This document shows positions 1 through 64,000 of a DNA stretch of 64,000 bases, piece by piece. Below the pieces are notes generated by a model. The model saw only the letters and a program-made list of their open reading frames with translations. It had not been told where the DNA came from and ran no database searches. How positions within the stretch are numbered: the stretch's first letter is position 1; the number at the start of each line of letters is the position of its first letter. Source of the DNA: Candidatus Zixiibacteriota bacterium. Its GTDB lineage: Bacteria; Zixibacteria; MSB-5A5; WJJR01. Location of the stretch: NCBI GenBank assembly GCA_040752595.1, contig JBFMGX010000004.1, positions 1 to 64,000 of the forward strand, given 5' to 3'. The position numbers and the translations under genes were made by a program.

Positions 1-98
1 CCTTCAAAGTCACCCAGGTCGCCTGCATTCGCAAACTGCTGGTCATCCTGAATGCGATGGTCCGAGACGGAGTACATTGGCAGCCCAATCACGCCTGA
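1..98 (+). pseudogene. 3' end of an IS110-family transposase gene, cut by the window edge
   Basis: Reading from base 3, the frame is open for 31 residues and stops with TGA at 96-98. The peptide runs FKVTQVACIRKLLVILNAMV and ends RDGVHWQPNHA. This matches the usual C-terminus of IS110/IS116/IS902 transposases (Transposase_20 part), where an alpha-helix with an ACxRKLLVILNAM-like string ends the protein. The rest lies left of the window, so it cannot be told whether the element is intact. It is marked pseudogene only because it is partial here. No inverted repeat is visible just after the stop, which fits IS110 elements, as they usually lack terminal repeats. Confidence 0.75.
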
Positions 99-123
99 AC
101 CGCGTGAAAAAAGAACACAGTTG

Positions 124-2862
124 CTACTTGATGATCACGATCTTGCCTATCTGTCGGCCCAGACGCGAATCGACGCGCCAGATGTAGATACCGGACACCA
201 CCGCCTGCGTGTTGCGCGAGATCAGGTCCCAGCCGACGATCGATGGGTACGTCGTCAGGAACGGATCGGGATGCAGAATCTTGCGGACCAAGTCGCCATC
301 GAGCGTGTAGATGTTGATCTCCGCCGTGTCGGGCAAATTGATGAACCAGATGCGCCGGTCGCGCTCGTCCATCACCGGCTTGCCGGGTGCCTCATATCCC
401 TCCCGATAGTAACTCGTCCAGTCGCCGAAGGCGTCCTTGAACTGGATCTTGTACGGGTTCGGATAGACCGACACCTGCAAGGCCGAGTCAATGACGACGT
501 CGGAGGAGTACAGCAGATGGCAGTATTGGCTGTTGGCGTGGGGGGACCCTTCCAACGTGGTCACATTGCGGACATAGTCGCCATAGTCATAAGCGGTGAT
601 GGCGAAGTACAAAGGGATGGCGGCGTTCAGATTGTCCAGCGTCATCTCGTAGATGCCATAACTGAGCGTGTCGGCATCGATGATCGTGTCGCGCTCGCCG
701 ACTTTCTGGATCAGATTGTCCTCCCAACGGTCCGCGCCCCAGTAGCGGTTACCCCGGTTGGCGGCCTCGGGTATCCAGTAGGAATAGCGCAAGCGCGGCG
801 TGATCTCGATGATCTCCCCATGCACGTCGACCACGGTATCGATGATCGTGTCTCGGTAGGCGGATTCGAAGGACGGATGTGAATGGTCCAGAGGATCGAA
901 TCCCGGATCGTCCATGGCCGCGCGCCATTGATCGATGGTCAAGGGATAGGACATCTGTTTCCAGTCGTTGGTCTTGGACTGGTAGGCCCATCGGGTGAAG
1001 TCGTCCGGTTTATCCCAACTGGCGATCAGTTCGTATTTGTCATCGACGTCGAAGCGCGACGAGTAGACCCGGTATCCCTCCCAGTCGCGCTTGCGCGAGA
1101 GCTGGTCCCGGCTGGTCTCGGGGATTGCCCCATTCCAGCGGAGGGTGATCTTGTGCGGCGCGGTTGAGAATTCGAACGGCGGCGAGGGCGGCGCCTGCGG
1201 TCCGGCCCAGTCGGGGATGCCATCGCCTTTGTACCAGACGGTGTCGCAGACCGTGCCGGTGGTATTGCAGTTTGTGAGATGATATTTCCCCCGGTAACCA
1301 TCGCCGTCGGTGTCGACACCGGGAGTGTCGAAGAACCAATCGATGGAGCGCGCATTGGTGAACAGTTGCGAGAAGTCGAGCCGAGCCAGGTAAGGGTCAG
1401 GGTCGATAGGTTCGAATCTGTTATGGTAGTTTCCGGACTCGGTGTGGAGGTGCGGTCCAGCGACCAAGGCATACGTGAGCGGTACTGAGTCGCCAGGCGC
1501 GATATCCGGAAGAGGGCCGTACGAAAGGATGAAGTACGCACTTGCGCCTCCAGCCAGCGCTCGCCCGCCATCCGGCGTAGAAGGCGGGGGATTCCATCCA
1601 CCTCCGGAGAAGTCCTCGGCACTCCTGACTTGGTCGTAATCAACCTCGCCGTTGGTCATGATAGCGTAACGGCTGCGGTCTCCGAGCGGCGTTCCCGGGG
1701 CTCCGGCGTAAGCCCCAAAATGGCGCTGGTACGAAGGCCCCCACTGGGCATTCCCAGAAGCGTAGTAGCCCCACCAGTTGAAGCCCATGCGTCCCCCCTT
1801 GGGAGCCCGCAGGATGCGGATGCCGATTGCCCCAGTTGGATTATTGTCGTTGTAGGGAGCAAAGGTGACAGATGGGTCGCCATCGTTGTCCGCAGCCCAA
1901 GCCATGATGAGCGAGTCCACGGTCCCGGCTACAATCCCGGGAATCTCAGTGAGAAGGCCGCAGAGATCGTCAGTATCCTTGCCGCCCAATGGTACTGTCT
2001 GGCTGACCGAGGGCGCAACCCACAAGCCGATGCAGCTGCTGGCGATTGGTTCTCCGGACACGTTTACGATCCAGTTGTCGACAATGATGCCTGGTGCTAA
2101 CAGGCCGCTCCCAGCTGCCATCGTTGCCTGGTGTACTTCCACACCGATCGGTCGGTGAGTCCGTCGCTCGATGTAATCGATTCCTCCAGCAGAGCCGAAG
2201 GTACCGGTGTCGCTAAAGGAGGTGTAGTACTCCTGTTCGGCGACGGCGACGCTGGAGAAATGTGGGGATCCGAGCAGGGACGAGCTCTCACGGATCGTGT
2301 CCACGGGGATGAGCTCGTACTGGTACTCGTCGGGCCAAGTCGGCCAACCCGTTTCGCTCACAAGTGTATCAACGCCGCGCACGGCACCGAACAACAATCG
2401 ACACCCATACAGGTAGTCGTTCCCCGATCCGGGAGGGAATTCAAAGCCGGGGACGCGATCGATTCCCAGAAGCTGCCGGTCCGTCCGCGCGAAGCCGTAG
2501 CCGGGCTCCATATGGACGCCCACTTGGGACGTGTTGCTAACGGAACCCCAGACATCTCCAGCGTGATGAATCCTCACGTCCTCTTGTGCCCAAGCGAGGT
2601 CCCTTGCTGCGGCTGTTTGTCGCGCCGAAATTTGATCACGCATAACTTGAGACCGCTTGGATTCAGTCAGTCCCTGCCCAGTCCAACTGAGAAGGAGGAT
2701 CAGACTGGCTAACCTCAACGAGGCAACCCCTGTCGGTTGCGATAATGCGAGCATCAGCCTCCGAAGGTGGCCAAGTCCGCCTCTGCCTGCCCTGAGCGGT
2801 GGATTCCCGCGGGGAGATTGCTTGTCGATTCGAAGGCGGAACGGTGGCTTGTTGGGAGACAT
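124..2862 (-). CDS. large secreted protein with FlgD/type-IX-like C-terminal domain, function unknown
   Basis: I do not recognise the body of this roughly 910-residue protein. Its C-terminal 100 residues begin with a VSVYPNPY motif and end VSGIYIWRVDSRLGRQIGK plus IVIIK, the pattern of the FlgD-Ig-like or type IX sorting tail of FCB-group secreted proteins. The N-terminus has basic residues, then a hydrophobic stretch (RLASLILLLSW), so Sec export is likely. A Thr-Asp-Gly-Asp-Gly stretch (about residue 520) looks like a calcium-binding dockerin/thrombospondin-3-like loop. The start at 2862 is chosen for a GGGGGC stretch just upstream. An ATG at 2754, with GGAGG only 3 nt away, would give a tighter signal peptide. 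The gene diverges from the thioredoxin-like gene. Probably a surface or extracellular protein; function unknown. Confidence 0.8.
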   Translation of the reverse strand: MSPNKPPFRLRIDKQSPRGNPPLRAGRGGLGHLRRLMLALSQPTGVASLRLASLILLLSWTGQGLTESKRSQVMRDQISARQTAAARDLAWAQEDVRIHHAGDVWGSVSNTSQVGVHMEPGYGFARTDRQLLGIDRVPGFEFPPGSGNDYLYGCRLLFGAVRGVDTLVSETGWPTWPDEYQYELIPVDTIRESSSLLGSPHFSSVAVAEQEYYTSFSDTGTFGSAGGIDYIERRTHRPIGVEVHQATMAAGSGLLAPGIIVDNWIVNVSGEPIASSCIGLWVAPSVSQTVPLGGKDTDDLCGLLTEIPGIVAGTVDSLIMAWAADNDGDPSVTFAPYNDNNPTGAIGIRILRAPKGGRMGFNWWGYYASGNAQWGPSYQRHFGAYAGAPGTPLGDRSRYAIMTNGEVDYDQVRSAEDFSGGGWNPPPSTPDGGRALAGGASAYFILSYGPLPDIAPGDSVPLTYALVAGPHLHTESGNYHNRFEPIDPDPYLARLDFSQLFTNARSIDWFFDTPGVDTDGDGYRGKYHLTNCNTTGTVCDTVWYKGDGIPDWAGPQAPPSPPFEFSTAPHKITLRWNGAIPETSRDQLSRKRDWEGYRVYSSRFDVDDKYELIASWDKPDDFTRWAYQSKTNDWKQMSYPLTIDQWRAAMDDPGFDPLDHSHPSFESAYRDTIIDTVVDVHGEIIEITPRLRYSYWIPEAANRGNRYWGADRWEDNLIQKVGERDTIIDADTLSYGIYEMTLDNLNAAIPLYFAITAYDYGDYVRNVTTLEGSPHANSQYCHLLYSSDVVIDSALQVSVYPNPYKIQFKDAFGDWTSYYREGYEAPGKPVMDERDRRIWFINLPDTAEINIYTLDGDLVRKILHPDPFLTTYPSIVGWDLISRNTQAVVSGIYIWRVDSRLGRQIGKIVIIK

Positions 2863-2919
2863 TGGCTTGCCCCCGGTACGGCCTGATACACAAAAATACG
2901 CGCGATGCCGGGAAATCGC

Positions 2920-2948
2920 TTGACAACCGAAGGGGCAGCACACAGATT
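2920..2948 (+). promoter_or_regulatory. possible sigma-70 promoter of the thioredoxin-like gene
   Basis: A perfect -35 TTGACA at 2920-2925 is followed after 17 bp by CAGATT at 2943-2948, a weak -10. The ATG of the downstream gene is at 2973. The -35 is convincing and the -10 is not, so this is only a candidate. Confidence 0.3.
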
Positions 2949-2972
2949 GTGTCTAGTCATTATGATGCTGCC

Positions 2973-3590
2973 ATGGAGAGGCGGCACGTGTTTGGCCAAG
3001 TGCTCACGACCAAGAGGGTCGCGGTTTGGGCCCCGCTTGCGCTGACCGTCATGGTCGCGGGATGGGTAGCGGGTGGCATAATCGGAAGGCAGCGGGCCGC
3101 GTCCATCCGGGCCGCGGAGAACGAGTTCTTTCGAGCCAGCCAGCAGCGTCAGTTGCTTCGGGATATCCGGGGCATATGGTTGCGACGCCCATTCCCCGAC
3201 CTTTACGTGTGGTCGATCGATGGCAGGCGGTCGTTCGCCATACGTGATTCGCTTCCGTCGGGAGGGGTTATATTGATGGTGTCCCCAGCCTGCGGAGACT
3301 GTCTCGAGGCGCTGTACGGGATCCAGTTCGCCGCCTCAGCGCAGCGAGAGCGTCCGCTCTCGGTGTTGATACTCGCCGATCAGGCGCGCTTCGCCGACAG
3401 CCTGTCTGCTGCGATGATGCGGCACGGCATTTCGCTGCCGGTGTATTGCGATCAAGAAGAACGGCTGCGCCGTGAGTTTCACGTGACCACGACACCCACA
3501 TACTTCGTCTTGGATTCAACGGGTTGCGTGGTCGACATGGGAGCTGGCAGACGATCAGCGGCGGATTTTGCAGAGTTAATGGCTGAGTAG
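2973..3590 (+). CDS. membrane-anchored thioredoxin-like protein with CGDC motif
   Basis: 205 residues. An N-terminal membrane segment (about 18-38, AVWAPLALTVMVAGWVAGG) is followed by a thioredoxin-fold domain facing the periplasm. The active-site-like string is SPACGDC (C107 and C110), in the CxxC position of TlpA/redoxin proteins. A TTTPTYFVLD string later supplies the cis-proline loop. It is therefore likely a periplasmic thiol-disulfide oxidoreductase or a relative. The start is the ATG at 2973, because an upstream extension to 2799 would overlap the divergent gene's start region; no strong ribosome site is visible. A small Cys-rich exported peptide is encoded 49 bp downstream, which suggests that peptide as a substrate or partner (inference). 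Exact family not assigned. Confidence 0.8.
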   Translation: MERRHVFGQVLTTKRVAVWAPLALTVMVAGWVAGGIIGRQRAASIRAAENEFFRASQQRQLLRDIRGIWLRRPFPDLYVWSIDGRRSFAIRDSLPSGGVILMVSPACGDCLEALYGIQFAASAQRERPLSVLILADQARFADSLSAAMMRHGISLPVYCDQEERLRREFHVTTTPTYFVLDSTGCVVDMGAGRRSAADFAELMAE

Positions 3591-3639
3591 GTCGAGTTCC
3601 GGCGGCTGTCGCCAGTGATTGCGGGAGGAAGGAGGGACC

Positions 3640-3933
3640 ATGCGTAAGGAACGCCTTGCAGTGTCGATGATACTGCTTCTTCTTTTCGTCTGTTGTTTCT
3701 CCGCGTCAATGACGCTGGAGATTGCGCTGGCGTCGGACACCGGACGGTGCCCCTGCAACTCGTGCCAGGTCTGGTGTGCGTCCTATGATCCTCCACCGCC
3801 CGGGGGACCGTTGGGCGGCTTCGTCCAAGCACGGTGCACACGGTATCCTGCTTGCACCACATGCAACCTGCCTGACTCGCATCACCTCTGCATCGAGGCA
3901 TTGGATTGTTACGAGTGCGACCCCTTGCCATAG
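3640..3933 (+). CDS. small exported cysteine-rich peptide (97 aa)
   Basis: The ATG at 3640 has a very strong ribosome site (GGAGGAAGGAGGGA). The N-terminus is a clear signal peptide: MRKER, then a long hydrophobic run (MILLLLFVCCFSASM), ending near LEIALA. The mature part of about 65 residues has ten cysteines, in CPCNSCQVWC, a lone Cys, CTTC, a lone Cys and CYEC, plus a Pro/Gly-rich middle. I recognise no named family. The arrangement of a small exported peptide beside a thioredoxin-like protein resembles the NVEALA-type peptides of Bacteroidetes, but sequence identity to that family is not evident. It probably forms disulfides or binds metal outside the cytoplasm. The size and composition are unusual but the signals make it a real gene. 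Confidence 0.75.
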   Translation: MRKERLAVSMILLLLFVCCFSASMTLEIALASDTGRCPCNSCQVWCASYDPPPPGGPLGGFVQARCTRYPACTTCNLPDSHHLCIEALDCYECDPLP

Positions 3934-4052
3934 CCTATCCGCACGTCACCCAACGGCCGTCGGAACTCACGCGCCGGGTCCAGGGACTGGGCCCGGCTCG
4001 GCGTTTTCATCGGGGGAGAGCTATCAGGATGCTGAAAACTCCATCCAACATT

Positions 4053-4147
4053 GTCATTCTGAACCCCGCCGCTCTTCGGCGGGGTGAAGAATCTGCTGTC
4101 TTCTCATAGGGTAGGGAAAGCAGATGCTTCGCTTCGCTCAGCATGAC
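4053..4147. repeat. interspersed palindromic repeat, family A
   Basis: Arms GTCATTCTGAAC...AGAATCTGCT and AGCAGATGCTTCGCTTCGCT...CATGAC face each other across a short centre. The same element recurs at 29423-29529, 30508-30600, 35123-35212 and 53772-53849. It fills the gap between the Cys-rich peptide gene and the NtrC-type regulator gene. Confidence 0.85.
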
Positions 4148-4190
4148 AAACCCGCTCTTCCGGCGTTCTGAGGTACTTTTCAGCACCCTG

Positions 4191-5621
4191 CTACAACTCC
4201 GAGCGCGACAGACCGTAATCCTTGATCTTGTACAACAGCGAACGGTAGCTGATTTCCAAAACGTCGGCGGCCTTGCGACGGTTCCAGTTGGTCTTGCGCA
4301 GCACTTCCGCGATCAACGCCCGTTCCTCGCGCTCCACCGCCGCCCCGACCCGCACCTTGAGCGAGTAGCCACTGGTGTCAGGACCCGGAGCATACGTCGG
4401 CTGCATAGAGGGAGCCGATACCGGCGTGAATCTGGTCGGCACCGCTCGGCCCACGAGTTCGTCGATCACCGACTCGTCGTTGCGGACGACGACCTGCTTG
4501 ATCAGGTTCTCCAACTGCCGCACATTCCCCGGCCACGCATAGGCCATCAGCTTCTGCATGCCCTCTGAGGACAGCCCGGCAAAGGGACGGTTGTACGTGG
4601 CCGTGTACTTGTCGAGGAAGTGCTTCACCAACAGCGGCACATCCTCCATGTGCTCCCGCAAGGGGGGCAATAGCAGCGTCATCTCATTGAGCCGATAGTA
4701 GAGGTCCTCGCGGATTTGCTGCTGGGCGATGGCACTTTCCAGGTCGCGGTTGGTGGCGCAGAGGATCCGCACGTCGACCTTGATCGTATTCAGCCCGCCG
4801 ACACGCACGAACTCCTGTTGTTCCAGCACCTGCAACAGCTTGGACTGCAATTCCAGCGGCATTTCGCCGATTTCATCGAGGAAGATCGTCCCCTTGGTGG
4901 CCGCTTCAAAACGCCCCTGCTTGGTGCGGTTGGCGCCGGTGAATGCGCCCCGTTCATACCCGAACAGCTCGGCTTCCAACAGATCGCGGGGGATCGCGGC
5001 GCAGTTGACCTTGGTGAAGGGGCCATTGGCGCGCCCCGATTCGGCGTGCAATAGGCGCGCCACGACTTCCTTGCCGGTGCCGCTCTCGCCGCGAATGAGC
5101 ACGGTCAGCTCACTGTCGGCGATCTCCTCGAGGATGCTCTTGACCTTCTGCATCGCCGGGGAGTCGCCGATCAATGTCTCGAAGCGTGTCCGCAGGCGCT
5201 CCTTCAATTGCGCATTCTCGCTGCGCAGGGCGCGTGCTTCGAGCACTTTGCGCAAGTGCAACTCGACTTCCTGCGGATCGAACGGCTTGCTGATGAACTC
5301 CGCCGCGCCGAGCTCCATCGAGCGCACGACCGTTTCTGTCTCGCCATGTCCGGAGAGCATGATCACGTCGGTCTGCAACTGCGCTGTGCGCAGGCGCTCC
5401 AGGACCTCCAGCCCCGACATCCCCGGCATCTTGACGTCCAACAGGATGAGCGGCGGTTTCTCCTGCGAAGCGCGCTGGATCCCCTCGAAGCCGTCCGAGG
5501 CGGAAATCACCTCGAATTGCCCGGAGAGGCGCTCCGAGAGTATCCATGGGACCTTCGGATCATCATCGATCACGAGGAGCTTGATCGCGTCGTCGGGAGT
5601 ATTCTGCGGCTTCGTGTTCAT
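4191..5621 (-). CDS. NtrC-family sigma-54-dependent response regulator
   Basis: 476 residues with the full NtrC layout. The receiver domain (about 12-130) has acidic pocket residues near IDDD and phospho-acceptor D62 in LILLDVKMPG. The AAA+ domain (about 155-385) has Walker A GESGTGKE, the sigma-54 contact loop GAFTGA and Walker B GTIFLDEIGE. The C-terminal Fis-type helix-turn-helix has NRRKAADVLEISYRSLLYK. It should activate sigma-54 promoters after phosphorylation. It is the last gene of a leftward cluster after two histidine kinases (starts at 9399 and 8023), which are its probable partners. A family B repeat lies between it and the upstream kinase gene. Targets cannot be named. Confidence 0.95.
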   Translation of the reverse strand: MNTKPQNTPDDAIKLLVIDDDPKVPWILSERLSGQFEVISASDGFEGIQRASQEKPPLILLDVKMPGMSGLEVLERLRTAQLQTDVIMLSGHGETETVVRSMELGAAEFISKPFDPQEVELHLRKVLEARALRSENAQLKERLRTRFETLIGDSPAMQKVKSILEEIADSELTVLIRGESGTGKEVVARLLHAESGRANGPFTKVNCAAIPRDLLEAELFGYERGAFTGANRTKQGRFEAATKGTIFLDEIGEMPLELQSKLLQVLEQQEFVRVGGLNTIKVDVRILCATNRDLESAIAQQQIREDLYYRLNEMTLLLPPLREHMEDVPLLVKHFLDKYTATYNRPFAGLSSEGMQKLMAYAWPGNVRQLENLIKQVVVRNDESVIDELVGRAVPTRFTPVSAPSMQPTYAPGPDTSGYSLKVRVGAAVEREERALIAEVLRKTNWNRRKAADVLEISYRSLLYKIKDYGLSRSEL

Positions 5622-5736
5622 ATCACCAGCACCATGGTGCCGTCCGGCGGCACGGTTGCATCATTATGGTTATCGGCTGCGCTGTGCAGGGGTTGACCCA
5701 ATTCCTGCAAGAGGACCGTGGCATCAGTCACGGATT

Positions 5737-5830
5737 CCCTCACCCTGACCCTCTCCCGGAGGGAGAGGGCGAACACAACCTCTCCCCTCGGGAGAGGTCG
5801 ATCCGTCCGGGGGACGGATCGGGTGAGGGA
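5737..5830. repeat. interspersed palindromic repeat, family B
   Basis: Reads CCCTCACCCTGACCCTCTCC, a central hairpin around AACCTCTCCC, then GGTCGATCCGTCCGGGGGAC and GGATCGGGTGAGGGA. Copies or parts occur at 11583-11699, 26089-26220, 31478-31552, 36625-36673, 41262-41315 and 61604-61681. Here it separates the regulator and kinase genes of one cluster. Confidence 0.9.
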
Positions 5831-5863
5831 GCTCTTCCGTACTCTCGTTTCGTTGATAGACCC

Positions 5864-8023
5864 TCAGCGCACCGGCAGGCGCAGCCGGAATGTCGTCCCC
5901 ACGCCGGGGGTGCTCTCCGCGACAATCCGCCCGTCGTGGGCGCGGATGATGCGCTCAACGATCGCCAGCCCCAGGCCGGTCCCCGATGACTTGGTCGTGT
6001 AGTACCGTTCGAAACAGCGGGCCACCTCGGCCGGGGTCATGCCGGTGCCGGTATCGGTGATCGCCACCGTGATCTGTTCGTCGCCGTCCGGAAATTCCGG
6101 CTCGGCGGTCACAGTGAACGTCAAACGGCCGCCGTCGGTCATCGCTTCGATCGCGTTCATCAAGACGTTCAGCAGGGCTTCGGTCAACTGGTTCTCGTCG
6201 CAGAAGATTGGCCGCAACGCGGGGGGGATATTCGTTATTATCTCGATGCCGCGCTTCCGTGCCGTTTGATCGATCAGTGCCAGGGCGCGCAGGAGGAGGG
6301 GTCGTACGTCACGGCGCTCGGTGTGATATCGCTTGGGATTGGAGAAGTCCACGAGTTCGGTCACCAGCGTGGCGAGGCGGACGACTTCTTCCTCGGTGGC
6401 TGTGAGGATGGTCTGTGTGTCGTTGTCGGCCGGCAGTCGCCCGCGCAGGACCTGCAACGAACCGCGGATGTTGGTCAGGGGTTTGCGCAAGTCGTGGGAG
6501 ATTTCCGAGATCATCTTCCCCATGGTCACCAACCGCGAGGCATTCCAGAGCGACCGCTGTCGGTCGAAGATGCGCTCGGCCTGCGACGCCACCAATCGCA
6601 CCAACTGTTTTTCGGCCTCCTCGAACGCGTGCTGTTCGCTTCGGAGAATCACAAAGACGCCCAATGGTCGTTCGGCGGACCGAACGGGGGCGGCGAGGAG
6701 TGCGCCGGTCCCGGCGTCGAATGTCGTCCCCGAAAGCGCATGACGCAGCGACTGCGCCAACTGGTCGCGATCATTCCAGATGCCGGAATCGGGCGCGCAT
6801 GCGGGTGCCCCATCCGGGTCGGCAAAGGTCGCATGGGCCGTGTCGGCCCCCAGTCGCAGATTCCCTTGGCCGCTCTCCCATTGCCACCATTGCAGACGTT
6901 GATTGGGAATCAACTGCTCCAGACAGGCGAAGACTGCCATCACCATCTGATCGGTGCGTTCGACTCCGGTCAATCGCTCCGACAACTCGTGCAGAGCCAT
7001 GACTTCGCCCAACTGCCGCCGCACACGTTGATAGTGCGTGGCGTCCTCGATCGCCATGGCCGCCTGTGCGGCCAACGTGGTCAGCAGGCGGAGATCTTCC
7101 TGTGAAAACGCCTCGGTGCCCCGCTTGTCGGCCAAACAGATCACGCCGACGATGGCGTTGGGTGTCTTGAGCGGAGCGCTGACCAGTGATCGGGTCTCAA
7201 ACTGCGGTCGGTTGCAGCGGGCAAACCGCGGGTCGGTCTCCACGTTCTCGATCAGCACCGGCTCGCCGGAAACGGCCACGGTCCCGGCGATCGATTCCCC
7301 CATCGGGACCGAGATGTTCAAATACTCGGAGGCAGCGCGACCGCTGGCCGCCGCGACCGTAAGGACCCCACGTTTATGGTCCGCCAGCATGATGGAGCCA
7401 TGTGTGGCGCCGATCACGCCGGTGGCCAGACGCAGAATCGCCTCGAGCAGGCGCGGCAACTCGGCGGTCGTCGACAGGGCAGCGGATACCTCATGGAGGG
7501 CGTTGAGTTCCGCGACGCGATGTGACAGGGCGCGGTGAGACTCTTTCAGTTCCTCCAACATCCGCCGGCCGGCCAGTTGCAGACGCCGTTGCTTGACCGC
7601 GCGTGACACGGTCAGGTGCAGTTCATGCGGATCGATCGGTTTGATGAGATAGTCGTACGCTCCCTCGTTGATCGCCGCCACCGCCGATTCGACCGAGGCG
7701 TAGGCCGTAAACAGAATGACAGGTCTCTCCGGGTCTGCCGCTCGTGCCGCACGCAGCACGTCCAGACCGCCGCCGCCCGGCATGCGCACGTCCGCCAGAA
7801 CGACGTCGAACGGTTCAATGTCTAACAGGGCGATCGCCTCGCGGGCCGATTGTGCCCCGACCGCTTGGTGCCCTTCCCGCGCCAGGAGCTCGCAGACGGA
7901 CGACGTCATGCGTGGCTCATCGTCCACGATGAGGATGCGACCGGTGATCCGTTCGCTGCTCGAAGGGAGGGACGGGGATGGCCCCGTGAGCGCCTCAAGG
8001 TGTGCTGTGTGCGGCTTGTTCAT
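5864..8023 (-). CDS. hybrid REC-GAF sensor histidine kinase
   Basis: 719 residues, no membrane segment, so cytoplasmic. An N-terminal receiver domain (about 28-145, phospho-acceptor D78 in VLADVRMPG) is followed by a GAF domain (about 165-330), a second GAF-like region, a HisKA domain with the H box ISEISHDLRKPLTNIRG and a HATPase domain (N box NVLMNAIEAM, G boxes DTGTGM and SGTGLGLAI). The ATG at 8023 overlaps the stop of the upstream kinase by 4 nt (ATGA), implying coupled translation, with GGCGGAG as ribosome site. A longer frame to 8296 would overlap that gene entirely and is rejected. The receiver at the front suggests it takes phosphate from the upstream kinase before signalling to the NtrC-type regulator (inference). 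Confidence 0.92.
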   Translation of the reverse strand: MNKPHTAHLEALTGPSPSLPSSSERITGRILIVDDEPRMTSSVCELLAREGHQAVGAQSAREAIALLDIEPFDVVLADVRMPGGGGLDVLRAARAADPERPVILFTAYASVESAVAAINEGAYDYLIKPIDPHELHLTVSRAVKQRRLQLAGRRMLEELKESHRALSHRVAELNALHEVSAALSTTAELPRLLEAILRLATGVIGATHGSIMLADHKRGVLTVAAASGRAASEYLNISVPMGESIAGTVAVSGEPVLIENVETDPRFARCNRPQFETRSLVSAPLKTPNAIVGVICLADKRGTEAFSQEDLRLLTTLAAQAAMAIEDATHYQRVRRQLGEVMALHELSERLTGVERTDQMVMAVFACLEQLIPNQRLQWWQWESGQGNLRLGADTAHATFADPDGAPACAPDSGIWNDRDQLAQSLRHALSGTTFDAGTGALLAAPVRSAERPLGVFVILRSEQHAFEEAEKQLVRLVASQAERIFDRQRSLWNASRLVTMGKMISEISHDLRKPLTNIRGSLQVLRGRLPADNDTQTILTATEEEVVRLATLVTELVDFSNPKRYHTERRDVRPLLLRALALIDQTARKRGIEIITNIPPALRPIFCDENQLTEALLNVLMNAIEAMTDGGRLTFTVTAEPEFPDGDEQITVAITDTGTGMTPAEVARCFERYYTTKSSGTGLGLAIVERIIRAHDGRIVAESTPGVGTTFRLRLPVR

Positions 8024-9399
8024 GATCGTGACTCCGCCGGCGAGAGGGCATCGGGTCGGCATTGCCCGACTGCCGCACGAGGCAGCCGGAGCGTGAAGAT
8101 CGCTCCGTGTCCCGGGGCCGGGATGTTCGCCGCTTCGATACTCCCTCCGAAGCCATCGACGACGCTCTGACAGATCGACAGGCCCAGGCCGGTTCCTTCC
8201 CCCGGTTTCTTGGTCGTGGTGAAGGGGGCAAATAACGTCTGCTGGATCACCGGATCGATTCCCGGCCCTTCGTCGGTGAATTCCACGATGACCCAATCGC
8301 CCTCACATCGGGCCATGATGGACAACGTGCCTCCCGCGGACATCGCATCCCTGGCATTCAGGAAGAGATTCAGAACCACCTGACGGAGCGATTCACTCTC
8401 GCCCGCGGCCGGCGGCAACGACGGTGGCATGTCTGAGGTGATGACAATGCCGTGCTCCTGCATCTGCGGCGCGATGGACCGCCCCACGTCCGCGATGATC
8501 TCACTGAGATCGACCCGAGGCGCGACGTCGCGAACCGGATGAAAGGCCCCCAGAAGCCCGGCGACGACACGCTCAATCCGATAGACTTCGGCCGCGATCA
8601 CGTCCAGCCGTTCGGCATCCACCGAACCCACGGCAATCGCCGGTCGGATCAATTCGAGGTGATTGCGAATGATTCCCAGAGGATTGCGAACCTCGTGGGC
8701 AATGGCGGCCGACAGGCGACCCAACGCCAGCAGCTTCTCGGTTCGAGCCAATCGCTCCTGCGTGCTGAGAAGTTCGGCGCCCATTTCGCGCTCGCTTTCA
8801 TAGAGCCGGGCGTTGTCCAGGGCGACGGCGAATTGCTCCAAGAGCAGCCCCAGGAACTTCTCATCGTCGACGGTGAACGCGGTGCGATTGAGCTTGCCGG
8901 ACAGAAAAAGCACGCCCGCAAGCTCTCCGCGCGCGAGAATCGGTGCCACAACCTCGCACCCGTTGCGATGGAGGCGTTCGACATCAGAACTGCCTCCGGC
9001 AGCGCTATTGTCCAGTGTCCGATACATGGCCGGTCCCTGACGCCGCAACAGCTCCTGCGCGAGGGGTGAGTCGACACGCACGTGCCAGTCGCCGACCGGG
9101 ACATCGTCCCACCCCACGGCGCGGCAGCGTGACAGGGTGCCGTCTTCTCCCGGCCCGGCGACGACCACCGCGGCACGACCAACGCCCAACTGACCGACCG
9201 ATGCCAGCAGTATCCCCTCCAGCAACGCGTCGGTGTCCGGTACGGCATGGAAGCGCCGCGCGATGTCGAAAACGGTGTGCAGGTCGAAGATCTGACGCCG
9301 CAGATCGGCAATCAATCCGATATCGAGCGCCGACGCGGCGCCGTTCTCAGCAGTGTGCGATACGGACGGCATCGTGGGGGATGATCGATCCGTTGGCAT
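8020..9399 (-). CDS. GAF-domain sensor histidine kinase
   Basis: 459 residues, soluble. A GAF domain (about 45-200) is followed by a short coiled linker, then HisKA with H box AIAHEVRNPLGIIRNHLE, and HATPase with NLFLNARDAM, DEGPGI and GEGTGLGLSI. It probably senses a cytoplasmic signal and autophosphorylates. It is the first gene of the three-gene leftward cluster and overlaps the next kinase by 4 nt. ATG at 9399 is used; a second in-frame ATG at 9372 is possible. The ligand of the GAF domain cannot be predicted. Confidence 0.93.
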   Translation of the reverse strand: MPTDRSSPTMPSVSHTAENGAASALDIGLIADLRRQIFDLHTVFDIARRFHAVPDTDALLEGILLASVGQLGVGRAAVVVAGPGEDGTLSRCRAVGWDDVPVGDWHVRVDSPLAQELLRRQGPAMYRTLDNSAAGGSSDVERLHRNGCEVVAPILARGELAGVLFLSGKLNRTAFTVDDEKFLGLLLEQFAVALDNARLYESEREMGAELLSTQERLARTEKLLALGRLSAAIAHEVRNPLGIIRNHLELIRPAIAVGSVDAERLDVIAAEVYRIERVVAGLLGAFHPVRDVAPRVDLSEIIADVGRSIAPQMQEHGIVITSDMPPSLPPAAGESESLRQVVLNLFLNARDAMSAGGTLSIMARCEGDWVIVEFTDEGPGIDPVIQQTLFAPFTTTKKPGEGTGLGLSICQSVVDGFGGSIEAANIPAPGHGAIFTLRLPRAAVGQCRPDALSPAESRS

Positions 9400-9548
9400 A
9401 GCATGATCCCGACCGTTATCCGGACGCAGGCGTCGGCAGCGGCCTCACCTCTCTGGTCTGGTTATCGGCAGTTTGCGGCCCGGTCTGTGTGACCCACGAG
9501 ACTAACCGAGTTGGACGATTCGGGTGTGCAAGTCGACGCATCAGGCAG

Positions 9549-9573
9549 AAAAAAAGACGCCCCGAAGGGCGTC
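9549..9573 (-). terminator. intrinsic terminator after ccmE
   Basis: On the minus strand a 7-bp stem GACGCCC/GGGCGTC with a 4-nt loop is followed by seven T (seen as A at 9549-9555 on the plus strand). It lies 26 bp beyond the ccmE stop and ends the ccm operon. Confidence 0.85.
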
Positions 9574-9598
9574 ATCAGAATCCCATCGCAATGATGAC

Positions 9599-10012
9599 CT
9601 ACACGGTGTCTTGCACCGCTCCCGCGTGTGGATTGGTCTCCCCGGCCGTTTCCAACCCCTGATACTTGGAGGGGCACTTGACCAACAACTGCTCCGCCTC
9701 AAAGACACCGTTCACGTATTGGCCTTTACACACCACCGAATTGGCCTGATCGAAGTTCCCCGGCGTTACGCCGCGATAAGCCACCGGCAGCGATTGCCCC
9801 GCCTCGTCCACGATGGCAAAACGCAGCATCCCGGCGGTATGGTCGTATCGGACTTGGCTGCGGTCGATGGTCCCCATCACCTGGCAGGCGCGATCCAACT
9901 GCCGCGCCTCGGCGAAGCCGACATATGGCGTCAGCGATCCCCGGAAAGCCGTGAAGCCGACGATCCCGCAAATGACGATGATCCCGATCCCGATGACGTA
10001 GCGTTTGTTCAT
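9599..10012 (-). CDS. ccmE: cytochrome c maturation protein CcmE, Cys-type heme chaperone
   Basis: 137 residues. One N-terminal membrane anchor (about 5-23), then an OB-fold domain with the family strings VMGTIDRSQVRYD and YRGVTPGNFDQANSVV. CcmE carries heme from CcmC to the ligation complex in the periplasm. In most bacteria a His in HxxxY binds heme covalently. Here the site reads VKCPSKY, so C113 and Y117 form a CxxxY motif, the variant known from Desulfovibrio and archaea. The ATG overlaps the ccmD stop (ATGA). Last gene of ccmABCDE, followed by a terminator. The C-terminal tail is short. Confidence 0.93.
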   Translation of the reverse strand: MNKRYVIGIGIIVICGIVGFTAFRGSLTPYVGFAEARQLDRACQVMGTIDRSQVRYDHTAGMLRFAIVDEAGQSLPVAYRGVTPGNFDQANSVVCKGQYVNGVFEAEQLLVKCPSKYQGLETAGETNPHAGAVQDTV

Positions 10013-10119
10013 GCGCTGTCCTTCCGGCGGGGGAGACGACGATCCAATCGGATCAAGTACAGGACGATCCCCGCCCAGGTGATCAGAACGCCGATCAGTG
10101 CCGTGGTGTTCCCAGTCAT
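10009..10119 (-). CDS. ccmD: CcmD-like small membrane protein (36 aa)
   Basis: A 37-codon frame exactly fills the gap between ccmC and ccmE: its ATG at 10119 overlaps the ccmC stop by 4 nt, and its TGA overlaps the ccmE ATG by 4 nt. The protein has one membrane helix (TALIGVLITWAGIVLYLI) followed by a basic tail (RLDRRLPRRK). This is the size and topology of CcmD, which helps release heme-loaded CcmE from CcmABC at the inner membrane. Sequence conservation in this family is low, so position, coupling and topology carry the call. Confidence 0.85.
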   Translation of the reverse strand: MTGNTTALIGVLITWAGIVLYLIRLDRRLPRRKDSA

Positions 10120-10826
10120 GACTTGGCCTCTCTCATACCGATTTCCTCATGTATACGCGCCGCCGCCGTCCCCAGTTGGAGCAGCCAGAGATAGAGCAGG
10201 AGGAAACCGATTGTCGACGTGACGAACACGACCGCCACCTGAGCCGACATCGTCGGCTTGGTGGCCGCCGCCGTGACCACCTGGTTGGCGTCCTCGTGCA
10301 GCGACCGATAGAGCCGCGGCAGGACGAAGAACAACAAAGGGGAGATCGCACCCCCAAAGATCAGATAGACCGCCGACAGCCGCCTCCGGGCCTCGACATT
10401 CACTGTTGCCTGCCGTAGCGCGAAGAAGGCGCCATAGAACAACACCAGCGCGAACAGGAACAACTGCCTGGGGTCCCAGTTCCAGTAGGCCCCCCACGCC
10501 TGCTTGGCCCACAGCGACCCGGTGATCATCGCCACCACCGAGAAGATCATTCCCAGTTCCGCCGACGTCGCCGCGACCCGATCGTGCGCGGCCGCGCGCG
10601 TGCGCAGATAGGCGATGGCAAAGGCCGCCGCGACCATGAACGACAGGAACGACACCTGCGCCATCGGCACATGGAAATAGAACAGCCGCGAGGCATCCCC
10701 GCCCGACGCCATCGCCGTCAACGGCGGCGGCGTCAGAAACGCCGCAACAATGACGGCAGTGATCAGAATGACGGCTCCGACTTTGACGAATATCACGCTT
10801 GCCCTCCCCGCCCAATCAGGGTCCAT
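10116..10826 (-). CDS. ccmC: heme exporter/transfer protein CcmC
   Basis: 236 residues with six predicted membrane helices. The heme-handling signature WGAYWNWDPR sits at about 110-119, with the flanking conserved string FYFHVPMAQVSF near residue 50 that carries one of the axial His candidates; a second His is in YRSLHEDAN. CcmC loads heme onto CcmE. It lies between ccmB (36 bp gap) and ccmD (4-nt overlap) in a leftward operon. Length fits the family. The C-terminal segment (VVFVTSTIGFLLLYLWLL) is a normal last helix. Confidence 0.96.
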   Translation of the reverse strand: MDPDWAGRASVIFVKVGAVILITAVIVAAFLTPPPLTAMASGGDASRLFYFHVPMAQVSFLSFMVAAAFAIAYLRTRAAAHDRVAATSAELGMIFSVVAMITGSLWAKQAWGAYWNWDPRQLFLFALVLFYGAFFALRQATVNVEARRRLSAVYLIFGGAISPLLFFVLPRLYRSLHEDANQVVTAAATKPTMSAQVAVVFVTSTIGFLLLYLWLLQLGTAAARIHEEIGMREAKS

Positions 10827-10861
10827 CTAACCTGGAACATACATCGTCTTGGCCACCAACT

Positions 10862-11521
10862 TCAATCCCGCCACACAAACGGGAACAGCAGCCACCCCGC
10901 GGTCGTCGATATGACCGCATAGGCTCCGAGCACGAGGAAAGCGTCGCCGGTGGCCGTTTCGCTCCGCCCGCCCAAGCAGACTTCGCACACGCGAATCGCG
11001 GTCACCAACAAGGGGAGAAGGACCGGAAAGGCGAGCACCGAGAACAAGGCGCCTCGCACATTGGCCGCTGCGATAAGTGCGCCCAGGAGCGTCGTCGTCG
11101 ACACGAGGCCGATCCCTCCAAGCAAAAGGGTAGTGATCCAGATTCCCCAATGCGTCATAGTGACGTTCAGCATCACGACGAACAGCGGCGTCAGCACGAT
11201 CTCCAAAAGCACGATGAGCAGGAGGTTGAATCCCCACTTGCCGAAGAAGACCGCGTCATCAGGGGCGGTGAGTTTCAAGAACAGCTCGGTCTTCGTCTCG
11301 GTCTCTTTCACGAATGTCTGTGCCAGCGACGACAGCGCCGAAAAGAACAGGATCACCCAGAAGAACACCGCGGCCAGGAGCGGTGAAATACCGGCGCCGC
11401 CGGTCGCAAACGACAACGCCGTCAGCGTAACCAGGGCAAACAGGAAGAGCGCGTTGACGGCGTACCGGGTGCGGTACTCCGTACGGACATCCTTGCCGAA
11501 TATGGCCCAGATCTCCGTCAT
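10862..11521 (-). CDS. ccmB: heme exporter membrane subunit CcmB
   Basis: 219 residues, six hydrophobic segments. Family features are the N-terminal KDVRTEYRTRYAVNALFLFA, the EKTETKTELFLKL-like loop (here KETETKTELFLKLTAPDDAV) and a C-terminal hydrophobic end. CcmB is the ABC membrane subunit that works with the ATPase CcmA to release holo-CcmE from CcmC/D. It is 36 bp upstream of ccmC. A family B repeat (11583-11699) separates it from ccmA, a wide gap for an operon that is otherwise overlapping. Length is standard. Confidence 0.95.
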   Translation of the reverse strand: MTEIWAIFGKDVRTEYRTRYAVNALFLFALVTLTALSFATGGAGISPLLAAVFFWVILFFSALSSLAQTFVKETETKTELFLKLTAPDDAVFFGKWGFNLLLIVLLEIVLTPLFVVMLNVTMTHWGIWITTLLLGGIGLVSTTTLLGALIAAANVRGALFSVLAFPVLLPLLVTAIRVCEVCLGGRSETATGDAFLVLGAYAVISTTAGWLLFPFVWRD

Positions 11522-11582
11522 CGGAATGGTCTTATGCGCACCGACTCATGACTCTTAGCGACATGACCATCGCATAAAGTAG

Positions 11583-11699
11583 CCCTCACCCCGACCCTCT
11601 CCCTGAGAGGGAGAGGGGGGTGATAACCTCTCCCTCCGGCATGCCCTGAGCGAAGTCGAAGGGGAGAGGTCGATCCGCCGTAGGCGGATCGGGTGAGGG
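11583..11699. repeat. interspersed palindromic repeat, family B, inside the ccm operon
   Basis: Long copy: AGCCCTCACCCCGACCCTCT, an AACCTCTCCC centre, an extra CCCTGAGCGAAGTCGAAGGG stretch, then GGTCGATCCGCCGTAGGCGG and ATCGGGTGAGGG. It lies between ccmB and ccmA, starting 61 bp upstream of the ccmB start, and ends 14 bp beyond the ccmA stop. Confidence 0.9.
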
Positions 11700-11713
11700 T
11701 GCTCTTCGCATGT

Positions 11714-12370
11714 TCATGCCCTTGCGCCCATCACCAGCCGCTCCTGCGCTCGTTGGGCCTCGTCCGGATCATTGGTGGCGATGACCAGCGCGGTCTGCCT
11801 GCGGGCCAACGCCGCCCACACCCGTTCGCTCCCATCCACATCGAGCGTGGTCGTTGGTTCATCGAGCAACAACAGCAACGGCTGCTTCAACAGCGCCGCC
11901 GCCAGCTTGAGCCGCTGCTTCATCCCCGAGGAGTATGTTGCGACTCGATCGTCGCCGCGCCCGCCCAGGCCGAATTCATCGAGAGTGTCGATCAGATCGC
12001 TCCTTTGCCGCCGCCATTTCCCGACACGATTCGCAAAGTCGAGATTCTCAAGGGCCGTCAACTCCTCGTAGAGCGCCAGCTCCGGTGAGACCAGGCTGGT
12101 ATGTCTATGCCATTCCCGGGAGTTGACCGGTTGCCCATCGATCCGGTGGTGAACCGTGCCCGCGTCAGGGCGGGTCAATCCGGCGATCATCTTCACCATC
12201 GTGCTCTTCCCGGACCCATTGGGACCGACGATCGCCAGCGACCCGCCGGTGGCCAGTTCTATCGTGACATCCCGGCAGATCACCCGTCGCCCGAAAGACT
12301 TGGACAGGTGTCCGAGGTCCAGGGCGAATCGCCCGCCGCTCTCATGGGTCGTCAGATGATGCGTAGACAT
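11714..12370 (-). CDS. ccmA: ABC transporter ATPase CcmA-like
   Basis: 218 residues, one ABC ATPase domain: Walker A GPNGSGKST (about 52-60), Q-loop region, signature YSSGMKQRLKLAAALL, Walker B LLLLLDEPTTTLD. It would power CcmB. The gene heads the leftward ccm operon and is separated from ccmB by a repeat. The ATPase alone could belong to another exporter; context makes CcmA the best call. A His-rich N-terminus (STHHLTTHESGG) is unusual and may be a start artefact, though no internal ATG before the core is available. Confidence 0.9.
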   Translation of the reverse strand: MSTHHLTTHESGGRFALDLGHLSKSFGRRVICRDVTIELATGGSLAIVGPNGSGKSTMVKMIAGLTRPDAGTVHHRIDGQPVNSREWHRHTSLVSPELALYEELTALENLDFANRVGKWRRQRSDLIDTLDEFGLGGRGDDRVATYSSGMKQRLKLAAALLKQPLLLLLDEPTTTLDVDGSERVWAALARRQTALVIATNDPDEAQRAQERLVMGARA

Positions 12371-12412
12371 CGCAGTTCTCCGGCATTAGACGCAACATCG
12401 CCGGGCCGGAAG

Positions 12413-12427
12413 AAGTACAATGTACTT
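12413..12427. promoter_or_regulatory. perfect 15-bp palindrome, possible operator
   Basis: AAGTACA-A-TGTACTT is a perfect inverted repeat between the divergent ccmA and kinase genes, 43 bp upstream of the ccmA start. It has the size of a dimeric regulator site. No regulator can be named. Confidence 0.35.
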
Positions 12428-12599
12428 GGTTCCGGCTCCGTGGCGAGAAGAAATCGGCCTGAGCGGCGGCTGCATGAACAGGAGTCCAAGATGCGGATGA
12501 TCCTATTGACATCGCCCCGGCGGATGAGGTGATTGGCTCGGGTCACGACGGCGATGCCTATGGGAAGATGCCGGATGGCCGCAGAGATCGGAGAATGTC

Positions 12600-15500
12600 A
12601 TGATTGGACAGACGATTCAGCACTATCAGGTGACGGCGAAATTGGGTGAAGGCGGAATGGGGGAGGTGTATCTCGCCACCGACACCAAATTGGGGCGCAA
12701 AGTGGCGTTGAAGTTCCTTCCCCGCGAGTTCGCCACCGACCCGGAACGCCGGCGACGTTTGGAACTGGAGGCGACGGCCGCCTCGTCACTGGACCATCCG
12801 AACATTCTCACGATCTATGAAATCAATGAACATGATGGGCACCCGTTCATCGCCATGGCCTATGTCGACGGCGTGACATTGCGCGACAAACTGGACGCCG
12901 GGCCCCTGACCTTGGCGAAGGCCATGCGCTATGGCGTTCAACTCGCTGCGGCGCTCGGTGCGGCCCATGCGCGGGGTATTGTGCACCGGGACGTCAAGCC
13001 GGACAACGTGCTGATTGGGGCGGACGACCGGGCACGTCTCACCGACTTCGGCCTCGCCAAGTTGAAGGAACCGTCGGGGCTGACGAATCGCGGCGCCACG
13101 GTCGGGACCGTCGGCTATATGTCGCCGGAACAGGCCCAGGGGATGGATGTCGATGCGCGCTCCGACATCTTCTCGCTGGGCGTGATGCTCTACCAGATGC
13201 TCACCGGCAAGCTCCCCTTCGCCGCCGAGCACGCCGCCGCGGCCCTCTACTCCATTGTCCATGAAAACCCCGCCTCTATCCGCGAGGTCAATCCCGATGT
13301 TCCGTCAGAGGCAGCGGGCGTCGTCGAGAAAGCGCTGGCCAAGCGACCCGACGATCGTTACCCCGACGGCACTGCGCTGGAAGGCGACCTGCGGGCGATC
13401 GCCCGGGCCTTGGAGTTGTCGCGCATTTCGTCGGGGCAGATTCCCCTGGCACGCCCCAGCCGACGATTGCGCGTCGTCTGGGCCGCGCTCGGCTCATTGG
13501 CCGTGCTGGCGGGGCTCGTCTTGGTGCTGGTGCCGCGTTTGTCGCGCACAACGGGAGGGATCGAAGCCCGAGCCCAGGAAAACACCCTGGCGGTCATGCA
13601 CTTCGAGAACCTCAGCGACCCCAATGACACCGCCCGGGTCGGGGATGTCATCACCGAGCTTCTGACCACCGATTTGTCCGGGTCGCAATACGTCAAAGTC
13701 GTGTCCAGCCAGCGGCTCTATGACCTTGCCAAGCAGGAGGAGTCGGCCGACGGCCGTGGCATCGGGCGCGAGCAAGTCACCCAGATCGCGCGTAAGGCCG
13801 GGGCCACACGCATGCTCACCGGCGCCCTGTCCAAACTCGGAGGACGAACGATCATCACTGCCCAGATCTCCGATGTCTCGTCCGGCGACGTGATCGGCTC
13901 CGAGCGTGTCGACGGCGAGGACCTGTACGCGATGGTCGATGATCTATCCGTGCGCATCAAACGCCGCCTCGGACTGAGCGAGATGCAGGCGCAGGCGGGT
14001 GATCTACCCGTGGCCGAGGTGACATCGGCCAACCCGGAAGCGTACCGCGAGTACCTGCAGGGCATGGACCATTTCTATGCGCTCGATTGGGCGGATGCCC
14101 ATAGGTCGTTCGATCGCGCACTGGCGATCGACTCGACCTTTGCCTTGGCCTATCTCCGCAAGGGGATCGCCTATTTCTCTGACGGGCAGCGGCAGAAGGG
14201 TATGGCCATGATGGCGGCGGCCGGGCGGCACATGGCCAAAGTCACCGGCTGCGACCGGTTGCTCTTGAAGGTGTTCGCCGACGATCTCATGCGCTGGGAT
14301 CTGGAAGATGCTCTGCGCGACCTGAAGCGGGGCACCGTGGAATGTCCGACGAACAAAGAGGTGTTCTTCTGGGCGGGCAATCTCGCCTGGGACTTGAACC
14401 AGACCGACACCGTGATCGCCTACAGTCGTCGCGCCCTTGATCTGGATCCGGACTATCCCTTTGCTCTGCTGAATCTCGCCAATGGCTTGATTACCAAGAG
14501 GGATTTCGCCGCGGCTCGCCCGATCGTCCAGCGCTATCTGAAAGTCCGCCCCAACGACTTCATTCCCTACACGCTTCTGACGACGATCTTCGAACACCAA
14601 CAGCAGTACGATTCGGCCCTTGCGACAGCGTATCGGGCGGTGCAGGTGACCCGTAACCGGTCCGCATATCAGAACGTCGCCGAGGTCCAGATGCGCATGG
14701 GACACCCGGACTCCGCCATTTTGTGGTGCGAAAAGATGCGTGCCAGCGATGACAATCCCTTCACAGATGTACTCGCCCTGCGGCTCATCGCCCAGGTGCA
14801 CAAGGCGCAGGGACGCTTTGTCGAAGCCCTCCGGTTCTTTCAGCAGGCGGCCGCAACTTCGGACGCGGCGGGTCTCAAAGACCAGGTCGCTGCTGTGGAG
14901 ATCAACATCGGCAACCTCTTCTATGACACGGAGCAGTTATCCGAGGCGCTCAGCCACTACGAGCGGGCGGGCCAGTTGGATTCGTTGAATCCGACCGGGT
15001 TGTCCCGTGCCGCGGGGGTCCATGCCGAGCTCGGGGAAACCCAGCGCATGACAGCGATCGTCGACGCGTTGGGGCGCCAGTGGAGTGGGCGGATCGATTC
15101 CTCATTCCTGCGTGCCTTGGCCCACGACGTGGCGGCGAGAGCGGCGCTGGCTGCCGGTCAGAATGACCAGGCGATTGACGGATTCCTCTTGGCCCGACGG
15201 CTTCGCAACGACACGACCCAAAGCCGCCTGCCTTTGGCCAAGGCCTATATCGAGGCCCAGCGATACGATCAGGCCATCTACGAGCTGATCGCGCTGCGCC
15301 AAGACACAGAGGCCAACTGGCCCAGCGGCGAGTACATCCGCAGTCTGTATTATCTCGCCCTGGCCTATGCCCGCTCCGGACGACCGCAAGATGCCCGTGA
15401 GACGCTGGAGCGATTCCTGGTCTTCTGGGGTGCCCCCGACTGGAAGGTCCCGTTGGTCGACAAGGCCAAAGAGCTTTACGCCGGCCTGTCCGCACAGTAG
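12600..15500 (+). CDS. membrane Ser/Thr protein kinase with C-terminal TPR domain
   Basis: 966 residues. The kinase domain (about 8-270) is intact: glycine loop LGEGGMGEVY, Lys in VALKFLP, catalytic HRDVKPDN and DFG, then GTVGYMSPEQ. A membrane helix follows (about 291-312). Outside lies a FlgO/adenylate-cyclase-like domain (about 325-460, starting LAVMHFENLSDPND), then TPR repeats to the end (about 475-960). This is the common PknB-like kinase with a TPR sensor or scaffold. Substrates are unknown. ATG at 12600 places the kinase core directly at the N-terminus. It stands alone, followed by a repeat-rich gap of about 470 bp. Confidence 0.93.
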   Translation: MIGQTIQHYQVTAKLGEGGMGEVYLATDTKLGRKVALKFLPREFATDPERRRRLELEATAASSLDHPNILTIYEINEHDGHPFIAMAYVDGVTLRDKLDAGPLTLAKAMRYGVQLAAALGAAHARGIVHRDVKPDNVLIGADDRARLTDFGLAKLKEPSGLTNRGATVGTVGYMSPEQAQGMDVDARSDIFSLGVMLYQMLTGKLPFAAEHAAAALYSIVHENPASIREVNPDVPSEAAGVVEKALAKRPDDRYPDGTALEGDLRAIARALELSRISSGQIPLARPSRRLRVVWAALGSLAVLAGLVLVLVPRLSRTTGGIEARAQENTLAVMHFENLSDPNDTARVGDVITELLTTDLSGSQYVKVVSSQRLYDLAKQEESADGRGIGREQVTQIARKAGATRMLTGALSKLGGRTIITAQISDVSSGDVIGSERVDGEDLYAMVDDLSVRIKRRLGLSEMQAQAGDLPVAEVTSANPEAYREYLQGMDHFYALDWADAHRSFDRALAIDSTFALAYLRKGIAYFSDGQRQKGMAMMAAAGRHMAKVTGCDRLLLKVFADDLMRWDLEDALRDLKRGTVECPTNKEVFFWAGNLAWDLNQTDTVIAYSRRALDLDPDYPFALLNLANGLITKRDFAAARPIVQRYLKVRPNDFIPYTLLTTIFEHQQQYDSALATAYRAVQVTRNRSAYQNVAEVQMRMGHPDSAILWCEKMRASDDNPFTDVLALRLIAQVHKAQGRFVEALRFFQQAAATSDAAGLKDQVAAVEINIGNLFYDTEQLSEALSHYERAGQLDSLNPTGLSRAAGVHAELGETQRMTAIVDALGRQWSGRIDSSFLRALAHDVAARAALAAGQNDQAIDGFLLARRLRNDTTQSRLPLAKAYIEAQRYDQAIYELIALRQDTEANWPSGEYIRSLYYLALAYARSGRPQDARETLERFLVFWGAPDWKVPLVDKAKELYAGLSAQ

Positions 15501-15974
15501 GGGGGCGTGTTGGAGAAGTGGCAATCGCCGTTCTTGGACCGACGCACGGGGCAATCAACTTGCGCTCGACCGACGCCAGTGATGGTGGCGCAGGCACTCT
15601 TGCCTGCGCACGATCGTGGGCAGACAGGAATGGGTGTGTTGAAAGAGCCACTGTTTCTGTGGCGCCGGGCGCCCACACCCGGCGCAAGTGGCTTCGCATC
15701 AGCGGTCGGGTGCAGGCACCCGACCGCATATGTGCAGAACCCGATGTCACATCGCGTCCTACCCTTGATGGGCAGAGCCCAACCTACGGAGACGAAGCTA
15801 CTGAACAGTAGAATCAGTTGCATAACCCCAATGACTCGCTCTCAAGCGTCGTGGCGCCGGGTGCCCACACCCGGCGCTGCGGTCGAGTGTGGGCACCCGA
15901 CCGCACAGAAATCGGGTTATGCAACTGGTTGTAGGGTGGGCTCTGCCCACCGTCTTGTCTCCCCCCAAGTGAGA
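15501..15974. repeat. repeat-rich intergenic region with nested hairpins
   Basis: No gene seen. It holds GCAGGCACTCTTGCCTGC near 15590; GCCGGGCGCCCACACCCGGC near 15663 and a second copy GCCGGGTGCCCACACCCGGC near 15852; and GGTCGGGTGCAGGCACCCGA near 15705. A 13-bp perfect inverted repeat, AGTTGCATAACCC (from about 15815) and GGGTTATGCAACT (from about 15914), encloses the second copy. GTAGGGTGGGCTCTGCCCACC ends the region near 15952, and its complement-like string GGGCAGAGCCCAACCTAC occurs near 15769. Confidence 0.8.
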
Positions 15975-16922
15975 CTATTCGCACGGATTGACCTCGATTG
16001 TCACATGGGCCAGTGCCGCGATGCCGCTGACCAGCCTCCGGTAGTGTTGGGGCGGCTTCGGCTCGTCGGTGACCAGTGAGATAATCGCCGCCAGGTTGCC
16101 GCTGCCGACCTGCCAGACATGCAGGTCGGCAATGCGAGTATCGGAATCGGCCTCGATCAACTCGTGGATCCTGGCGGTCAAGCTGCCGTCGGGTTGGCGG
16201 TCGAGTAGGATGCGGCTGGTGTCGCGCAGGAGACCATAGGCCCAGACACAGATGACCGACGCGCCCACGATCCCCATGAGCGGATCCATCCACGCCCACC
16301 CCATGTACTTGCCGGTCACCAACGCGACGATGGCGGTCATGGATGTGAGCGCGTCAGCCAATACGTGCAGGTATGCCGCCTTTAGATTGTGATCGTGGTG
16401 CGGCGCATGGCCGTGTCCATTCTCATGGCGGTGCGGCCTCTGCCCCAGAATGGCGGCGCTGACGAGGTTGACCACAAGGCCCAACACGGCGACCCGGATC
16501 GCCCAGTCGAATTCGATGACCTTTGGGCTGACGAATCGGTGAATCGACTCTCCCGCCATCAGGACCGCGATCAGAGCGAGGAATACGGCGCTGGTGTAGC
16601 CGCCGAGCACTCCCACCTTTCCGGTCCCGAAGGTGTAGCGGCGATCGTCCTCCCTCCGCCGGGCGATCCGGTAGGCGACCACGGCGATGGCGAGCGCCGC
16701 CATGTGCGTGCTCATGTGCCAACCGTCGGCCAGAAGCGCCATCGAGTGGGTGAGGATTCCGGCGATGATCTCCACCACCATCACGGTGCCGGTCAGCGCG
16801 ACGACGGCTATGGTCCGGTGCTCTGCGCCAGCGCCGGCCAGGTGGAAGCGGTGCGCGTGCTTCCATGGAGTGAGAGACTGCAGATGTGTCATCTTGTTCC
16901 CCGGTGTTTCATTGTCGCGCAT
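15975..16922 (-). CDS. cation diffusion facilitator family metal transporter
   Basis: 315 residues with six membrane helices. Metal-site motifs of the family are present: HSMALLADGWHMSTH in helix II and HVLADALTSM in helix V. The loop between helices IV and V is His-rich (HRHENGHGHAPHHDHN). A cytoplasmic ferredoxin-like C-domain (about 235-315) contains IADLHVWQVGSG. It exports divalent metal (Zn, Co or Ni type) using the proton gradient. The closest subgroup by memory is DmeF-like. The ATG at 16892 (GGGGAAC upstream) may be the real start, because GGAGGA abuts the ATG at 16922 too closely. No metal regulator lies next to it. Confidence 0.93.
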   Translation of the reverse strand: MRDNETPGNKMTHLQSLTPWKHAHRFHLAGAGAEHRTIAVVALTGTVMVVEIIAGILTHSMALLADGWHMSTHMAALAIAVVAYRIARRREDDRRYTFGTGKVGVLGGYTSAVFLALIAVLMAGESIHRFVSPKVIEFDWAIRVAVLGLVVNLVSAAILGQRPHRHENGHGHAPHHDHNLKAAYLHVLADALTSMTAIVALVTGKYMGWAWMDPLMGIVGASVICVWAYGLLRDTSRILLDRQPDGSLTARIHELIEADSDTRIADLHVWQVGSGNLAAIISLVTDEPKPPQHYRRLVSGIAALAHVTIEVNPCE

Positions 16923-17090
16923 TCCTCCGGACGGTTGTCAATTCGAGGCGGTCGAAAACCCGCCCACAGTATGACGGGAATCCACGTGTCACGTTTGAAG
17001 TCCGCAGACACCCCCTGCATCCTCATGCCGGATGGCAGTCGAATGCTTCATCGCATGCCATGTATCGGCAGAGCCCGGAAGGCAAGAAAG

Positions 17091-17165
<75 letters not shown>

Positions 17166-17196
17166 GTGGGTTCCGGCGCCGGCGGCGCGAACGCCC

Positions 17197-17226
17197 CTTA
17201 TACGCCGCGATGGGGCGTCAAGTCAA
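17197..17226 (-). promoter_or_regulatory. sigma-70 promoter of tRNA-Glu
   Basis: On the minus strand TTGACT (17221-17226) and TATAAG (17197-17202) are 18 bp apart, with the tRNA 5' end 31 bp beyond the -10. Confidence 0.65.
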
Positions 17227-17288
17227 GATGAAAGACAACGAGGACGATGCCGTTGTACGTAGCGGAGCGGTCGGGCAACGCCGCCCGC

Positions 17289-18287
17289 TCAATCCGGCGC
17301 TGGGACGCTGTGTAGCGCCCGCATGTACTGCGCGCGCTCATACGCCGCCGGATTCTCGGAGTGCTCGTGGCTCATGCTCCCCTTCATCTGCTGCACGGAC
17401 TCATACTGATGCTCGTCCATCCACCGGCGCAGCCCGGTCAGGATGGTCGCGATCTGTCCAACGCCGTTTCGCAGCAGAGTGGAACAGAGCATGGTGACAT
17501 CGGCGCCGGCCAAAAGCATCTTGAGCACGTCGAATTGATCATGGATGCCGCTGGTGGCGGCCAGACTGGCTCGCACCCGTCCGTGCAGCATGGCCACCCA
17601 GCGCAACGGCAGGCGCATGGCCTGGGGCTGGCTGAGAAGGACATGGGGCACGACTTCGAGATTGTCGAGACTGATATCGGGCTGATAGAAGCGGTTGAAC
17701 AGCACCAGGCCATCGGCCCCGGCGTCGTCCAAGCGCCGCGCCATGTGTGCCATCGAGCTATAGTACGGACTCAGCTTGACCGCCACCGGGACATCCACAT
17801 GGCTCTTCACGGCGCGGACGATATCCACGCAAGTCTCTTCCACCTGTTGCCCGGAGATCTCCGGATCGGCCGGGATGTTGTAGATGTTCAATTCGATTGC
17901 GTCGGCACCGGCCTCCTGCATCTGACGCGCCACCGACATCCATCCTCCCAGCGAATAGCCGTTCAAGCTGGCGATGATGGGGATCCGTGTCGCCTCCTTG
18001 GCCCGCCGGATGTGCTCCAGATAGCCCTCCGGTCCCAATGTGAACTCGGACGGCTCCGGGAAGTAGGTCAACGCTTCGGCGAAGCTCTCGGTGCCGTGGA
18101 TCAGATGGTGATGGAGCTCGAGCCGCTCACGGCTCAACTGCTCCTCGAACAGCGAGTACAGCACGATCGCCGCCGCCCCCGCATCTTCCATGCGCCTGAT
18201 GTTGTCGATCTCCTCCGAGAGCGGCGACGCCGACGGCACCAGCGGATTGGCCAGCGTCATTCCCAGGTAGGTCGTCGTCAAGTCCAT
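17289..18287 (-). CDS. dihydroorotate dehydrogenase-like flavoprotein
   Basis: 332 residues, a TIM-barrel FMN protein of the DHOD-like family. Visible features are TTYLGMTLANPLVPSASPLS at the N-terminus, IASLNGYSLGGWM, AIELNIYNIPADPE and VAVKLSPYYSSM (the FMN-contact Lys). It lies about 200 bp downstream of nifJ on the same strand. Such proteins are often found beside pyruvate:ferredoxin oxidoreductase genes, where the substrate is not established. It lacks the usual pyrimidine-gene context, so a role in pyrimidine synthesis should not be assumed. Length is typical. Confidence 0.85.
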   Translation of the reverse strand: MDLTTTYLGMTLANPLVPSASPLSEEIDNIRRMEDAGAAAIVLYSLFEEQLSRERLELHHHLIHGTESFAEALTYFPEPSEFTLGPEGYLEHIRRAKEATRIPIIASLNGYSLGGWMSVARQMQEAGADAIELNIYNIPADPEISGQQVEETCVDIVRAVKSHVDVPVAVKLSPYYSSMAHMARRLDDAGADGLVLFNRFYQPDISLDNLEVVPHVLLSQPQAMRLPLRWVAMLHGRVRASLAATSGIHDQFDVLKMLLAGADVTMLCSTLLRNGVGQIATILTGLRRWMDEHQYESVQQMKGSMSHEHSENPAAYERAQYMRALHSVPAPD

Positions 18288-18491
18288 GGTCGATGCTCCC
18301 CTGTTCCCTTACACACACTGATGATGGAGTTTCATTCGGGAGGGCGAAGCTTGTGTTTACCCTGAGCGAAGCGTGAGGGCTGAGCCGGTCTTCGCGCCCC
18401 AGATCATGTGCGGCTCGGCGGGAGCCTCGCCCTCCCTTTCACGATGTCGAGGAATCCCGCCGTTCATTCTGCGGTCGCTCTCAGTCGGTTC

Positions 18492-21400
18492 TTATGCCTT
18501 CACGGCCGCCGGCTTCTGTTCGTCCTTTGATCCGACTGCTTCACCGCCCCCCGGCTTCACTGGCGCCGCCAGGTGCTCGTACAGCCGCCACCGCTCCTCC
18601 ATGTCGGCCTGCGCCTCCCGCCACAGCTCCTTGGCCTCCTCGGGATGACTCTTGGTCAGCATCTGGAACCGGTTTTCCATGCGCAGATAGTCGGCGACCT
18701 TCATCTTGGGCGCGCCCGAGTCCAGCACCAGCGGATTCTGTCCTGCCGCGGCGCGACGCGGATCATAGCGGAAGAGAATCCACTGCCCCGACGACACCGC
18801 CGCTTTCTGGTTTTGCAGCCCCCGCGTCATGTCGATGCCGTGCGCGATGCAGTGGCTGTATGCAATGATGAGGGAGGGACCATCGTAGGACTCCGCCTCC
18901 AAAAACGATCGCAGGGTATGTTCATCCTTCGCGCCCATCGCCACGCGCGCGACATACACGTTGCCATAGCTGGTGGCCATCAACGCCAGGTCCTTCTTGC
19001 GGCCGGGCTTCCCCGCCGCCGCGAACTTGGCGACCGCCGCGCGCGGCGTCGACTTCGACATTTGCCCGCCGGTGTTGGAGTAGACCTCCGTGTCCAGAAC
19101 GAGAATGTTGACGTTGCGTCCCGATGCCAGGACATGATCGAGGCCGCCATACCCGATGTCGTACGCCCAGCCGTCGCCGCCGACGATCCAGACGCTCTTC
19201 TTCACCAGCATGTCGGCAATAGACAGAAGCTGCCGGGCGGAATCCGACTTGAGCACCGCCAACTTCTCCTTCAACCGTGCCACACGCTGCCGCTGTTCAA
19301 AGATCCCCGGCTCGTTCGATTGGTCGGCCCCCACGATGGCCGCCACCAACTCCGTGCCGACCTCGCTTTCCATCTGCCGCAGCAAGTGCGCGGCGGCCGC
19401 GGCGTGTTGATCGATCGTCAGGCGGAATCCCAGACCAAACTCGGCGTTGTCCTCGAACAGCGAGTTGGACCATGCCGGGCCGCGTCCTTCCGTGTTTTTC
19501 GTGAACGGCGTGGTCGGCAAATTGCCGCCATAAATCGATGAGCAACCCGTGGCGTTGGCGATCAGCGCCCGATCACCGAACAACTGCGTGAGGAGCTTGA
19601 CATATGGCGTCTCGCCGCAACCGCTGCACGCCCCCGAGAACTCGAATAACGGCTCCAGCACCTGCGACTGGCGCACGGTGCCGTGGTTGACCCGATCGCG
19701 GTCGAGCTCGGGAATCGCCAGGAAGAACTCCCAGTTGGCACGCTCCGGCTCGCGCAACGGCAGTTGCGTCGCCATGTTCAGCGCTTTGAGGCGCGTCTGC
19801 GTCTTGTTCTTCGCCGGGCAGACATCGACACACAACCCGCACCCGGTGCAATCTTCCGGGGCGACCTGGATCGTGTATTTCAGCCCCGCCCACTCGCGGT
19901 CTTTGGCATCGACGGACTTGAAAGTCGGCGGCGCACCGGCCAGATGCTTCGGATCATAGACTTTGATCCGGATCGTGGCGTGGGGACAGACCATGGCGCA
20001 CTTGCCGCAGTAGATGCACACGTCCGGATCCCACACGGGTATCTCCTGCGCGATGTTCCGCTTCTCCCACTGCGCGGTGGCGACCGGAAAGGTCCCGTCA
20101 CAGGGCATCGCCGAGACCGGAAGTTCGTCGCCCCGACCGGCAATCATCATCGCCGTCACGTCACGCACAAAATCGGGCGCGCGATCCGGAACCACCGGCG
20201 GCAACTCAATCCGGCTGGTGACTGCCCCCGGGACCTTGACCTCGTGCAGATTGGCCAGTGTCTGGTCGACCGCGCGGTAGTTCATCTGCACGACCTCGTC
20301 GCCCTTGCCCCCGTAGGTCGACTGAATCGCGCCCTTGATGCGGGCAATCGCCTCGTCACGCGGGAAGATCCCCGAGATGGCGAAGAAACAGGTCTGCATC
20401 ACGGAGTTGATCCGTCCCCCCATCCCCGATTCGCGCGCCACCGAGTAGGCATCGATGACATGGAAGCGCAGCTTCTTGGCCACGATCCCTTCCTGGATCG
20501 TACGCGGCAGGTGATCCCAGACTTCGTCGGGGCCATAGGGGCTGTTGAGTAAGAACACCCCGTTTGGGGCGGCGTATTGCAACACGTCATACTTCTCGAG
20601 GAACACGAACTGGTGGCAACCGACAAACTGCGCCTCGCTGACCAGGTAGGGGGAGCGGATCGGCTCCGGTCCGAATCGCAGATGCGAGACGGTTACCGAG
20701 CCGGCCTTCTTCGAGTCATAGACGAAGTACCCCTGGGCGTAGTTGTCTGTGCCCTCGCCGATGATCTTGATGCTGTTCTTGTTGGCGCCGACCGTCCCAT
20801 CGGCTCCCAGACCATAGAAGATGCCGGAGAAACGTCCCCGGCTCTTCGGTTGATAACTACCGTCGTAGTCCAGCGACGTGTGCGTCACATCGTCGTTGAT
20901 GCCCACCGTGAAGTGATTCTTGGGGCGTTCCCGCCCGCATTCCTCCAGCACCGATTGGACCATCGCGGGCGTGAATTCCTTCGATGAGAGTCCATAGCGT
21001 CCGCCGATCACTCTTGGAACGGTCCGACGAATCGGCTCGGCACTGTCCTGATCCTCGCGCAGCGCCGTGACCACGTCGAGGTAGAGCGGCTCGCCCACGC
21101 CGCCCGGCTCCTTGGTGCGATCGAGCACGGCGATGGCACGTACACTCTCAGGCAGCGCCCGCACGAACGCGTCGCCGGCAAATGGTCGGTACAGCCGCGG
21201 AATGACAACGCCGACCTTTTCTCCCCGGGCGACCAGATCATCGACCGTCTCCCATGCCGTTTCCGCTCCCGAACCCATGATCACGACCACGCGTTCGGCG
21301 TCGGGCGCACCCTGATAATCAAAGAGCCGATAGCGCCGTCCGGTGAGCTCGGCAAATCGGTCCATCGCCGTCTGCGTGATCTCCGGGCAGGCGCTGTAGA

Positions 21401-22103
21401 AACGGTTCACCGTCTCCCGCGCCTGGAAGTAGACATCCGGGTTCTGAGCGGAACCGCGCAGCACCGGATGATCGGGGGAGAGCGCGTTGCGGCGGTGGGC
21501 CAGGATCAACTCGTCGTCGATCATCGCGCGCATCGTCTCGACATCGAGCATGCGGATCTTCTGTACTTCATGCGACGTGCGGAAGCCGTCGAAGAAGTGC
21601 AGGAATGGTACGCGCGACGCCAACGTCGCGGCCTGGGCGATCAGGGGAAAGTCGTGCGCCTCCTGGATCGACCCCGAGGGCATCAGCGCAAAACCGGTCG
21701 TCCGCACCGCCATCACATCGGAATGATCGCCGAAAATCGACAACGCGTGCGCCGCGACGGCGCGGGCGGCAACGTGGAACACCGTCGGCGTCAACTCGCC
21801 GGCGATCTTGAACATGTTCGGAATCATCAGCAGCAGCCCCTGCGACGATGTGAACGTCGTCGTCAGCGCCCCCGCTTGCAGTGCCCCGTGGACCGCGCCG
21901 GCGGCTCCCGCCTCGCTCTGCATCTCCACGACGCTCGGGATGCTCCCCCAAGCGTTCGGATCTTTCGCGGCCGACCAGGCATCTGACAACTCCCCCATGG
22001 GGGAGGATGGCGTGATCGGATAGATGGCGATGATCTCGCTGAGATGATACGCGCTGTATGCGGCTGCCTCGTTGCCGTCGATGGTCTTGTATTCGCCTGG
22101 CAT
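18492..22103 (-). CDS. nifJ: pyruvate:ferredoxin (flavodoxin) oxidoreductase
   Basis: About 1200 residues, the single-chain PFOR. In order: N-terminal pyrimidine-binding domain (TIDGNEAAAYSAYHLSEIIA, YPITPSSPMGE), domain II, the gamma domain (FYGLGADGTVGANKNSIKII), the EKR region, two 4Fe-4S clusters (CIYCGKCAMVCPH and CTGCGLCVDVCPA), and the C-terminal TPP domain (SGACSGCGETPYVKLL, GDGWAYDIGYGGLDH, YSNTGGQMSKSTPR). It oxidises pyruvate and CoA to acetyl-CoA, CO2 and reduced ferredoxin, or runs in reverse. The ATG at 22103 has AAAGGA at good spacing; the ATG at 22109 is too close. Its electron partner may be the NfnAB-like pair at 50.5-52.9 kb. Confidence 0.97.
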   Translation of the reverse strand: MPGEYKTIDGNEAAAYSAYHLSEIIAIYPITPSSPMGELSDAWSAAKDPNAWGSIPSVVEMQSEAGAAGAVHGALQAGALTTTFTSSQGLLLMIPNMFKIAGELTPTVFHVAARAVAAHALSIFGDHSDVMAVRTTGFALMPSGSIQEAHDFPLIAQAATLASRVPFLHFFDGFRTSHEVQKIRMLDVETMRAMIDDELILAHRRNALSPDHPVLRGSAQNPDVYFQARETVNRFYSACPEITQTAMDRFAELTGRRYRLFDYQGAPDAERVVVIMGSGAETAWETVDDLVARGEKVGVVIPRLYRPFAGDAFVRALPESVRAIAVLDRTKEPGGVGEPLYLDVVTALREDQDSAEPIRRTVPRVIGGRYGLSSKEFTPAMVQSVLEECGRERPKNHFTVGINDDVTHTSLDYDGSYQPKSRGRFSGIFYGLGADGTVGANKNSIKIIGEGTDNYAQGYFVYDSKKAGSVTVSHLRFGPEPIRSPYLVSEAQFVGCHQFVFLEKYDVLQYAAPNGVFLLNSPYGPDEVWDHLPRTIQEGIVAKKLRFHVIDAYSVARESGMGGRINSVMQTCFFAISGIFPRDEAIARIKGAIQSTYGGKGDEVVQMNYRAVDQTLANLHEVKVPGAVTSRIELPPVVPDRAPDFVRDVTAMMIAGRGDELPVSAMPCDGTFPVATAQWEKRNIAQEIPVWDPDVCIYCGKCAMVCPHATIRIKVYDPKHLAGAPPTFKSVDAKDREWAGLKYTIQVAPEDCTGCGLCVDVCPAKNKTQTRLKALNMATQLPLREPERANWEFFLAIPELDRDRVNHGTVRQSQVLEPLFEFSGACSGCGETPYVKLLTQLFGDRALIANATGCSSIYGGNLPTTPFTKNTEGRGPAWSNSLFEDNAEFGLGFRLTIDQHAAAAAHLLRQMESEVGTELVAAIVGADQSNEPGIFEQRQRVARLKEKLAVLKSDSARQLLSIADMLVKKSVWIVGGDGWAYDIGYGGLDHVLASGRNVNILVLDTEVYSNTGGQMSKSTPRAAVAKFAAAGKPGRKKDLALMATSYGNVYVARVAMGAKDEHTLRSFLEAESYDGPSLIIAYSHCIAHGIDMTRGLQNQKAAVSSGQWILFRYDPRRAAAGQNPLVLDSGAPKMKVADYLRMENRFQMLTKSHPEEAKELWREAQADMEERWRLYEHLAAPVKPGGGEAVGSKDEQKPAAVKA

Positions 22104-22437
22104 GACCATTGTCCTTTCGGAGGTCGCGATTCGACCCCATCAACTGTCTGCCGCGCCCAAGCTGGTACCCCGACGAAGCACCTGCGGGCGAACGGTGCAA
22201 TCTACGACCCCAAGGGCCGCGAACGATGTCAAAAAAGACCCCGCCGTCGATCCCATGACACAGTAAGCAGATCGGCCGGTCGCCGGCGCCGGCGAGCCGT
22301 CGCGACCCGTCAAAGCGGATGAAAGCAGTGTGCTTTGTTGAGCGATTTTGTCGTATATTACGGCTGGTTCGGGTGGTTGGGACGTGTTAAGTTCCATTGT
22401 CCTCGGTCAGCGGCAATTGCGAGGCGGGAGTGGAGCG
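22104..22437. other. intergenic region between divergent nifJ and def
   Basis: About 330 bp with no credible gene. It must hold promoters for both directions. A TATATT at about 22353 could be a -10 for def but no good -35 is at the right distance. No repeat of the common families is seen. Confidence 0.5.
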
Positions 22438-22989
22438 ATGGCGATTCTCAAAGTGGCGAAGCTCGGGCACCCGGTTCTCAGGCGCTCGGCGGAATCCTTG
22501 GCCCCCGAACAGATCGGCTCGGCCGACATCCAGCGGTTGATCGACGATATGTTCGAGACAATGGCCGAGTACGGCGGTGTTGGACTGGCGGCGCCGCAGG
22601 TGCACCGCTCCGTCCGCCTGCTGGTCACCGAAGACATTCCCGACCCGGAGCACGAGGGGACGATGTTGGCCGAGCGCAGCGTCGTGATCAACCCGGAATT
22701 GACGTTCCTGACCGATGAGGAAGTCGCGTTCTTCGAGGGTTGCCTGTCGATCCCCGACTTCCGCGGCCGGGTGCCGCGACCGCGCAAGATCCGTTTACGC
22801 GGGTTGAATCGCCACGGAAGCAGGATTGACCGCGAGGTCGAGGGCTTTCCCGCCGTCGTCTATCAGCATGAGGTCGATCATCTCAATGGCGTTGTCTTTC
22901 TCGACCGCATGCGCGACTTCTCCACGCTCTCGTATCTCAGCGAATTCGACCGTTTCCTCGCCGCGAGCGCCGGACCGGTGGAGGTCTGA
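22438..22989 (+). CDS. def: peptide deformylase
   Basis: 183 residues with all three metal-site motifs: GVGLAAPQ (about 46-53), EGCLSIP (about 100) and QHEVDHLNG (about 142). It removes the formyl group from new proteins. ATG at 22438 follows GCGGGAGTGGAG and gives the usual N-terminus (AILKVAKLGHPVLRR); an upstream frame to 22348 is unlikely. No fmt gene is next to it. The next gene rightward, after a repeat-bearing gap, is a radical SAM protein. Confidence 0.97.
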   Translation: MAILKVAKLGHPVLRRSAESLAPEQIGSADIQRLIDDMFETMAEYGGVGLAAPQVHRSVRLLVTEDIPDPEHEGTMLAERSVVINPELTFLTDEEVAFFEGCLSIPDFRGRVPRPRKIRLRGLNRHGSRIDREVEGFPAVVYQHEVDHLNGVVFLDRMRDFSTLSYLSEFDRFLAASAGPVEV

Positions 22990-23139
22990 TTCCGTTCCGT
23001 GCCCCACCCGAAGGGTGGGAGGGCGTGCGAATGATCAGTCGGATGGACAGCCGTGCGTCGGCCACTCTCGTTGCCGTTTCTTCGTCTGGGACTTCCAACA
23101 GTAGGTCGTGAAACGAACAACGAGAGACGAAGTCATCAC

Positions 23140-23250
23140 CAAGGCCCCCTCTCCGCTGGCGGGGAGGGCAGGGGTGGGGGGATTGGGCGCCTCCGCCACC
23201 CCCCCTCTGACTCCCCCCGTCAACGGGGGGAAGGTTTCTTCCTGTCTCCT
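23140..23250. repeat. GC-rich repeat-like block between def and the radical SAM gene
   Basis: Runs such as GCCCCCTCTCCGCTGGCGGG, GAGGGCAGGGGTGGGGGG and CCCCCCTCTGACTCCCCCC can pair with each other. It looks like another dispersed hairpin element; only one copy is in this window. Confidence 0.5.
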
Positions 23251-23276
23251 TCAGCGGTTCCAACGACCGATCCACC

Positions 23277-26072
23277 GTGACCACGCCCGCACCCATCGAT
23301 GACCGCACACTGTCGCGCCTCCTCGACCGCGTGCAGAAACCCGGCCGTTACATCGGCGGCGAGCTGCACCGCGCGGTCAAAGGCCCACAGACGGTCGCGA
23401 TTCGTGTCTGCCTCGCCTTTCCCGATTCCTATGAAATCGGGATGTCGCATCTCGGGCTGCGCATTCTCTATGCGCATCTGAATGCCGACGCTCGGATCTT
23501 CGCCGAACGGACCTACTGTCCCTTCCCGGACATGGAGACGCTGCTGCGGCAGAATGGCCTCCCGCTGTTCTCCTGGGAGACCCGTACACCGCTGTCGTCC
23601 TTCGACGTCGTCGGCTTCTCCCTGCAATCGGAGATGACCCACACCAATGTCCTGACCATGCTCGACCTTGGCGGCATTCCGCTCCATCGTCAGGAACGCC
23701 GCGAGGACGATCCCATCATCGTTGCCGGCGGCCCGGTCGTGTTCAATCCCGAGCCAATGTCGGACTTTATCGACGCCTTCATCATCGGCGATGGGGAAGA
23801 GGCATTCGCCGCATTCCTACATGGTAACCACTCACTCAAGCAACAGGGGATCCCGCGACGGGAACGACTGCGCCGTCTCGCTGGGGAAATCACCGGCCTG
23901 TATGTTCCCGCCCTCTATCCCACACGCACCGACCCAACAACCGGTTTCGTCCATGTTGCGCCGGGCGATGCGGCGCCCTATCCTGTGCGCAAGGCGCTCG
24001 TCGACGATGTCAACCGTTTCCCGTTCCCGGCCGACATCCTCGTGCCGCAGGGAGACATCGTCCACGACCGTGTCGCCGTCGAGATCGCGCGCGGCTGCAC
24101 CGAGGGATGCCGGTTCTGCCAGGCGGGGATCATCTACCGCCCCGTGCGCGAGCGCACGCCGGCGTCGATTGTCCAGACGATCATCGCTGGCATCGACAAG
24201 ACCGGCTTTGAAGAGGCATCGCTGACTGCGTTGTCGACCGCCGACTATTCCTGCGTGACGCCTTTGGCCAAGGCGGTGATGGCGGAGTTGCAGGTGCGTC
24301 GGGCGGCGATGTCGGTCTCCTCGTTGCGCGTCTATGGCGTCACCGAGGAATTGGCGCGCGAGATTGCCAAGGTCCGCAAAACCGGCTTCACGATCGCTCC
24401 GGAGGCGGGCACACAACGCATGCGTGATGTCATCAACAAGGGGATCACCGATGAGAACATCGACACCGCCGCCGAGATCGCCTTTGCCAATGGCTGGACC
24501 CGTCTGAAACTCTACTTCATGATCGGCCTGCCGACCGAGACCGACGAGGATGTTCTCGGCATCGCCGACATCGCCATTCGCGTCTGGCGCATCGCCAAGC
24601 GCCATGGGGTGGGGCGCGCCTCGGTCGTCATCTCCGTTTCATCCTTCGTTCCCAAGGCGCATTCGACCTTCCAGTGGGTGGCCTTTGACGATCCCGACCA
24701 TCTGCGTCGCAAGCAGCGGTTGCTCGCCGACCGCCTGCGACCCTTCCGCGCCATTGAACTGAAATGCCACGAGGTCCGCCTGTCGCGTCTCGAGGCAGTC
24801 TTTTCCCGTGGTGACCGCCGTCTGGGCAAAGTGATCGAGAGCGCCTGGCGCCACGGCGCCCGTTTCGACGAGTGGACCGATTACTTCCGCGAAGAGAACT
24901 GGACCGCCGCCTTTGCCGCCTGCCATCTCGATCCCGATCAGTTCCTCCCGGCCTTGCCCATTGCGGAGCCGCTGGTCTGGGATCACATCGACTCCCGCGT
25001 GACGAGGGACTTCCTCCTGAAGGACCTGCGCAAGGGACTGGCCGCTCGCTTCTGGCATCCCTGCGAGAAGCCCTATCTTCCCAAGCGGCACAATCCACCC
25101 AAGACCAAAGAGGGGATTACGAAGCTGGTCTGCTACGACTGCGGCGTCGACTGCGACCTCAAGGCCATCGCCATCGAACGAGAGCAGGCCGGAGCCTCGG
25201 CAGATCATCTGGTTCTCGAGAAGAATGCCATGCTGGACCGCATCGGCCGCGACAAACTCCCGCAGCCGGTCGCTCCCGAGTCCGGCGAGTTCCCGGAAGA
25301 GCGATCCGACCGCTGGGATCGTGTCGGCGCCGGGCCCGGTTCGCAGCCGTTCGCCCCGACACCGGGACCGCTGTATCGCTATCGTCTCTGTTACTGCAAG
25401 GCCGGTCTGTCACGCTACCTGTCGCATCTGGAGGTTGTGCGGCTGTTCCACCGTGCCTCGCGACGCGCGCAACTCCCGGTGGCGTTCTCCGGGGGCTTTC
25501 ACCCGCACCCGAAGCTCTCCTTCGGTCCCGCTCTTCCGGTCGGGGTCGCCGGTGATCATGAATACCTCGACGTAGAACTGACAGAGGACTGGCCCACCGA
25601 GCGGCTGGTTGCGACGCTGAATCGACATCTGCATGAGGGGTTCGCCCTGCGTGCCGCGGTGAGACTGCATGTTGGCGATCCGGGCATCGAGGCGCTGATC
25701 GACCACTTCGACTACTTGGTTGAATTCGACTCCCGCGCGCTGGCCGATCTGATTGGCGCCGGCCCATCGCTTGACACACGTCTGCGGTCCAAACTTGCCA
25801 ATGGCGGCTGGACCATCGAGCGCACCATCGAAGGCCGCCGCAAGACGATCAACGCCGCCGAGTTTGTCGATCATTGGGAATTCGCCACTCCGAATGGCAC
25901 GACACGATGGCGGGTGACACTCCTTTCCAAGGCGGGACGCTCGGTCAAGCCGCGCGAGCTGGTCGAATCGCTCCTCGGCGCCTGGCCCGATGGCACCATC
26001 ATCACACGGTCGCGCATGGGCCGTCTCATTGACGATCGATTCCTTACACCGATGGAAACCGCGACGGCATGA
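23277..26072 (+). CDS. B12-binding-type radical SAM protein fused to DUF2344 domain
   Basis: 931 residues. The N-terminal part (about 1-640) matches the TIGR03960 type: an Rossmann-like N-domain with AFPDSYEIGMSHLGLRILY, then a radical SAM core with GCTEGCRFCQAGIIYRP (CX3CX2C near 274-281). A CysX3Cys pair (YDCGVDCDLK) closes this part. The C-terminal 230 residues are a DUF2344/TIGR03936 domain (RYRLCYCKAGLSRYLSHLEV, FSGGFHPHPKLSFGPALPVG). In many bacteria these are two adjacent genes; here they are one. The biochemical function is not settled. The start is GTG at 23277. The stop overlaps the mtaB ATG by 4 nt. Confidence 0.9.
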   Translation: MTTPAPIDDRTLSRLLDRVQKPGRYIGGELHRAVKGPQTVAIRVCLAFPDSYEIGMSHLGLRILYAHLNADARIFAERTYCPFPDMETLLRQNGLPLFSWETRTPLSSFDVVGFSLQSEMTHTNVLTMLDLGGIPLHRQERREDDPIIVAGGPVVFNPEPMSDFIDAFIIGDGEEAFAAFLHGNHSLKQQGIPRRERLRRLAGEITGLYVPALYPTRTDPTTGFVHVAPGDAAPYPVRKALVDDVNRFPFPADILVPQGDIVHDRVAVEIARGCTEGCRFCQAGIIYRPVRERTPASIVQTIIAGIDKTGFEEASLTALSTADYSCVTPLAKAVMAELQVRRAAMSVSSLRVYGVTEELAREIAKVRKTGFTIAPEAGTQRMRDVINKGITDENIDTAAEIAFANGWTRLKLYFMIGLPTETDEDVLGIADIAIRVWRIAKRHGVGRASVVISVSSFVPKAHSTFQWVAFDDPDHLRRKQRLLADRLRPFRAIELKCHEVRLSRLEAVFSRGDRRLGKVIESAWRHGARFDEWTDYFREENWTAAFAACHLDPDQFLPALPIAEPLVWDHIDSRVTRDFLLKDLRKGLAARFWHPCEKPYLPKRHNPPKTKEGITKLVCYDCGVDCDLKAIAIEREQAGASADHLVLEKNAMLDRIGRDKLPQPVAPESGEFPEERSDRWDRVGAGPGSQPFAPTPGPLYRYRLCYCKAGLSRYLSHLEVVRLFHRASRRAQLPVAFSGGFHPHPKLSFGPALPVGVAGDHEYLDVELTEDWPTERLVATLNRHLHEGFALRAAVRLHVGDPGIEALIDHFDYLVEFDSRALADLIGAGPSLDTRLRSKLANGGWTIERTIEGRRKTINAAEFVDHWEFATPNGTTRWRVTLLSKAGRSVKPRELVESLLGAWPDGTIITRSRMGRLIDDRFLTPMETATA

Positions 26073-27628
26073 AAGCACGGCAAGATTTAACCTCTCCCTC
26101 CGGCGATGTCCCGAACGGAGTGAGGGGGAGAGGTCGATCCGATCCGCCGCGGCGGATCGGATCGGCTTGCCCTGAGCGACCTGTCCTGAGCGCAGTCGAA
26201 GGAAGTCGAAGGGGTGAGGGAGTTCGTCGCGCCTCCTTCTACACCCTCGGCTGTCGCCTCAACCAGGCCGAGACTGCGCTGATCGCCGAACAGTTCCGCA
26301 CGTCCGGCTATGCGATTGTCGAGCACGGCGCGGCCGCCGATGTCGCCGTCATCCACACCTGCTCGGTGACCGAGCATGCCGACGCCCGTTGTCGCCAGGA
26401 AATCCGCAAGGCCAGGCGTCGTTCTCCCGATGCGTTGGTCTGCGTCGTCGGCTGCTATGCCCAGGCCGAGCCGGGAACAGTCGCGGCCATTGACGGCGTC
26501 GATCTGATCGTCGGCAACGACCGCAAATTCGCGCTGGCGGATCTAATCGGCGTAGCAATCGCCGCCCGCAGCGGTGTGCCGGTCAGCCCTTGGGCTGACG
26601 TGGGCACGGCAGGCCGTGCCCTTACAAGGCAGCCAACGGTGCTTGTCTCGCCCCGTCCCGATGCGACCGAGATCGAATACCCGATGGCCGGATACTACCC
26701 GCATCAGACCCGTGCCAACATCAAGGTCCAGGATGGTTGCGACTTCTGCTGCGCTTTCTGCATTCTACCACGGATTCGTGGCCAGGCGCGTTCGCGTCCC
26801 CTCCCCGACATCATCGCCGAGGGTCACGAACTGGCCCGCCGCGGCCACAAAGAACTGGTGATCACCGGCGTCAACGTCGGCACGTATGCGAGCAACGGTC
26901 ACACCCTCGCCGATGTCGCCCGTTCCCTGTCGGGTATCCGTGGCGTGGCGCGTGTTCGTGTGTCATCGATTGAACCATCAACCGTCAGCGATGATCTCCT
27001 GCGCTGGATGGCCGAATCGCCGGCGGCATGCCGCCATCTCCATCTCCCCCTGCAATCGGGTGACGACCGTGTCCTCTCCCGTATGAAACGCGTCTACACC
27101 ACATCCGAATACGCCCGCTTTATCGACAAAGTGAAGACCATGATCCCCGATGTCGGCCTGGGCACCGACATCATGGTCGGCTTTCCCGGCGAATCCGAGC
27201 GCGGATTCGCGAACACCGTTCGCTTTGTCTCGGAACTTCCCTTCTCATACCTGCATGTATTCTCGTATTCCGACCGTCCCAAGACCGCCGGCCTGTATCT
27301 CTCCGACAAATGCTCCCCGGACGCGATCAAAGAACGCTCCGCGATCATGCACGACCTCGCCGCCTGGAAAAAGCAGCGCTTCTTCGCCGATCACATCGGC
27401 CGCACCGTCGAGGTCCTCTTCGAGACCGTCGACACCGACGGCTGGCGCAAGGGCTTCACCGGATCGTATCTTCGGGTGGGAGTGCCGCCGGATCACGCGC
27501 GGGAGAATGATCTGAGCGACACGATTGTAGCTGGGATCGACTCCGACTTCTGCCGCGGTGCAGGGGCACCGCGTGTCGAAGACCCCGAGCGAAGCCGAGA
27601 GGCCGTGCCATCAACCAGTGAAATCTGA
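26069..27628 (+). CDS. mtaB: tRNA threonylcarbamoyladenosine methylthiotransferase, with in-frame repeat insertions
   Basis: 519 residues, longer than the usual 420-450. It has the MTTase N-domain (ASFYTLGCRLNQAETALIA; HTCSVTEHADARCRQEIRK; VVGCYAQ), the radical SAM cluster DGCDFCCAFCILP (CX3CX2C) and a TRAM-like end. It adds methylthio to t6A37 of tRNAs. The ATG overlaps the previous stop (ATGA). After the first seven codons the frame runs through a complete family B repeat (26089-26220) and only then reaches the conserved N-terminus. A second palindrome pair (26582-26621) lies in the linker before the radical SAM domain, and a third (27554-27573) in the C-terminal tail. All keep the frame open, and the catalytic motifs are intact. 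Confidence 0.93.
   Translation: MKARQDLTSPSGDVPNGVRGRGRSDPPRRIGSACPERPVLSAVEGSRRGEGVRRASFYTLGCRLNQAETALIAEQFRTSGYAIVEHGAAADVAVIHTCSVTEHADARCRQEIRKARRRSPDALVCVVGCYAQAEPGTVAAIDGVDLIVGNDRKFALADLIGVAIAARSGVPVSPWADVGTAGRALTRQPTVLVSPRPDATEIEYPMAGYYPHQTRANIKVQDGCDFCCAFCILPRIRGQARSRPLPDIIAEGHELARRGHKELVITGVNVGTYASNGHTLADVARSLSGIRGVARVRVSSIEPSTVSDDLLRWMAESPAACRHLHLPLQSGDDRVLSRMKRVYTTSEYARFIDKVKTMIPDVGLGTDIMVGFPGESERGFANTVRFVSELPFSYLHVFSYSDRPKTAGLYLSDKCSPDAIKERSAIMHDLAAWKKQRFFADHIGRTVEVLFETVDTDGWRKGFTGSYLRVGVPPDHARENDLSDTIVAGIDSDFCRGAGAPRVEDPERSREAVPSTSEI
26089..26220. repeat. interspersed repeat, family B, inside the mtaB coding sequence
   Basis: AACCTCTCCCTCCGG...GGGGGAGAGGTCGATCC, a GATCCGCCGCGGCGGATC palindrome, a CCTGAGCG...AGTCGAAGG unit and GGGGTGAGGG end. 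The 132 bp (44 codons) stay in frame with mtaB. Confidence 0.9.
26582..26621. repeat. two adjacent palindromes inside mtaB
   Basis: GTCAGCCCTTGGGCTGAC (26582-26599) and GGGCACGGCAGGCCGTGCCC (26602-26621). The first is nearly identical to the intergenic GTCAGCCCAAGGGCTGAC at 29161-29178, marking it as a mobile-type repeat rather than coding conservation. Confidence 0.8.
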
Positions 27629-27633
27629 TCGCC

Positions 27634-28971
27634 ATGAATTCAGCGACATCATCTCTGGCCGCGCTCGCCCGCGTCAACCTTCAGACCTTTGGCTGCCAGA
27701 TGAACGAGTACGACTCCGAATTGGTTGGCTCGATTCTGGGGGAACGGGGGTTTGCGCTCACGGCCGATGAGACCGCCGCCGACGTGATCCTCTTCAACAC
27801 CTGCGCCATCCGCGAGACCGCCCACACCCGCATCTATGCGCGGCTCGATGCGCTCCTGCACGAGAAGAAGGCCCGGCCGGAACTGATCGTCGGCGTCCTC
27901 GGCTGCATGTCGCAGAATCTGAAAGAAGATCTGTTGCTGCGTTTCCCCGCCGTCGATCTGATCTGTGGCCCCGATGCCTATCGTCATCTCCCCGACCTGA
28001 TCGACCGCGCCCGCAGTCTGCGCGAACGCGGCACCGCCGTCGAGCTGTCCGAATACGAAACCTATGACGACATCGCGCCGACCCGTGTCGAGGGCGTCAA
28101 TGCCTGGATCGCGATCATGCGCGGCTGCGACAACTACTGCACGTTCTGTGTCGTTCCCTATACGCGCGGCCGCGAACGCTCCCGTGATCCCGAGGGCATT
28201 CTGGCCGAGACACGCACGCTCGCCTCACAGGGATACAAGCAGGTCACACTCCTGGGGCAGAATGTCAACTCCTACCGCCACAATGGCACGACCTTCGCCG
28301 ACTTGATGGCCTCAGTCGCCCAAATCCCCGGCATCGCGCGCGTTCGCTTCACCTCGCCCCATCCGCAGGATTTCCCCGCGCAGCTTCTGGAAGTGATCGC
28401 CGGCGACGACCGCCTCTGCAAACACATCCATCTCCCTCTGCAGGCCGGGTCGGATCGTATCCTCAAGAAGATGAACCGCGGCTACACGCGCGATGGCTTC
28501 CTGCGTCTGGTCGATCAGATTCGCACCACGATTCCCGGTGTCGCCCTGACGACCGACATTATCTGCGGCTTCCCGACCGAGACCGACGCCGAATTCGCCG
28601 CGACCGAAGCCGTGATGCGCGAGGTGGAATTCGACTCCGCCTTCATCTTCAAGTATTCCGAGCGCGTCGGCACCATCGCCGCCAAACTCTGGGATGATGA
28701 CATCCCCGAACCCGTCAAGTCCGAGCGTGTCACCCGTCTTGTCGACCTGCAGCGCGAGATCTCGCTACGACATCACCAGACGATGGTCGGCTCGACCGTC
28801 CGCGTGCTGATCGAAGGGGAGAGCCGCAAGAACGCCCACGAATGGAAATCTCGCACCGACGGCAACGCCATCGTCGTCTTTGCCGACCCCACGGCAACCA
28901 CCGGCGACTTCCGCAACGTCCGCCTCACCGAAGCGACCCCGAATACGTTACGGGGGATTGCGATCCACTGA
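27634..28971 (+). CDS. miaB: tRNA-2-methylthio-N6-dimethylallyladenosine synthase MiaB
   Basis: 445 residues, standard length. N-domain with QTFGCQMNEYDSE, FNTCAIRETAHTR and GVLGCMSQN (three cluster Cys); radical SAM motif RGCDNYCTFCVVPYTRGRE (CX3CX2C); HLPLQAGSDRILKKMNRGYT; C-terminal TRAM domain. It adds methylthio at A37 of tRNAs already carrying i6A. It starts 6 bp after mtaB ends, so the radical SAM gene, mtaB and miaB form one operon. Unlike mtaB it contains no repeat insertions. Confidence 0.97.
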   Translation: MNSATSSLAALARVNLQTFGCQMNEYDSELVGSILGERGFALTADETAADVILFNTCAIRETAHTRIYARLDALLHEKKARPELIVGVLGCMSQNLKEDLLLRFPAVDLICGPDAYRHLPDLIDRARSLRERGTAVELSEYETYDDIAPTRVEGVNAWIAIMRGCDNYCTFCVVPYTRGRERSRDPEGILAETRTLASQGYKQVTLLGQNVNSYRHNGTTFADLMASVAQIPGIARVRFTSPHPQDFPAQLLEVIAGDDRLCKHIHLPLQAGSDRILKKMNRGYTRDGFLRLVDQIRTTIPGVALTTDIICGFPTETDAEFAATEAVMREVEFDSAFIFKYSERVGTIAAKLWDDDIPEPVKSERVTRLVDLQREISLRHHQTMVGSTVRVLIEGESRKNAHEWKSRTDGNAIVVFADPTATTGDFRNVRLTEATPNTLRGIAIH

Positions 28972-29273
28972 CCCGGGATCCGTAGGGCGGGCTACTTGTC
29001 TCGAGCAAAGCCGAGGGATGCCCGCCGTTCTCGTTCTGCGATGTTGTGCGGGTCAGCCCTTCAGGGTGAATCCTTCAGGATGAACCCTCGGACTGACCCC
29101 GGACCCGAAGGGTCCGTCAGAACTGCTGATCAGAGAGATCGCCTGCCAAGGCAGGCGAACGTCAGCCCAAGGGCTGACCGGCACAGAATACGCTGCGCGG
29201 CACCGCACCCCATTGACATGCGATCCGTAGGGCGGGCTCTGCCCGCCATTCTCGCTTCACAGATTGTGACTGA
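28972..29273. repeat. repeat-filled intergenic region between miaB and tRNA-Arg
   Basis: No gene seen. It contains a GTAGGGCGGGCTACTTGTCT element from 28983 ending GCCCGCC, palindromic CAGCCCTTCAGGGTG / CCTTCAGGATGAACC pieces near 29050, GGACCCGAAGGGTCC near 29100, CTGCCAAGGCAGGC near 29142, GTCAGCCCAAGGGCTGAC at 29161-29178, and GTAGGGCGGGCTCTGCCCGCC at 29227-29247. Confidence 0.8.
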
Positions 29274-29349
29274 TGGTACCCCCGGCAGGATTCGAACCTG
29301 CTACCGACAGCTTAGAAGGCTGCTGCTCTTCCAAATGAGCTACGGGGGC
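29274..29349 (-). tRNA. tRNA-Arg (anticodon TCT), CCA encoded
   Basis: Minus-strand cloverleaf: acceptor GCCCCCG/CGGGGGT, anticodon stem GCAGC/GCTGT with loop CTTCTAA (TCT), T-arm GCAGG-TTCGAAT-CCTGC, discriminator A and an encoded CCA (29274-29276). Confidence 0.95.
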
Positions 29350-29422
29350 CGGCGAGGCCGGTTTCGACGGCGACGGCGGCTGTGTGTATGGCTGCGACTG
29401 AGGCGCCGCCAAAGCCCCCACA

Positions 29423-29529
29423 GTCATTCTGAGCCGCATCGACCCGCTTGCGGGCCGATACGAGCGAAGAATCTGCTGTTTCTCTCCACGTGGCAAAAAA
29501 AACAGATTCCTCGCTTCGCTCGGAATGAC
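29423..29529. repeat. interspersed palindromic repeat, family A, between two tRNA genes
   Basis: GTCATTCTGAGCCGC...GAAGAATCTGCTGTTTCTC and AACAGATTCCTCGCTTCGCT...CGGAATGAC form the two arms, with a small internal CGCTTGCGGGC hairpin. Confidence 0.88.
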
Positions 29530-29586
29530 AATGGGTGGCAAGACCGCCCTCCTGGTCACCATCTCCTACGACCGGAAGATCATCAA

Positions 29587-29660
29587 TCGGGGTGAGAGGA
29601 TTTGAACCTCCGACACCTTGGTCCCAAACCAAGTGCGCTACCAGGCTGCGCCACACCCCG
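29587..29660 (-). tRNA. tRNA-Pro (anticodon TGG)
   Basis: Minus-strand cloverleaf: acceptor CGGGGTG/CACCCCG, anticodon stem CTTGG/CCAAG with loop TTTGGGA (TGG), T-arm GGAGG-TTCAAAT-CCTCT, discriminator A. CCA is not encoded. Confidence 0.95.
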
Positions 29661-29734
29661 ACATGCACCCAAAATACGTCACCGCCGATCCGACAGGGGA
29701 GGGTTTTCACATACGCCCCGCGGGAGGTTCGGAG

Positions 29735-29823
29735 GGTGGGTGCTTTGCACCCACCACAGGGGGCTGGAAGCCCCCTGTCCTCACACACAGAAGCATCGCG
29801 GACAGGGGGCTTTCAGCCCCCTG
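29735..29823. repeat. cluster of three short hairpin repeats overlapping the rdgB stop
   Basis: GGTGGGTGCTTTGCACCCACC (29735-29755), CAGGGGGCTGGAAGCCCCCTG (29757-29777) and CAGGGGGCTTTCAGCCCCCTG (29803-29823). The last contains the rdgB stop codon at 29813-29815. Confidence 0.85.
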
Positions 29824-30448
29824 ATCCCGGTCGAACCAGTTCTTCCAGCCACCTGGCCGCCGCCCGGAATGCCCGTCCCCGATGCGACAGCCGATTCTTG
29901 TCCTCTGCGGATGCCTCCGCGAATGTGCACCCCAGCTCCGGCACGAAGAACACCGGATCATAGCCGAATCCGCCCGCGCCATGTGCCTCGCGCGTGATTG
30001 TGCCGGACACGACTCCCTCGAACAACTCCACGGTCTCGGCATCGCGCGCCAGTGCGGCGACACAGCGAAAGCGGGCGGTCCGTCGATCGTCCGGCACATC
30101 CGCCATCATCCTCAACAACTTCACATTGTTATCGGCGAAGGTGCATCCCGGCCCGGCAAAGCGCGCCGAAATCACCCCCGGTGCGCCGTCCAGCGCATCG
30201 ACTTCAAGCCCCGAATCATCGGCCAGCGACCAGAGTCCCGTCGCCCGAAAGGCGGCCAGGGCCTTGATCCGCGCGTTCTCCTCCATTGTCGCACCGATCT
30301 CATCCGGCTCAGGGAACTCGGTGAAATCGGATGCCGTCAGAACCCGGATCGGCAGCGGACCCAGAATGGCCCGTATCTCTGCAATCTTGTGCGCGTTGTT
30401 GGTTGCCAGCACCAGTCGGGAAGGGGCACGATGGCTGTCAGCGATCAT
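29813..30448 (-). CDS. rdgB: RdgB/HAM1 dITP/XTP pyrophosphatase
   Basis: 211 residues. Conserved strings: LVLATNNAHKIAEIRAIL at the N-terminus, LADDSGLEVDALDGAPGVISAR, GYDPVFFVPE and FAEASAEDKNRLSHRGRA. It hydrolyses non-canonical purine triphosphates, keeping dITP and XTP out of DNA. ATG at 30448 is chosen just before the core. The last residues (RPGSGG) and the stop codon come from a hairpin repeat (29803-29823), so the original tail has probably been replaced. A family A repeat separates it from murI on the same strand. Confidence 0.95.
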   Translation of the reverse strand: MIADSHRAPSRLVLATNNAHKIAEIRAILGPLPIRVLTASDFTEFPEPDEIGATMEENARIKALAAFRATGLWSLADDSGLEVDALDGAPGVISARFAGPGCTFADNNVKLLRMMADVPDDRRTARFRCVAALARDAETVELFEGVVSGTITREAHGAGGFGYDPVFFVPELGCTFAEASAEDKNRLSHRGRAFRAAARWLEELVRPGSGG

Positions 30449-30507
30449 CGCGTGCTCCCGAACCCTGCGTGTCTGGCGAAGGAATCGGATTCCCTTCATT
30501 TGGGGAC

Positions 30508-30600
30508 AAGCAGGTTCCTCGCCCCGCTCGGAACGACAACCCCCCTCTGGATATTGGAGATTCTCCTGTCACCCCGAGCGAAGCGAGGGGTCTGCTTTTT
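30508..30600. repeat. interspersed palindromic repeat, family A
   Basis: AGCAGGTTCCTCGCC...GGAACGAC and GTCACCCCGAGCGAAGCGAG GGGTCTGCT arms around a central spacer. It lies between rdgB and murI. Confidence 0.85.
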
Positions 30601-30628
30601 TCTGGAAAGACGCATTGCATGGACATTC

Positions 30629-31465
30629 TCAGCGAACCGGCGCCGCCACACCATACTGGTGCAATGTCTCCAAGTCGACCACCTCGACCGGCGCCACGTC
30701 CCGTCCCAAGAACCGCCGACCGACCATTTGAAAGCGCCCCGGCGTGTCGGAGACATAGAAGCGGTGCTCCGGCGATTCTGCGGCTTCGCGATGGTGGTTC
30801 CGAGACACAAGCCGCGCGCTCACCGCATGTGCCACCGCCGTGGCCGAATCGATCAGCCGTACCGATGGCCCTAACACGGCGGCGATATCCGCCTTCAGAA
30901 GTGGGTAGTGCGTACAACCGAGAACCAAGGTGTCGATCCCGTCGGCGATGAACGGCGTCAGGTACTCCTCGGCGACCAATCTCGTCGCCGGCTTCCCCGC
31001 GAATCCCTCCTCTGCCAACGCGACAAACAAGGGGCAGGGTCTGGCGACCACATCGATGTCAGGCGCGAGGCGTTTCAATGCCCGGCTGTAGGCCCCCGAG
31101 TTGATCGTTGCTTCCGTGCCGATGATCCCGATCCGGCCGTTGCGTGTGGCCGCCACCGCATCGGCTGCCCCCGGCTCGATGACTCCGATCACATCCACGG
31201 TGGAAAAGGCCACAACTTCCTCCAACGCCAGTGCCGAGGCCGAATTGCACGCCACCACGATGAACTTGCATCCCAGATGGTCGAGAAACCCCGTGATCTG
31301 ACGGGCAAACTCGACGATCACGGTCTTCGAACGGACGCCATAGGGATACCGTCCTGTGTCGCCGAAATACACCAGCGGCTCGGCCGGGTAGGCCCGCGAC
31401 AGGGCGTCGAACACAGTCAGTCCGCCCACCCCGGAATCAAAGATGCCGATTGGTCTGTCTTTCAT
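30629..31465 (-). CDS. murI: glutamate racemase
   Basis: 278 residues. Family motifs: GIFDSGVGGLTV, YFGDTGRYPYG, VVACNSASA (first catalytic Cys) and LVLGCTHYPLL (second catalytic Cys), plus a final YGVA region. It makes D-glutamate for peptidoglycan, implying a normal wall. It lies upstream of rdgB and downstream of smpB on the minus strand, with repeats in both gaps, so it may be transcribed alone. Length is usual. Confidence 0.96.
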   Translation of the reverse strand: MKDRPIGIFDSGVGGLTVFDALSRAYPAEPLVYFGDTGRYPYGVRSKTVIVEFARQITGFLDHLGCKFIVVACNSASALALEEVVAFSTVDVIGVIEPGAADAVAATRNGRIGIIGTEATINSGAYSRALKRLAPDIDVVARPCPLFVALAEEGFAGKPATRLVAEEYLTPFIADGIDTLVLGCTHYPLLKADIAAVLGPSVRLIDSATAVAHAVSARLVSRNHHREAAESPEHRFYVSDTPGRFQMVGRRFLGRDVAPVEVVDLETLHQYGVAAPVR

Positions 31466-31477
31466 TCTGTCTCAGAT

Positions 31478-31552
31478 AACCTCTCCCTCCGGCTCGCCCC
31501 GAGCGAAGTCGAGGGGGAGAGGTCGATCCGCCGGAGGCGGATCGGGTGAGGG
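31478..31552. repeat. interspersed palindromic repeat, family B
   Basis: AACCTCTCCCTCCGGCTCGC, CGAGCGAAGTCGAGGGGGAG, then AGGTCGATCCGCCGGAGGCG and GATCGGGTGAGGG. Between murI and smpB. Confidence 0.88.
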
Positions 31553-31582
31553 CCTCTTTTGTTCCATTTCGCGTCTTGGAAT

Positions 31583-32053
31583 TCACCGCCGCCGGTGCAT
31601 CGTCCGCCGCAGTTGACGTTCGGTCTCGCGCTTGACGATCGCCTCACGCTTGTCGTGGGCTTTCTTGCCGCGTCCAAGACCCAGCTCGATCTTGGCCACC
31701 TTCCCCTTGAAATAGACGCGCAACGGCACGAGGGTCAGCCCCTCCTGTTGCGTCTCGACGCCCAAACGGCGTATCTGCCGTCGCGACAACAGCAGCTTAC
31801 GTGTCCGCGTCGGGTCATGATTGAATCGGTTCCCGGCCGTGTATTCCGGAATATGGACTCCGACAAGCCATGCCTGGCCGTTCTCGATGCGGGCGTAACC
31901 CTCCTTCAGGTTGCATTTGCCGTCCCGCAGCGACTTGACCTCAGTCCCGACCAGGACCAACCCCGCCTCGAATGTGTCCAGGATTTCGTACCGAAAGTTC
32001 GCCTTGCGGTTCGTGGCGATGATCTTCACAGTCGGTGCGGGCAGGTCGGCCAT
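31583..32053 (-). CDS. smpB: SsrA-binding protein SmpB
   Basis: 156 residues. KIIATNRKANFRYEILDTFE, LVGTEVKSLRDGKCNLKEGY and the basic C-terminal tail GRGKKAHDKREAIVKRETER are all family hallmarks. It binds tmRNA and brings it to stalled ribosomes. ATG at 32053 gives the standard length; a frame extending to 32218 has no family match. The tmRNA gene itself is not visible in the window. Confidence 0.97.
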   Translation of the reverse strand: MADLPAPTVKIIATNRKANFRYEILDTFEAGLVLVGTEVKSLRDGKCNLKEGYARIENGQAWLVGVHIPEYTAGNRFNHDPTRTRKLLLSRRQIRRLGVETQQEGLTLVPLRVYFKGKVAKIELGLGRGKKAHDKREAIVKRETERQLRRTMHRRR

Positions 32054-32266
32054 GGGGGCAATAAAGACCGGCGGCCAATCTCGTTCAACGCGTAAGTGTG
32101 CCGTTGCGGTTCCCGTTGGAGCATTGAAACAAGGATCGGGCCTGTTACCCGGTTTCTCCGTCCATGGGAATAGAGCCGGGGCGCAGCGGGTAACTGGGTT
32201 GCCCGCGGGAGTTGCCAATTCCCCCGCGGATGGCTTCCTTTCTCAATCATCCAACGCCGCGATCCC

Positions 32267-35074
32267 ATGTCCCCGACTTCGCTGCCGACCCATCCCAAGT
32301 GCATCGTGCACAGCGTCCTGTTACTGCTCGCGGTATGCCTGCTCCCCGCGACGGCGCTGGCCGCGCGCGGCGCAACCGGAGCGATCGCCGTGACAGTTGT
32401 CGACGACAAGACGGGCGAGCCGCTGCCGGGGGCCTCGGTGTATCTCCCGCTCTTGGGTCGCGGTGGAGCCGCCGACCAAGAGGGGCGTTTCCGCTTCAGC
32501 GGTCTGGGCTCCGGCTTCTACGCCGTGGAAATCTCGATGATCGGCTACATCCGCTGGCGGCAGGAGAATGTCCGCGTGCGGCCGGACACGGCCACGCAAC
32601 TACGGGTCCGCCTCACCGCCACGATCCTCCCTCTGGGTGAAGAGATCGTCGTCCTGGGAGAGCGGGCGCTGCTGGATGTCAATGAGCCCGCCACTCGGCG
32701 CGCCGTCACCGGCGCCGAGCTGGCGCAGGGCGCCGGCATCACGCCGATGGAGGCGGTGATGCAGCAACCGGGTGTGACGCAGGTCGATCGCGAGGTCCAT
32801 ATTCGTGGCGGGCGGACCTATGAGACCGACTACACGGTCGATGGTATCTCCGTCACCGATCCGTTTCTCCGCCAGGGGATGGCGGTACAACTGTCGCCGC
32901 GGGCCATCGAGCGCCTGCAGGTGCAGACCGGGGGAATCGGCCCGGACAATGGCGCCGCCTCGTCGGGCCTTGTCGCTATCGACACCCGCAATCCGGAGAC
33001 TCATCTCACCGCTACGGTGACCTACACGACCGACCGTCTCGCGCCCAGCGCCGCGGGCGATTGGAACTCTGATGGAGCGGAATTATCCCTCTCGGGTCCG
33101 CTCAACGCGCTGGGGTTGCCGTCCGTCTCCCACGATCCCCGCTTGGAGCCGGGTTTCGTATTGAACCTGGGAAGCGCCCTGACCGACACGCACATGGGTT
33201 CGGGTCACCCCAGTTCGTCGGTGTGGGGAGGCAGCCGCTGGACGCCGCGCTCGGAGGACCGCTACCATGCACTGATCAAGCTCTCTTGGCGCGTCACACC
33301 GCATCACCGTCTGGTCTTCCTGCATTCGGGCGAGACGAACATCGGCCAGGACCGTAGCGTGCTCGACACGTGGATCCGCACCGCCACCTACAGCTATGGC
33401 TGGCCCTACGCCTATGCTCGTAACTTACAGGATTACGACACATTCACACGCCAGGCGAACACACAGCAATTCCACTGGGAGTACCGCCCCGGAGAGAATG
33501 CGGCATTGACCGTAAGCGCCGCTCGGGTCTTCTCCCGTCTGCATGCCGACGCCAACGGCAAAAGCCCTGATCTCTACCTGCCGCCGCAGGACACCGGCCC
33601 GGCCATCGTGGAGGTGACCCCCGATTCGACATTCTTCACCATTCAAAAAGGAGACGGCTTCTATGACGTCGGCGACGGCGACTTATGGTACGACCACTAT
33701 GCCGAGACCCAGACACTGAAGGCCGACCTGCGCTGGACGCCGCGGCCGAATTGGAATCTGTCGGTCGGAAGCGAGGGTTCCTCCGGCACCGTGCAGGTGA
33801 TCGACATCTTCCGCCCTTGGATCGGATTAGGGGGGCTGAACACCGACTACTATCGCGCCCATCCCGCCTCCGGTGCCGGGTGGCTCCAGAGCCGGTTCAA
33901 TTTCCAGGGGGCGGTTCTCGACGTCGGCCTGCGCGGAGAACTCTGGTGGCCGGGGACATATCTGGAGGATGCCGTCAACGACACGACCTTGCCGAATATC
34001 ACTCCCACGATGAGGGAGGAGTTCCTCGCCCACACGTCCACTGTGTTCGGCCATCAAGCCCAGGGATGGGTCCTGCCACGCGTCGGTCTCTCGTTTGCCT
34101 TGGGACCGTCGGCATCGCTCTATGTCTCCTACGATCGCCTGGCCCAGAGGCCGAATCCCCGCTACTTGTATGCGAAGCTGAAGTCCCGTTCTCCCGCCAC
34201 CTTCCAGTTGTTCGGGAATCCGGCTCTGGTACCCGAGAGGACCACCGCCATCGAAGGCGGCATCAAGTGGCTGCGCGGACCCGACTGGGCCTTGACAGTC
34301 AGCGTCTACCAACGTGAAGTCAAAGACTACATCGCCGCCACCGTTGTGGTTCCCGATCCGGATGCTCCCGAGACATTCTGGTATGCTTATGCCAACCGCC
34401 AGTCGGCGCTCTCGCGCGGGGTGGAGTTGACGCTCGAAGGACGTGTCCGCCCGACATTCCATGCCACGGGGATGCTGAACCTGGCGCGGGTCACCGGCGA
34501 GCATTCCCTTCCTTCGGACATCTGGCGCGGACGTCAGACACGAGAGAGCGAGGTTCTCTTCGAGGAAGTCCGCCTCGATTGGGACAAACCCTGGCGCGTG
34601 GCGCTGACCGCGGGTCTGACATTCGGAGGCGACAATCGTCCGCGCATTCTCGGCCTCGGACTTTGGCGCAACTGGGATTTGAATGTCTCATTCTGGGCCG
34701 AAGCCGGGAAGCGATTCACACCCTACGGCGATTCGGTGACGGCCACGGCGGACACGGTCTACTTCCGCACCGGCGCTCCGAATTCCGAACTCGGCCCGTG
34801 CTGGAGCTCCCTGGACGTTACGTGGGAGAAGCACTTCAAGCTGGGCCACACGACGTTGTCGCTGGTGATCGCCGCAACGAATCTGCTCAACCACCGCAAC
34901 ATCACGCTCATCAACCCGGTGACCGGCGACGCCTATCGACGCGGCGAGCCGATTCCCACCGGCGACAACTTCTTTGAGACCGCCCCGACCGGATACAACC
35001 TGCCGATCTGGGACGACCCGGCAGGTTACGATGATCCCTTGCACTGGCTGTTCGGTGTGAAATGGAGCTGGTGA
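32267..35074 (+). CDS. TonB-dependent outer-membrane receptor with CarboxypepD_reg-like N-domain
   Basis: 935 residues. Signal peptide (about 1-32, LLLLAVCLLPATALAA); carboxypeptidase-regulatory-like domain (about 38-120, VTVVDDKTGEPLPGASVYLP); plug domain (about 130-240) with GVTQVDREVHIRGGRTYETD and VDGISVTDPF; then a beta-barrel ending in an aromatic residue (LFGVKWSW). It would import a large or scarce substrate with TonB energy; the substrate cannot be read from sequence. The ATG directly follows ATCCC without an obvious ribosome site. It is followed by a family A repeat and a propeller lipoprotein in the same direction. Confidence 0.92.
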   Translation: MSPTSLPTHPKCIVHSVLLLLAVCLLPATALAARGATGAIAVTVVDDKTGEPLPGASVYLPLLGRGGAADQEGRFRFSGLGSGFYAVEISMIGYIRWRQENVRVRPDTATQLRVRLTATILPLGEEIVVLGERALLDVNEPATRRAVTGAELAQGAGITPMEAVMQQPGVTQVDREVHIRGGRTYETDYTVDGISVTDPFLRQGMAVQLSPRAIERLQVQTGGIGPDNGAASSGLVAIDTRNPETHLTATVTYTTDRLAPSAAGDWNSDGAELSLSGPLNALGLPSVSHDPRLEPGFVLNLGSALTDTHMGSGHPSSSVWGGSRWTPRSEDRYHALIKLSWRVTPHHRLVFLHSGETNIGQDRSVLDTWIRTATYSYGWPYAYARNLQDYDTFTRQANTQQFHWEYRPGENAALTVSAARVFSRLHADANGKSPDLYLPPQDTGPAIVEVTPDSTFFTIQKGDGFYDVGDGDLWYDHYAETQTLKADLRWTPRPNWNLSVGSEGSSGTVQVIDIFRPWIGLGGLNTDYYRAHPASGAGWLQSRFNFQGAVLDVGLRGELWWPGTYLEDAVNDTTLPNITPTMREEFLAHTSTVFGHQAQGWVLPRVGLSFALGPSASLYVSYDRLAQRPNPRYLYAKLKSRSPATFQLFGNPALVPERTTAIEGGIKWLRGPDWALTVSVYQREVKDYIAATVVVPDPDAPETFWYAYANRQSALSRGVELTLEGRVRPTFHATGMLNLARVTGEHSLPSDIWRGRQTRESEVLFEEVRLDWDKPWRVALTAGLTFGGDNRPRILGLGLWRNWDLNVSFWAEAGKRFTPYGDSVTATADTVYFRTGAPNSELGPCWSSLDVTWEKHFKLGHTTLSLVIAATNLLNHRNITLINPVTGDAYRRGEPIPTGDNFFETAPTGYNLPIWDDPAGYDDPLHWLFGVKWSW

Positions 35075-35122
35075 AGAACTCGGAGACCCATACGAAAGGT
35101 AGGAGCGGTCAGGTCGCGAGAA

Positions 35123-35212
35123 CAGCAGGTTCCTCGCTGCGCTCGGAACGACAGGCCCACTCTTGGAACAGCGTGGCCCTTGTCACCCCGAGCCGAGCGA
35201 GGGGTCTGCTTT
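35123..35212. repeat. interspersed palindromic repeat, family A
   Basis: CAGCAGGTTCCTCGCTGCGC TCGGAACGAC and GTCACCCCGAGCCGAGCGAG GGGTCTGCT arms. It lies between the receptor and propeller genes. Confidence 0.85.
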
Positions 35213-35257
35213 GCGACGGCGGCGAGCATTCCGTCAGATGATGACAGTGTGAAGACC

Positions 35258-36295
35258 ATGCGGTCCATTCTGCCAACATGCGTCTGTCTTGGTACAGCCA
35301 TCCTATCGGGTGCTGTGCTCGTCGTCGGCTGCGGCGAGAAGATCCCTCTCCCGACCGGCATCCAGAATGACCCCAGCGGCCGCCTCCTCGACACCGTCTA
35401 CATCGCCGTTGTCCCTCATTGGACAGGGGCGGGCGGCATTCCGTTCGTGCGACCGCGGGGCGTCTCGGTCGGGTACGACCGCACCATCTACGTCTGCGAC
35501 TCGGTCAACAATCGGGTCGTCCGTCTTGATACGGAGGGGAACTTCCTTGAACAATACACAATGCCCGGCCCCGTCGCCGTGACTCAGGATCGGGGTCTGA
35601 ACCTGGTCGCCGTCAACAACACCCGCACCGTCTGGGTGCGACGCTTCCTTGCTCATGGCGATTTCGTGGCGTTCGCCGATGCCGATTCCTTTCAGTATTG
35701 CCGCCCGATCGGGAAGGGGGACTCGATCTGCATGTGGCTGTTGCCGCGCCTGCTGGACATCACCTCTTCGCCCGATGCGGCCGGTTGGTTCTATGTGAAC
35801 GAGGACTGGTCCGGGCAGATCCTGCGTTTCACTCTGGGCTACCCGCAGTTGTCAAATGTGTTCCGGCGCGGCTCCGCCATCGGCCAAGTCTATGCGGCCA
35901 CCGGTGTGGCGACATCCCCGGTCGGGACCGGAGGATACCGGCTGATCGTCACCCAGTACGGCCCTGAGCAGGGCGTGCAGTACTTTGACGGCTCCACCAA
36001 ACTCCCCGTGATCACCGACGCCTCGGCCGACGTCTATCATCGCACCTTGGCGGACTACAAGACGGTCGCCGCCGATCGCTTGGGCAACGTTTATATCCTG
36101 CACCGCGAGGCCGCCCAGGTGATGGTCTTCGACAAGCGCGGCCGCTATGTGCTCGCCTTCGGGCAACAGGGGACCGATTCGCTGGGTCTGTCGTCACCCT
36201 CCGGGATCGCCGTCCTCGATGAAACCATCCTCATCGCCGACACCGGCAACAATCGCATCGTCCGCTACCAGATGACCGCCGTCCCGGAGAACTGA
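35258..36295 (+). CDS. NHL-type six-bladed beta-propeller lipoprotein
   Basis: 345 residues. The signal peptide ends in a lipobox (LVVGC, Cys at about 22), so it is likely lipid-anchored. The mature protein has repeated propeller blades with the NHL-like pattern GVSVGYDRTIYVCDSVNNRV, DRLGNVYILHREAAQVMVFD and ETILIADTGNNRIVRY. Such proteins often bind ligands or partners in FCB bacteria and sit near receptors, which fits here; the function is unknown. ATG at 35258 gives the clean signal peptide; a GTG at 35249 is an alternative. Confidence 0.88.
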   Translation: MRSILPTCVCLGTAILSGAVLVVGCGEKIPLPTGIQNDPSGRLLDTVYIAVVPHWTGAGGIPFVRPRGVSVGYDRTIYVCDSVNNRVVRLDTEGNFLEQYTMPGPVAVTQDRGLNLVAVNNTRTVWVRRFLAHGDFVAFADADSFQYCRPIGKGDSICMWLLPRLLDITSSPDAAGWFYVNEDWSGQILRFTLGYPQLSNVFRRGSAIGQVYAATGVATSPVGTGGYRLIVTQYGPEQGVQYFDGSTKLPVITDASADVYHRTLADYKTVAADRLGNVYILHREAAQVMVFDKRGRYVLAFGQQGTDSLGLSSPSGIAVLDETILIADTGNNRIVRYQMTAVPEN

Positions 36296-36307
36296 CGGCA
36301 CTCTTGG

Positions 36308-36380
36308 GCAGGCACACAGGCCTGCCCCTACTGTAGAATCGCAATATGTTCGTAGGGGCGGCCCGGTGTGGCCGCCCGCA
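36308..36380. repeat. short hairpin repeats (GTAGGGGCG type)
   Basis: GGGCAGGCACACAGGCCTGC followed by CCCTAC, then GTAGGGGCGGCCCGGTGTGG and CCGCCC. Same type as the cluster at 50160-50500. Confidence 0.7.
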
Positions 36381-36415
36381 ATGGATCGGCTGGCCAGATG
36401 CGCGCCAAAATCGCC

Positions 36416-36444
36416 TTGCCCGCCGCGCCGCAAATGCCGATAAT
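36416..36444 (+). promoter_or_regulatory. sigma-70 promoter of tRNA-Leu
   Basis: TTGCCC (36416-36421), 17 bp, GATAAT (36439-36444), 9 bp before the mature tRNA 5' end. Confidence 0.7.
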
Positions 36445-36453
36445 CCCCCCGGC

Positions 36454-36540
36454 GCCGAAGTGGTGGAACTGGCAGACACGCTGTGTTCAGGGCGCAGTGC
36501 CCTTACGGGTGTGCGGGTTCAAATCCCGCCTTCGGCACCA
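36454..36540 (+). tRNA. tRNA-Leu (anticodon CAG), CCA encoded
   Basis: Class II tRNA with a long variable arm (TGCCCTTACGGGTGT): acceptor GCCGAAG/CTTCGGC, anticodon stem CTGTG/CGCAG with loop TTCAGGG (CAG), T-arm GCGGG-TTCAAAT-CCCGC, ending ACCA. Confidence 0.95.
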
Positions 36541-36551
36541 AGAGATGCGAG

Positions 36552-36579
36552 CCCCGACCGCCCACCGGTCGGGGTTTTT
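36552..36579 (+). terminator. intrinsic terminator of tRNA-Leu
   Basis: Stem CCCCGACC/GGTCGGGG with a 7-nt loop, followed by five T. It starts 11 bp after the tRNA. Confidence 0.85.
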
Positions 36580-36624
36580 GCTTGGCAGGTGTCAAACATG
36601 GGACAGCATTGCGTCGCGGAGTAC

Positions 36625-36673
36625 ATCTCCCTTTGGGAGAGGTCGATCCGCCAGAGGTGAATCGGGTGATGGA
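36625..36673. repeat. partial family B repeat overlapping the GWxTD gene start
   Basis: CATCTCCCTTTGGGAGAGGT CGATCCGCCAGAGGTGAATC GGGTGATGG. In other copies the end reads GGGTGAGGG; here a T in that place makes the ATG used as gene start. Confidence 0.75.
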
Positions 36674-38168
36674 GATCGTGCCCTTGGCAGGTAAGAGTCA
36701 ACGCGGCGCTCAACACCCGAATCGCAGTTCCACGCTCTTTCGGGTTCTGCTCTCACTGTCTGCACTCTGCCTCGCCTCCTGCGCCGGCGAGCGGCAGTTT
36801 GTCGGTGAGCGTCCCCCATTGACCGAACGCCAGCGCGATGCCGCCCTCAAGGCGCTCCTCGGTCCGGAGCGATTTGCCGAGTACGTGACGATCACCGACA
36901 CCACCGAGTCGCGCGAATGGCTGCGCCGCTTCTGGACCGACCATGACCCGACTCCGACCACACCCGAAAACGAATTCCAGATCGACCATGAACGCCGCGT
37001 CTACCATGCCATCTACCTGTTTGGCACCGGCGGCAAAGGCGGTCCACCTTGGGACGATCGGGGAGAGGTATACATCCGTTATGGTCAACCCGATGAGCGC
37101 TTGATCCGACGGGTCGGTCCCGATGGCGACGAGGTCATCGCGCCCGGTGGTCGTGGGGGCGGTCGCGATGACGATCCGTTCATGACACCGCTCAACACCG
37201 AAGGCGCCGCCAGCGAAGTCTGGACCTACTACCGCTGGGACCAGTCCTTTCAGTTCGAAGACAAGCGTGGCTTCGGCTTCTATGAGTTGGTGCCGGTGAC
37301 AGATCCCGAGGCACGGCGCCAGGATATGGGGGAGTTCTATGCCTCACGTCTGCGCGCCATCGATCTGCAACCGGCGATATACTACCACGAGTACGGCCGC
37401 AACTTGATCGACTACGCCCTCGATGTCGTTCGCTTTCGGGGCGAGGGCCGCCATTGGCGCGTCGATGTGAATCTCGGATACCCGCTCTCCGAGCTGGGAC
37501 GAGACAGCGATTCTGCGTCCATCTCCCTGCGCCGGACCCTCGTTGTCCGTGATCAAGATCAAAGAGAAGTCTTCGGTGAAGAGGGGCTGATCCACCGTCT
37601 GGTCGGACCGGTCGGCCCCACTCACCAACTGATGGTGGAACAGAAGACCATCGACCTGCCGCCGGGACGGTTCGCGCTGGCCGTCACGATCAACGACCTC
37701 TGCACCGGGAAGACCGGCACATACATCAAGACCTTCCGCCTCCCGGCGTACATCGTGCCCGAAGTCCAGGAGATCTCCGACATCGAAATGGCGTCGTTCG
37801 TCTGGTCGATCTATGAGCCCGGTTCGCTGTTCGTGCGAGGCGACCACATGGTCATGCCGCTGCCCTCACGCGTCTATCTCCCCGACCAGTCGCTCGCCTT
37901 CTACTTCGAGGTTTACAACCTCTTGCTCGACAAGCAGGGGAAGACTCAGTACGAAGTCAGCTACGTGATCAGCGCCGCCGACGGGACCGAACAACTGCAT
38001 CAAGTCGAGCCGGGAACCCTGTCCTCATCGACCCGTCAGGTGTCCCGCGTCGGCACGCTGGACATCAGCACTCTGCCTGCCGGGGAGTATGTCCTGACCA
38101 TCCGTGTCAATGATCTGGTCGGCAAGCACGAACGGATAGCACTGGCGAGCTTCCGCAAGTCCGACTGA
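36669..38168 (+). CDS. GWxTD-domain lipoprotein
   Basis: 499 residues. The signal peptide (RVLLSLSALCLASC) ends in a lipobox, so it is probably an outer-membrane or periplasmic lipoprotein. The GWxTD domain shows EWLRRFWTDHDPTPTTPENE and DDRGEVYIRYGQPDERLIRR, then a C-terminal beta-rich part. The domain is common in FCB candidate phyla and Acidobacteria; function unknown. The ATG at 36669 lies in the end of a repeat with no good ribosome site, so the exact start is uncertain; GTG at 36678 is an alternative. A GC-rich inverted repeat follows the stop. Confidence 0.9.
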   Translation: MEIVPLAGKSQRGAQHPNRSSTLFRVLLSLSALCLASCAGERQFVGERPPLTERQRDAALKALLGPERFAEYVTITDTTESREWLRRFWTDHDPTPTTPENEFQIDHERRVYHAIYLFGTGGKGGPPWDDRGEVYIRYGQPDERLIRRVGPDGDEVIAPGGRGGGRDDDPFMTPLNTEGAASEVWTYYRWDQSFQFEDKRGFGFYELVPVTDPEARRQDMGEFYASRLRAIDLQPAIYYHEYGRNLIDYALDVVRFRGEGRHWRVDVNLGYPLSELGRDSDSASISLRRTLVVRDQDQREVFGEEGLIHRLVGPVGPTHQLMVEQKTIDLPPGRFALAVTINDLCTGKTGTYIKTFRLPAYIVPEVQEISDIEMASFVWSIYEPGSLFVRGDHMVMPLPSRVYLPDQSLAFYFEVYNLLLDKQGKTQYEVSYVISAADGTEQLHQVEPGTLSSSTRQVSRVGTLDISTLPAGEYVLTIRVNDLVGKHERIALASFRKSD

Positions 38169-38532
38169 TGCGATTCTGCATCCTTCGCTTGGCGACCACG
38201 TACAAAATAATGAGGCCCGGGCCGAGGCCCGGGCCCATCATCCCAGGTATTAGGTAGGATTTGGTGCGGCTCACCCCATCGGGGTGTGGAAGTCCTTATG
38301 CTCTCACCCTCGGCCTGCGCCTTGGTCGGATGCATTCACTGTCAGCCCCAACTCCCTCAAACCGCATTTCTAACCATCAAGAAAGGGCCATTCCGAAATG
38401 ACGCAACAGGTTTTTTTTGCGCCGTTCCGGCAGGATTCGCAGGGGGCGGCAAGCGGATTTACGACAGGCGAGATCGTGGACAGTCGGTCAGGAGCTCGGC
38501 GCTCCCGATGCACTCCTCGGTCCGAACATGTC
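38169..38532. other. intergenic region between converging genes
   Basis: About 360 bp with no credible gene. It holds two copies of GGCCCGGGCC (38214-38223 and 38226-38235) that can fold; on the minus strand this is followed by TCATTATTTTG, so it may end transcription of the coiled-coil gene. Otherwise nothing recognised. Confidence 0.5.
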
Positions 38533-39600
38533 CTACCGCTCGAGCTCTTCGCTGATCCGGTCCATCAGGTCCAGCGCCGCACGTGTCCGGATCAGTGCTT
38601 CGCGCAAGGCCCCGGTATCGAGGGCGACCCCGGCCTCGTGCAGATCGTCGCCCGCCTGCTTCAACCGATCCTGCAATTGCGGTGAGCCGTCTTCATGGAC
38701 TGCCTGCGCCATTTCCTCGTGACGACGTTCGGCGTCTTCCAAGAGGGCGGCGATGTCTTCATGGCGGAGATCGCGCTCGACCGCACCGGCCGCACGGAGC
38801 AGCGCCTCGCGCGTCTGTCGGATGTACCGCTCCGCCAAGGCCCAGCGCTCATCTCGGATGGCTCCCTCTGCAGCGGCATAGCTGCTGCGGGCCAAGTCCA
38901 ACTGTTCTTGTGCTACCCGGTTGTCCGGCTCGGCGCGCGACCCGAGTCTTTCCATCGCCTGTCCCAGACGGTCCATGATCCGTTCTCTGCGTCGACCGCG
39001 CGCGGCCTCGTTTCCCATCGCACCCCAACGGCCGCGCGATCCGCGCTGATCAAGACGCGCCGGGGCATCACGAGCTTCAAGCGTCAGTTTCAATGCCGGA
39101 CGCAACTCACGACGGTGATACATGTCCCAGGCACGCGATTGCAGGGCCTCGGCCGCCCTCAGACGATTCGCCTCAGCAGGTCGGGGGGCAGCCCCGATCC
39201 GTTGATGGACGTCTTGTAGAACCCGGTCGGTCTGCTCCAGTTCGCGTCTGACGCCATCAGCGGATTCGTCTCCGCGGCGCAGACCTGCCAACGCTTCCAA
39301 GACCAGATTGCGGGCATCATGCGTCAGATCCTCCGCCCGACGCAGATCGCCCTGCTTCAGTGCCTCTCGGGCCTCATCCTGTAACTGCTCCACCCGCTTT
39401 AGACCCGGTTCCCCGGGCGGCGGCCCGGATTTTGGCAGCACGTCGCGGGCGCTTTCCCACAGGCGGTCGGTCTTCTCGATCTCGGCTTTGACATCCACAC
39501 GGTTTTGTGCCGCGGCCGTGGCCGGCAAGCAGAGAATGCAGACGACCCACCCAAGCGCGAGCAGGATGAAGGGGATAATCAGCAATCGCTTTTGTCTCAT
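38533..39600 (-). CDS. exported coiled-coil protein, function unknown
   Basis: 355 residues. A good signal peptide (MRQKRLLIIPFILLALGWVV ... ATAAAQ) is followed by an almost wholly helical, charged sequence rich in Glu, Arg, Ala and Leu, with helix pairs such as EALKQGDLRRAEDLTHDARN and RDERWALAERYIRQTREALL that recall degenerate TPR or spectrin-like repeats. I do not recognise a family. ATG at 39600 has AGGAG 7 nt upstream; the frame continues to 39705 without signal. It is just downstream of the second two-component pair on the same strand. Confidence 0.8.
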   Translation of the reverse strand: MRQKRLLIIPFILLALGWVVCILCLPATAAAQNRVDVKAEIEKTDRLWESARDVLPKSGPPPGEPGLKRVEQLQDEAREALKQGDLRRAEDLTHDARNLVLEALAGLRRGDESADGVRRELEQTDRVLQDVHQRIGAAPRPAEANRLRAAEALQSRAWDMYHRRELRPALKLTLEARDAPARLDQRGSRGRWGAMGNEAARGRRRERIMDRLGQAMERLGSRAEPDNRVAQEQLDLARSSYAAAEGAIRDERWALAERYIRQTREALLRAAGAVERDLRHEDIAALLEDAERRHEEMAQAVHEDGSPQLQDRLKQAGDDLHEAGVALDTGALREALIRTRAALDLMDRISEELER

Positions 39601-39837
39601 GTTTGGCTCCTGTTCTGACACCGATCTTTCGTCAATCACCAGGGAGTCAAACTGCATGCCAGGAGGATTCGGCGACGGTATTGCTGTCAACGCATTGTAT
39701 GACAACTGATTGTAGTCGTCATCTAACGTCTTGCATTCATGTAACGATCTGCTCCGGTCGGAACACTTGAACCGTCCAGTTCATCAGCGTCGGCCCCGAA
39801 TCAGAGACTCCGATGCGCCGATTCTCCGCGCCGCAGC

Positions 39838-41205
<1,368 letters not shown>

Positions 41206-41261
41206 ATGTCCTCACGATCTTCACGGCTCGACTCCAAACGGTAAGCAGGGGAGGACACCGT

Positions 41262-41315
41262 AACCTCTCCCTCCGGGAGAGGTCGATCCGTCCGGAGGAC
41301 GGATCGGGTGAGGGA
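41262..41315. repeat. family B repeat between kinase and regulator genes
   Basis: AACCTCTCCCTCCGGGAGAG GTCGATCCGTCCGGAGGACG GATCGGGTGAGGG. A short copy with all core parts. Confidence 0.88.
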
Positions 41316-41322
41316 GCCTTGT

Positions 41323-42693
41323 TCACCCTGTCACACGGTCATTGCTTGTGCGATCCCGTGCCAGCGGCCACCGGACCGTGAACACCGCACCGCCGCCGGG
41401 ATTGTGCCCGATTCGAATCGTACCGCCGTCTCGCTCGACCATCATCATCACGGCGTACAAGCCAAGCCCCGATCCCGTTGTCTTCGTTGTATAGAATGGT
41501 TCGAACACGCGCTGGCGAAGTCGCCGGGGGATTCCCGGCCCCCGATCCGCGACGACCAGTTCACCCCATCCCGGCCCCGCCGGTCGCCATTGGATTCGCA
41601 CCGGCTCTTCCGGCGGACTGATATCGAGGGCATTGCGCAGGAGGTTCATCAACACCTGCCGTGGCGCCTCCGCATCGACGATGATCGGCCCCGTCGGCTC
41701 CACCTGCAACTCCCAGCGCCCCGCCCCGCCGATGCCGGCTTTGAGCGTCTCCAGCCAACGGGGGAGCTCATCCTCCATTGTCACCGACGTGCGGTGTGTC
41801 GCCGATGGGTCAGCCAGACGCAGGTACCCACTCAGGATGCGGTCGAGTCGGTCGGCTTCGGCCGGCATGAAGCGCAGCAACTCCGTCTGATGCGCGCGAT
41901 CGGTTGACGGCTGCCGTTCCAGTCGCTCGAGACGTTGCGCCGTGGCCTTGATGATACCGAGTGGATTGCGAATCTCGTGAGCGATGGTCGCCGCCAGCCG
42001 TCCCAGCCCGATCAGCTTTTCCGAGCGCAGTAGCTCGGCCTCCCAGTGCCGCGTGATGCGACCATACCATATGAACAGACCCACCAGGGCCAGGGCGAAG
42101 AGGACCGAGAGGGCATGAACCCACCATGACAGTGAGTCCAGTTGGTCCCATGCCGCGAAGTACCCGGCGTCGGCCTCAATCCGCACGATCCCGACCGGGG
42201 GCCCTCCCGATGAATCGCTGATCGGTGCCGCGGCGCTACGGTAGTACGCCCCGTGCCAACGGTATGTTTCCGACACCCACGGCAATCCCGACAACAGCGC
42301 CGCCCGCCCCTTGCGGTCGAGGGCGGAAAAGACAATCGCCCCCAGCGAATCGGATTCGGCAGCGAAGGGATCCTGCCACAGCGTGTCGAGGATCGTGGCC
42401 GAGACAAGACGATTGGCGAGGGCGAATTCCCGCGTCTGTTCGCGCAGTCGCACGAACGCCTCCGGCGAGAACGCACTCTCCGAACCGATGGCCTCCGACA
42501 CCATCTCCGCCGGGATCGACGCCGCGAAGGTCTCTGCCAGTCCTGAGAGTTGTTCCCCCAGTTCTTCGTTCAGGGCGGCATAGAACTCCCCGAGGATGCG
42601 GCGATATCCGAGGTTGATGCCGGCCAGGATGGCCAGCATCACGACTGTCACCAGCCAGGGAAGAAGTCGTCGCCTGTATACCTGTCCCCACAT
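41323..42693 (-). CDS. membrane sensor histidine kinase
   Basis: 456 residues. Two membrane helices (about 12-32 and 188-208) bracket a periplasmic sensor region of about 155 residues. The cytoplasmic part has H box IAHEIRNPLGIIKATAQRL, N box MNLLRNALDI and G boxes ADRGPGIPRRL and GSGLGLYAVMMM. It resembles NtrB/ZraS-like kinases that pair with NtrC-type regulators, and the regulator gene follows. The ligand is unknown. The N-terminal MWGQVYRRRLLPW supports the start at 42693, though no ribosome site is clear. Confidence 0.93.
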   Translation of the reverse strand: MWGQVYRRRLLPWLVTVVMLAILAGINLGYRRILGEFYAALNEELGEQLSGLAETFAASIPAEMVSEAIGSESAFSPEAFVRLREQTREFALANRLVSATILDTLWQDPFAAESDSLGAIVFSALDRKGRAALLSGLPWVSETYRWHGAYYRSAAAPISDSSGGPPVGIVRIEADAGYFAAWDQLDSLSWWVHALSVLFALALVGLFIWYGRITRHWEAELLRSEKLIGLGRLAATIAHEIRNPLGIIKATAQRLERLERQPSTDRAHQTELLRFMPAEADRLDRILSGYLRLADPSATHRTSVTMEDELPRWLETLKAGIGGAGRWELQVEPTGPIIVDAEAPRQVLMNLLRNALDISPPEEPVRIQWRPAGPGWGELVVADRGPGIPRRLRQRVFEPFYTTKTTGSGLGLYAVMMMVERDGGTIRIGHNPGGGAVFTVRWPLARDRTSNDRVTG

Positions 42694-42846
42694 GTCCGAA
42701 AGGAGCAGTGATGATCCGAATGGTACAACTGTCTATTTCGTCATTACCACCTCAAGGGTGTGGCGCGGATTCAAGGGATCTCCCATCTCGTGTTGTGGCA
42801 ATGGGTTGCGGCTTTGTACTCAAGTGTCGCACGACGGCGTGCTGGT

Positions 42847-42862
42847 TGGCAGAGTCGTTGCA
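42847..42862 (+). promoter_or_regulatory. sigma-54 (-24/-12) promoter of the repeat lipoprotein gene
   Basis: TGGCAG-AGTCG-TTGCA matches the consensus TGGCAC-N5-TTGCA at 10 of 11 fixed positions, with the required GG and GC exactly 10 nt apart. It lies 61 bp before the ATG at 42924 and next to an NtrC-type regulator pair. Confidence 0.7.
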
Positions 42863-42923
42863 GAATGGCTCGGCCCAGAGCATGGGACTTGTGGTCATGG
42901 CAATGTCACGAAAGGAGCAAGCA

Positions 42924-44048
42924 ATGAGACAAAAATGGTTGGCGACCACCTGGATTCAAATGGCTGCCGTGGGCTTGTTGGTAGCCGGGTGCTCCGGTGA
43001 CCCCGCCGTCAATTCACGTACATCGGGCGACCTCGATCTGTCGTCCGCTTTCGGCGGCTATGACGATGCCGATGAAGCCCCCGTGTTTGGCGATGCCACA
43101 ATGGCGGCGTACCTGGCAGAGGATGAACCGCTCTCAGACCCTTCGTTCGCCTCTGAACAGATCGATTCGCTGATGGATCTGCCGGGTGCCCGGGTGTTCC
43201 GTCTGGCGATCCGCTGGGGGATGCTGGCAGGAGATTCGACCAACACCACGGTCACCGACTGGTCAGGATCGGTCCGGCTGCGACGTGGTGCCGTTGCCGT
43301 ACGGCGGTTGATTCGCTTCGAGCGTGGGCAGGACTATGTCGTCCGTCCACGGGAGAATCGCAGTCGCCTGGACTGGGTCTCCGCGACCAGCGTCAATTTC
43401 GACGGACTGCTCTTGGTGATCATCGATCCGCCCGTTCCTCCGGATTCCAACTGGCCGGCCAACGCTCTGGAGTTCACGACCACACCCTACGCGCACTCGT
43501 TCTCGATCGATGAGCTGGCATCGCTCGACGAGATGGTCACCGTGGACCAACTCGGCAATCAGATCGCCTTCAACGGACGTGAATTGGACCTCGAACCCTG
43601 CGGCGGGGGGCCGCTCGAAGGTGTCTGGGCGAGACGTCCTTCCGACAGCGTCGGACACTTCTTCGGCAAGTGGATGAGCACGGATGGTGCTCTCACTGGC
43701 CACCTGCGCGGTCACTTCGGCATTCGCGCCAACGGCGAGCGTGTCTTCTTCGGAAAGTACATCGGCCCGGCGGGTCATGTGCGTGGTCTGTTGCGCGGCA
43801 CTTGGGGCGAAGATCCCAATGACGCCAACTCCGGATGGTTTGCCGGTATCTGGGCGGCGCGTGATGGACTGCCGGTCGGGACGCTGCACGGTCGTTGGCA
43901 CGCCGCACCGCGTGAAGCCGGCGTTCGCGACAGACAAGGTCCGGGCCAGATGGGATTCGAAGGTGTCGATTGGAACGGCGGGTTCTTCTCCGGATCGTGG
44001 GAGCGGTCGTGCCTTCGTCCGGACTCGACGTCAGGGCCCGGGGCCTGA
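42924..44048 (+). CDS. lipoprotein with C-terminal Gly/Trp-rich repeats, function unknown
   Basis: 374 residues. Signal peptide with lipobox VAGC. A unique middle domain is followed by a stretch (about 230-340) of three related units: GHFFGKWMSTDGALTGHLRG, VFFGKYIGPAGHVRGLLRGT and GWFAGIWAARDGLPVGTLHG, each ending G.(W/F). They look like short beta-hairpins, somewhat MORN-like, but I cannot assign a family. ATG at 42924 follows AAAGGAG. The promoter is sigma-54-like, so expression is probably under the neighbouring NtrC-type system. A strong hairpin follows the gene. Confidence 0.85.
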   Translation: MRQKWLATTWIQMAAVGLLVAGCSGDPAVNSRTSGDLDLSSAFGGYDDADEAPVFGDATMAAYLAEDEPLSDPSFASEQIDSLMDLPGARVFRLAIRWGMLAGDSTNTTVTDWSGSVRLRRGAVAVRRLIRFERGQDYVVRPRENRSRLDWVSATSVNFDGLLLVIIDPPVPPDSNWPANALEFTTTPYAHSFSIDELASLDEMVTVDQLGNQIAFNGRELDLEPCGGGPLEGVWARRPSDSVGHFFGKWMSTDGALTGHLRGHFGIRANGERVFFGKYIGPAGHVRGLLRGTWGEDPNDANSGWFAGIWAARDGLPVGTLHGRWHAAPREAGVRDRQGPGQMGFEGVDWNGGFFSGSWERSCLRPDSTSGPGA

Positions 44049-44073
44049 CACATCCGGACTCGGTGCTGTGATA

Positions 44074-44111
44074 CCATGCCCCGCGGCACGTGGTCGCGGG
44101 GCATGGTGTTT
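44074..44111 (+). terminator. probable intrinsic terminator
   Basis: Perfect 12-bp stem CCATGCCCCGCG/CGCGGGGCATGG followed by TGTTT, 26 bp after the lipoprotein stop. The T run is short. Confidence 0.6.
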
Positions 44112-44332
44112 CTCGGCCGCGATGAGGCCGGTTGTTCGCTACGAACCACGCCACAAAACGTTTGTGAATAGTTGCACCATTAGCGCCGCGAGCATTCCCT
44201 CTCCGACACGGTGTGTGGCGGTCGCGAATGCGATTCAACGTCCATCGACATTCCTGCGTAGATATGAGCGTTGGCAAGGCGGCGTGTCGGTCCACAGGGT
44301 CGCGGCGTCGCTCCAACGGCAAGCTTGGGACG

Positions 44333-44881
44333 ATGGAAGACGGTTCTCCTTCAGACACGGCGCCTCCCATGCCGCGCGGTCGGCTGGTCTCGAAGCGCGA
44401 CATCTCCATTGAGATCTTCGAGACTCCCGACGGAATGATCTCGGTCGGCGCCTCGTTCCTCGATCCCTATCATCTCATCCGGCTCGACTTGATGGTGAAC
44501 CCCAAGACAAAGTCAATCACGGCCGCGCACGCGGAGATGGCCAACCACCCGCACACGCTGTGCCCGTTGGTGACAGCGAAAGCGGGGGAATTGGTCGGTC
44601 TGGTGATCGGGCGTGGGGTCATGAAGGAGATCTCGCACCGGGTCGGCGGCGGCCAGGGGTGCGTGCATCTGCGGGAACTGGCGATGGAGGCGGTCAATTT
44701 CACCGCGACCGCCATCATCGGCTATGATTTCGGGTACGGCGTCATGAGCCGTGAATTCAACGTCATGCCGGAGGATGAGCGCTACCGTCTCTCGCGGGAG
44801 CATCTGCGGGGTACCTGCCAGATCTTCCAGGGCGGCGAGCATCCTGGCCCGACAGCGGCGGCAGGCAGTCGAGGAGCATGA
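44333..44881 (+). CDS. DUF2889 domain protein
   Basis: 182 residues. The pattern fits DUF2889: VSKRDISIEIFETPDGMISV, a HLIRLDLMVNPKTKSITAAH core, HPHTLCPL, then VGGGQGCVHLRELAMEAVNF, with conserved Cys and His that might hold metal. Function is unknown. ATG at 44333 is preferred because the upstream extension (to 44213) is Arg/Ser-rich and unrelated; the ribosome site is weak. Its stop overlaps the queG start by 4 nt, so they are translationally coupled. Confidence 0.8.
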   Translation: MEDGSPSDTAPPMPRGRLVSKRDISIEIFETPDGMISVGASFLDPYHLIRLDLMVNPKTKSITAAHAEMANHPHTLCPLVTAKAGELVGLVIGRGVMKEISHRVGGGQGCVHLRELAMEAVNFTATAIIGYDFGYGVMSREFNVMPEDERYRLSREHLRGTCQIFQGGEHPGPTAAAGSRGA

Positions 44882-45921
44882 TGGATCAATCGTCACGACA
44901 GGGAGCGAAGGCGCGGCTGTTGGCGGCAGCGGCGGAACTGGGTTTCGACGCTGTGGGTTTGGCCGCCGTCGAGGTTGAGAACGACGACCGCGATCGTCTG
45001 TTTTCCTGGTTGACACGCGGGTATCATGGCGGACTCACCTGGATGGCGCGCCATGCCGACCGTCGTGCCGACGTCACCAAAGTACTTCCGCGCGCCCGCA
45101 CGGTGATCTCACTGGCCGTCAACTACTACACCCCGGTGGCGGGCAACGACTGCTGTCGCTCCCTGAAGGTGTCACGGTACGCTTGGGGGGAGGATTACCA
45201 CCGTGTTCTGGAGCGGAAGCTCGACGCGCTGCTCGAACGTCTGCGGACTTGGCTCCCCGGCGAGCAGTTCCTCTCCTACTGCGACACCGGGCCGGTCATG
45301 GAAAAAGCGTGGGCGCAGCGTGCCGGACTCGGCTGGATCGGCAAAAATGCCTGCCTGATCACGCGTGGGATGGGATCCTGGGTCTTTCTGGCGGAGATCA
45401 TCACGACCGCCGAGTTGCCGCCGGATGCGCCGCACAGCGACTTCTGCGGCAGTTGCACGCACTGTCTCGACGCCTGCCCGACCGACGCGATCACCGAACC
45501 GTATGTCGTCGACACCAACCGCTGCATCGCCTATTGGACCATCGAATCGCACGATGATATCCCCGCGGAGATCGCCGAGCGATCCGACGGCTGGATCTTC
45601 GGGTGCGACATCTGCCAGGATGTGTGTCCCTGGAACAAGTTCGGGCGCCCGACGTCCGAGCGCGCCTTTCTGCCCCGTGCCGATTGTCTCTGCCCGCCTC
45701 GAGAGCATTGGGTGTCACTGTCCGAGGATGAGTTCGGTCGCGAGTTCCGCCACTCTGCCATCGCCCGTACCCGCGCCTCCGGGTTGGCGCGAAACATCCA
45801 GGCGCAATTCCACGATCCGCTGCGGCGTGTCGTCGCTTCACTCGAATGGAAACCACCCGATACGGCCGATGATATAACAGTCCCGGGCGTGGACACCACC
45901 GGCGGCGTCGCCAAGGGTTGA
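44878..45921 (+). CDS. queG: epoxyqueuosine reductase QueG
   Basis: 347 residues. Cobalamin-binding N-region (SLAVNYYTP, DTGPVMEKAWAQRAGLGWIG KNACLI) and two 4Fe-4S clusters: CGSCTHCLDACPTDAI and CDICQDVCPWN. It carries out the last step of queuosine synthesis in tRNA. Coupled to the DUF2889 gene upstream; the aldolase gene follows after 96 bp. The protein is short compared with QueG forms that carry C-terminal HEAT repeats. Confidence 0.95.
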   Translation: MMDQSSRQGAKARLLAAAAELGFDAVGLAAVEVENDDRDRLFSWLTRGYHGGLTWMARHADRRADVTKVLPRARTVISLAVNYYTPVAGNDCCRSLKVSRYAWGEDYHRVLERKLDALLERLRTWLPGEQFLSYCDTGPVMEKAWAQRAGLGWIGKNACLITRGMGSWVFLAEIITTAELPPDAPHSDFCGSCTHCLDACPTDAITEPYVVDTNRCIAYWTIESHDDIPAEIAERSDGWIFGCDICQDVCPWNKFGRPTSERAFLPRADCLCPPREHWVSLSEDEFGREFRHSAIARTRASGLARNIQAQFHDPLRRVVASLEWKPPDTADDITVPGVDTTGGVAKG

Positions 45922-46017
45922 ATCCGCTTGACGCGACCCCCAAGGCGGTGTATCTCCCGTCGAGATGGGGGCCGTTGAGGCGGGCCCCTGTTAACAGTTG
46001 CAGGAGGGTGGAATTAC

Positions 46018-46962
46018 ATGGCGACCGCAACGATGACAAAAGGCGCGGCGGCGACGGCCAGAGTATCCCGGCCGTCCCTGTGGGATCTGGAGATTTCCGC
46101 CGGCAAAAAGGCGCGTCTGTACCGGATGCTCTATCAGTTCGGGCCGGGGAATGGCACACTGCTGTTTCTGCCCCTCGATCAGGGGCTCGAGCACGGACCC
46201 GTGGATTTTTTTGACAATCCCGATTCCCTCGACACCGACTACATCTTTCGTCTCGGTCTGGCCGGTCGCTATTCCGGCGTGGCGATCCATGTTGGCCTGG
46301 CCGAGAGGTACTACCCCAAGTACGCGGGACGCATCCCGCTGGTGTTGAAGGTCAACGGCCGGACATGCATTCCCTCGGAGGCGCAGGCGTTTTCCTCTCT
46401 GACGGGAACCGTTCTCGACGCCGTTCGTTTGGGTGCCGATGCCGTGGGGTACACGCTCTTCGTCGGTTCACCGTCACAGGATCGCGATATCGCGCAATTG
46501 AACTCCGTCCGCGTCGATTGCGAGCGCTACGGGATGCCCCTGATCGTCTGGTCCTACCCCCGCGGTGAGGCGATCGACAAGAAGGGGGGACGCGACAGCT
46601 TGTACGCCGTCGATTATGCCGCCCGCGTCGCCGAGGAGATCGGCGCCGATGTCGTGAAGATCAACCTCCCCAAGGGAACGTCCACCGATTCCCCCAAGCC
46701 CTATCCGACGTTGCCTACCGACGAGCTGGCGATGGCGCAAAAGGCCGTCCGCTCGGCGGGACGCTGCATGGTGCTCTTCTCCGGCGGCTCGAAGCTGGGC
46801 GACAAGGACCTTCTGGAGAAGGTCGAGATCTGCATGAAGGCGGGGGGAACCGGCCTGATCTTTGGCCGCAACATGTGGCAACGCAAATGGGACGATGCGC
46901 TGGCGATCGGCGATCGTGTGCACGAGATCGTCGGTCGCTACGGCATCCCGGACCGATCGTGA
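46018..46962 (+). CDS. class I fructose-bisphosphate aldolase, DhnA/FbaB type
   Basis: 314 residues, a TIM barrel of the DhnA group. FLPLDQGLEHGPVDFF near residue 50, then AIHVGLAERYY, LIVWSYPRGEAID and the Schiff-base Lys in GADVVKINLP, followed by FSGGSKLGDKDLLEKVE and GLIFGRNMWQR. It cleaves or forms fructose 1,6-bisphosphate. ATG at 46018 follows GCAGGAGGGTGG, a strong ribosome site. dxs follows 37 bp later, so the two are probably cotranscribed, giving a carbon supply link through glyceraldehyde 3-phosphate. Confidence 0.92.
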   Translation: MATATMTKGAAATARVSRPSLWDLEISAGKKARLYRMLYQFGPGNGTLLFLPLDQGLEHGPVDFFDNPDSLDTDYIFRLGLAGRYSGVAIHVGLAERYYPKYAGRIPLVLKVNGRTCIPSEAQAFSSLTGTVLDAVRLGADAVGYTLFVGSPSQDRDIAQLNSVRVDCERYGMPLIVWSYPRGEAIDKKGGRDSLYAVDYAARVAEEIGADVVKINLPKGTSTDSPKPYPTLPTDELAMAQKAVRSAGRCMVLFSGGSKLGDKDLLEKVEICMKAGGTGLIFGRNMWQRKWDDALAIGDRVHEIVGRYGIPDRS

Positions 46963-46999
46963 CACGAAAGATCGCGCCGCGCTCCCAGTCGAAAAGCAG

Positions 47000-48982
47000 A
47001 TGAGAGAAATCGACCCGCAATTCGCCCTCTTGGCGACGGTCAACACCCCGGCGGACCTCAAGCGACTCACGCTGGAGGAACTCCAGCAGTTGTGCGCGGA
47101 GATCCGCCACTACATCATCGACGTCATCGGTGCGGTCGGCGGGCACTTCGCCTCCTCGCTCGGCGCCGTTGAACTTTCCGTGGCTCTGCACCATCTCTAT
47201 GATGCCCCGCGCGACAAGATTGTCTGGGACGTCGGGCATCAGGCGTACGTCCACAAGATCCTCACCGGACGACGTGACCTGTTGCCGACGATCCGTCGCT
47301 TCGAGGGGATTTCCGGCTTCCTGCGTCGTGATGAATCCCCGTACGACGCGTTCGGCGCCGGCCATGCCTCGACCTCGATCTCGGCGGCGCTGGGGATGGC
47401 CATCGCCCGCGACCGCCACAGGGAAGACTACCGCGTTGTGGCGGTGATCGGCGACGGCGGGATGACCGGGGGGCTGGCCTACGAAGGGCTCAACAACGCC
47501 GGCGCCAGCGGGACCGACATCACGGTGATTCTCAATGACAACCGCATGTCGATCTCGCCCAACGTCGGCGCCATCTCCCGCTACCTGGCGGAGATCATCG
47601 CCGATCCGCGGTTGAACCAGATTCGGCGCGACATCTGGGCGGCGTTGGGGAAGGCACCGTTTCATAATCGGCTGCAATCGCTCGCCCGTCGCGTCGATGA
47701 GTCGCTGAAGACATTCATCGCGCCGGGAATGCTCTTTGAAGATCTGGGATTCAAGTACATCGGCCCGATCGACGGCCACAATCTGGCGGACATTCTCCCG
47801 GTGCTGCGACGCGCCAAAGAGCTCCGTCGTCCGGTCCTCGTGCACTTGATCACCCGCAAAGGGTGCGGCCATTCCTCGGCCGAGAAGGACCCGGTCGCCT
47901 GGCATGGAGTCAAAGCCAGACCGGCGCAACCGGCCCCCACCGCCACCGCGGCGGAGACAACCAGACCGATCACGGTGGTCCCGCCGTACACTGATGTCTT
48001 CGGTCAGGTGATGCTGCAATTGGCCGAGCGTGATCCTCGCGTCGTCGCCATCACCGCCGCCATGGCGACGGGGACAGGGTTGGTTCCGTTCTCCGAACGT
48101 TTCCCCGATCGCTTTTTCGATGTGGGCATCGCCGAGGGACACGCGGTGACGTTCGCCGCCGGGCTGGCAGCGGCGGGGTTCCGACCCGTCTGCGCGATCT
48201 ACTCGACGTTCCTTCAGCGTGCCTTCGACCATCTCGTTCACGATGTGGCGCTGCAGAAGCTCCCGGTCGTCTTCTGCCTCGACCGGGGCGGGTTGGCCGG
48301 GGAGGACGGTCCCACACATCACGGCAATCTCGACATTGCGTATCTTTCCTGTGTGCCGGGGATGACGGTCGCCGCTCCGAAAGACGGCAACGAACTGCGC
48401 GACCTGCTGTTCTCCGCACTGGCCTGGAGTGACGGTCCCTTTGCCATCCGCTATCCCAAAGACACGGCATGGCGGTTCGACTCAAACGAACGATATCGAC
48501 CGTTGCCGATCGGGGAATGGGAGGTGCTGCAGGAGGGGAGTGATTTGTGCCTCTTGGCGGTCGGTGCCATGGTGCGCACGGCATTGGATGTGGCCGGTCG
48601 TCTCGCCGCCGCCGGCATCAACACGGAAGTCGTCAATGCCCGCTTCGTCAAGCCGCTCGACACCGTGATGCTGGGCCGGATCGCCGCTGTTCACCAGTGC
48701 ATTGTGACCATCGAAGAAGCCAACCGGCGCGGCGGATTCGGTCAGGCCGTGGCGCAGGAATTCGCCTCGCGCCCGCAGCGCCCGGCGGTGCACACGATTG
48801 CTGTTGAGGATTGTCTGGTCCCCCATGGGGCGCGCCCGATCTTGCTCGACTGGGCCGGATTGTCCGCCGCTCGCATCGAGAAACGCATCCATGCCATCTT
48901 GGTGGCAAACCCGGTCGAGACCCCCATCATCACGTCCCGGCGCACCGTATCTGCGAGGGTCAACGGCCGCCGCCAGCGATAA
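47000..48982 (+). CDS. dxs: 1-deoxy-D-xylulose-5-phosphate synthase
   Basis: 660 residues. TPP-enzyme motifs: VWDVGHQAYVHKILTGR, GAGHASTSISAALGMA, GDGGMTGGLAYEGLNNAG, NDNRMSISPNVGAIS, and in the second half RAFDHLVHDVALQKLPVVF and GEDGPTHHG. It joins pyruvate and glyceraldehyde 3-phosphate, the first step of the MEP isoprenoid pathway. ATG at 47000 is chosen since the frame upstream to 46862 lies inside the aldolase gene. A Pro/Ala/Thr linker (about 315-335) is slightly longer than usual. ispH follows directly. Confidence 0.97.
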   Translation: MREIDPQFALLATVNTPADLKRLTLEELQQLCAEIRHYIIDVIGAVGGHFASSLGAVELSVALHHLYDAPRDKIVWDVGHQAYVHKILTGRRDLLPTIRRFEGISGFLRRDESPYDAFGAGHASTSISAALGMAIARDRHREDYRVVAVIGDGGMTGGLAYEGLNNAGASGTDITVILNDNRMSISPNVGAISRYLAEIIADPRLNQIRRDIWAALGKAPFHNRLQSLARRVDESLKTFIAPGMLFEDLGFKYIGPIDGHNLADILPVLRRAKELRRPVLVHLITRKGCGHSSAEKDPVAWHGVKARPAQPAPTATAAETTRPITVVPPYTDVFGQVMLQLAERDPRVVAITAAMATGTGLVPFSERFPDRFFDVGIAEGHAVTFAAGLAAAGFRPVCAIYSTFLQRAFDHLVHDVALQKLPVVFCLDRGGLAGEDGPTHHGNLDIAYLSCVPGMTVAAPKDGNELRDLLFSALAWSDGPFAIRYPKDTAWRFDSNERYRPLPIGEWEVLQEGSDLCLLAVGAMVRTALDVAGRLAAAGINTEVVNARFVKPLDTVMLGRIAAVHQCIVTIEEANRRGGFGQAVAQEFASRPQRPAVHTIAVEDCLVPHGARPILLDWAGLSAARIEKRIHAILVANPVETPIITSRRTVSARVNGRRQR

Positions 48983-49003
48983 ACTTGATCATCTTTGGGC
49001 TAT

Positions 49004-49024
49004 GTAGGGCGGGCTTTGCCCGCC
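49004..49024. repeat. short hairpin repeat upstream of ispH
   Basis: GTAGGGCGGGCTTTGCCCGCC. The same element is at 49903-49923 and, with small changes, at 29227-29247. It fills most of the 57-bp dxs-ispH gap, where the ispH ribosome site should be. Confidence 0.85.
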
Positions 49025-49039
49025 GTCTTGGTAACGACA

Positions 49040-49906
49040 TTGAAAATCATCATCGACGATAAGGCCGGCCCCTGCGGCGGCGTCAAACGGGTCATCCGGC
49101 TGACCGAGCAACATCTCGCCGCCGGCGTGAAGACTGCCTCGCTCGGCGCCGTGATTCACAATGACGTCGAGATCGCCCGCCTCAAGGACCTCGGGATGTC
49201 GGAGGTCGACCACTCTGTCTTCGACCGCAATGGCGACACCGGCCAGCCGCAGCGGCTGGTGATCCGTGCCCATGGGGAGCCGCCCTCGGTCTTCGAGCGC
49301 GCCCGTCGGCAAAATGTGGAGATCGTCGACGGCACCTGCCCGGTCGTGACCCGTTCGCAACGCTTCGCGCAGAAATATCACGAGGATGGCTACCAGGTGG
49401 TCGTGGTCGGCAAGCCCAACCACGCGGAAATGATCGGCATCCTCGGCTACTGCAACAACGAAGCGAAGGTCGTGCACGATGAAGCCGACGTCGAGCAGTT
49501 GGACCCCGACCGTCCTACCTATGTCCTGGCGCAGACCACGATCTCCGACGAGATGTGGAACACGATGCTGGCGGCGATTCAGAAACGGGTCAAAGACGTG
49601 ACCTGGCGCAACACGATCTGCGCCTTCGTCGCCGACCGCGAGTCCGAGCTGCGTGCCTTCGCGGCCTCGTGCGATGCGATCATCCTCGTCGGTGGCCGCA
49701 ATTCCTCGAACACCCGCGTGCTCTTCGAGGTCTGCCAGGGTGTCAATCCGCGCTCCTACTGGATCGAAACCGCCGCAGAAGTCGACGCCGCGTGGCTGGA
49801 AGGGATAGAGACACTGGGCATTTCCGGTTCCGCCTCGACCCCGCAGTGGCTCCTCGAAAAGACCGCCGAGGCCTTGGCACAGCGCTACCAGTCCGGCAAA
49901 TCGTAG
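49040..49906 (+). CDS. ispH: 4-hydroxy-3-methylbut-2-enyl diphosphate reductase
   Basis: 288 residues. Three cluster Cys: GPCGGVKRVI (near 11), VDGTCPVVTRSQ, and NTICAFVADRE; plus the ligand loops IRAHGEPPS, GGRNSSNTR and GISGSASTPQWL. It makes IPP and DMAPP, the last MEP step. No ATG is available near the N-terminus; TTG at 49040 yields KIIIDDKAG, the usual beginning. Earlier in-frame TTGs would translate a hairpin repeat. The stop TAG (49904-49906) lies inside another copy of the same repeat, right after the conserved end. Confidence 0.94.
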   Translation: MKIIIDDKAGPCGGVKRVIRLTEQHLAAGVKTASLGAVIHNDVEIARLKDLGMSEVDHSVFDRNGDTGQPQRLVIRAHGEPPSVFERARRQNVEIVDGTCPVVTRSQRFAQKYHEDGYQVVVVGKPNHAEMIGILGYCNNEAKVVHDEADVEQLDPDRPTYVLAQTTISDEMWNTMLAAIQKRVKDVTWRNTICAFVADRESELRAFAASCDAIILVGGRNSSNTRVLFEVCQGVNPRSYWIETAAEVDAAWLEGIETLGISGSASTPQWLLEKTAEALAQRYQSGKS

Positions 49907-50516
49907 GGCGGGCTTTGCCCGCCGCATAGGCAACAGGATATGCGTGGCCGCGATCTCCGATCGCGGTCCCGCGAAGCGGGACAACTATGGCCTGCGGTGA
50001 CGTGCACGCCGCGATCGGAGATCGCGGGCACACACAGCACAGACCATCCGCCTTGACTTTGCTGGGGACAAGCCGCCCACCGCAAGGGGCTGAAGCCCCT
50101 TGTCCTCGGGACAAGACGATGGCATCGCGGGCAGGGGGGGCAACCCCTTGTCGTTTGTTTGGTAGGGGCGAGGCGCTGCCTCGCCCTTCGTCGGTCAAAC
50201 CAAGAGGGCGACCCACCGGGTCGCCCCTACAATTGGAAATGCACCGGCTGCCACGCACAATCTCGTTTGTGCGTGCCTCACTGTGCCATGATCGATCGTT
50301 GTAGGGGCGCATCGCGATGCGCCTGTTCGCCCTGAACAGGACGGGCGGTTCACGAACCGCCCCTACAAGGGTGCGCATCGCCCGGGAACACGGGCACGCA
50401 CAAGCCCTCCGGCCGCGGGCCGGAGGGCTTGTGCATGGCACCCGGTTCCCTCGGAACAGAACGGAAGGGCGACCCGACGGGTCGCCCCTACAGAAGCTGA
50501 CGATTCGTGCAATTGC
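49903..50516. repeat. dense array of different hairpin repeats
   Basis: About 600 bp with no gene. In order: GTAGGGCGGGCTTTGCCCGCC (49903), CCGCGATCTCCGATCGCGG (49948), GTCCCGCGAAGCGGGAC (49967), CGCGATCGGAGATCGCG (50010), CAAGGGGCTGAAGCCCCTTG (50083), GGGCGAGGCGCTGCCTCGCCC (50166), GGGCGACCCACCGGGTCGCCC followed by CTAC (50207), GCGCATCGCGATGCGC (50307), GGGCGGTTCACGAACCGCCC with CTAC (50342), CAAGCCCTCCGGCCGCGGGC with its complement (50401) and GGGCGACCCGACGGGTCGCC with CTAC (50467). Many start GTAGGGGCG or end CGCCCCTAC. Confidence 0.85.
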
Positions 50517-51998
50517 CTACTTCGCTGCCGCCTCGGCCTCGTAGTGGACCTCTTCGGTCGGGAGGTCGAGACCCTTGTGGCGGATCAGCCAGTTGTGCAG
50601 CCCGATCGCGGCGACCTTCGCCTGTCCCATGGCGAGAATCACTGTCGCGCCGCCGGTGATGACATCCCCCGCCGCAAAGACACCTGACTTGGAGGTCATG
50701 CCGGTGGCCGCTTCAACTTGGACAATGCCCTTCTTGTCGGTCTTGATGTCCGGTGTGACCGACGCGATCAGCGGATTGACGCCGAAGCCGAGCGCCAGCA
50801 CCACCGTGTCGACGTCAAACAGCTCCTCCGATCCCTTGACCGGGACCGGCCTGCGGCGGCCGGAGGCATCGGGCTCGCCCAACTCCATGTGCTGAATCTC
50901 GATCTGCTTCACGAAGGAGTTCTCGTCCCCGATGAACCGTGTCGGGGCGGTCAGCCAATGAATTTCGATGCCCTCTTGGATGGCGTGCTCGATCTCTTCG
51001 GTGCGCGCCGGGGCTTCGGCACGTGTCCGCCGGTAGAAGAGGTACACTTTCTCCGGCCCAAGGCGGAGCGCCGTGCGCGTCGCATCCATGGCCGTGTTCC
51101 CGCCGCCGATCACCGCCACCCGCTTGCCGCAGCGAATCGGCGTCGCCGCCTGCGGGAATTGATCGGCGCGCATGAGATTGATGCGCGTCAACCACTCGTT
51201 GGCAGAGTAGATCCCGTTGAGATTCTCACCGGGGAGGCCGGTGAACCAGGGGAGACCGGCTCCGGTGCCGAGCACGACGGCATCGAATCCCTCTTCCTCG
51301 AGCAATTCATCGACCGTCACCAGCTTCCCGACCAGTGAGTTCAAGATGATCTCCACGCCCATCTTCTGCAGCACGGCGATCTCGGCCTCGATCACCTCTC
51401 CGGGGAGACGGAAACGGGGAATGCCGTAGAACAGGACTCCCCCCGGACGGTGGAGCGCTTCGAAAATCGTGACCTTGTGGCCGCGCTTGGCCAACTCGAA
51501 CGCCGAGGTCAAACCGGCCGGCCCCGATCCGACGATGGCGACCCGGCATCCGGTCGGGGGCGCGACATCCGGGATCTTCACGTTCCCTGACGCGCGTTCC
51601 CAATCGGCGGCAAAACGCTCCAAGGCGCCGATCGCCACGGGACGGACCTTCTTGCCGATCGTGCACACCTTCTCGCACTGCTCATCCTGCGGACAGACCC
51701 GGCCACAAATGGCGGGCAGGACATTCGTTTCTTTGATCTTCTGCGCCGCCTCGGCGAATTTCCCCTCGGCGATCATGGTCAGAAAGGCGGGGATGTCGAT
51801 CTGCACCGGGCAGCCGTCGATGCAGGTCGGCTTGAGGCACTCGATGCATCGCTGCGCCTCGCGCCTGGCGGTCTCAGGATCGAACCCGAACGGCACCTCG
51901 GAGAAGTTGTGGCGACGGACCTCCGGTTCCTGTTCCGGCATCGTCTGCCGGGGAATCTTCATCCGTTCCTTGGCGGTCAGTTTCGGCTTCTCGTTCAT
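50517..51998 (-). CDS. NADPH-dependent glutamate synthase small-subunit-like / NfnB-like flavoprotein
   Basis: 493 residues. N-terminal Fe-S part with CIECLKPTCIDGCPVQIDIP and CGRVCPQDEQCEKVC, then FAD-binding GSGPAGLTSAFELAKRGHKV and NAD(P)-binding VAVIGGGNTAMDATRTALRL. This is the GltA/GltD-like family. With the ferredoxin-reductase-like partner 20 bp upstream it matches the NfnAB electron-bifurcating transhydrogenase (reduced ferredoxin plus NADH to NADPH). In databases it is often called homotetrameric glutamate synthase; the pair arrangement makes NfnB more likely. It would use ferredoxin from the PFOR. Confidence 0.9.
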   Translation of the reverse strand: MNEKPKLTAKERMKIPRQTMPEQEPEVRRHNFSEVPFGFDPETARREAQRCIECLKPTCIDGCPVQIDIPAFLTMIAEGKFAEAAQKIKETNVLPAICGRVCPQDEQCEKVCTIGKKVRPVAIGALERFAADWERASGNVKIPDVAPPTGCRVAIVGSGPAGLTSAFELAKRGHKVTIFEALHRPGGVLFYGIPRFRLPGEVIEAEIAVLQKMGVEIILNSLVGKLVTVDELLEEEGFDAVVLGTGAGLPWFTGLPGENLNGIYSANEWLTRINLMRADQFPQAATPIRCGKRVAVIGGGNTAMDATRTALRLGPEKVYLFYRRTRAEAPARTEEIEHAIQEGIEIHWLTAPTRFIGDENSFVKQIEIQHMELGEPDASGRRRPVPVKGSEELFDVDTVVLALGFGVNPLIASVTPDIKTDKKGIVQVEAATGMTSKSGVFAAGDVITGGATVILAMGQAKVAAIGLHNWLIRHKGLDLPTEEVHYEAEAAAK

Positions 51999-52018
51999 TG
52001 CGTTCGATCCTCACGCGA

Positions 52019-52864
52019 TCAGCGCAAAGCGCGGACCTGTTGATCTATCTTGCAGGCGTGTTCCAGCGCCTGGGCCTCCTGCGGCTTGTACATCTTCTGG
52101 CGCCGGACCAATAGGTCATAATCCACGACATGTCCGTCGAAATCGGGACCGTCGAAGCAGGCAAACTTCGTTTCTCCGCCCACGACCACACGGCAACCGC
52201 CGCACATCCCGGTCCCGTCGACCATGATTGCATTCAGCGAGACCAAAGTCGGGATCGCCATCGGCTTTGTCATGTCGCTGACCGCGCGCATCATCGGCAC
52301 CGGGCCCACGGCGAGGATGGCGCCCACCTTTTCCCGGTCGAGGATGATCTTCAGCGCATCGGTCACCACGCCCGTGATCCCATAGGAGCCGTCGTCCGTT
52401 GTGATGAATGTCTCATCACAGATGGCGCGCATCTCCTGTTCCATCAGCACCAGTTCTTTGGTCCGGGCGCCGATGATCCCGAGGACACGCCGTCCACCCG
52501 ACTTGGCCTCGTGCGCATTGGGCAGCACCGCCCCGGCGCCATAACCGCCGCCGATCACCACCAGCGTGCCCTCGGGGGGGAGATGGGTGTGTGCGCCCAG
52601 GGGACCCGCCACGTCGAGGATAAAGTCCCCTTCATTCAGGGCGACCATCTTCATCGTCGTGTACCCTACGGCCTGCACGATCAGGCGCAATGTCCCCGCC
52701 ACCGGATCCCACCCCGACAGCGACAGCGGAATCCGTTCCCCCATCTCATCCAAACGGACGATGATGAACTGCCCCGGCTTCGCCTTACGGGCGATCCATG
52801 GCGCCTCGACATGGAACATCGCCGTATTCGGCGCCACCATCTCTTTGCGGACAATTCGATGCAT
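52019..52864 (-). CDS. NfnA-like ferredoxin-NADP+ reductase subunit (sulfide dehydrogenase/DHODH electron-transfer type)
   Basis: 281 residues. FAD domain (about 5-95, KPGQFIIVRLDE and RIPLSLSGWD), NAD domain (about 97-220, VVIGGGYGAGAVLPNAHEAK, LAVGPVPMMRAVSD) and a C-terminal [2Fe-2S] site with DGTGMCGGCRVVVGGETKFA CFDGPDFDGH. It belongs with the GltA-like gene just downstream and together they would form NfnAB. ATG at 52864 is preferred: GAGGTGAT, a full anti-Shine-Dalgarno match, lies 4 nt before it. Confidence 0.92.
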   Translation of the reverse strand: MHRIVRKEMVAPNTAMFHVEAPWIARKAKPGQFIIVRLDEMGERIPLSLSGWDPVAGTLRLIVQAVGYTTMKMVALNEGDFILDVAGPLGAHTHLPPEGTLVVIGGGYGAGAVLPNAHEAKSGGRRVLGIIGARTKELVLMEQEMRAICDETFITTDDGSYGITGVVTDALKIILDREKVGAILAVGPVPMMRAVSDMTKPMAIPTLVSLNAIMVDGTGMCGGCRVVVGGETKFACFDGPDFDGHVVDYDLLVRRQKMYKPQEAQALEHACKIDQQVRALR

Positions 52865-53229
52865 CAGTATCACCTCAGCGTCGGCCGGCTCGGCCCTATG
52901 GAGTTTCCCATCCGAGCGCCGTTACGAAAACGGACCGTCCCACGTCACGCCCGGCCTCATCGTACATATGCCAGCGTCGCCACGGCCCAAGTGAAATATA
53001 GCACCGCGCAGCAGGTCCATTGACGGAATCCGATTTCCCGGCAATCTTTTGACACACGTAGACTTCCGTCCCCGGTTGACGTCGCTCCGTATATGATACC
53101 ACAAATCAGAACAAAATTGCTGCCGAATTGTTTTGAGACACCAGTCCGACCCTGGACTGTGAGGCAACGATGCGAGTGCTCGCCAGACTGACGACCATTT
53201 TCCCGTTCATTCTGATCCCGGAGGTTCTG

Positions 53230-53727
53230 ATGTCCACTGCCGTTTCCACCGCTTCGCCGATCAACGTGGGAATGAATGCCCCCGACTTCACGTTGCCGTA
53301 CGCAACGCGCGATTCGATCGCCCAGACGCCGCTCACTCTGTCAGCGGAGGTCGGCAAGGGACCGATCGTGCTGGCATTCTACCCGGCGGATTGGAGCGGC
53401 GGCTGCACCAAGGAGGTCTGCTCCTTTCGCGATGCCATCGCCGACTTGGGGAAGTCGGGCGCCCGCATCTGGGCAATTTCCGGGGATTATGTCTACTCGC
53501 ATCACGAGTGGGCGAAGCACCACAACCTCCCCTTTGAGCTGCTGAGTGATCACGATCATGCCGTCGCGCGCCTGTACGACAGCTTCAACCCGGAAAAGGG
53601 GCTCAACAATCGCACGGTGTATGTTGTCGACTCCCGGGGGATCGTTGCCTACGTGAATCCGCAGTACAACGTCGCGGATAGCCACGACTTCGAGGCACTG
53701 AGGGCCGCGCTGGCGAAGATCAAGTAG
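53230..53727 (+). CDS. peroxiredoxin (AhpC/TSA family)
   Basis: 165 residues. The peroxidatic site reads FYPADWSGGCTKEVCSFRDA: C59 follows the usual P-x-x-x-(T/S)-x-x-C pattern and C64 could be the resolving Cys. AISGDYVYSHHEWAKHHNLP and NRTVYVVDSRGIVAYV fit the family. It reduces peroxides with thiol help. ATG at 53230 has GGAGG 5 nt upstream; an earlier ATG at 53170 has no such site. It is divergent from the NfnAB pair, consistent with oxygen defence in a ferredoxin-based anaerobe or microaerophile (inference). Confidence 0.92.
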   Translation: MSTAVSTASPINVGMNAPDFTLPYATRDSIAQTPLTLSAEVGKGPIVLAFYPADWSGGCTKEVCSFRDAIADLGKSGARIWAISGDYVYSHHEWAKHHNLPFELLSDHDHAVARLYDSFNPEKGLNNRTVYVVDSRGIVAYVNPQYNVADSHDFEALRAALAKIK

Positions 53728-53771
53728 CCGGCCGTGCACCAGAGTCGAATCTGAGGCCCGCACCGTACTGT

Positions 53772-53849
53772 GTCACCCCGAGCGCAGCGAGGGGTCTGCT
53801 TTTCTTGACCGTCGGCGAACAGCAGATGCCTCGCTACGCTCGGCATGAC
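53772..53849. repeat. interspersed palindromic repeat, family A
   Basis: GTCACCCCGAGCGCAGCGAG GGGTCTGCT and AGCAGATGCCTCGCTACGCT CGGCATGAC. Both arms are almost perfectly complementary, the clearest copy. Confidence 0.9.
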
Positions 53850-53904
53850 AATCTGCGGTTTATCCCTGTGGGAGCTTGGCAGGTTGTTCGTTCACGCCTA
53901 CCGC

Positions 53905-53933
53905 TTGCCAGCCGCCTGCCGTTCCGATATATT
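53905..53933 (+). promoter_or_regulatory. sigma-70 promoter of tRNA-Ala
   Basis: TTGCCA (53905-53910), 17 bp, TATATT (53928-53933), 38 bp before the tRNA. Confidence 0.7.
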
Positions 53934-53971
53934 CGGGCACGCCTGATCCCCACGGATCAGGGGTAACACTG

Positions 53972-54044
53972 GGGCAGTAGCTCAGCTGGGAGAGCGGTAC
54001 GTTCGCAACGTACAGGTCGGCGGTTCGATCCCGCTCTGCTCCAC
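53972..54044 (+). tRNA. tRNA-Ala (anticodon CGC)
   Basis: Acceptor GGGGCAG/CTGCTCC, D-arm GCTC/GAGC, anticodon stem GTACG/CGTAC with loop TTCGCAA (CGC), T-arm GGCGG-TTCGATC-CCGCT, discriminator A. CCA is not encoded. Confidence 0.95.
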
Positions 54045-54054
54045 AAGATTGCCA

Positions 54055-54086
54055 GCCGGGGCCCGCGTGCGGGTCCCGGCTTCTTT
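54055..54086 (+). terminator. terminator of tRNA-Ala
   Basis: Long GC stem AGCCGGGCCCGC/GCGGGTCCCGGCT with a one-base bulge, followed by TCTTT, starting 11 bp after the tRNA. Confidence 0.7.
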
Positions 54087-54100
54087 GGGTGCCAAGAGAT

Positions 54101-54128
54101 GAGGGCCGGGAGGTCTCTCCCGGCCCTC
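54101..54128. terminator. strong hairpin between tRNA-Ala and the Cys/Lys-rich gene
   Basis: Perfect 12-bp stem GAGGGCCGGGAG/CTCCCGGCCCTC with a 4-nt loop. It lies 22 bp beyond the stop of the minus-strand gene and may end its transcript, though a T run is missing. Confidence 0.5.
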
Positions 54129-54150
54129 GGTCTTGCGCCCGGCGATGGAC

Positions 54151-54558
54151 TCACTTCCTGCCGGGGTCGCTGTCCTTGGCCTTCGTGTCCGCGGCAGCGG
54201 TTGCACCGGGGCCTGCACTGACACAGCTCGCGGACGCATGCATGGGACAGGAATCACCATGGCCAAGCCCTGCCTTGCTGCTCTGCCCGGCATGGCCACC
54301 CTTGCACTTGTCCTTGCACTCGCATTTGCACTTGTCTTTGCACTCGGCCTTGCACTTGTCTTTGCACTCGGCCCTGCACTTGTCCTTGCATTCGGCTTTG
54401 CACTCGGTCTTCCCGTCGTGCTTGCACGTCTCCGCGCATTTCGCCTTGCAGTCCTTCTGGCCGGATTTCTCACAGGCCATGAGGGCCGTCGCCGAGGTGA
54501 CGAACACGGCGAACAGAAACACGAGCGCCGACGCTATGATGCGGTTCCTTAGGTTCAT
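54151..54558 (-). CDS. exported Cys/Lys-rich repeat protein
   Basis: 135 residues. Signal peptide (RNRIIASALVFLFAVFVTSA TALA-like), then about 60 residues in which Cys appears almost every fourth position: CKAKCAETCKHDGKTECKAE, CKDKCRAECKDKCKAECKDK and CKCECKDKCK. The tail is Gly/His/Ser/Ala-rich with two more Cys. About seventeen mature-part Cys and many Lys and Glu suggest binding of metal ions or clusters outside the cytoplasm, but no family is recognised. AGGAGA precedes the ATG. Another Cys/His-rich exported protein is encoded 69 bp upstream. Confidence 0.8.
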   Translation of the reverse strand: MNLRNRIIASALVFLFAVFVTSATALMACEKSGQKDCKAKCAETCKHDGKTECKAECKDKCRAECKDKCKAECKDKCKCECKDKCKGGHAGQSSKAGLGHGDSCPMHASASCVSAGPGATAAADTKAKDSDPGRK

Positions 54559-54627
54559 CTGTCTTCTCCTGAGATCGGTTTGATGCCCAACTTCATGTGT
54601 TCCCTGTCGGCATCCACAACCCGCATC

Positions 54628-55188
54628 TCATAGCCGAAGCAGGCCATTCATGAGGCAAAGTTGCCCTCCGGCGCATGCCCAGCAGAGGGTCGGCGGCGAG
54701 TGTTCATGGAGCCGAAAAAACCGGCGCTGCATGGCCAGAAGCGAAGCCGTGGCCGGCTCATCCACAGCGGTCAGGCCCGCCGCCCTGCGAATCGTCAACT
54801 CGCGCGGCGCCTCGAAGGCCAGCCGTGTGGGAAGACATCCCAGGCACTTGGTGGCGTGACCGCGGCAATGCCGCTGGGAGGATTCCTCCTGCGTGTCCGG
54901 CGAAGCACCACAATGGCTGCCCGGGCCATCCGATCGGGCCGGATGACATCCCCGAAACCCGTCGGCTCTTTGATTTCCCCCAGAACGGTCTTGAGTCCCG
55001 TGGCGGCAACCCGGTGCTGGGGCACTGTCCTGATCAGAGTGGCACGGTGCAGATTCCGTCATAGCGGCGCCATGATCCGGCCTGTCACAGGGTATTCCGC
55101 AGAAGAGGGGGAGACGTGGGGCCACCTGGAAGGCCACCAGCATCGTGGATGCCACCGCCGACAAGATGATGGTGCGGAGCCGACCCAT
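54628..55188 (-). CDS. exported Cys/His-rich protein, function unknown
   Basis: 186 residues. N-terminal hydrophobic segment (RTIILSAVASTMLVAF), then a region with many Cys and His (FCGIPC, PCHSD, GCRHG, GCHPARS, SHCGAS, RHCRGHATKCLGCLP) and a C-terminal LCWACAGGQLC. The pattern vaguely recalls DUF2946-type metal-related proteins, but I cannot assign it. It probably forms an operon with the Cys/Lys-rich gene. ATG at 55188 lacks a clear ribosome site; a TTG at 55206 is possible. A long opposite-strand frame (54661-55368) covers the same bases, but has no export or family signal and enters the SRP promoter. Confidence 0.6.
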   Translation of the reverse strand: MGRLRTIILSAVASTMLVAFQVAPRLPLFCGIPCDRPDHGAAMTESAPCHSDQDSAPAPGCRHGTQDRSGGNQRADGFRGCHPARSDGPGSHCGASPDTQEESSQRHCRGHATKCLGCLPTRLAFEAPRELTIRRAAGLTAVDEPATASLLAMQRRFFRLHEHSPPTLCWACAGGQLCLMNGLLRL

Positions 55189-55321
55189 CTGCAGTCTATA
55201 TGTCAAAATGGCGCCGATTTGTCGACAGGTTTCTTGTCGGCGGATGTCCGCGATTCCTCCATTGATCCCGCCATCTCCATCTCGCTGCGCGACGCCTCAT
55301 GGAGCCAACCGTCCATACCCC

Positions 55322-55350
55322 TTGCCCGGCGGGACTACCCATGGTATAAT
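55322..55350 (+). promoter_or_regulatory. sigma-70 promoter of SRP RNA
   Basis: TTGCCC (55322-55327), 17 bp, perfect TATAAT (55345-55350). The predicted RNA 5' end is about 6 bp further. Confidence 0.85.
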
Positions 55351-55355
55351 CACGC

Positions 55356-55628
55356 GGGTTCGTGCTAGGTGGGGAGTTAGCGGTGCCCTGTACCCGGAAC
55401 CCGCTATACCGGGGCCGAAGACCGTCCGAGGCCTCACGGCCGCCCCGATGCAGACCGGTCCAGTGGCGTTGAGGACCGGGTCTTGCGCAACGGAGAATCG
55501 CCCAACCCCGTCAGGACCGGAAGGTAGCAGCGGTAAGCGGATCGCTTCGTGTGCCGCAAGACGGCCCGGTCGGAGCCGGCTAACCGGCCGGTCGGAGCAG
55601 TCGCGGTCGACGACGGGTGCACGAACCC
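55356..55628 (+). ncRNA. ffs: signal recognition particle RNA, large bacterial type
   Basis: 273 nt. The ends pair perfectly (GGGTTCGTGC at 55356 and GCACGAACCC at 55619). The 5' part GTGCTAGGTGGGGAGTTAGC GGTGCCCTG is an Alu-type domain, and the conserved helix 8 core GTCAGGACCGGAAGGTAGCA GCGG lies at about 55509-55532. It binds Ffh and targets nascent membrane proteins. It precedes dnaX, a common order in bacteria. Confidence 0.93.
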
Positions 55629-55686
55629 AATGATTTGGATCAGGTGATTGCCCGTGCGGATTGCCGAACCACCCACCACGATGAGG

Positions 55687-55709
55687 ACAAGGGGCTTTCA
55701 GCCCCTTGT
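55687..55709. repeat. short hairpin repeat between ffs and dnaX
   Basis: ACAAGGGGCTTTCAGCCCCT TGT, matching copies at 50083 and, with longer arms, 29757 and 29803. Confidence 0.8.
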
Positions 55710-55747
55710 TGCCGCCCAGAAGGTGACCTCGCCGCCGGGGAGCTGCC

Positions 55748-57427
55748 GTGTCTGAGTACCTGGCCCTGGCCCGCAAGTGGCGCCCCCAGACCTTCGATGA
55801 CGTGATCGCGCAGCCGCAGGTCACGCAGACGCTGAAGAACGCCATCGCCGCCGGGCGCATCCATCACGCCTACCTGTTCTGCGGCCCGCGCGGTACCGGT
55901 AAGACGACCACGGCGCGCATTCTCGCCAAGGCACTCAATTGCGAGCAGGGGCCGACGCCGACCCCCTGCAATCAATGCGGCACGTGTATGGCCATTACCC
56001 AGGGGAACTGCCTCGATGTTCTGGAGATCGACGCCGCCTCCAATACGGGCATCGATGATGTGCGCGAGCTGCGGGAATCGTCGCGTCTGGTCCCGGCCGG
56101 CGCCCGGTTCAAAGTCTACATCATCGACGAGGTCCACCGTCTTTCCAAGAACGCCTTCGATGCGTTGCTGAAGACGCTGGAGGAGCCGCCGCCGTCGGTA
56201 AAGTTCATCTTTGCGACGACGGAAGTGCACGACGTGCCGCCTACGGTGCGTTCGCGCGCGCTGCGCTTCGATTTCCGCCTCATCCCGCAAGTCGCCCTGC
56301 GCGGCCAACTGGAGAAGATTGCTCAGGCGGAGGGAATCGCCGTCGAACCGGAGGCGCTCGACATCATCGCGGCCGAAGCCGCCGGTTCGCTGCGCGACTC
56401 GCAATCACTTCTGGATCAGATCGCCTCGTACGCTGGTGGGCCGATCACGGCGGCATTGACCAACGAGGCGCTCGGGCTGGTTGATTCCGACATGCTCTTT
56501 GCCCTGACCGATGCGTTCGCCGCGGCCGATGCCCAGCGGGCGCTGGATGTGATTGGCCAAGTCGCCCGTGCCGGCCGCGACCTGTCGCAATTCGTCCGTC
56601 AACTCGCCGAGCATCTCAAGCGATTGCTGTTCGCCCGGTCGCTGGGGGACGAGTACGCCGATGAGGCGTTGAATGCCGATCAGCAGGAGCGGTATCGTCG
56701 GGCATCGACCGCACGGGACGAGAATGACTGGCTGCGTCTCTTGTTGATGGCCGTCGAGTTGGCCCAGCGCGTGCGCCGTGGATCAGCCCAACCTCTCCTG
56801 GAGATCGAGATGTTCGCCATGCGCGCGGCCCGCCTCGACCGCTCGATCGATATTCGGTCGCTGGTGGAACGCTTGGAGAGGCAGACGTCGATCCCCGGCC
56901 TGGCGCGCGCCGCCGAACATGACGCCGGTCCCGCGCTCCCATTGCCAGATCGCGGTTCCGAGGATGAGAACGCCTCCACGCCTCCTCGTGACCCTGTCGC
57001 CCAGGCGCCCGCGAGTCCCCCGGTGGGGGACATGGATTTTGCACCAATTCTGGAGTCGATCTGCCACCACCGGCCGACGCTGCGCGCGGTGCTGGGACAT
57101 GCGCAGTTGGTCGAAACGGGAGCGGGCGGCTTCGAACTAAACGTCTACAACGGGTCGACCTTCCATCAACGCCAACTGGCCGAGAAGCCGGTGCGGGACC
57201 TTATCCATGCCGAGATCACCAAAGCGGTCGGCGCCGGCGCACGAATCAGTATCCACGTTAAGGAAGGACCAGCGCCCGCCCGAAGTGCACTGTCGGCGAC
57301 GGTGACCGCCCCGAGCGGCGGGCCCGAACCGGCCGGCCTGAATCGCAGCGCCCGCGACGAGAAAATCCGTTCCGATCACGCCGTTCAGGAAATCCTGCGC
57401 CGCTTCGATGGGGAAATCGTAGAATAG
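55748..57427 (+). CDS. dnaX: DNA polymerase III subunits gamma/tau
   Basis: 559 residues. Walker A GPRGTGKTT (about 47-55), zinc site CEQGPTPTPCNQCGTC, Walker B and sensor IIDEVHRLSKNAFDALLKTL EEPP, FATTEVHDVPPTVRSRA. It loads the sliding clamp. GTG start at 55748 with GGGGAG upstream. The C-terminal part is short, so it may produce a gamma-like or short tau form. First gene of dnaX-ybaB-recR. Confidence 0.96.
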   Translation: MSEYLALARKWRPQTFDDVIAQPQVTQTLKNAIAAGRIHHAYLFCGPRGTGKTTTARILAKALNCEQGPTPTPCNQCGTCMAITQGNCLDVLEIDAASNTGIDDVRELRESSRLVPAGARFKVYIIDEVHRLSKNAFDALLKTLEEPPPSVKFIFATTEVHDVPPTVRSRALRFDFRLIPQVALRGQLEKIAQAEGIAVEPEALDIIAAEAAGSLRDSQSLLDQIASYAGGPITAALTNEALGLVDSDMLFALTDAFAAADAQRALDVIGQVARAGRDLSQFVRQLAEHLKRLLFARSLGDEYADEALNADQQERYRRASTARDENDWLRLLLMAVELAQRVRRGSAQPLLEIEMFAMRAARLDRSIDIRSLVERLERQTSIPGLARAAEHDAGPALPLPDRGSEDENASTPPRDPVAQAPASPPVGDMDFAPILESICHHRPTLRAVLGHAQLVETGAGGFELNVYNGSTFHQRQLAEKPVRDLIHAEITKAVGAGARISIHVKEGPAPARSALSATVTAPSGGPEPAGLNRSARDEKIRSDHAVQEILRRFDGEIVE

Positions 57428-57480
57428 GCGGTGCGTTGGGCCGCAGCGCCGGTGATCACAGCAGTCCGTAGGAGAGACCG

Positions 57481-57795
57481 ATGGCCAATATGGAGCAACT
57501 GCTCAAGCAGGTCCGCAAGATGCAACTGGAAATGGAGAAGATCCAGGCGGCCTTGGAAAACGAGACGGTCGAGGGATCAGCCGGTGGCGGGATGGTGCGC
57601 GTTACCGTCAACGGCAAACGCGATGTCCTCGAAGTGAAGATCGCTCCCGAGGTGGTCAAGCCCGATGAAATCGAGATGCTCGAGGAATTGATCTGCGCGG
57701 CGGTCAATCAGGCCCAGAAGCGTGCCGCCGAAATGCAGGCCCGGAGCATGTCCAAATTGACCGGCGGCCTGCCGCTGCCGGGGATGGGATTCTGA
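57481..57795 (+). CDS. ybaB: YbaB/EbfC nucleoid-associated protein
   Basis: 104 residues. ANMEQLLKQVRKMQLEMEKI, then GGGMVRVTVNGKRDVLEVKI and PDEIEMLEELICAAVNQAQK. It is a small dimeric DNA-binding protein, commonly between dnaX and recR as here. GGAGAGACCG precedes the ATG. The C-terminal GGLPLPGMGF is typical. Confidence 0.95.
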   Translation: MANMEQLLKQVRKMQLEMEKIQAALENETVEGSAGGGMVRVTVNGKRDVLEVKIAPEVVKPDEIEMLEELICAAVNQAQKRAAEMQARSMSKLTGGLPLPGMGF

Positions 57796-57891
57796 TTCAC
57801 GCGGGCGAACACACAGGTTCGCCACCACGAAGACGATGACGTCCGGGTGCAGGGGCGGGCCTGCGTGCCCGCCCGTTTGTGGAAAGCTGTG

Positions 57892-58491
57892 ATGGCCAAC
57901 ACCTCCGCCACACTCGATCATCTGATCGATCAGTTCGCCAAGCTCCCCGGGATCGGCAGGAAGACTGCCTACCGGCTGGCCTACCACGTCATGCAGGCAC
58001 CGCCCGATCTGGCCCGTTCGCTGACCGAGGCGATCATCGCCGTCAAGGAGAAGATCGTCTTCTGCTCGCAGTGCTACAACATCACCGACGACGATCCCTG
58101 CGCCATCTGCCGCTCTCCGCAGCGCACGCGCTCGCTGGTCTGCGTCGTCGAGGAACCTCACGACGTGCTCGCCTTCGAGCGTGCGGGCGCCTTCCAGGGC
58201 GTCTACCACGTGCTGGGCGGCGTCTTCTCGCCGCTGGACGGGATCGGCCCGGAGGAGTTGAAGATCGCCGAGCTGGTCGCCCGCGTCAAATCCGACGGCA
58301 TCCGCGAGATCATCCTGGCGACCAACCCAACACCCGAAGGAGAGATGACCGCGAACTACCTGGCCAAAGTCCTGAAGCCGCTCGGCGTGACCGTGACCCG
58401 TATTGCCCGCGGCCTGCCGATGGGTGGCGACGTCGAATATGCCGACACCAATACCGTCATCCGCGCGTTGGAGGGTCGGACGGAGTTTTGA
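57892..58491 (+). CDS. recR: recombination protein RecR
   Basis: 199 residues. Helix-hairpin-helix FAKLPGIGRKTAYRLAYHVM, Cys4 zinc finger CSQCYNITDDDPCAIC, Toprim domain VCVVEEPHDVLAFE and LATNPTPEGEMTANYL. It works with RecFO in gap repair. ATG at 57892 follows a hairpin-like AGGGGCGGGCCTGCGTGCCC G stretch and has no clear ribosome site. An upstream in-frame start (57847) would include that stretch. Confidence 0.96.
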   Translation: MANTSATLDHLIDQFAKLPGIGRKTAYRLAYHVMQAPPDLARSLTEAIIAVKEKIVFCSQCYNITDDDPCAICRSPQRTRSLVCVVEEPHDVLAFERAGAFQGVYHVLGGVFSPLDGIGPEELKIAELVARVKSDGIREIILATNPTPEGEMTANYLAKVLKPLGVTVTRIARGLPMGGDVEYADTNTVIRALEGRTEF

Positions 58492-58498
58492 GATTGAC

Positions 58499-58568
58499 GT
58501 AGGGTGGGTGCTCTGCACCCACCGCTTGGCACGACAACGAAACGGTGGGTGCGAAGCACCCACCCTAC
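58499..58568. repeat. 70-bp inverted repeat between recR and secA
   Basis: Arms GTAGGGTGGGTGCTCTGCAC CCACCG and CGGTGGGTGCGAAGCACCCA CCCTAC. Each arm is itself a hairpin related to 29735-29755. It ends 13 bp before the secA ATG. Confidence 0.9.
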
Positions 58569-58581
58569 GATTTGGACGACC

Positions 58582-61599
<3,018 letters not shown>

Positions 61600-61603
61600 G
61601 GAA

Positions 61604-61681
61604 TAACCTCTCACTCCGGCAGCGTCCCGAACAGAGTGAAGCAGGGAGGTCGGTCCGTCCGCAGGACGGACCGGGTGAGGG
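61604..61681. repeat. interspersed palindromic repeat, family B
   Basis: AACCTCTCACTCCGGCAGCG, GAGGTCGGTCCGTCCGCAGG, GGACGGACCGGGTGAGGG. Diverged copy after secA. Confidence 0.8.
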
Positions 61682-61801
61682 ATCTTCTTCGGCCAGACAG
61701 TAATCCGCGGGTCGGGTACCCTGTGCACCTGACCGGGTTCTCCGGAGCGCAGGGCTTCTGAGCCACAGGCCTGCTCCAGCAATAGAGGTCGTGTCACAGC
61801 A

Positions 61802-61819
61802 TTTGGCAATTTTGCCAAA
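61802..61819. promoter_or_regulatory. perfect palindrome, likely operator of the ArsR-family gene
   Basis: TTTGGCAA-TT-TTGCCAAA, 8-bp arms, 30 bp before the ArsR ATG. Size, symmetry and place fit an ArsR dimer site for self-control. Confidence 0.6.
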
Positions 61820-61849
61820 CGGCCATGAGATGTCCGCGTAGAACCGGGG

Positions 61850-62203
61850 ATGGCGACCGGACCCAGACCAAAGACCGCGTCCCAGTACGCCGCCCGGGCA
61901 CGAGTCATCAAGGCGATGGCCCATCCCAGCCGCCTGCTGATCATCGATGAGTTGAACCGGGGGGAACGGTGCGTGTGTGAGCTGACCGATCTGGTCGGCG
62001 ACGACACCTCGACCGTCTCCAAGCACCTTTCGGTTCTGAAGAATGCCGGCATTGTCGGGGACGAGCGTCGCGGGGCCATGGTGTTCTACCGTCTCCGTGT
62101 GCCCTGCATCCTCAATTTCTTCGGTTGTGTCGAACGCGTCTTGAAGGAAGTGGCGAAAGACAGTACGCGGGCGGCAGGCAGGATCAGTACGCGCCGGCAG
62201 TAG
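61850..62203 (+). CDS. ArsR-family metal/metalloid-responsive repressor
   Basis: 117 residues, winged helix. The metal box ERCVCELTDLVGDDTSTVSK HLSVL contains C41 and C43 of the classic ELCVCDL motif. GIVGDERRGAMVFYRL forms the wing. It should leave DNA when bound by As(III), Sb(III) or a soft metal. It heads an operon with a small thioredoxin, a permease and an ArsF-like protein, and a palindrome lies just upstream. The ligand cannot be fixed from sequence. Confidence 0.93.
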   Translation: MATGPRPKTASQYAARARVIKAMAHPSRLLIIDELNRGERCVCELTDLVGDDTSTVSKHLSVLKNAGIVGDERRGAMVFYRLRVPCILNFFGCVERVLKEVAKDSTRAAGRISTRRQ

Positions 62204-62258
62204 CGATATCAACGGTGCCCGGTTCTGTCCCGCCGGGACGCGCGAAATGAGGTCACAC

Positions 62259-62507
62259 ATGGAAGTCAAAGTCCTTGGGCCCGGGTGCCCGAATTGCAAG
62301 CGGCTGTACGACGAGATCGAGAAAGCACTCCGGCAGCTCAGTCTCGCGGTCAAGCCGGTCAAAGTTGAGGCGATCGATGAGATCGTTGCCCTCGGGGCGA
62401 TGTCGACTCCGGCGCTCGTGATCAATGGTGAAGTCAAATCGGCCGGTCGCATTCCGAGCCAACGGGAACTCACCAGTTGGCTGGCTACAGCGGCGATACA
62501 GCAATGA
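62259..62507 (+). CDS. small thioredoxin-family protein
   Basis: 82 residues. EVKVLGPGCPNCKRLYDEIE carries the redox CPNC (C10, C13), and MSTPALVINGEVKSAGRIPS contains the cis-proline loop. This matches the thioredoxin-like small proteins often placed next to ArsP/YraQ permeases. It may supply electrons or bind metal for the permease. ATG at 62259 has GAGGT 6-10 nt upstream; the ATG at 62247 lacks one. Its stop overlaps the permease ATG by 4 nt. Confidence 0.9.
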   Translation: MEVKVLGPGCPNCKRLYDEIEKALRQLSLAVKPVKVEAIDEIVALGAMSTPALVINGEVKSAGRIPSQRELTSWLATAAIQQ

Positions 62508-63583
62508 CAGGTATTGCCGAACGGTCACACCTGGACACGGATGCCCTTCCTGCTGAAGGGGGCGGCGCAAGTGGTCGGCGGTGGGCCTGGGTGGGACCGG
62601 CGTTATTGCTATGGGTGCTGGTCTACCGCTGGCTGGAGCCTGCGGCTCGTTGGATTACGAGCAGCGCCATCGGCCTCCCGCCATCGACGCCGCTGGCGAG
62701 CGGCGTGCGTTTCTTTCTCTACGAGACACCCAAGGTCCTCATGCTCCTTGTTCTGGTCGTGTTCGGAGTGGGCGTCATCCGCACGTTCTTCTCTCCGGAG
62801 CGCACGCGGCGCATTCTCGCGGGCCGGCGCGAGACGGTCGGCAATGTGCTCGCCGGCGGTCTCGGCGTTGTCACGCCCTTCTGTTCGTGTTCGGCCGTGC
62901 CGCTCTTCCTGGGTTTCGTTGAAGCCGGGGTGCCCCTCGGCGTCACCTTCTCATTCCTCATCGCCGCGCCCATGGTCAATGAGGTCGCCGTAGTCCTGCT
63001 GTTCGGCCTCTTCGGGTGGCGTGTCGCGGGGCTGTATCTCGGCACCGGCCTTGCCCTCGCGGTTGTGGCGGGATGGGTACTGGGGCGTCTGCGCCTTGAG
63101 CGCCACATCGAATCTTGGGTCTATGCGGTCCGGGTGGGGGCGGCGGCGGAGGTCGGCGGGAATCTCACGTGGGATGATCGGTTACAGCGGGCGCTTCAGG
63201 CGGTGCGCGAGATTGTCGGCAGAGTCTGGCCCTACGTCGTCGTGGGGATTGCCGTCGGCGCCGGCATTCATGGGTATGTCCCCGAGGGCATGATGGCGGG
63301 GATCATGGGGAAATCCGCCTGGTGGTCGGTCCCGGGGGCAGTCCTGATCGGCGTGCCGATGTACTCCAATGCCGCCGCGATTGTCCCCGTTGTCCAGGCG
63401 CTACTCGGCAAAGGCGCCGCCCTCGGAACCGTGCTGGCCTTCATGATGGCCGTGATCGGTCTGTCGCTGCCCGAGACCATCATTTTGCGGAAGGTCCTGA
63501 AACCGCCGCTGATCTGCGCCTTTGTGGGCATCGTGGCCGCCGGGATTCTCATCGTCGGCTATTTGTTCAATCTTGTGTTCTAA
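62504..63583 (+). CDS. ArsP/YraQ-family permease
   Basis: 359 residues with about eight membrane helices. The family motif TPFCSCSAVPLFLGFVEAGV sits at about 125 with two conserved Cys, and the second half repeats the fold (GVPMYSNAAAIVPVVQALL). ArsP exports trivalent organoarsenicals; other members are of unknown substrate. ATG at 62504 overlaps the thioredoxin stop (ATGA). Context with ArsR and ArsF-like genes supports metal or metalloid efflux. Confidence 0.93.
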   Translation: MTGIAERSHLDTDALPAEGGGASGRRWAWVGPALLLWVLVYRWLEPAARWITSSAIGLPPSTPLASGVRFFLYETPKVLMLLVLVVFGVGVIRTFFSPERTRRILAGRRETVGNVLAGGLGVVTPFCSCSAVPLFLGFVEAGVPLGVTFSFLIAAPMVNEVAVVLLFGLFGWRVAGLYLGTGLALAVVAGWVLGRLRLERHIESWVYAVRVGAAAEVGGNLTWDDRLQRALQAVREIVGRVWPYVVVGIAVGAGIHGYVPEGMMAGIMGKSAWWSVPGAVLIGVPMYSNAAAIVPVVQALLGKGAALGTVLAFMMAVIGLSLPETIILRKVLKPPLICAFVGIVAAGILIVGYLFNLVF

Positions 63584-63603
63584 AGTGAGCGGAGGTACAC
63601 AGC

Positions 63604-64000
63604 GTGAATCCCAAACGTGTGATCACTGTCGTCCTGATGGTCTTTGTCGCCGTCAGCATCATCTGGCTGGTGGTTCGCGATGTGTCATCGCAGAAGTCTG
63701 TGCCCGCGTCTGACCAACCGTCGTCGGCCCGGCAGTTGATGGTCTACTACTTCCACCGCACCGCCCGGTGTCCAACCTGTCTGAAGATCGAGGCACTGGC
63801 CAAGCAGGAAGTCGAGGCGACCTTTGCCGCCGAATTGGCGAGCGGCCGCATGAGATTCCAGTCCATCAACGTGGAGGGCGCCGGCAACGAGCATTTCATT
63901 AAGGACTATGAACTCGTCTCGCAGGCCCTCATTCTGGTCGACTACCGCGCCGGGACGCAGCATCGTTGGAAGAACCTCGACGCGATCTGGGATCTGGTGG
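63604..64000 (+). CDS. ArsF-like thioredoxin-fold protein, partial (runs off the window)
   Basis: 132 codons seen, no stop before the end. GTG start with GCGGAGG upstream. A membrane anchor (VITVVLMVFVAVSIIWLVV) is followed by MVYYFHRTARCPTCLKIEAL, with a CPTC redox-like pair. This matches the family annotated as nitrophenyl compound nitroreductase subunit ArsF, which is commonly near ars-type permeases. It continues the ArsR operon, 20 bp after the permease stop. Likely periplasmic. Confidence 0.85.
   Translation, partial: MNPKRVITVVLMVFVAVSIIWLVVRDVSSQKSVPASDQPSSARQLMVYYFHRTARCPTCLKIEALAKQEVEATFAAELASGRMRFQSINVEGAGNEHFIKDYELVSQALILVDYRAGTQHRWKNLDAIWDLV

Follow-up and report, generated by a model that had tools for sequence, protein, structure and literature searches.

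The mtaB gene lies on the plus strand of a 64,000-nucleotide stretch of DNA (the window) from contig C4 of a Candidatus Zixiibacteriota genome (G000), a 2.94-Mb assembly in 50 contigs. The features of the gene and of its upstream neighbour are the following.

23277..26072, plus strand: upstream gene, a TIGR03960 and TIGR03936 fusion, whose stop overlaps the mtaB start
26069..27628, plus strand: mtaB, tRNA t6A37 methylthiotransferase, TIGR01579 equivalog; 519 codons including three repeat-encoded blocks
26069..26072, plus strand: ATGA start/stop overlap, the upstream stop being 26070-26072
26089..26220, plus strand: N-terminal F1 element in frame; adds about 44 codons and is found in no relative
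26120..26122, plus strand: GTG in frame inside the repeat, with about 36 repeat-encoded residues still left
26252..26254, plus strand: Cys62, first MTTase Fe-S ligand, invariant in a 38-sequence alignment
26360 and 26453, plus strand: further MTTase cysteines, Cys98 and Cys129, respectively
26575..26601, plus strand: linker REP 1 (F11: TGTGCCGGTCAGCCCTTGGGCTGACGT), 27 nt identical to a copy that brackets a RAYT in G000 (C16)
26600..26626, plus strand: linker REP 2 (F3: GTGGGCACGGCAGGCCGTGCCCTTACA)
26738..26761, plus strand: radical SAM CxxxCxxC motif (Cys224, Cys228 and Cys231)
27555..27609, plus strand: tail repeat, F3-like stem plus nested CCCCGAGCGAAGCCGAGAGG module, contributing about 17 codons

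The protein matches the TIGR01579 (MtaB) equivalog with 388 bits against a cut-off of 357, the match beginning at residue 57, and contains the Pfam domains UPF0004 (residues 56-149) and Radical_SAM (residues 218-387). Genes were called with a home-made dicodon model. Seven members of one bacterial family (G000-G006, G000 included) were compared; G002 is in the same genus as G000, and G005 and G006 have a genus in common. Repeat families are numbered, F1 being family B of a first-pass annotation of this DNA and F4 being SERSEES.

That annotation had placed the ATG of mtaB over the preceding stop, as the ATGA tetranucleotide confirms, and had described three palindromic repeats in frame within the gene. 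All three are present, but only the N-terminal one is family B, the linker and tail repeats being of other kinds. The pair that it placed between the MTTase domain and the radical SAM domain is made up of two palindromes lying side by side in the linker, and a search with both (26575-26626) gave 39 matches in G000, each palindrome having many near-identical copies. The third block lies in the tail as described; a single copy, at C4:330005-330058, matches it with 91% identity over 55 nt, and the matches elsewhere are short and partial. A single repeat family at all three sites was rejected because the sequences differ, there being at least three kinds of repeat. The peptides that they encode include RQDLTSPSGDVPNGVR and SGVPVSPWADVGTAGR. 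A repeat was also sought in the interdomain linker of the upstream TIGR03960/TIGR03936 fusion gene, and none was found there.

In about 100 MtaB proteins drawn from many phyla, the linker, measured from the VGxDxK motif to TRANIK, has 31-50 aa and most often 38-43. It is long in five of the seven family members: 60 aa in G000, 68 in G005, 71 in G006, 77 in G003 and ~104 in G001, the last length being obtained by joining two contig ends, in frame, on a 9-nt overlap. The linker of G004 has 40 aa and no insert; that of G002 has a readable, repeat-free start followed by a break. The inserts are as follows.

G000: F11 and F3
G001: F10, GGGCGAGGCTCCTGCCGAGCC
G003: SERSEES (F4)
G005 and G006: F5, AAGGGGCTTAAAGCCCCTT

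F5 and F10 each have more than 40 matches in their own genomes. Because G005 and G006 belong to one genus and have one insertion type, the sequences point to at least four independent linker insertion events, all of them in frame. Together with the N-terminal and tail blocks there are six insertions that keep the frame, for which the expectation from length alone, were the frame irrelevant, is ~(1/3)^6 or roughly 0.001, a simple estimate for a gene that was picked after the fact. Repeats seem to have landed in the linker more than once, with the protein tolerating them. The first-pass annotation had proposed checking whether related MtaB proteins lack the blocks, and had taken the same blocks, conserved in amino acids, as the contrary case. 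The blocks are absent from the related MtaB proteins, which have no N-terminal block and whose linkers, where occupied, hold other repeats.

Y1 transposase genes were present in nine of nine genomes searched. Copies of F11 bracket a RAYT at G000:C16:26178-26369, one of these copies matching the mtaB linker exactly over 27 nt, and a second F11-bracketed RAYT is found at G004:C29. RAYTs are bracketed by F5/F2 at G000:C49 and G005:C66 and by F10 at G005:C28, and F6 and F8 likewise bracket RAYTs. Six of the seven proteins tested scored above the cut-off of the NF047646 profile ('REP-associated tyrosine transposase'), and the F5-linked RAYT of G005 fell below it (58.5 of 80). Three of the four families that invaded the linker (F11, F10 and F5) look like RAYT-linked REPs. 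No RAYT examined was flanked by SERSEES on its two sides, and bracketing by F1, sought at 46 Y1 transposase positions in the seven genomes, was not found, although one-sided F1 matches lie near two of them. With respect to end tags, F8 begins with GTAG, the ends of F3 are GTAG or GTAA-like, and F11, F10, F5 and F6 have no clear GTAG; no target-site duplication was demonstrated for the inserts. A set of REPtrons can also be recognised in Zixibacteria, each RAYT gene having a palindrome family of its own on both sides (F2/F5, F6, F8, F10 and F11).

Repeats within genes are rare in these genomes, although repeat counts vary with the fuzzy patterns used. In 464 kb of G000, the various pattern sets identified between 78 and 83 repeat loci; 74 of the 83 are intergenic, and by a two-sided coding test the mtaB linker is the only repeat within a gene. 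The same is true of the 22 repeat loci in 386 kb of G005, a sample in which the mtaB contig was included deliberately and in which 346 kb of other contigs contained no intragenic repeat. Over the ~850 kb from the two genomes, with ~100 repeat loci, the mtaB linker alone is intragenic by this test, which is blind to the N-terminal F1 copy of mtaB since the start is too near; the coding status of that copy therefore rests on the relatives. Only 4 of 74 repeats lie between divergent genes, though such gaps make up 27% of the intergenic length (families pooled). General colonisation of coding DNA by the repeats was considered and rejected, the other matches inside genes being weak, chance ones and the stricter two-sided test leaving only the mtaB linker. 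Elsewhere in the window, a 12-nt tandem repeat (CTTTGCACTCGG-like) occurs as an array of ten overlapping copies at 54276-54455, which may be a coding repeat of low complexity.

The N-terminal block starts after the 'MKARQDL' of MtaB and comprises three consecutive stem-loops (26090-26134, 26135-26164 and 26166-26218), for which RNA folding gave -71.7 kcal/mol with a z score of -3.9. When the 2.94-Mb genome was searched with this block at E<=1e-3, F1 gave 45 matches, the mtaB copy counted, and a consensus made from the other copies gave 44. The layout of the element is AACCTCTCCCTCCGG-(optional nested hairpin)-GGGAGAGGTCGATCCG-hairpin-CGGATCGG-(optional nested hairpin)-GTGAGGGAG, and the mtaB copy is a composite with nested hairpins. 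Compared with a MITE, which has terminal inverted repeats and a target-site duplication, F1 has ends (AACCTCTCCC and GGTGAGGGAG) that are not clear inverted repeats, and no duplication was demonstrated for it. Full-length F1 is expanded in G000 only, and its second half is found in two genomes of the same genus. The identification of the 44 codons as a family B repeat with five intergenic copies holds, all five having been located in the window.

5777..5832, plus strand: intergenic F1 copy
11622..11699, plus strand: intergenic F1 copy
31475..31552, plus strand: intergenic F1 copy
41262..41317, plus strand: intergenic F1 copy
61605..61684 (start approximate), plus strand: intergenic F1 copy, diverged

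Among 54 copies read with their flanks, 53 are extragenic and the mtaB copy is the only coding one; with other families in the linker and the tail, the claim that this repeat family colonises coding DNA is not supported. Two further properties of F1 were observed. (i) At G000:C4:1-240000 (window included), where the GC skew of the contig is negative, 18 of 19 copies are in plus orientation whatever strand the flanking genes use, and the orientation is even further along; this bias is a hint that insertion is coupled to one of the replication strands, in the manner of IS200/IS605-like mechanisms. (ii) The loops of F1 contain nested hairpin modules (CTTGCCCCGAGCGAAGTCGAGG-like), some of them even inside one another (window 26166-26218 and L162:2638-2739), which suggests successive insertion of hairpins into hairpin loops.

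The best explanation of these structures, and one that we hold to be likely, is that short multi-copy hairpin DNA elements inserted three times into a functional mtaB and were kept at permissive sites. The F11 REP of the linker would most likely have been placed by RAYT-mediated single-strand transposition, because copies of the family bracket a RAYT in G000. The F1 element would have landed ~16 nt past the upstream stop and, since mtaB begins within this stop, would have become coding. Insertions preserving the frame and sparing the Fe-S core would then have survived because the N terminus, the interdomain linker and the tail are, presumably, structurally permissive. We infer that the added peptides are produced and that they are likely to be disordered and neutral or almost neutral; the N-terminal hairpins, at -72 kcal/mol, could lower expression.

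A stronger claim, which we regard as doubtful, is that the linker is a true hotspot, where different RAYT-mobilised REPs would be favoured by the site, either as a single-stranded target or through a benefit at the domain border, with the REPs supplying the linker. It is rather improbable that the linker inserts are adaptive or regulatory, their hairpins tuning translation and co-translational folding, or that the linker is a sequence-specific RAYT target. The use of one linker by four families within one bacterial family is what such a role might produce, as is the position of the linker as the only intragenic match among ~100 repeat loci of two genomes. However, the families differ in sequence and in their RAYTs, insert length and peptide vary, no common target motif was identified, and two of the seven family members have no insert.

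Insertion into translated sequence, as favoured here, also has to be weighed at the N terminus against an untranslated repeat, which would form a 5' regulatory hairpin between the two genes with mtaB starting downstream. The other F1 copies (53 of 54) lie outside genes, a distance of ~16 nt past the upstream stop is typical of REPs, and PMC3733652 cautions that mis-annotation accounts for many of the intragenic REPs at N termini. The start codons make this reading unlikely. The MtaB proteins of G002-G006 are repeat-free and begin 5-11 residues ahead of SFYTLGC (SFHTLGC in G002), from a start that overlaps the upstream stop (ATGA in G002, G003, G005 and G006 and GTGA in G004), and this native start is retained in G000. 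When an in-frame ATG, GTG or TTG was sought ahead of the first catalytic cysteine, the only one besides the native start was the GTG at 26120, and none can be read in the sequence from there to Cys62. Active MtaB must therefore contain repeat-encoded residues. A start at a GTG in the repeat, which the first-pass annotation had raised, is available, but its product would still bear part of the repeat; a start downstream of the repeat is ruled out for ATG, GTG or TTG products that retain the first cysteine.

Equally unlikely is decay of mtaB in G000, of which the inserts would be a sign of lost constraint. Three inserts in one gene would be in keeping with decay, as would a break in G002, of the same genus, that deletes the radical SAM cysteine motif. 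In contrast, the 519 codons of the G000 gene are open with three insertions all in frame, and the linker inserts of G001, G003 and G005/G006 are also in frame. Of the 79 columns that are near-invariant (>=97% conserved) among 37 other MtaB proteins, the G000 protein keeps 78, the sole change being N to H before TCSVT, which G001 and G004 share. As the first-pass annotation had stated, the blocks keep the frame open and the catalytic cysteines are intact, all six Fe-S ligands being present. An AlphaFold2 model has a mean pLDDT of 85.8, mostly >90 in the domain core, and values <50 at residues 1-49, 173-183 and 516-519, which fall within the repeat peptides. The simplest reading is that G000 MtaB would be a working enzyme with disordered additions. 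The lesion in G002 (C131, ~10130-10190) is a deletion or frameshift and may represent a pseudogene or an assembly error. An assembly artefact arising from repeats in a draft genome is very improbable because, although G000 is a 50-contig assembly and G001 breaks exactly in the linker, the inserts lie within a 514-kb contig with the frame kept, no other copy found is the same as the N-terminal or the tail one, and the linker expansion recurs in separately assembled genomes.

If the repeats are in-frame insertions, as we favour, the mtaB linkers amount to a replicated natural experiment, in which one conserved enzyme would have received, in one linker, at least four independent in-frame insertions from different families, and candidate transposases for linker repeats are identified in G000 or related genomes. 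In a phylum that has been little studied and is known from metagenomes, this would tie REP/RAYT dispersal to the evolution of protein linkers, and it would provide a clean system for asking if a REP in frame is useful, harmful or neutral.

A literature search on MtaB linker insertions gave nothing relevant, and the comparison is with repeats in other genes. The first-pass annotation had likened the mtaB blocks to the Rickettsia RPEs (Ogata et al. 2000, 2002, as presented in PMC5896051 and PMC3733652), palindromes through which functional housekeeping proteins gain peptide in frame. The likeness, one of behaviour, holds in that peptide is added in frame to a protein-coding gene, at the terminus, the domain border and the tail; the large intragenic share expected of an RPE is not seen in F1, which is coding in 1 of 54 copies, and the closest kind is the RAYT-linked intragenic REP. 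The QMITE of Coxiella (PMC5896051) are miniature elements that now and then extend proteins in frame, but they are longer, have another structure and have no RAYT link. In the REP/RAYT systems, REPtrons and REPINs described in PMC2817692, PMC3116915 and PMC8266576, palindromes bracket a Y1 tyrosine transposase gene and are dispersed genome-wide. F11, F10 and F5 resemble these in being multi-copy and RAYT-bracketing; F11, F5/F2, F10 and F6 differ in having no clear GTAG tag, and F1 and F4 in that no RAYT neighbour was found. The GTAG/CGTC REPs of PMC3733652 (Di Nocera et al. 2013) are short multi-copy palindromes that are mostly intergenic at 3' ends, avoid divergent gene pairs and are linked to RAYT transposases. 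In-frame intragenic REPs are already described there: rare ones are reported in conserved housekeeping genes (uvrA, recB and tRNA pseudouridine synthases) of several species, at times two in one gene, with different REPs at about the same recB site in two Xanthomonas species, and flexible linkers are proposed as a location. The Zixibacteria repeats are similarly mostly intergenic, scarce between divergent genes and in frame within a tRNA-modification gene. Neither methylthiotransferases nor Zixibacteria are mentioned in the main text of that paper, and what is added here, relative to the REPs it describes, is the presence of at least three kinds of repeat in one gene, the use of one linker by four families, and the matching RAYTs, in Zixibacteria.
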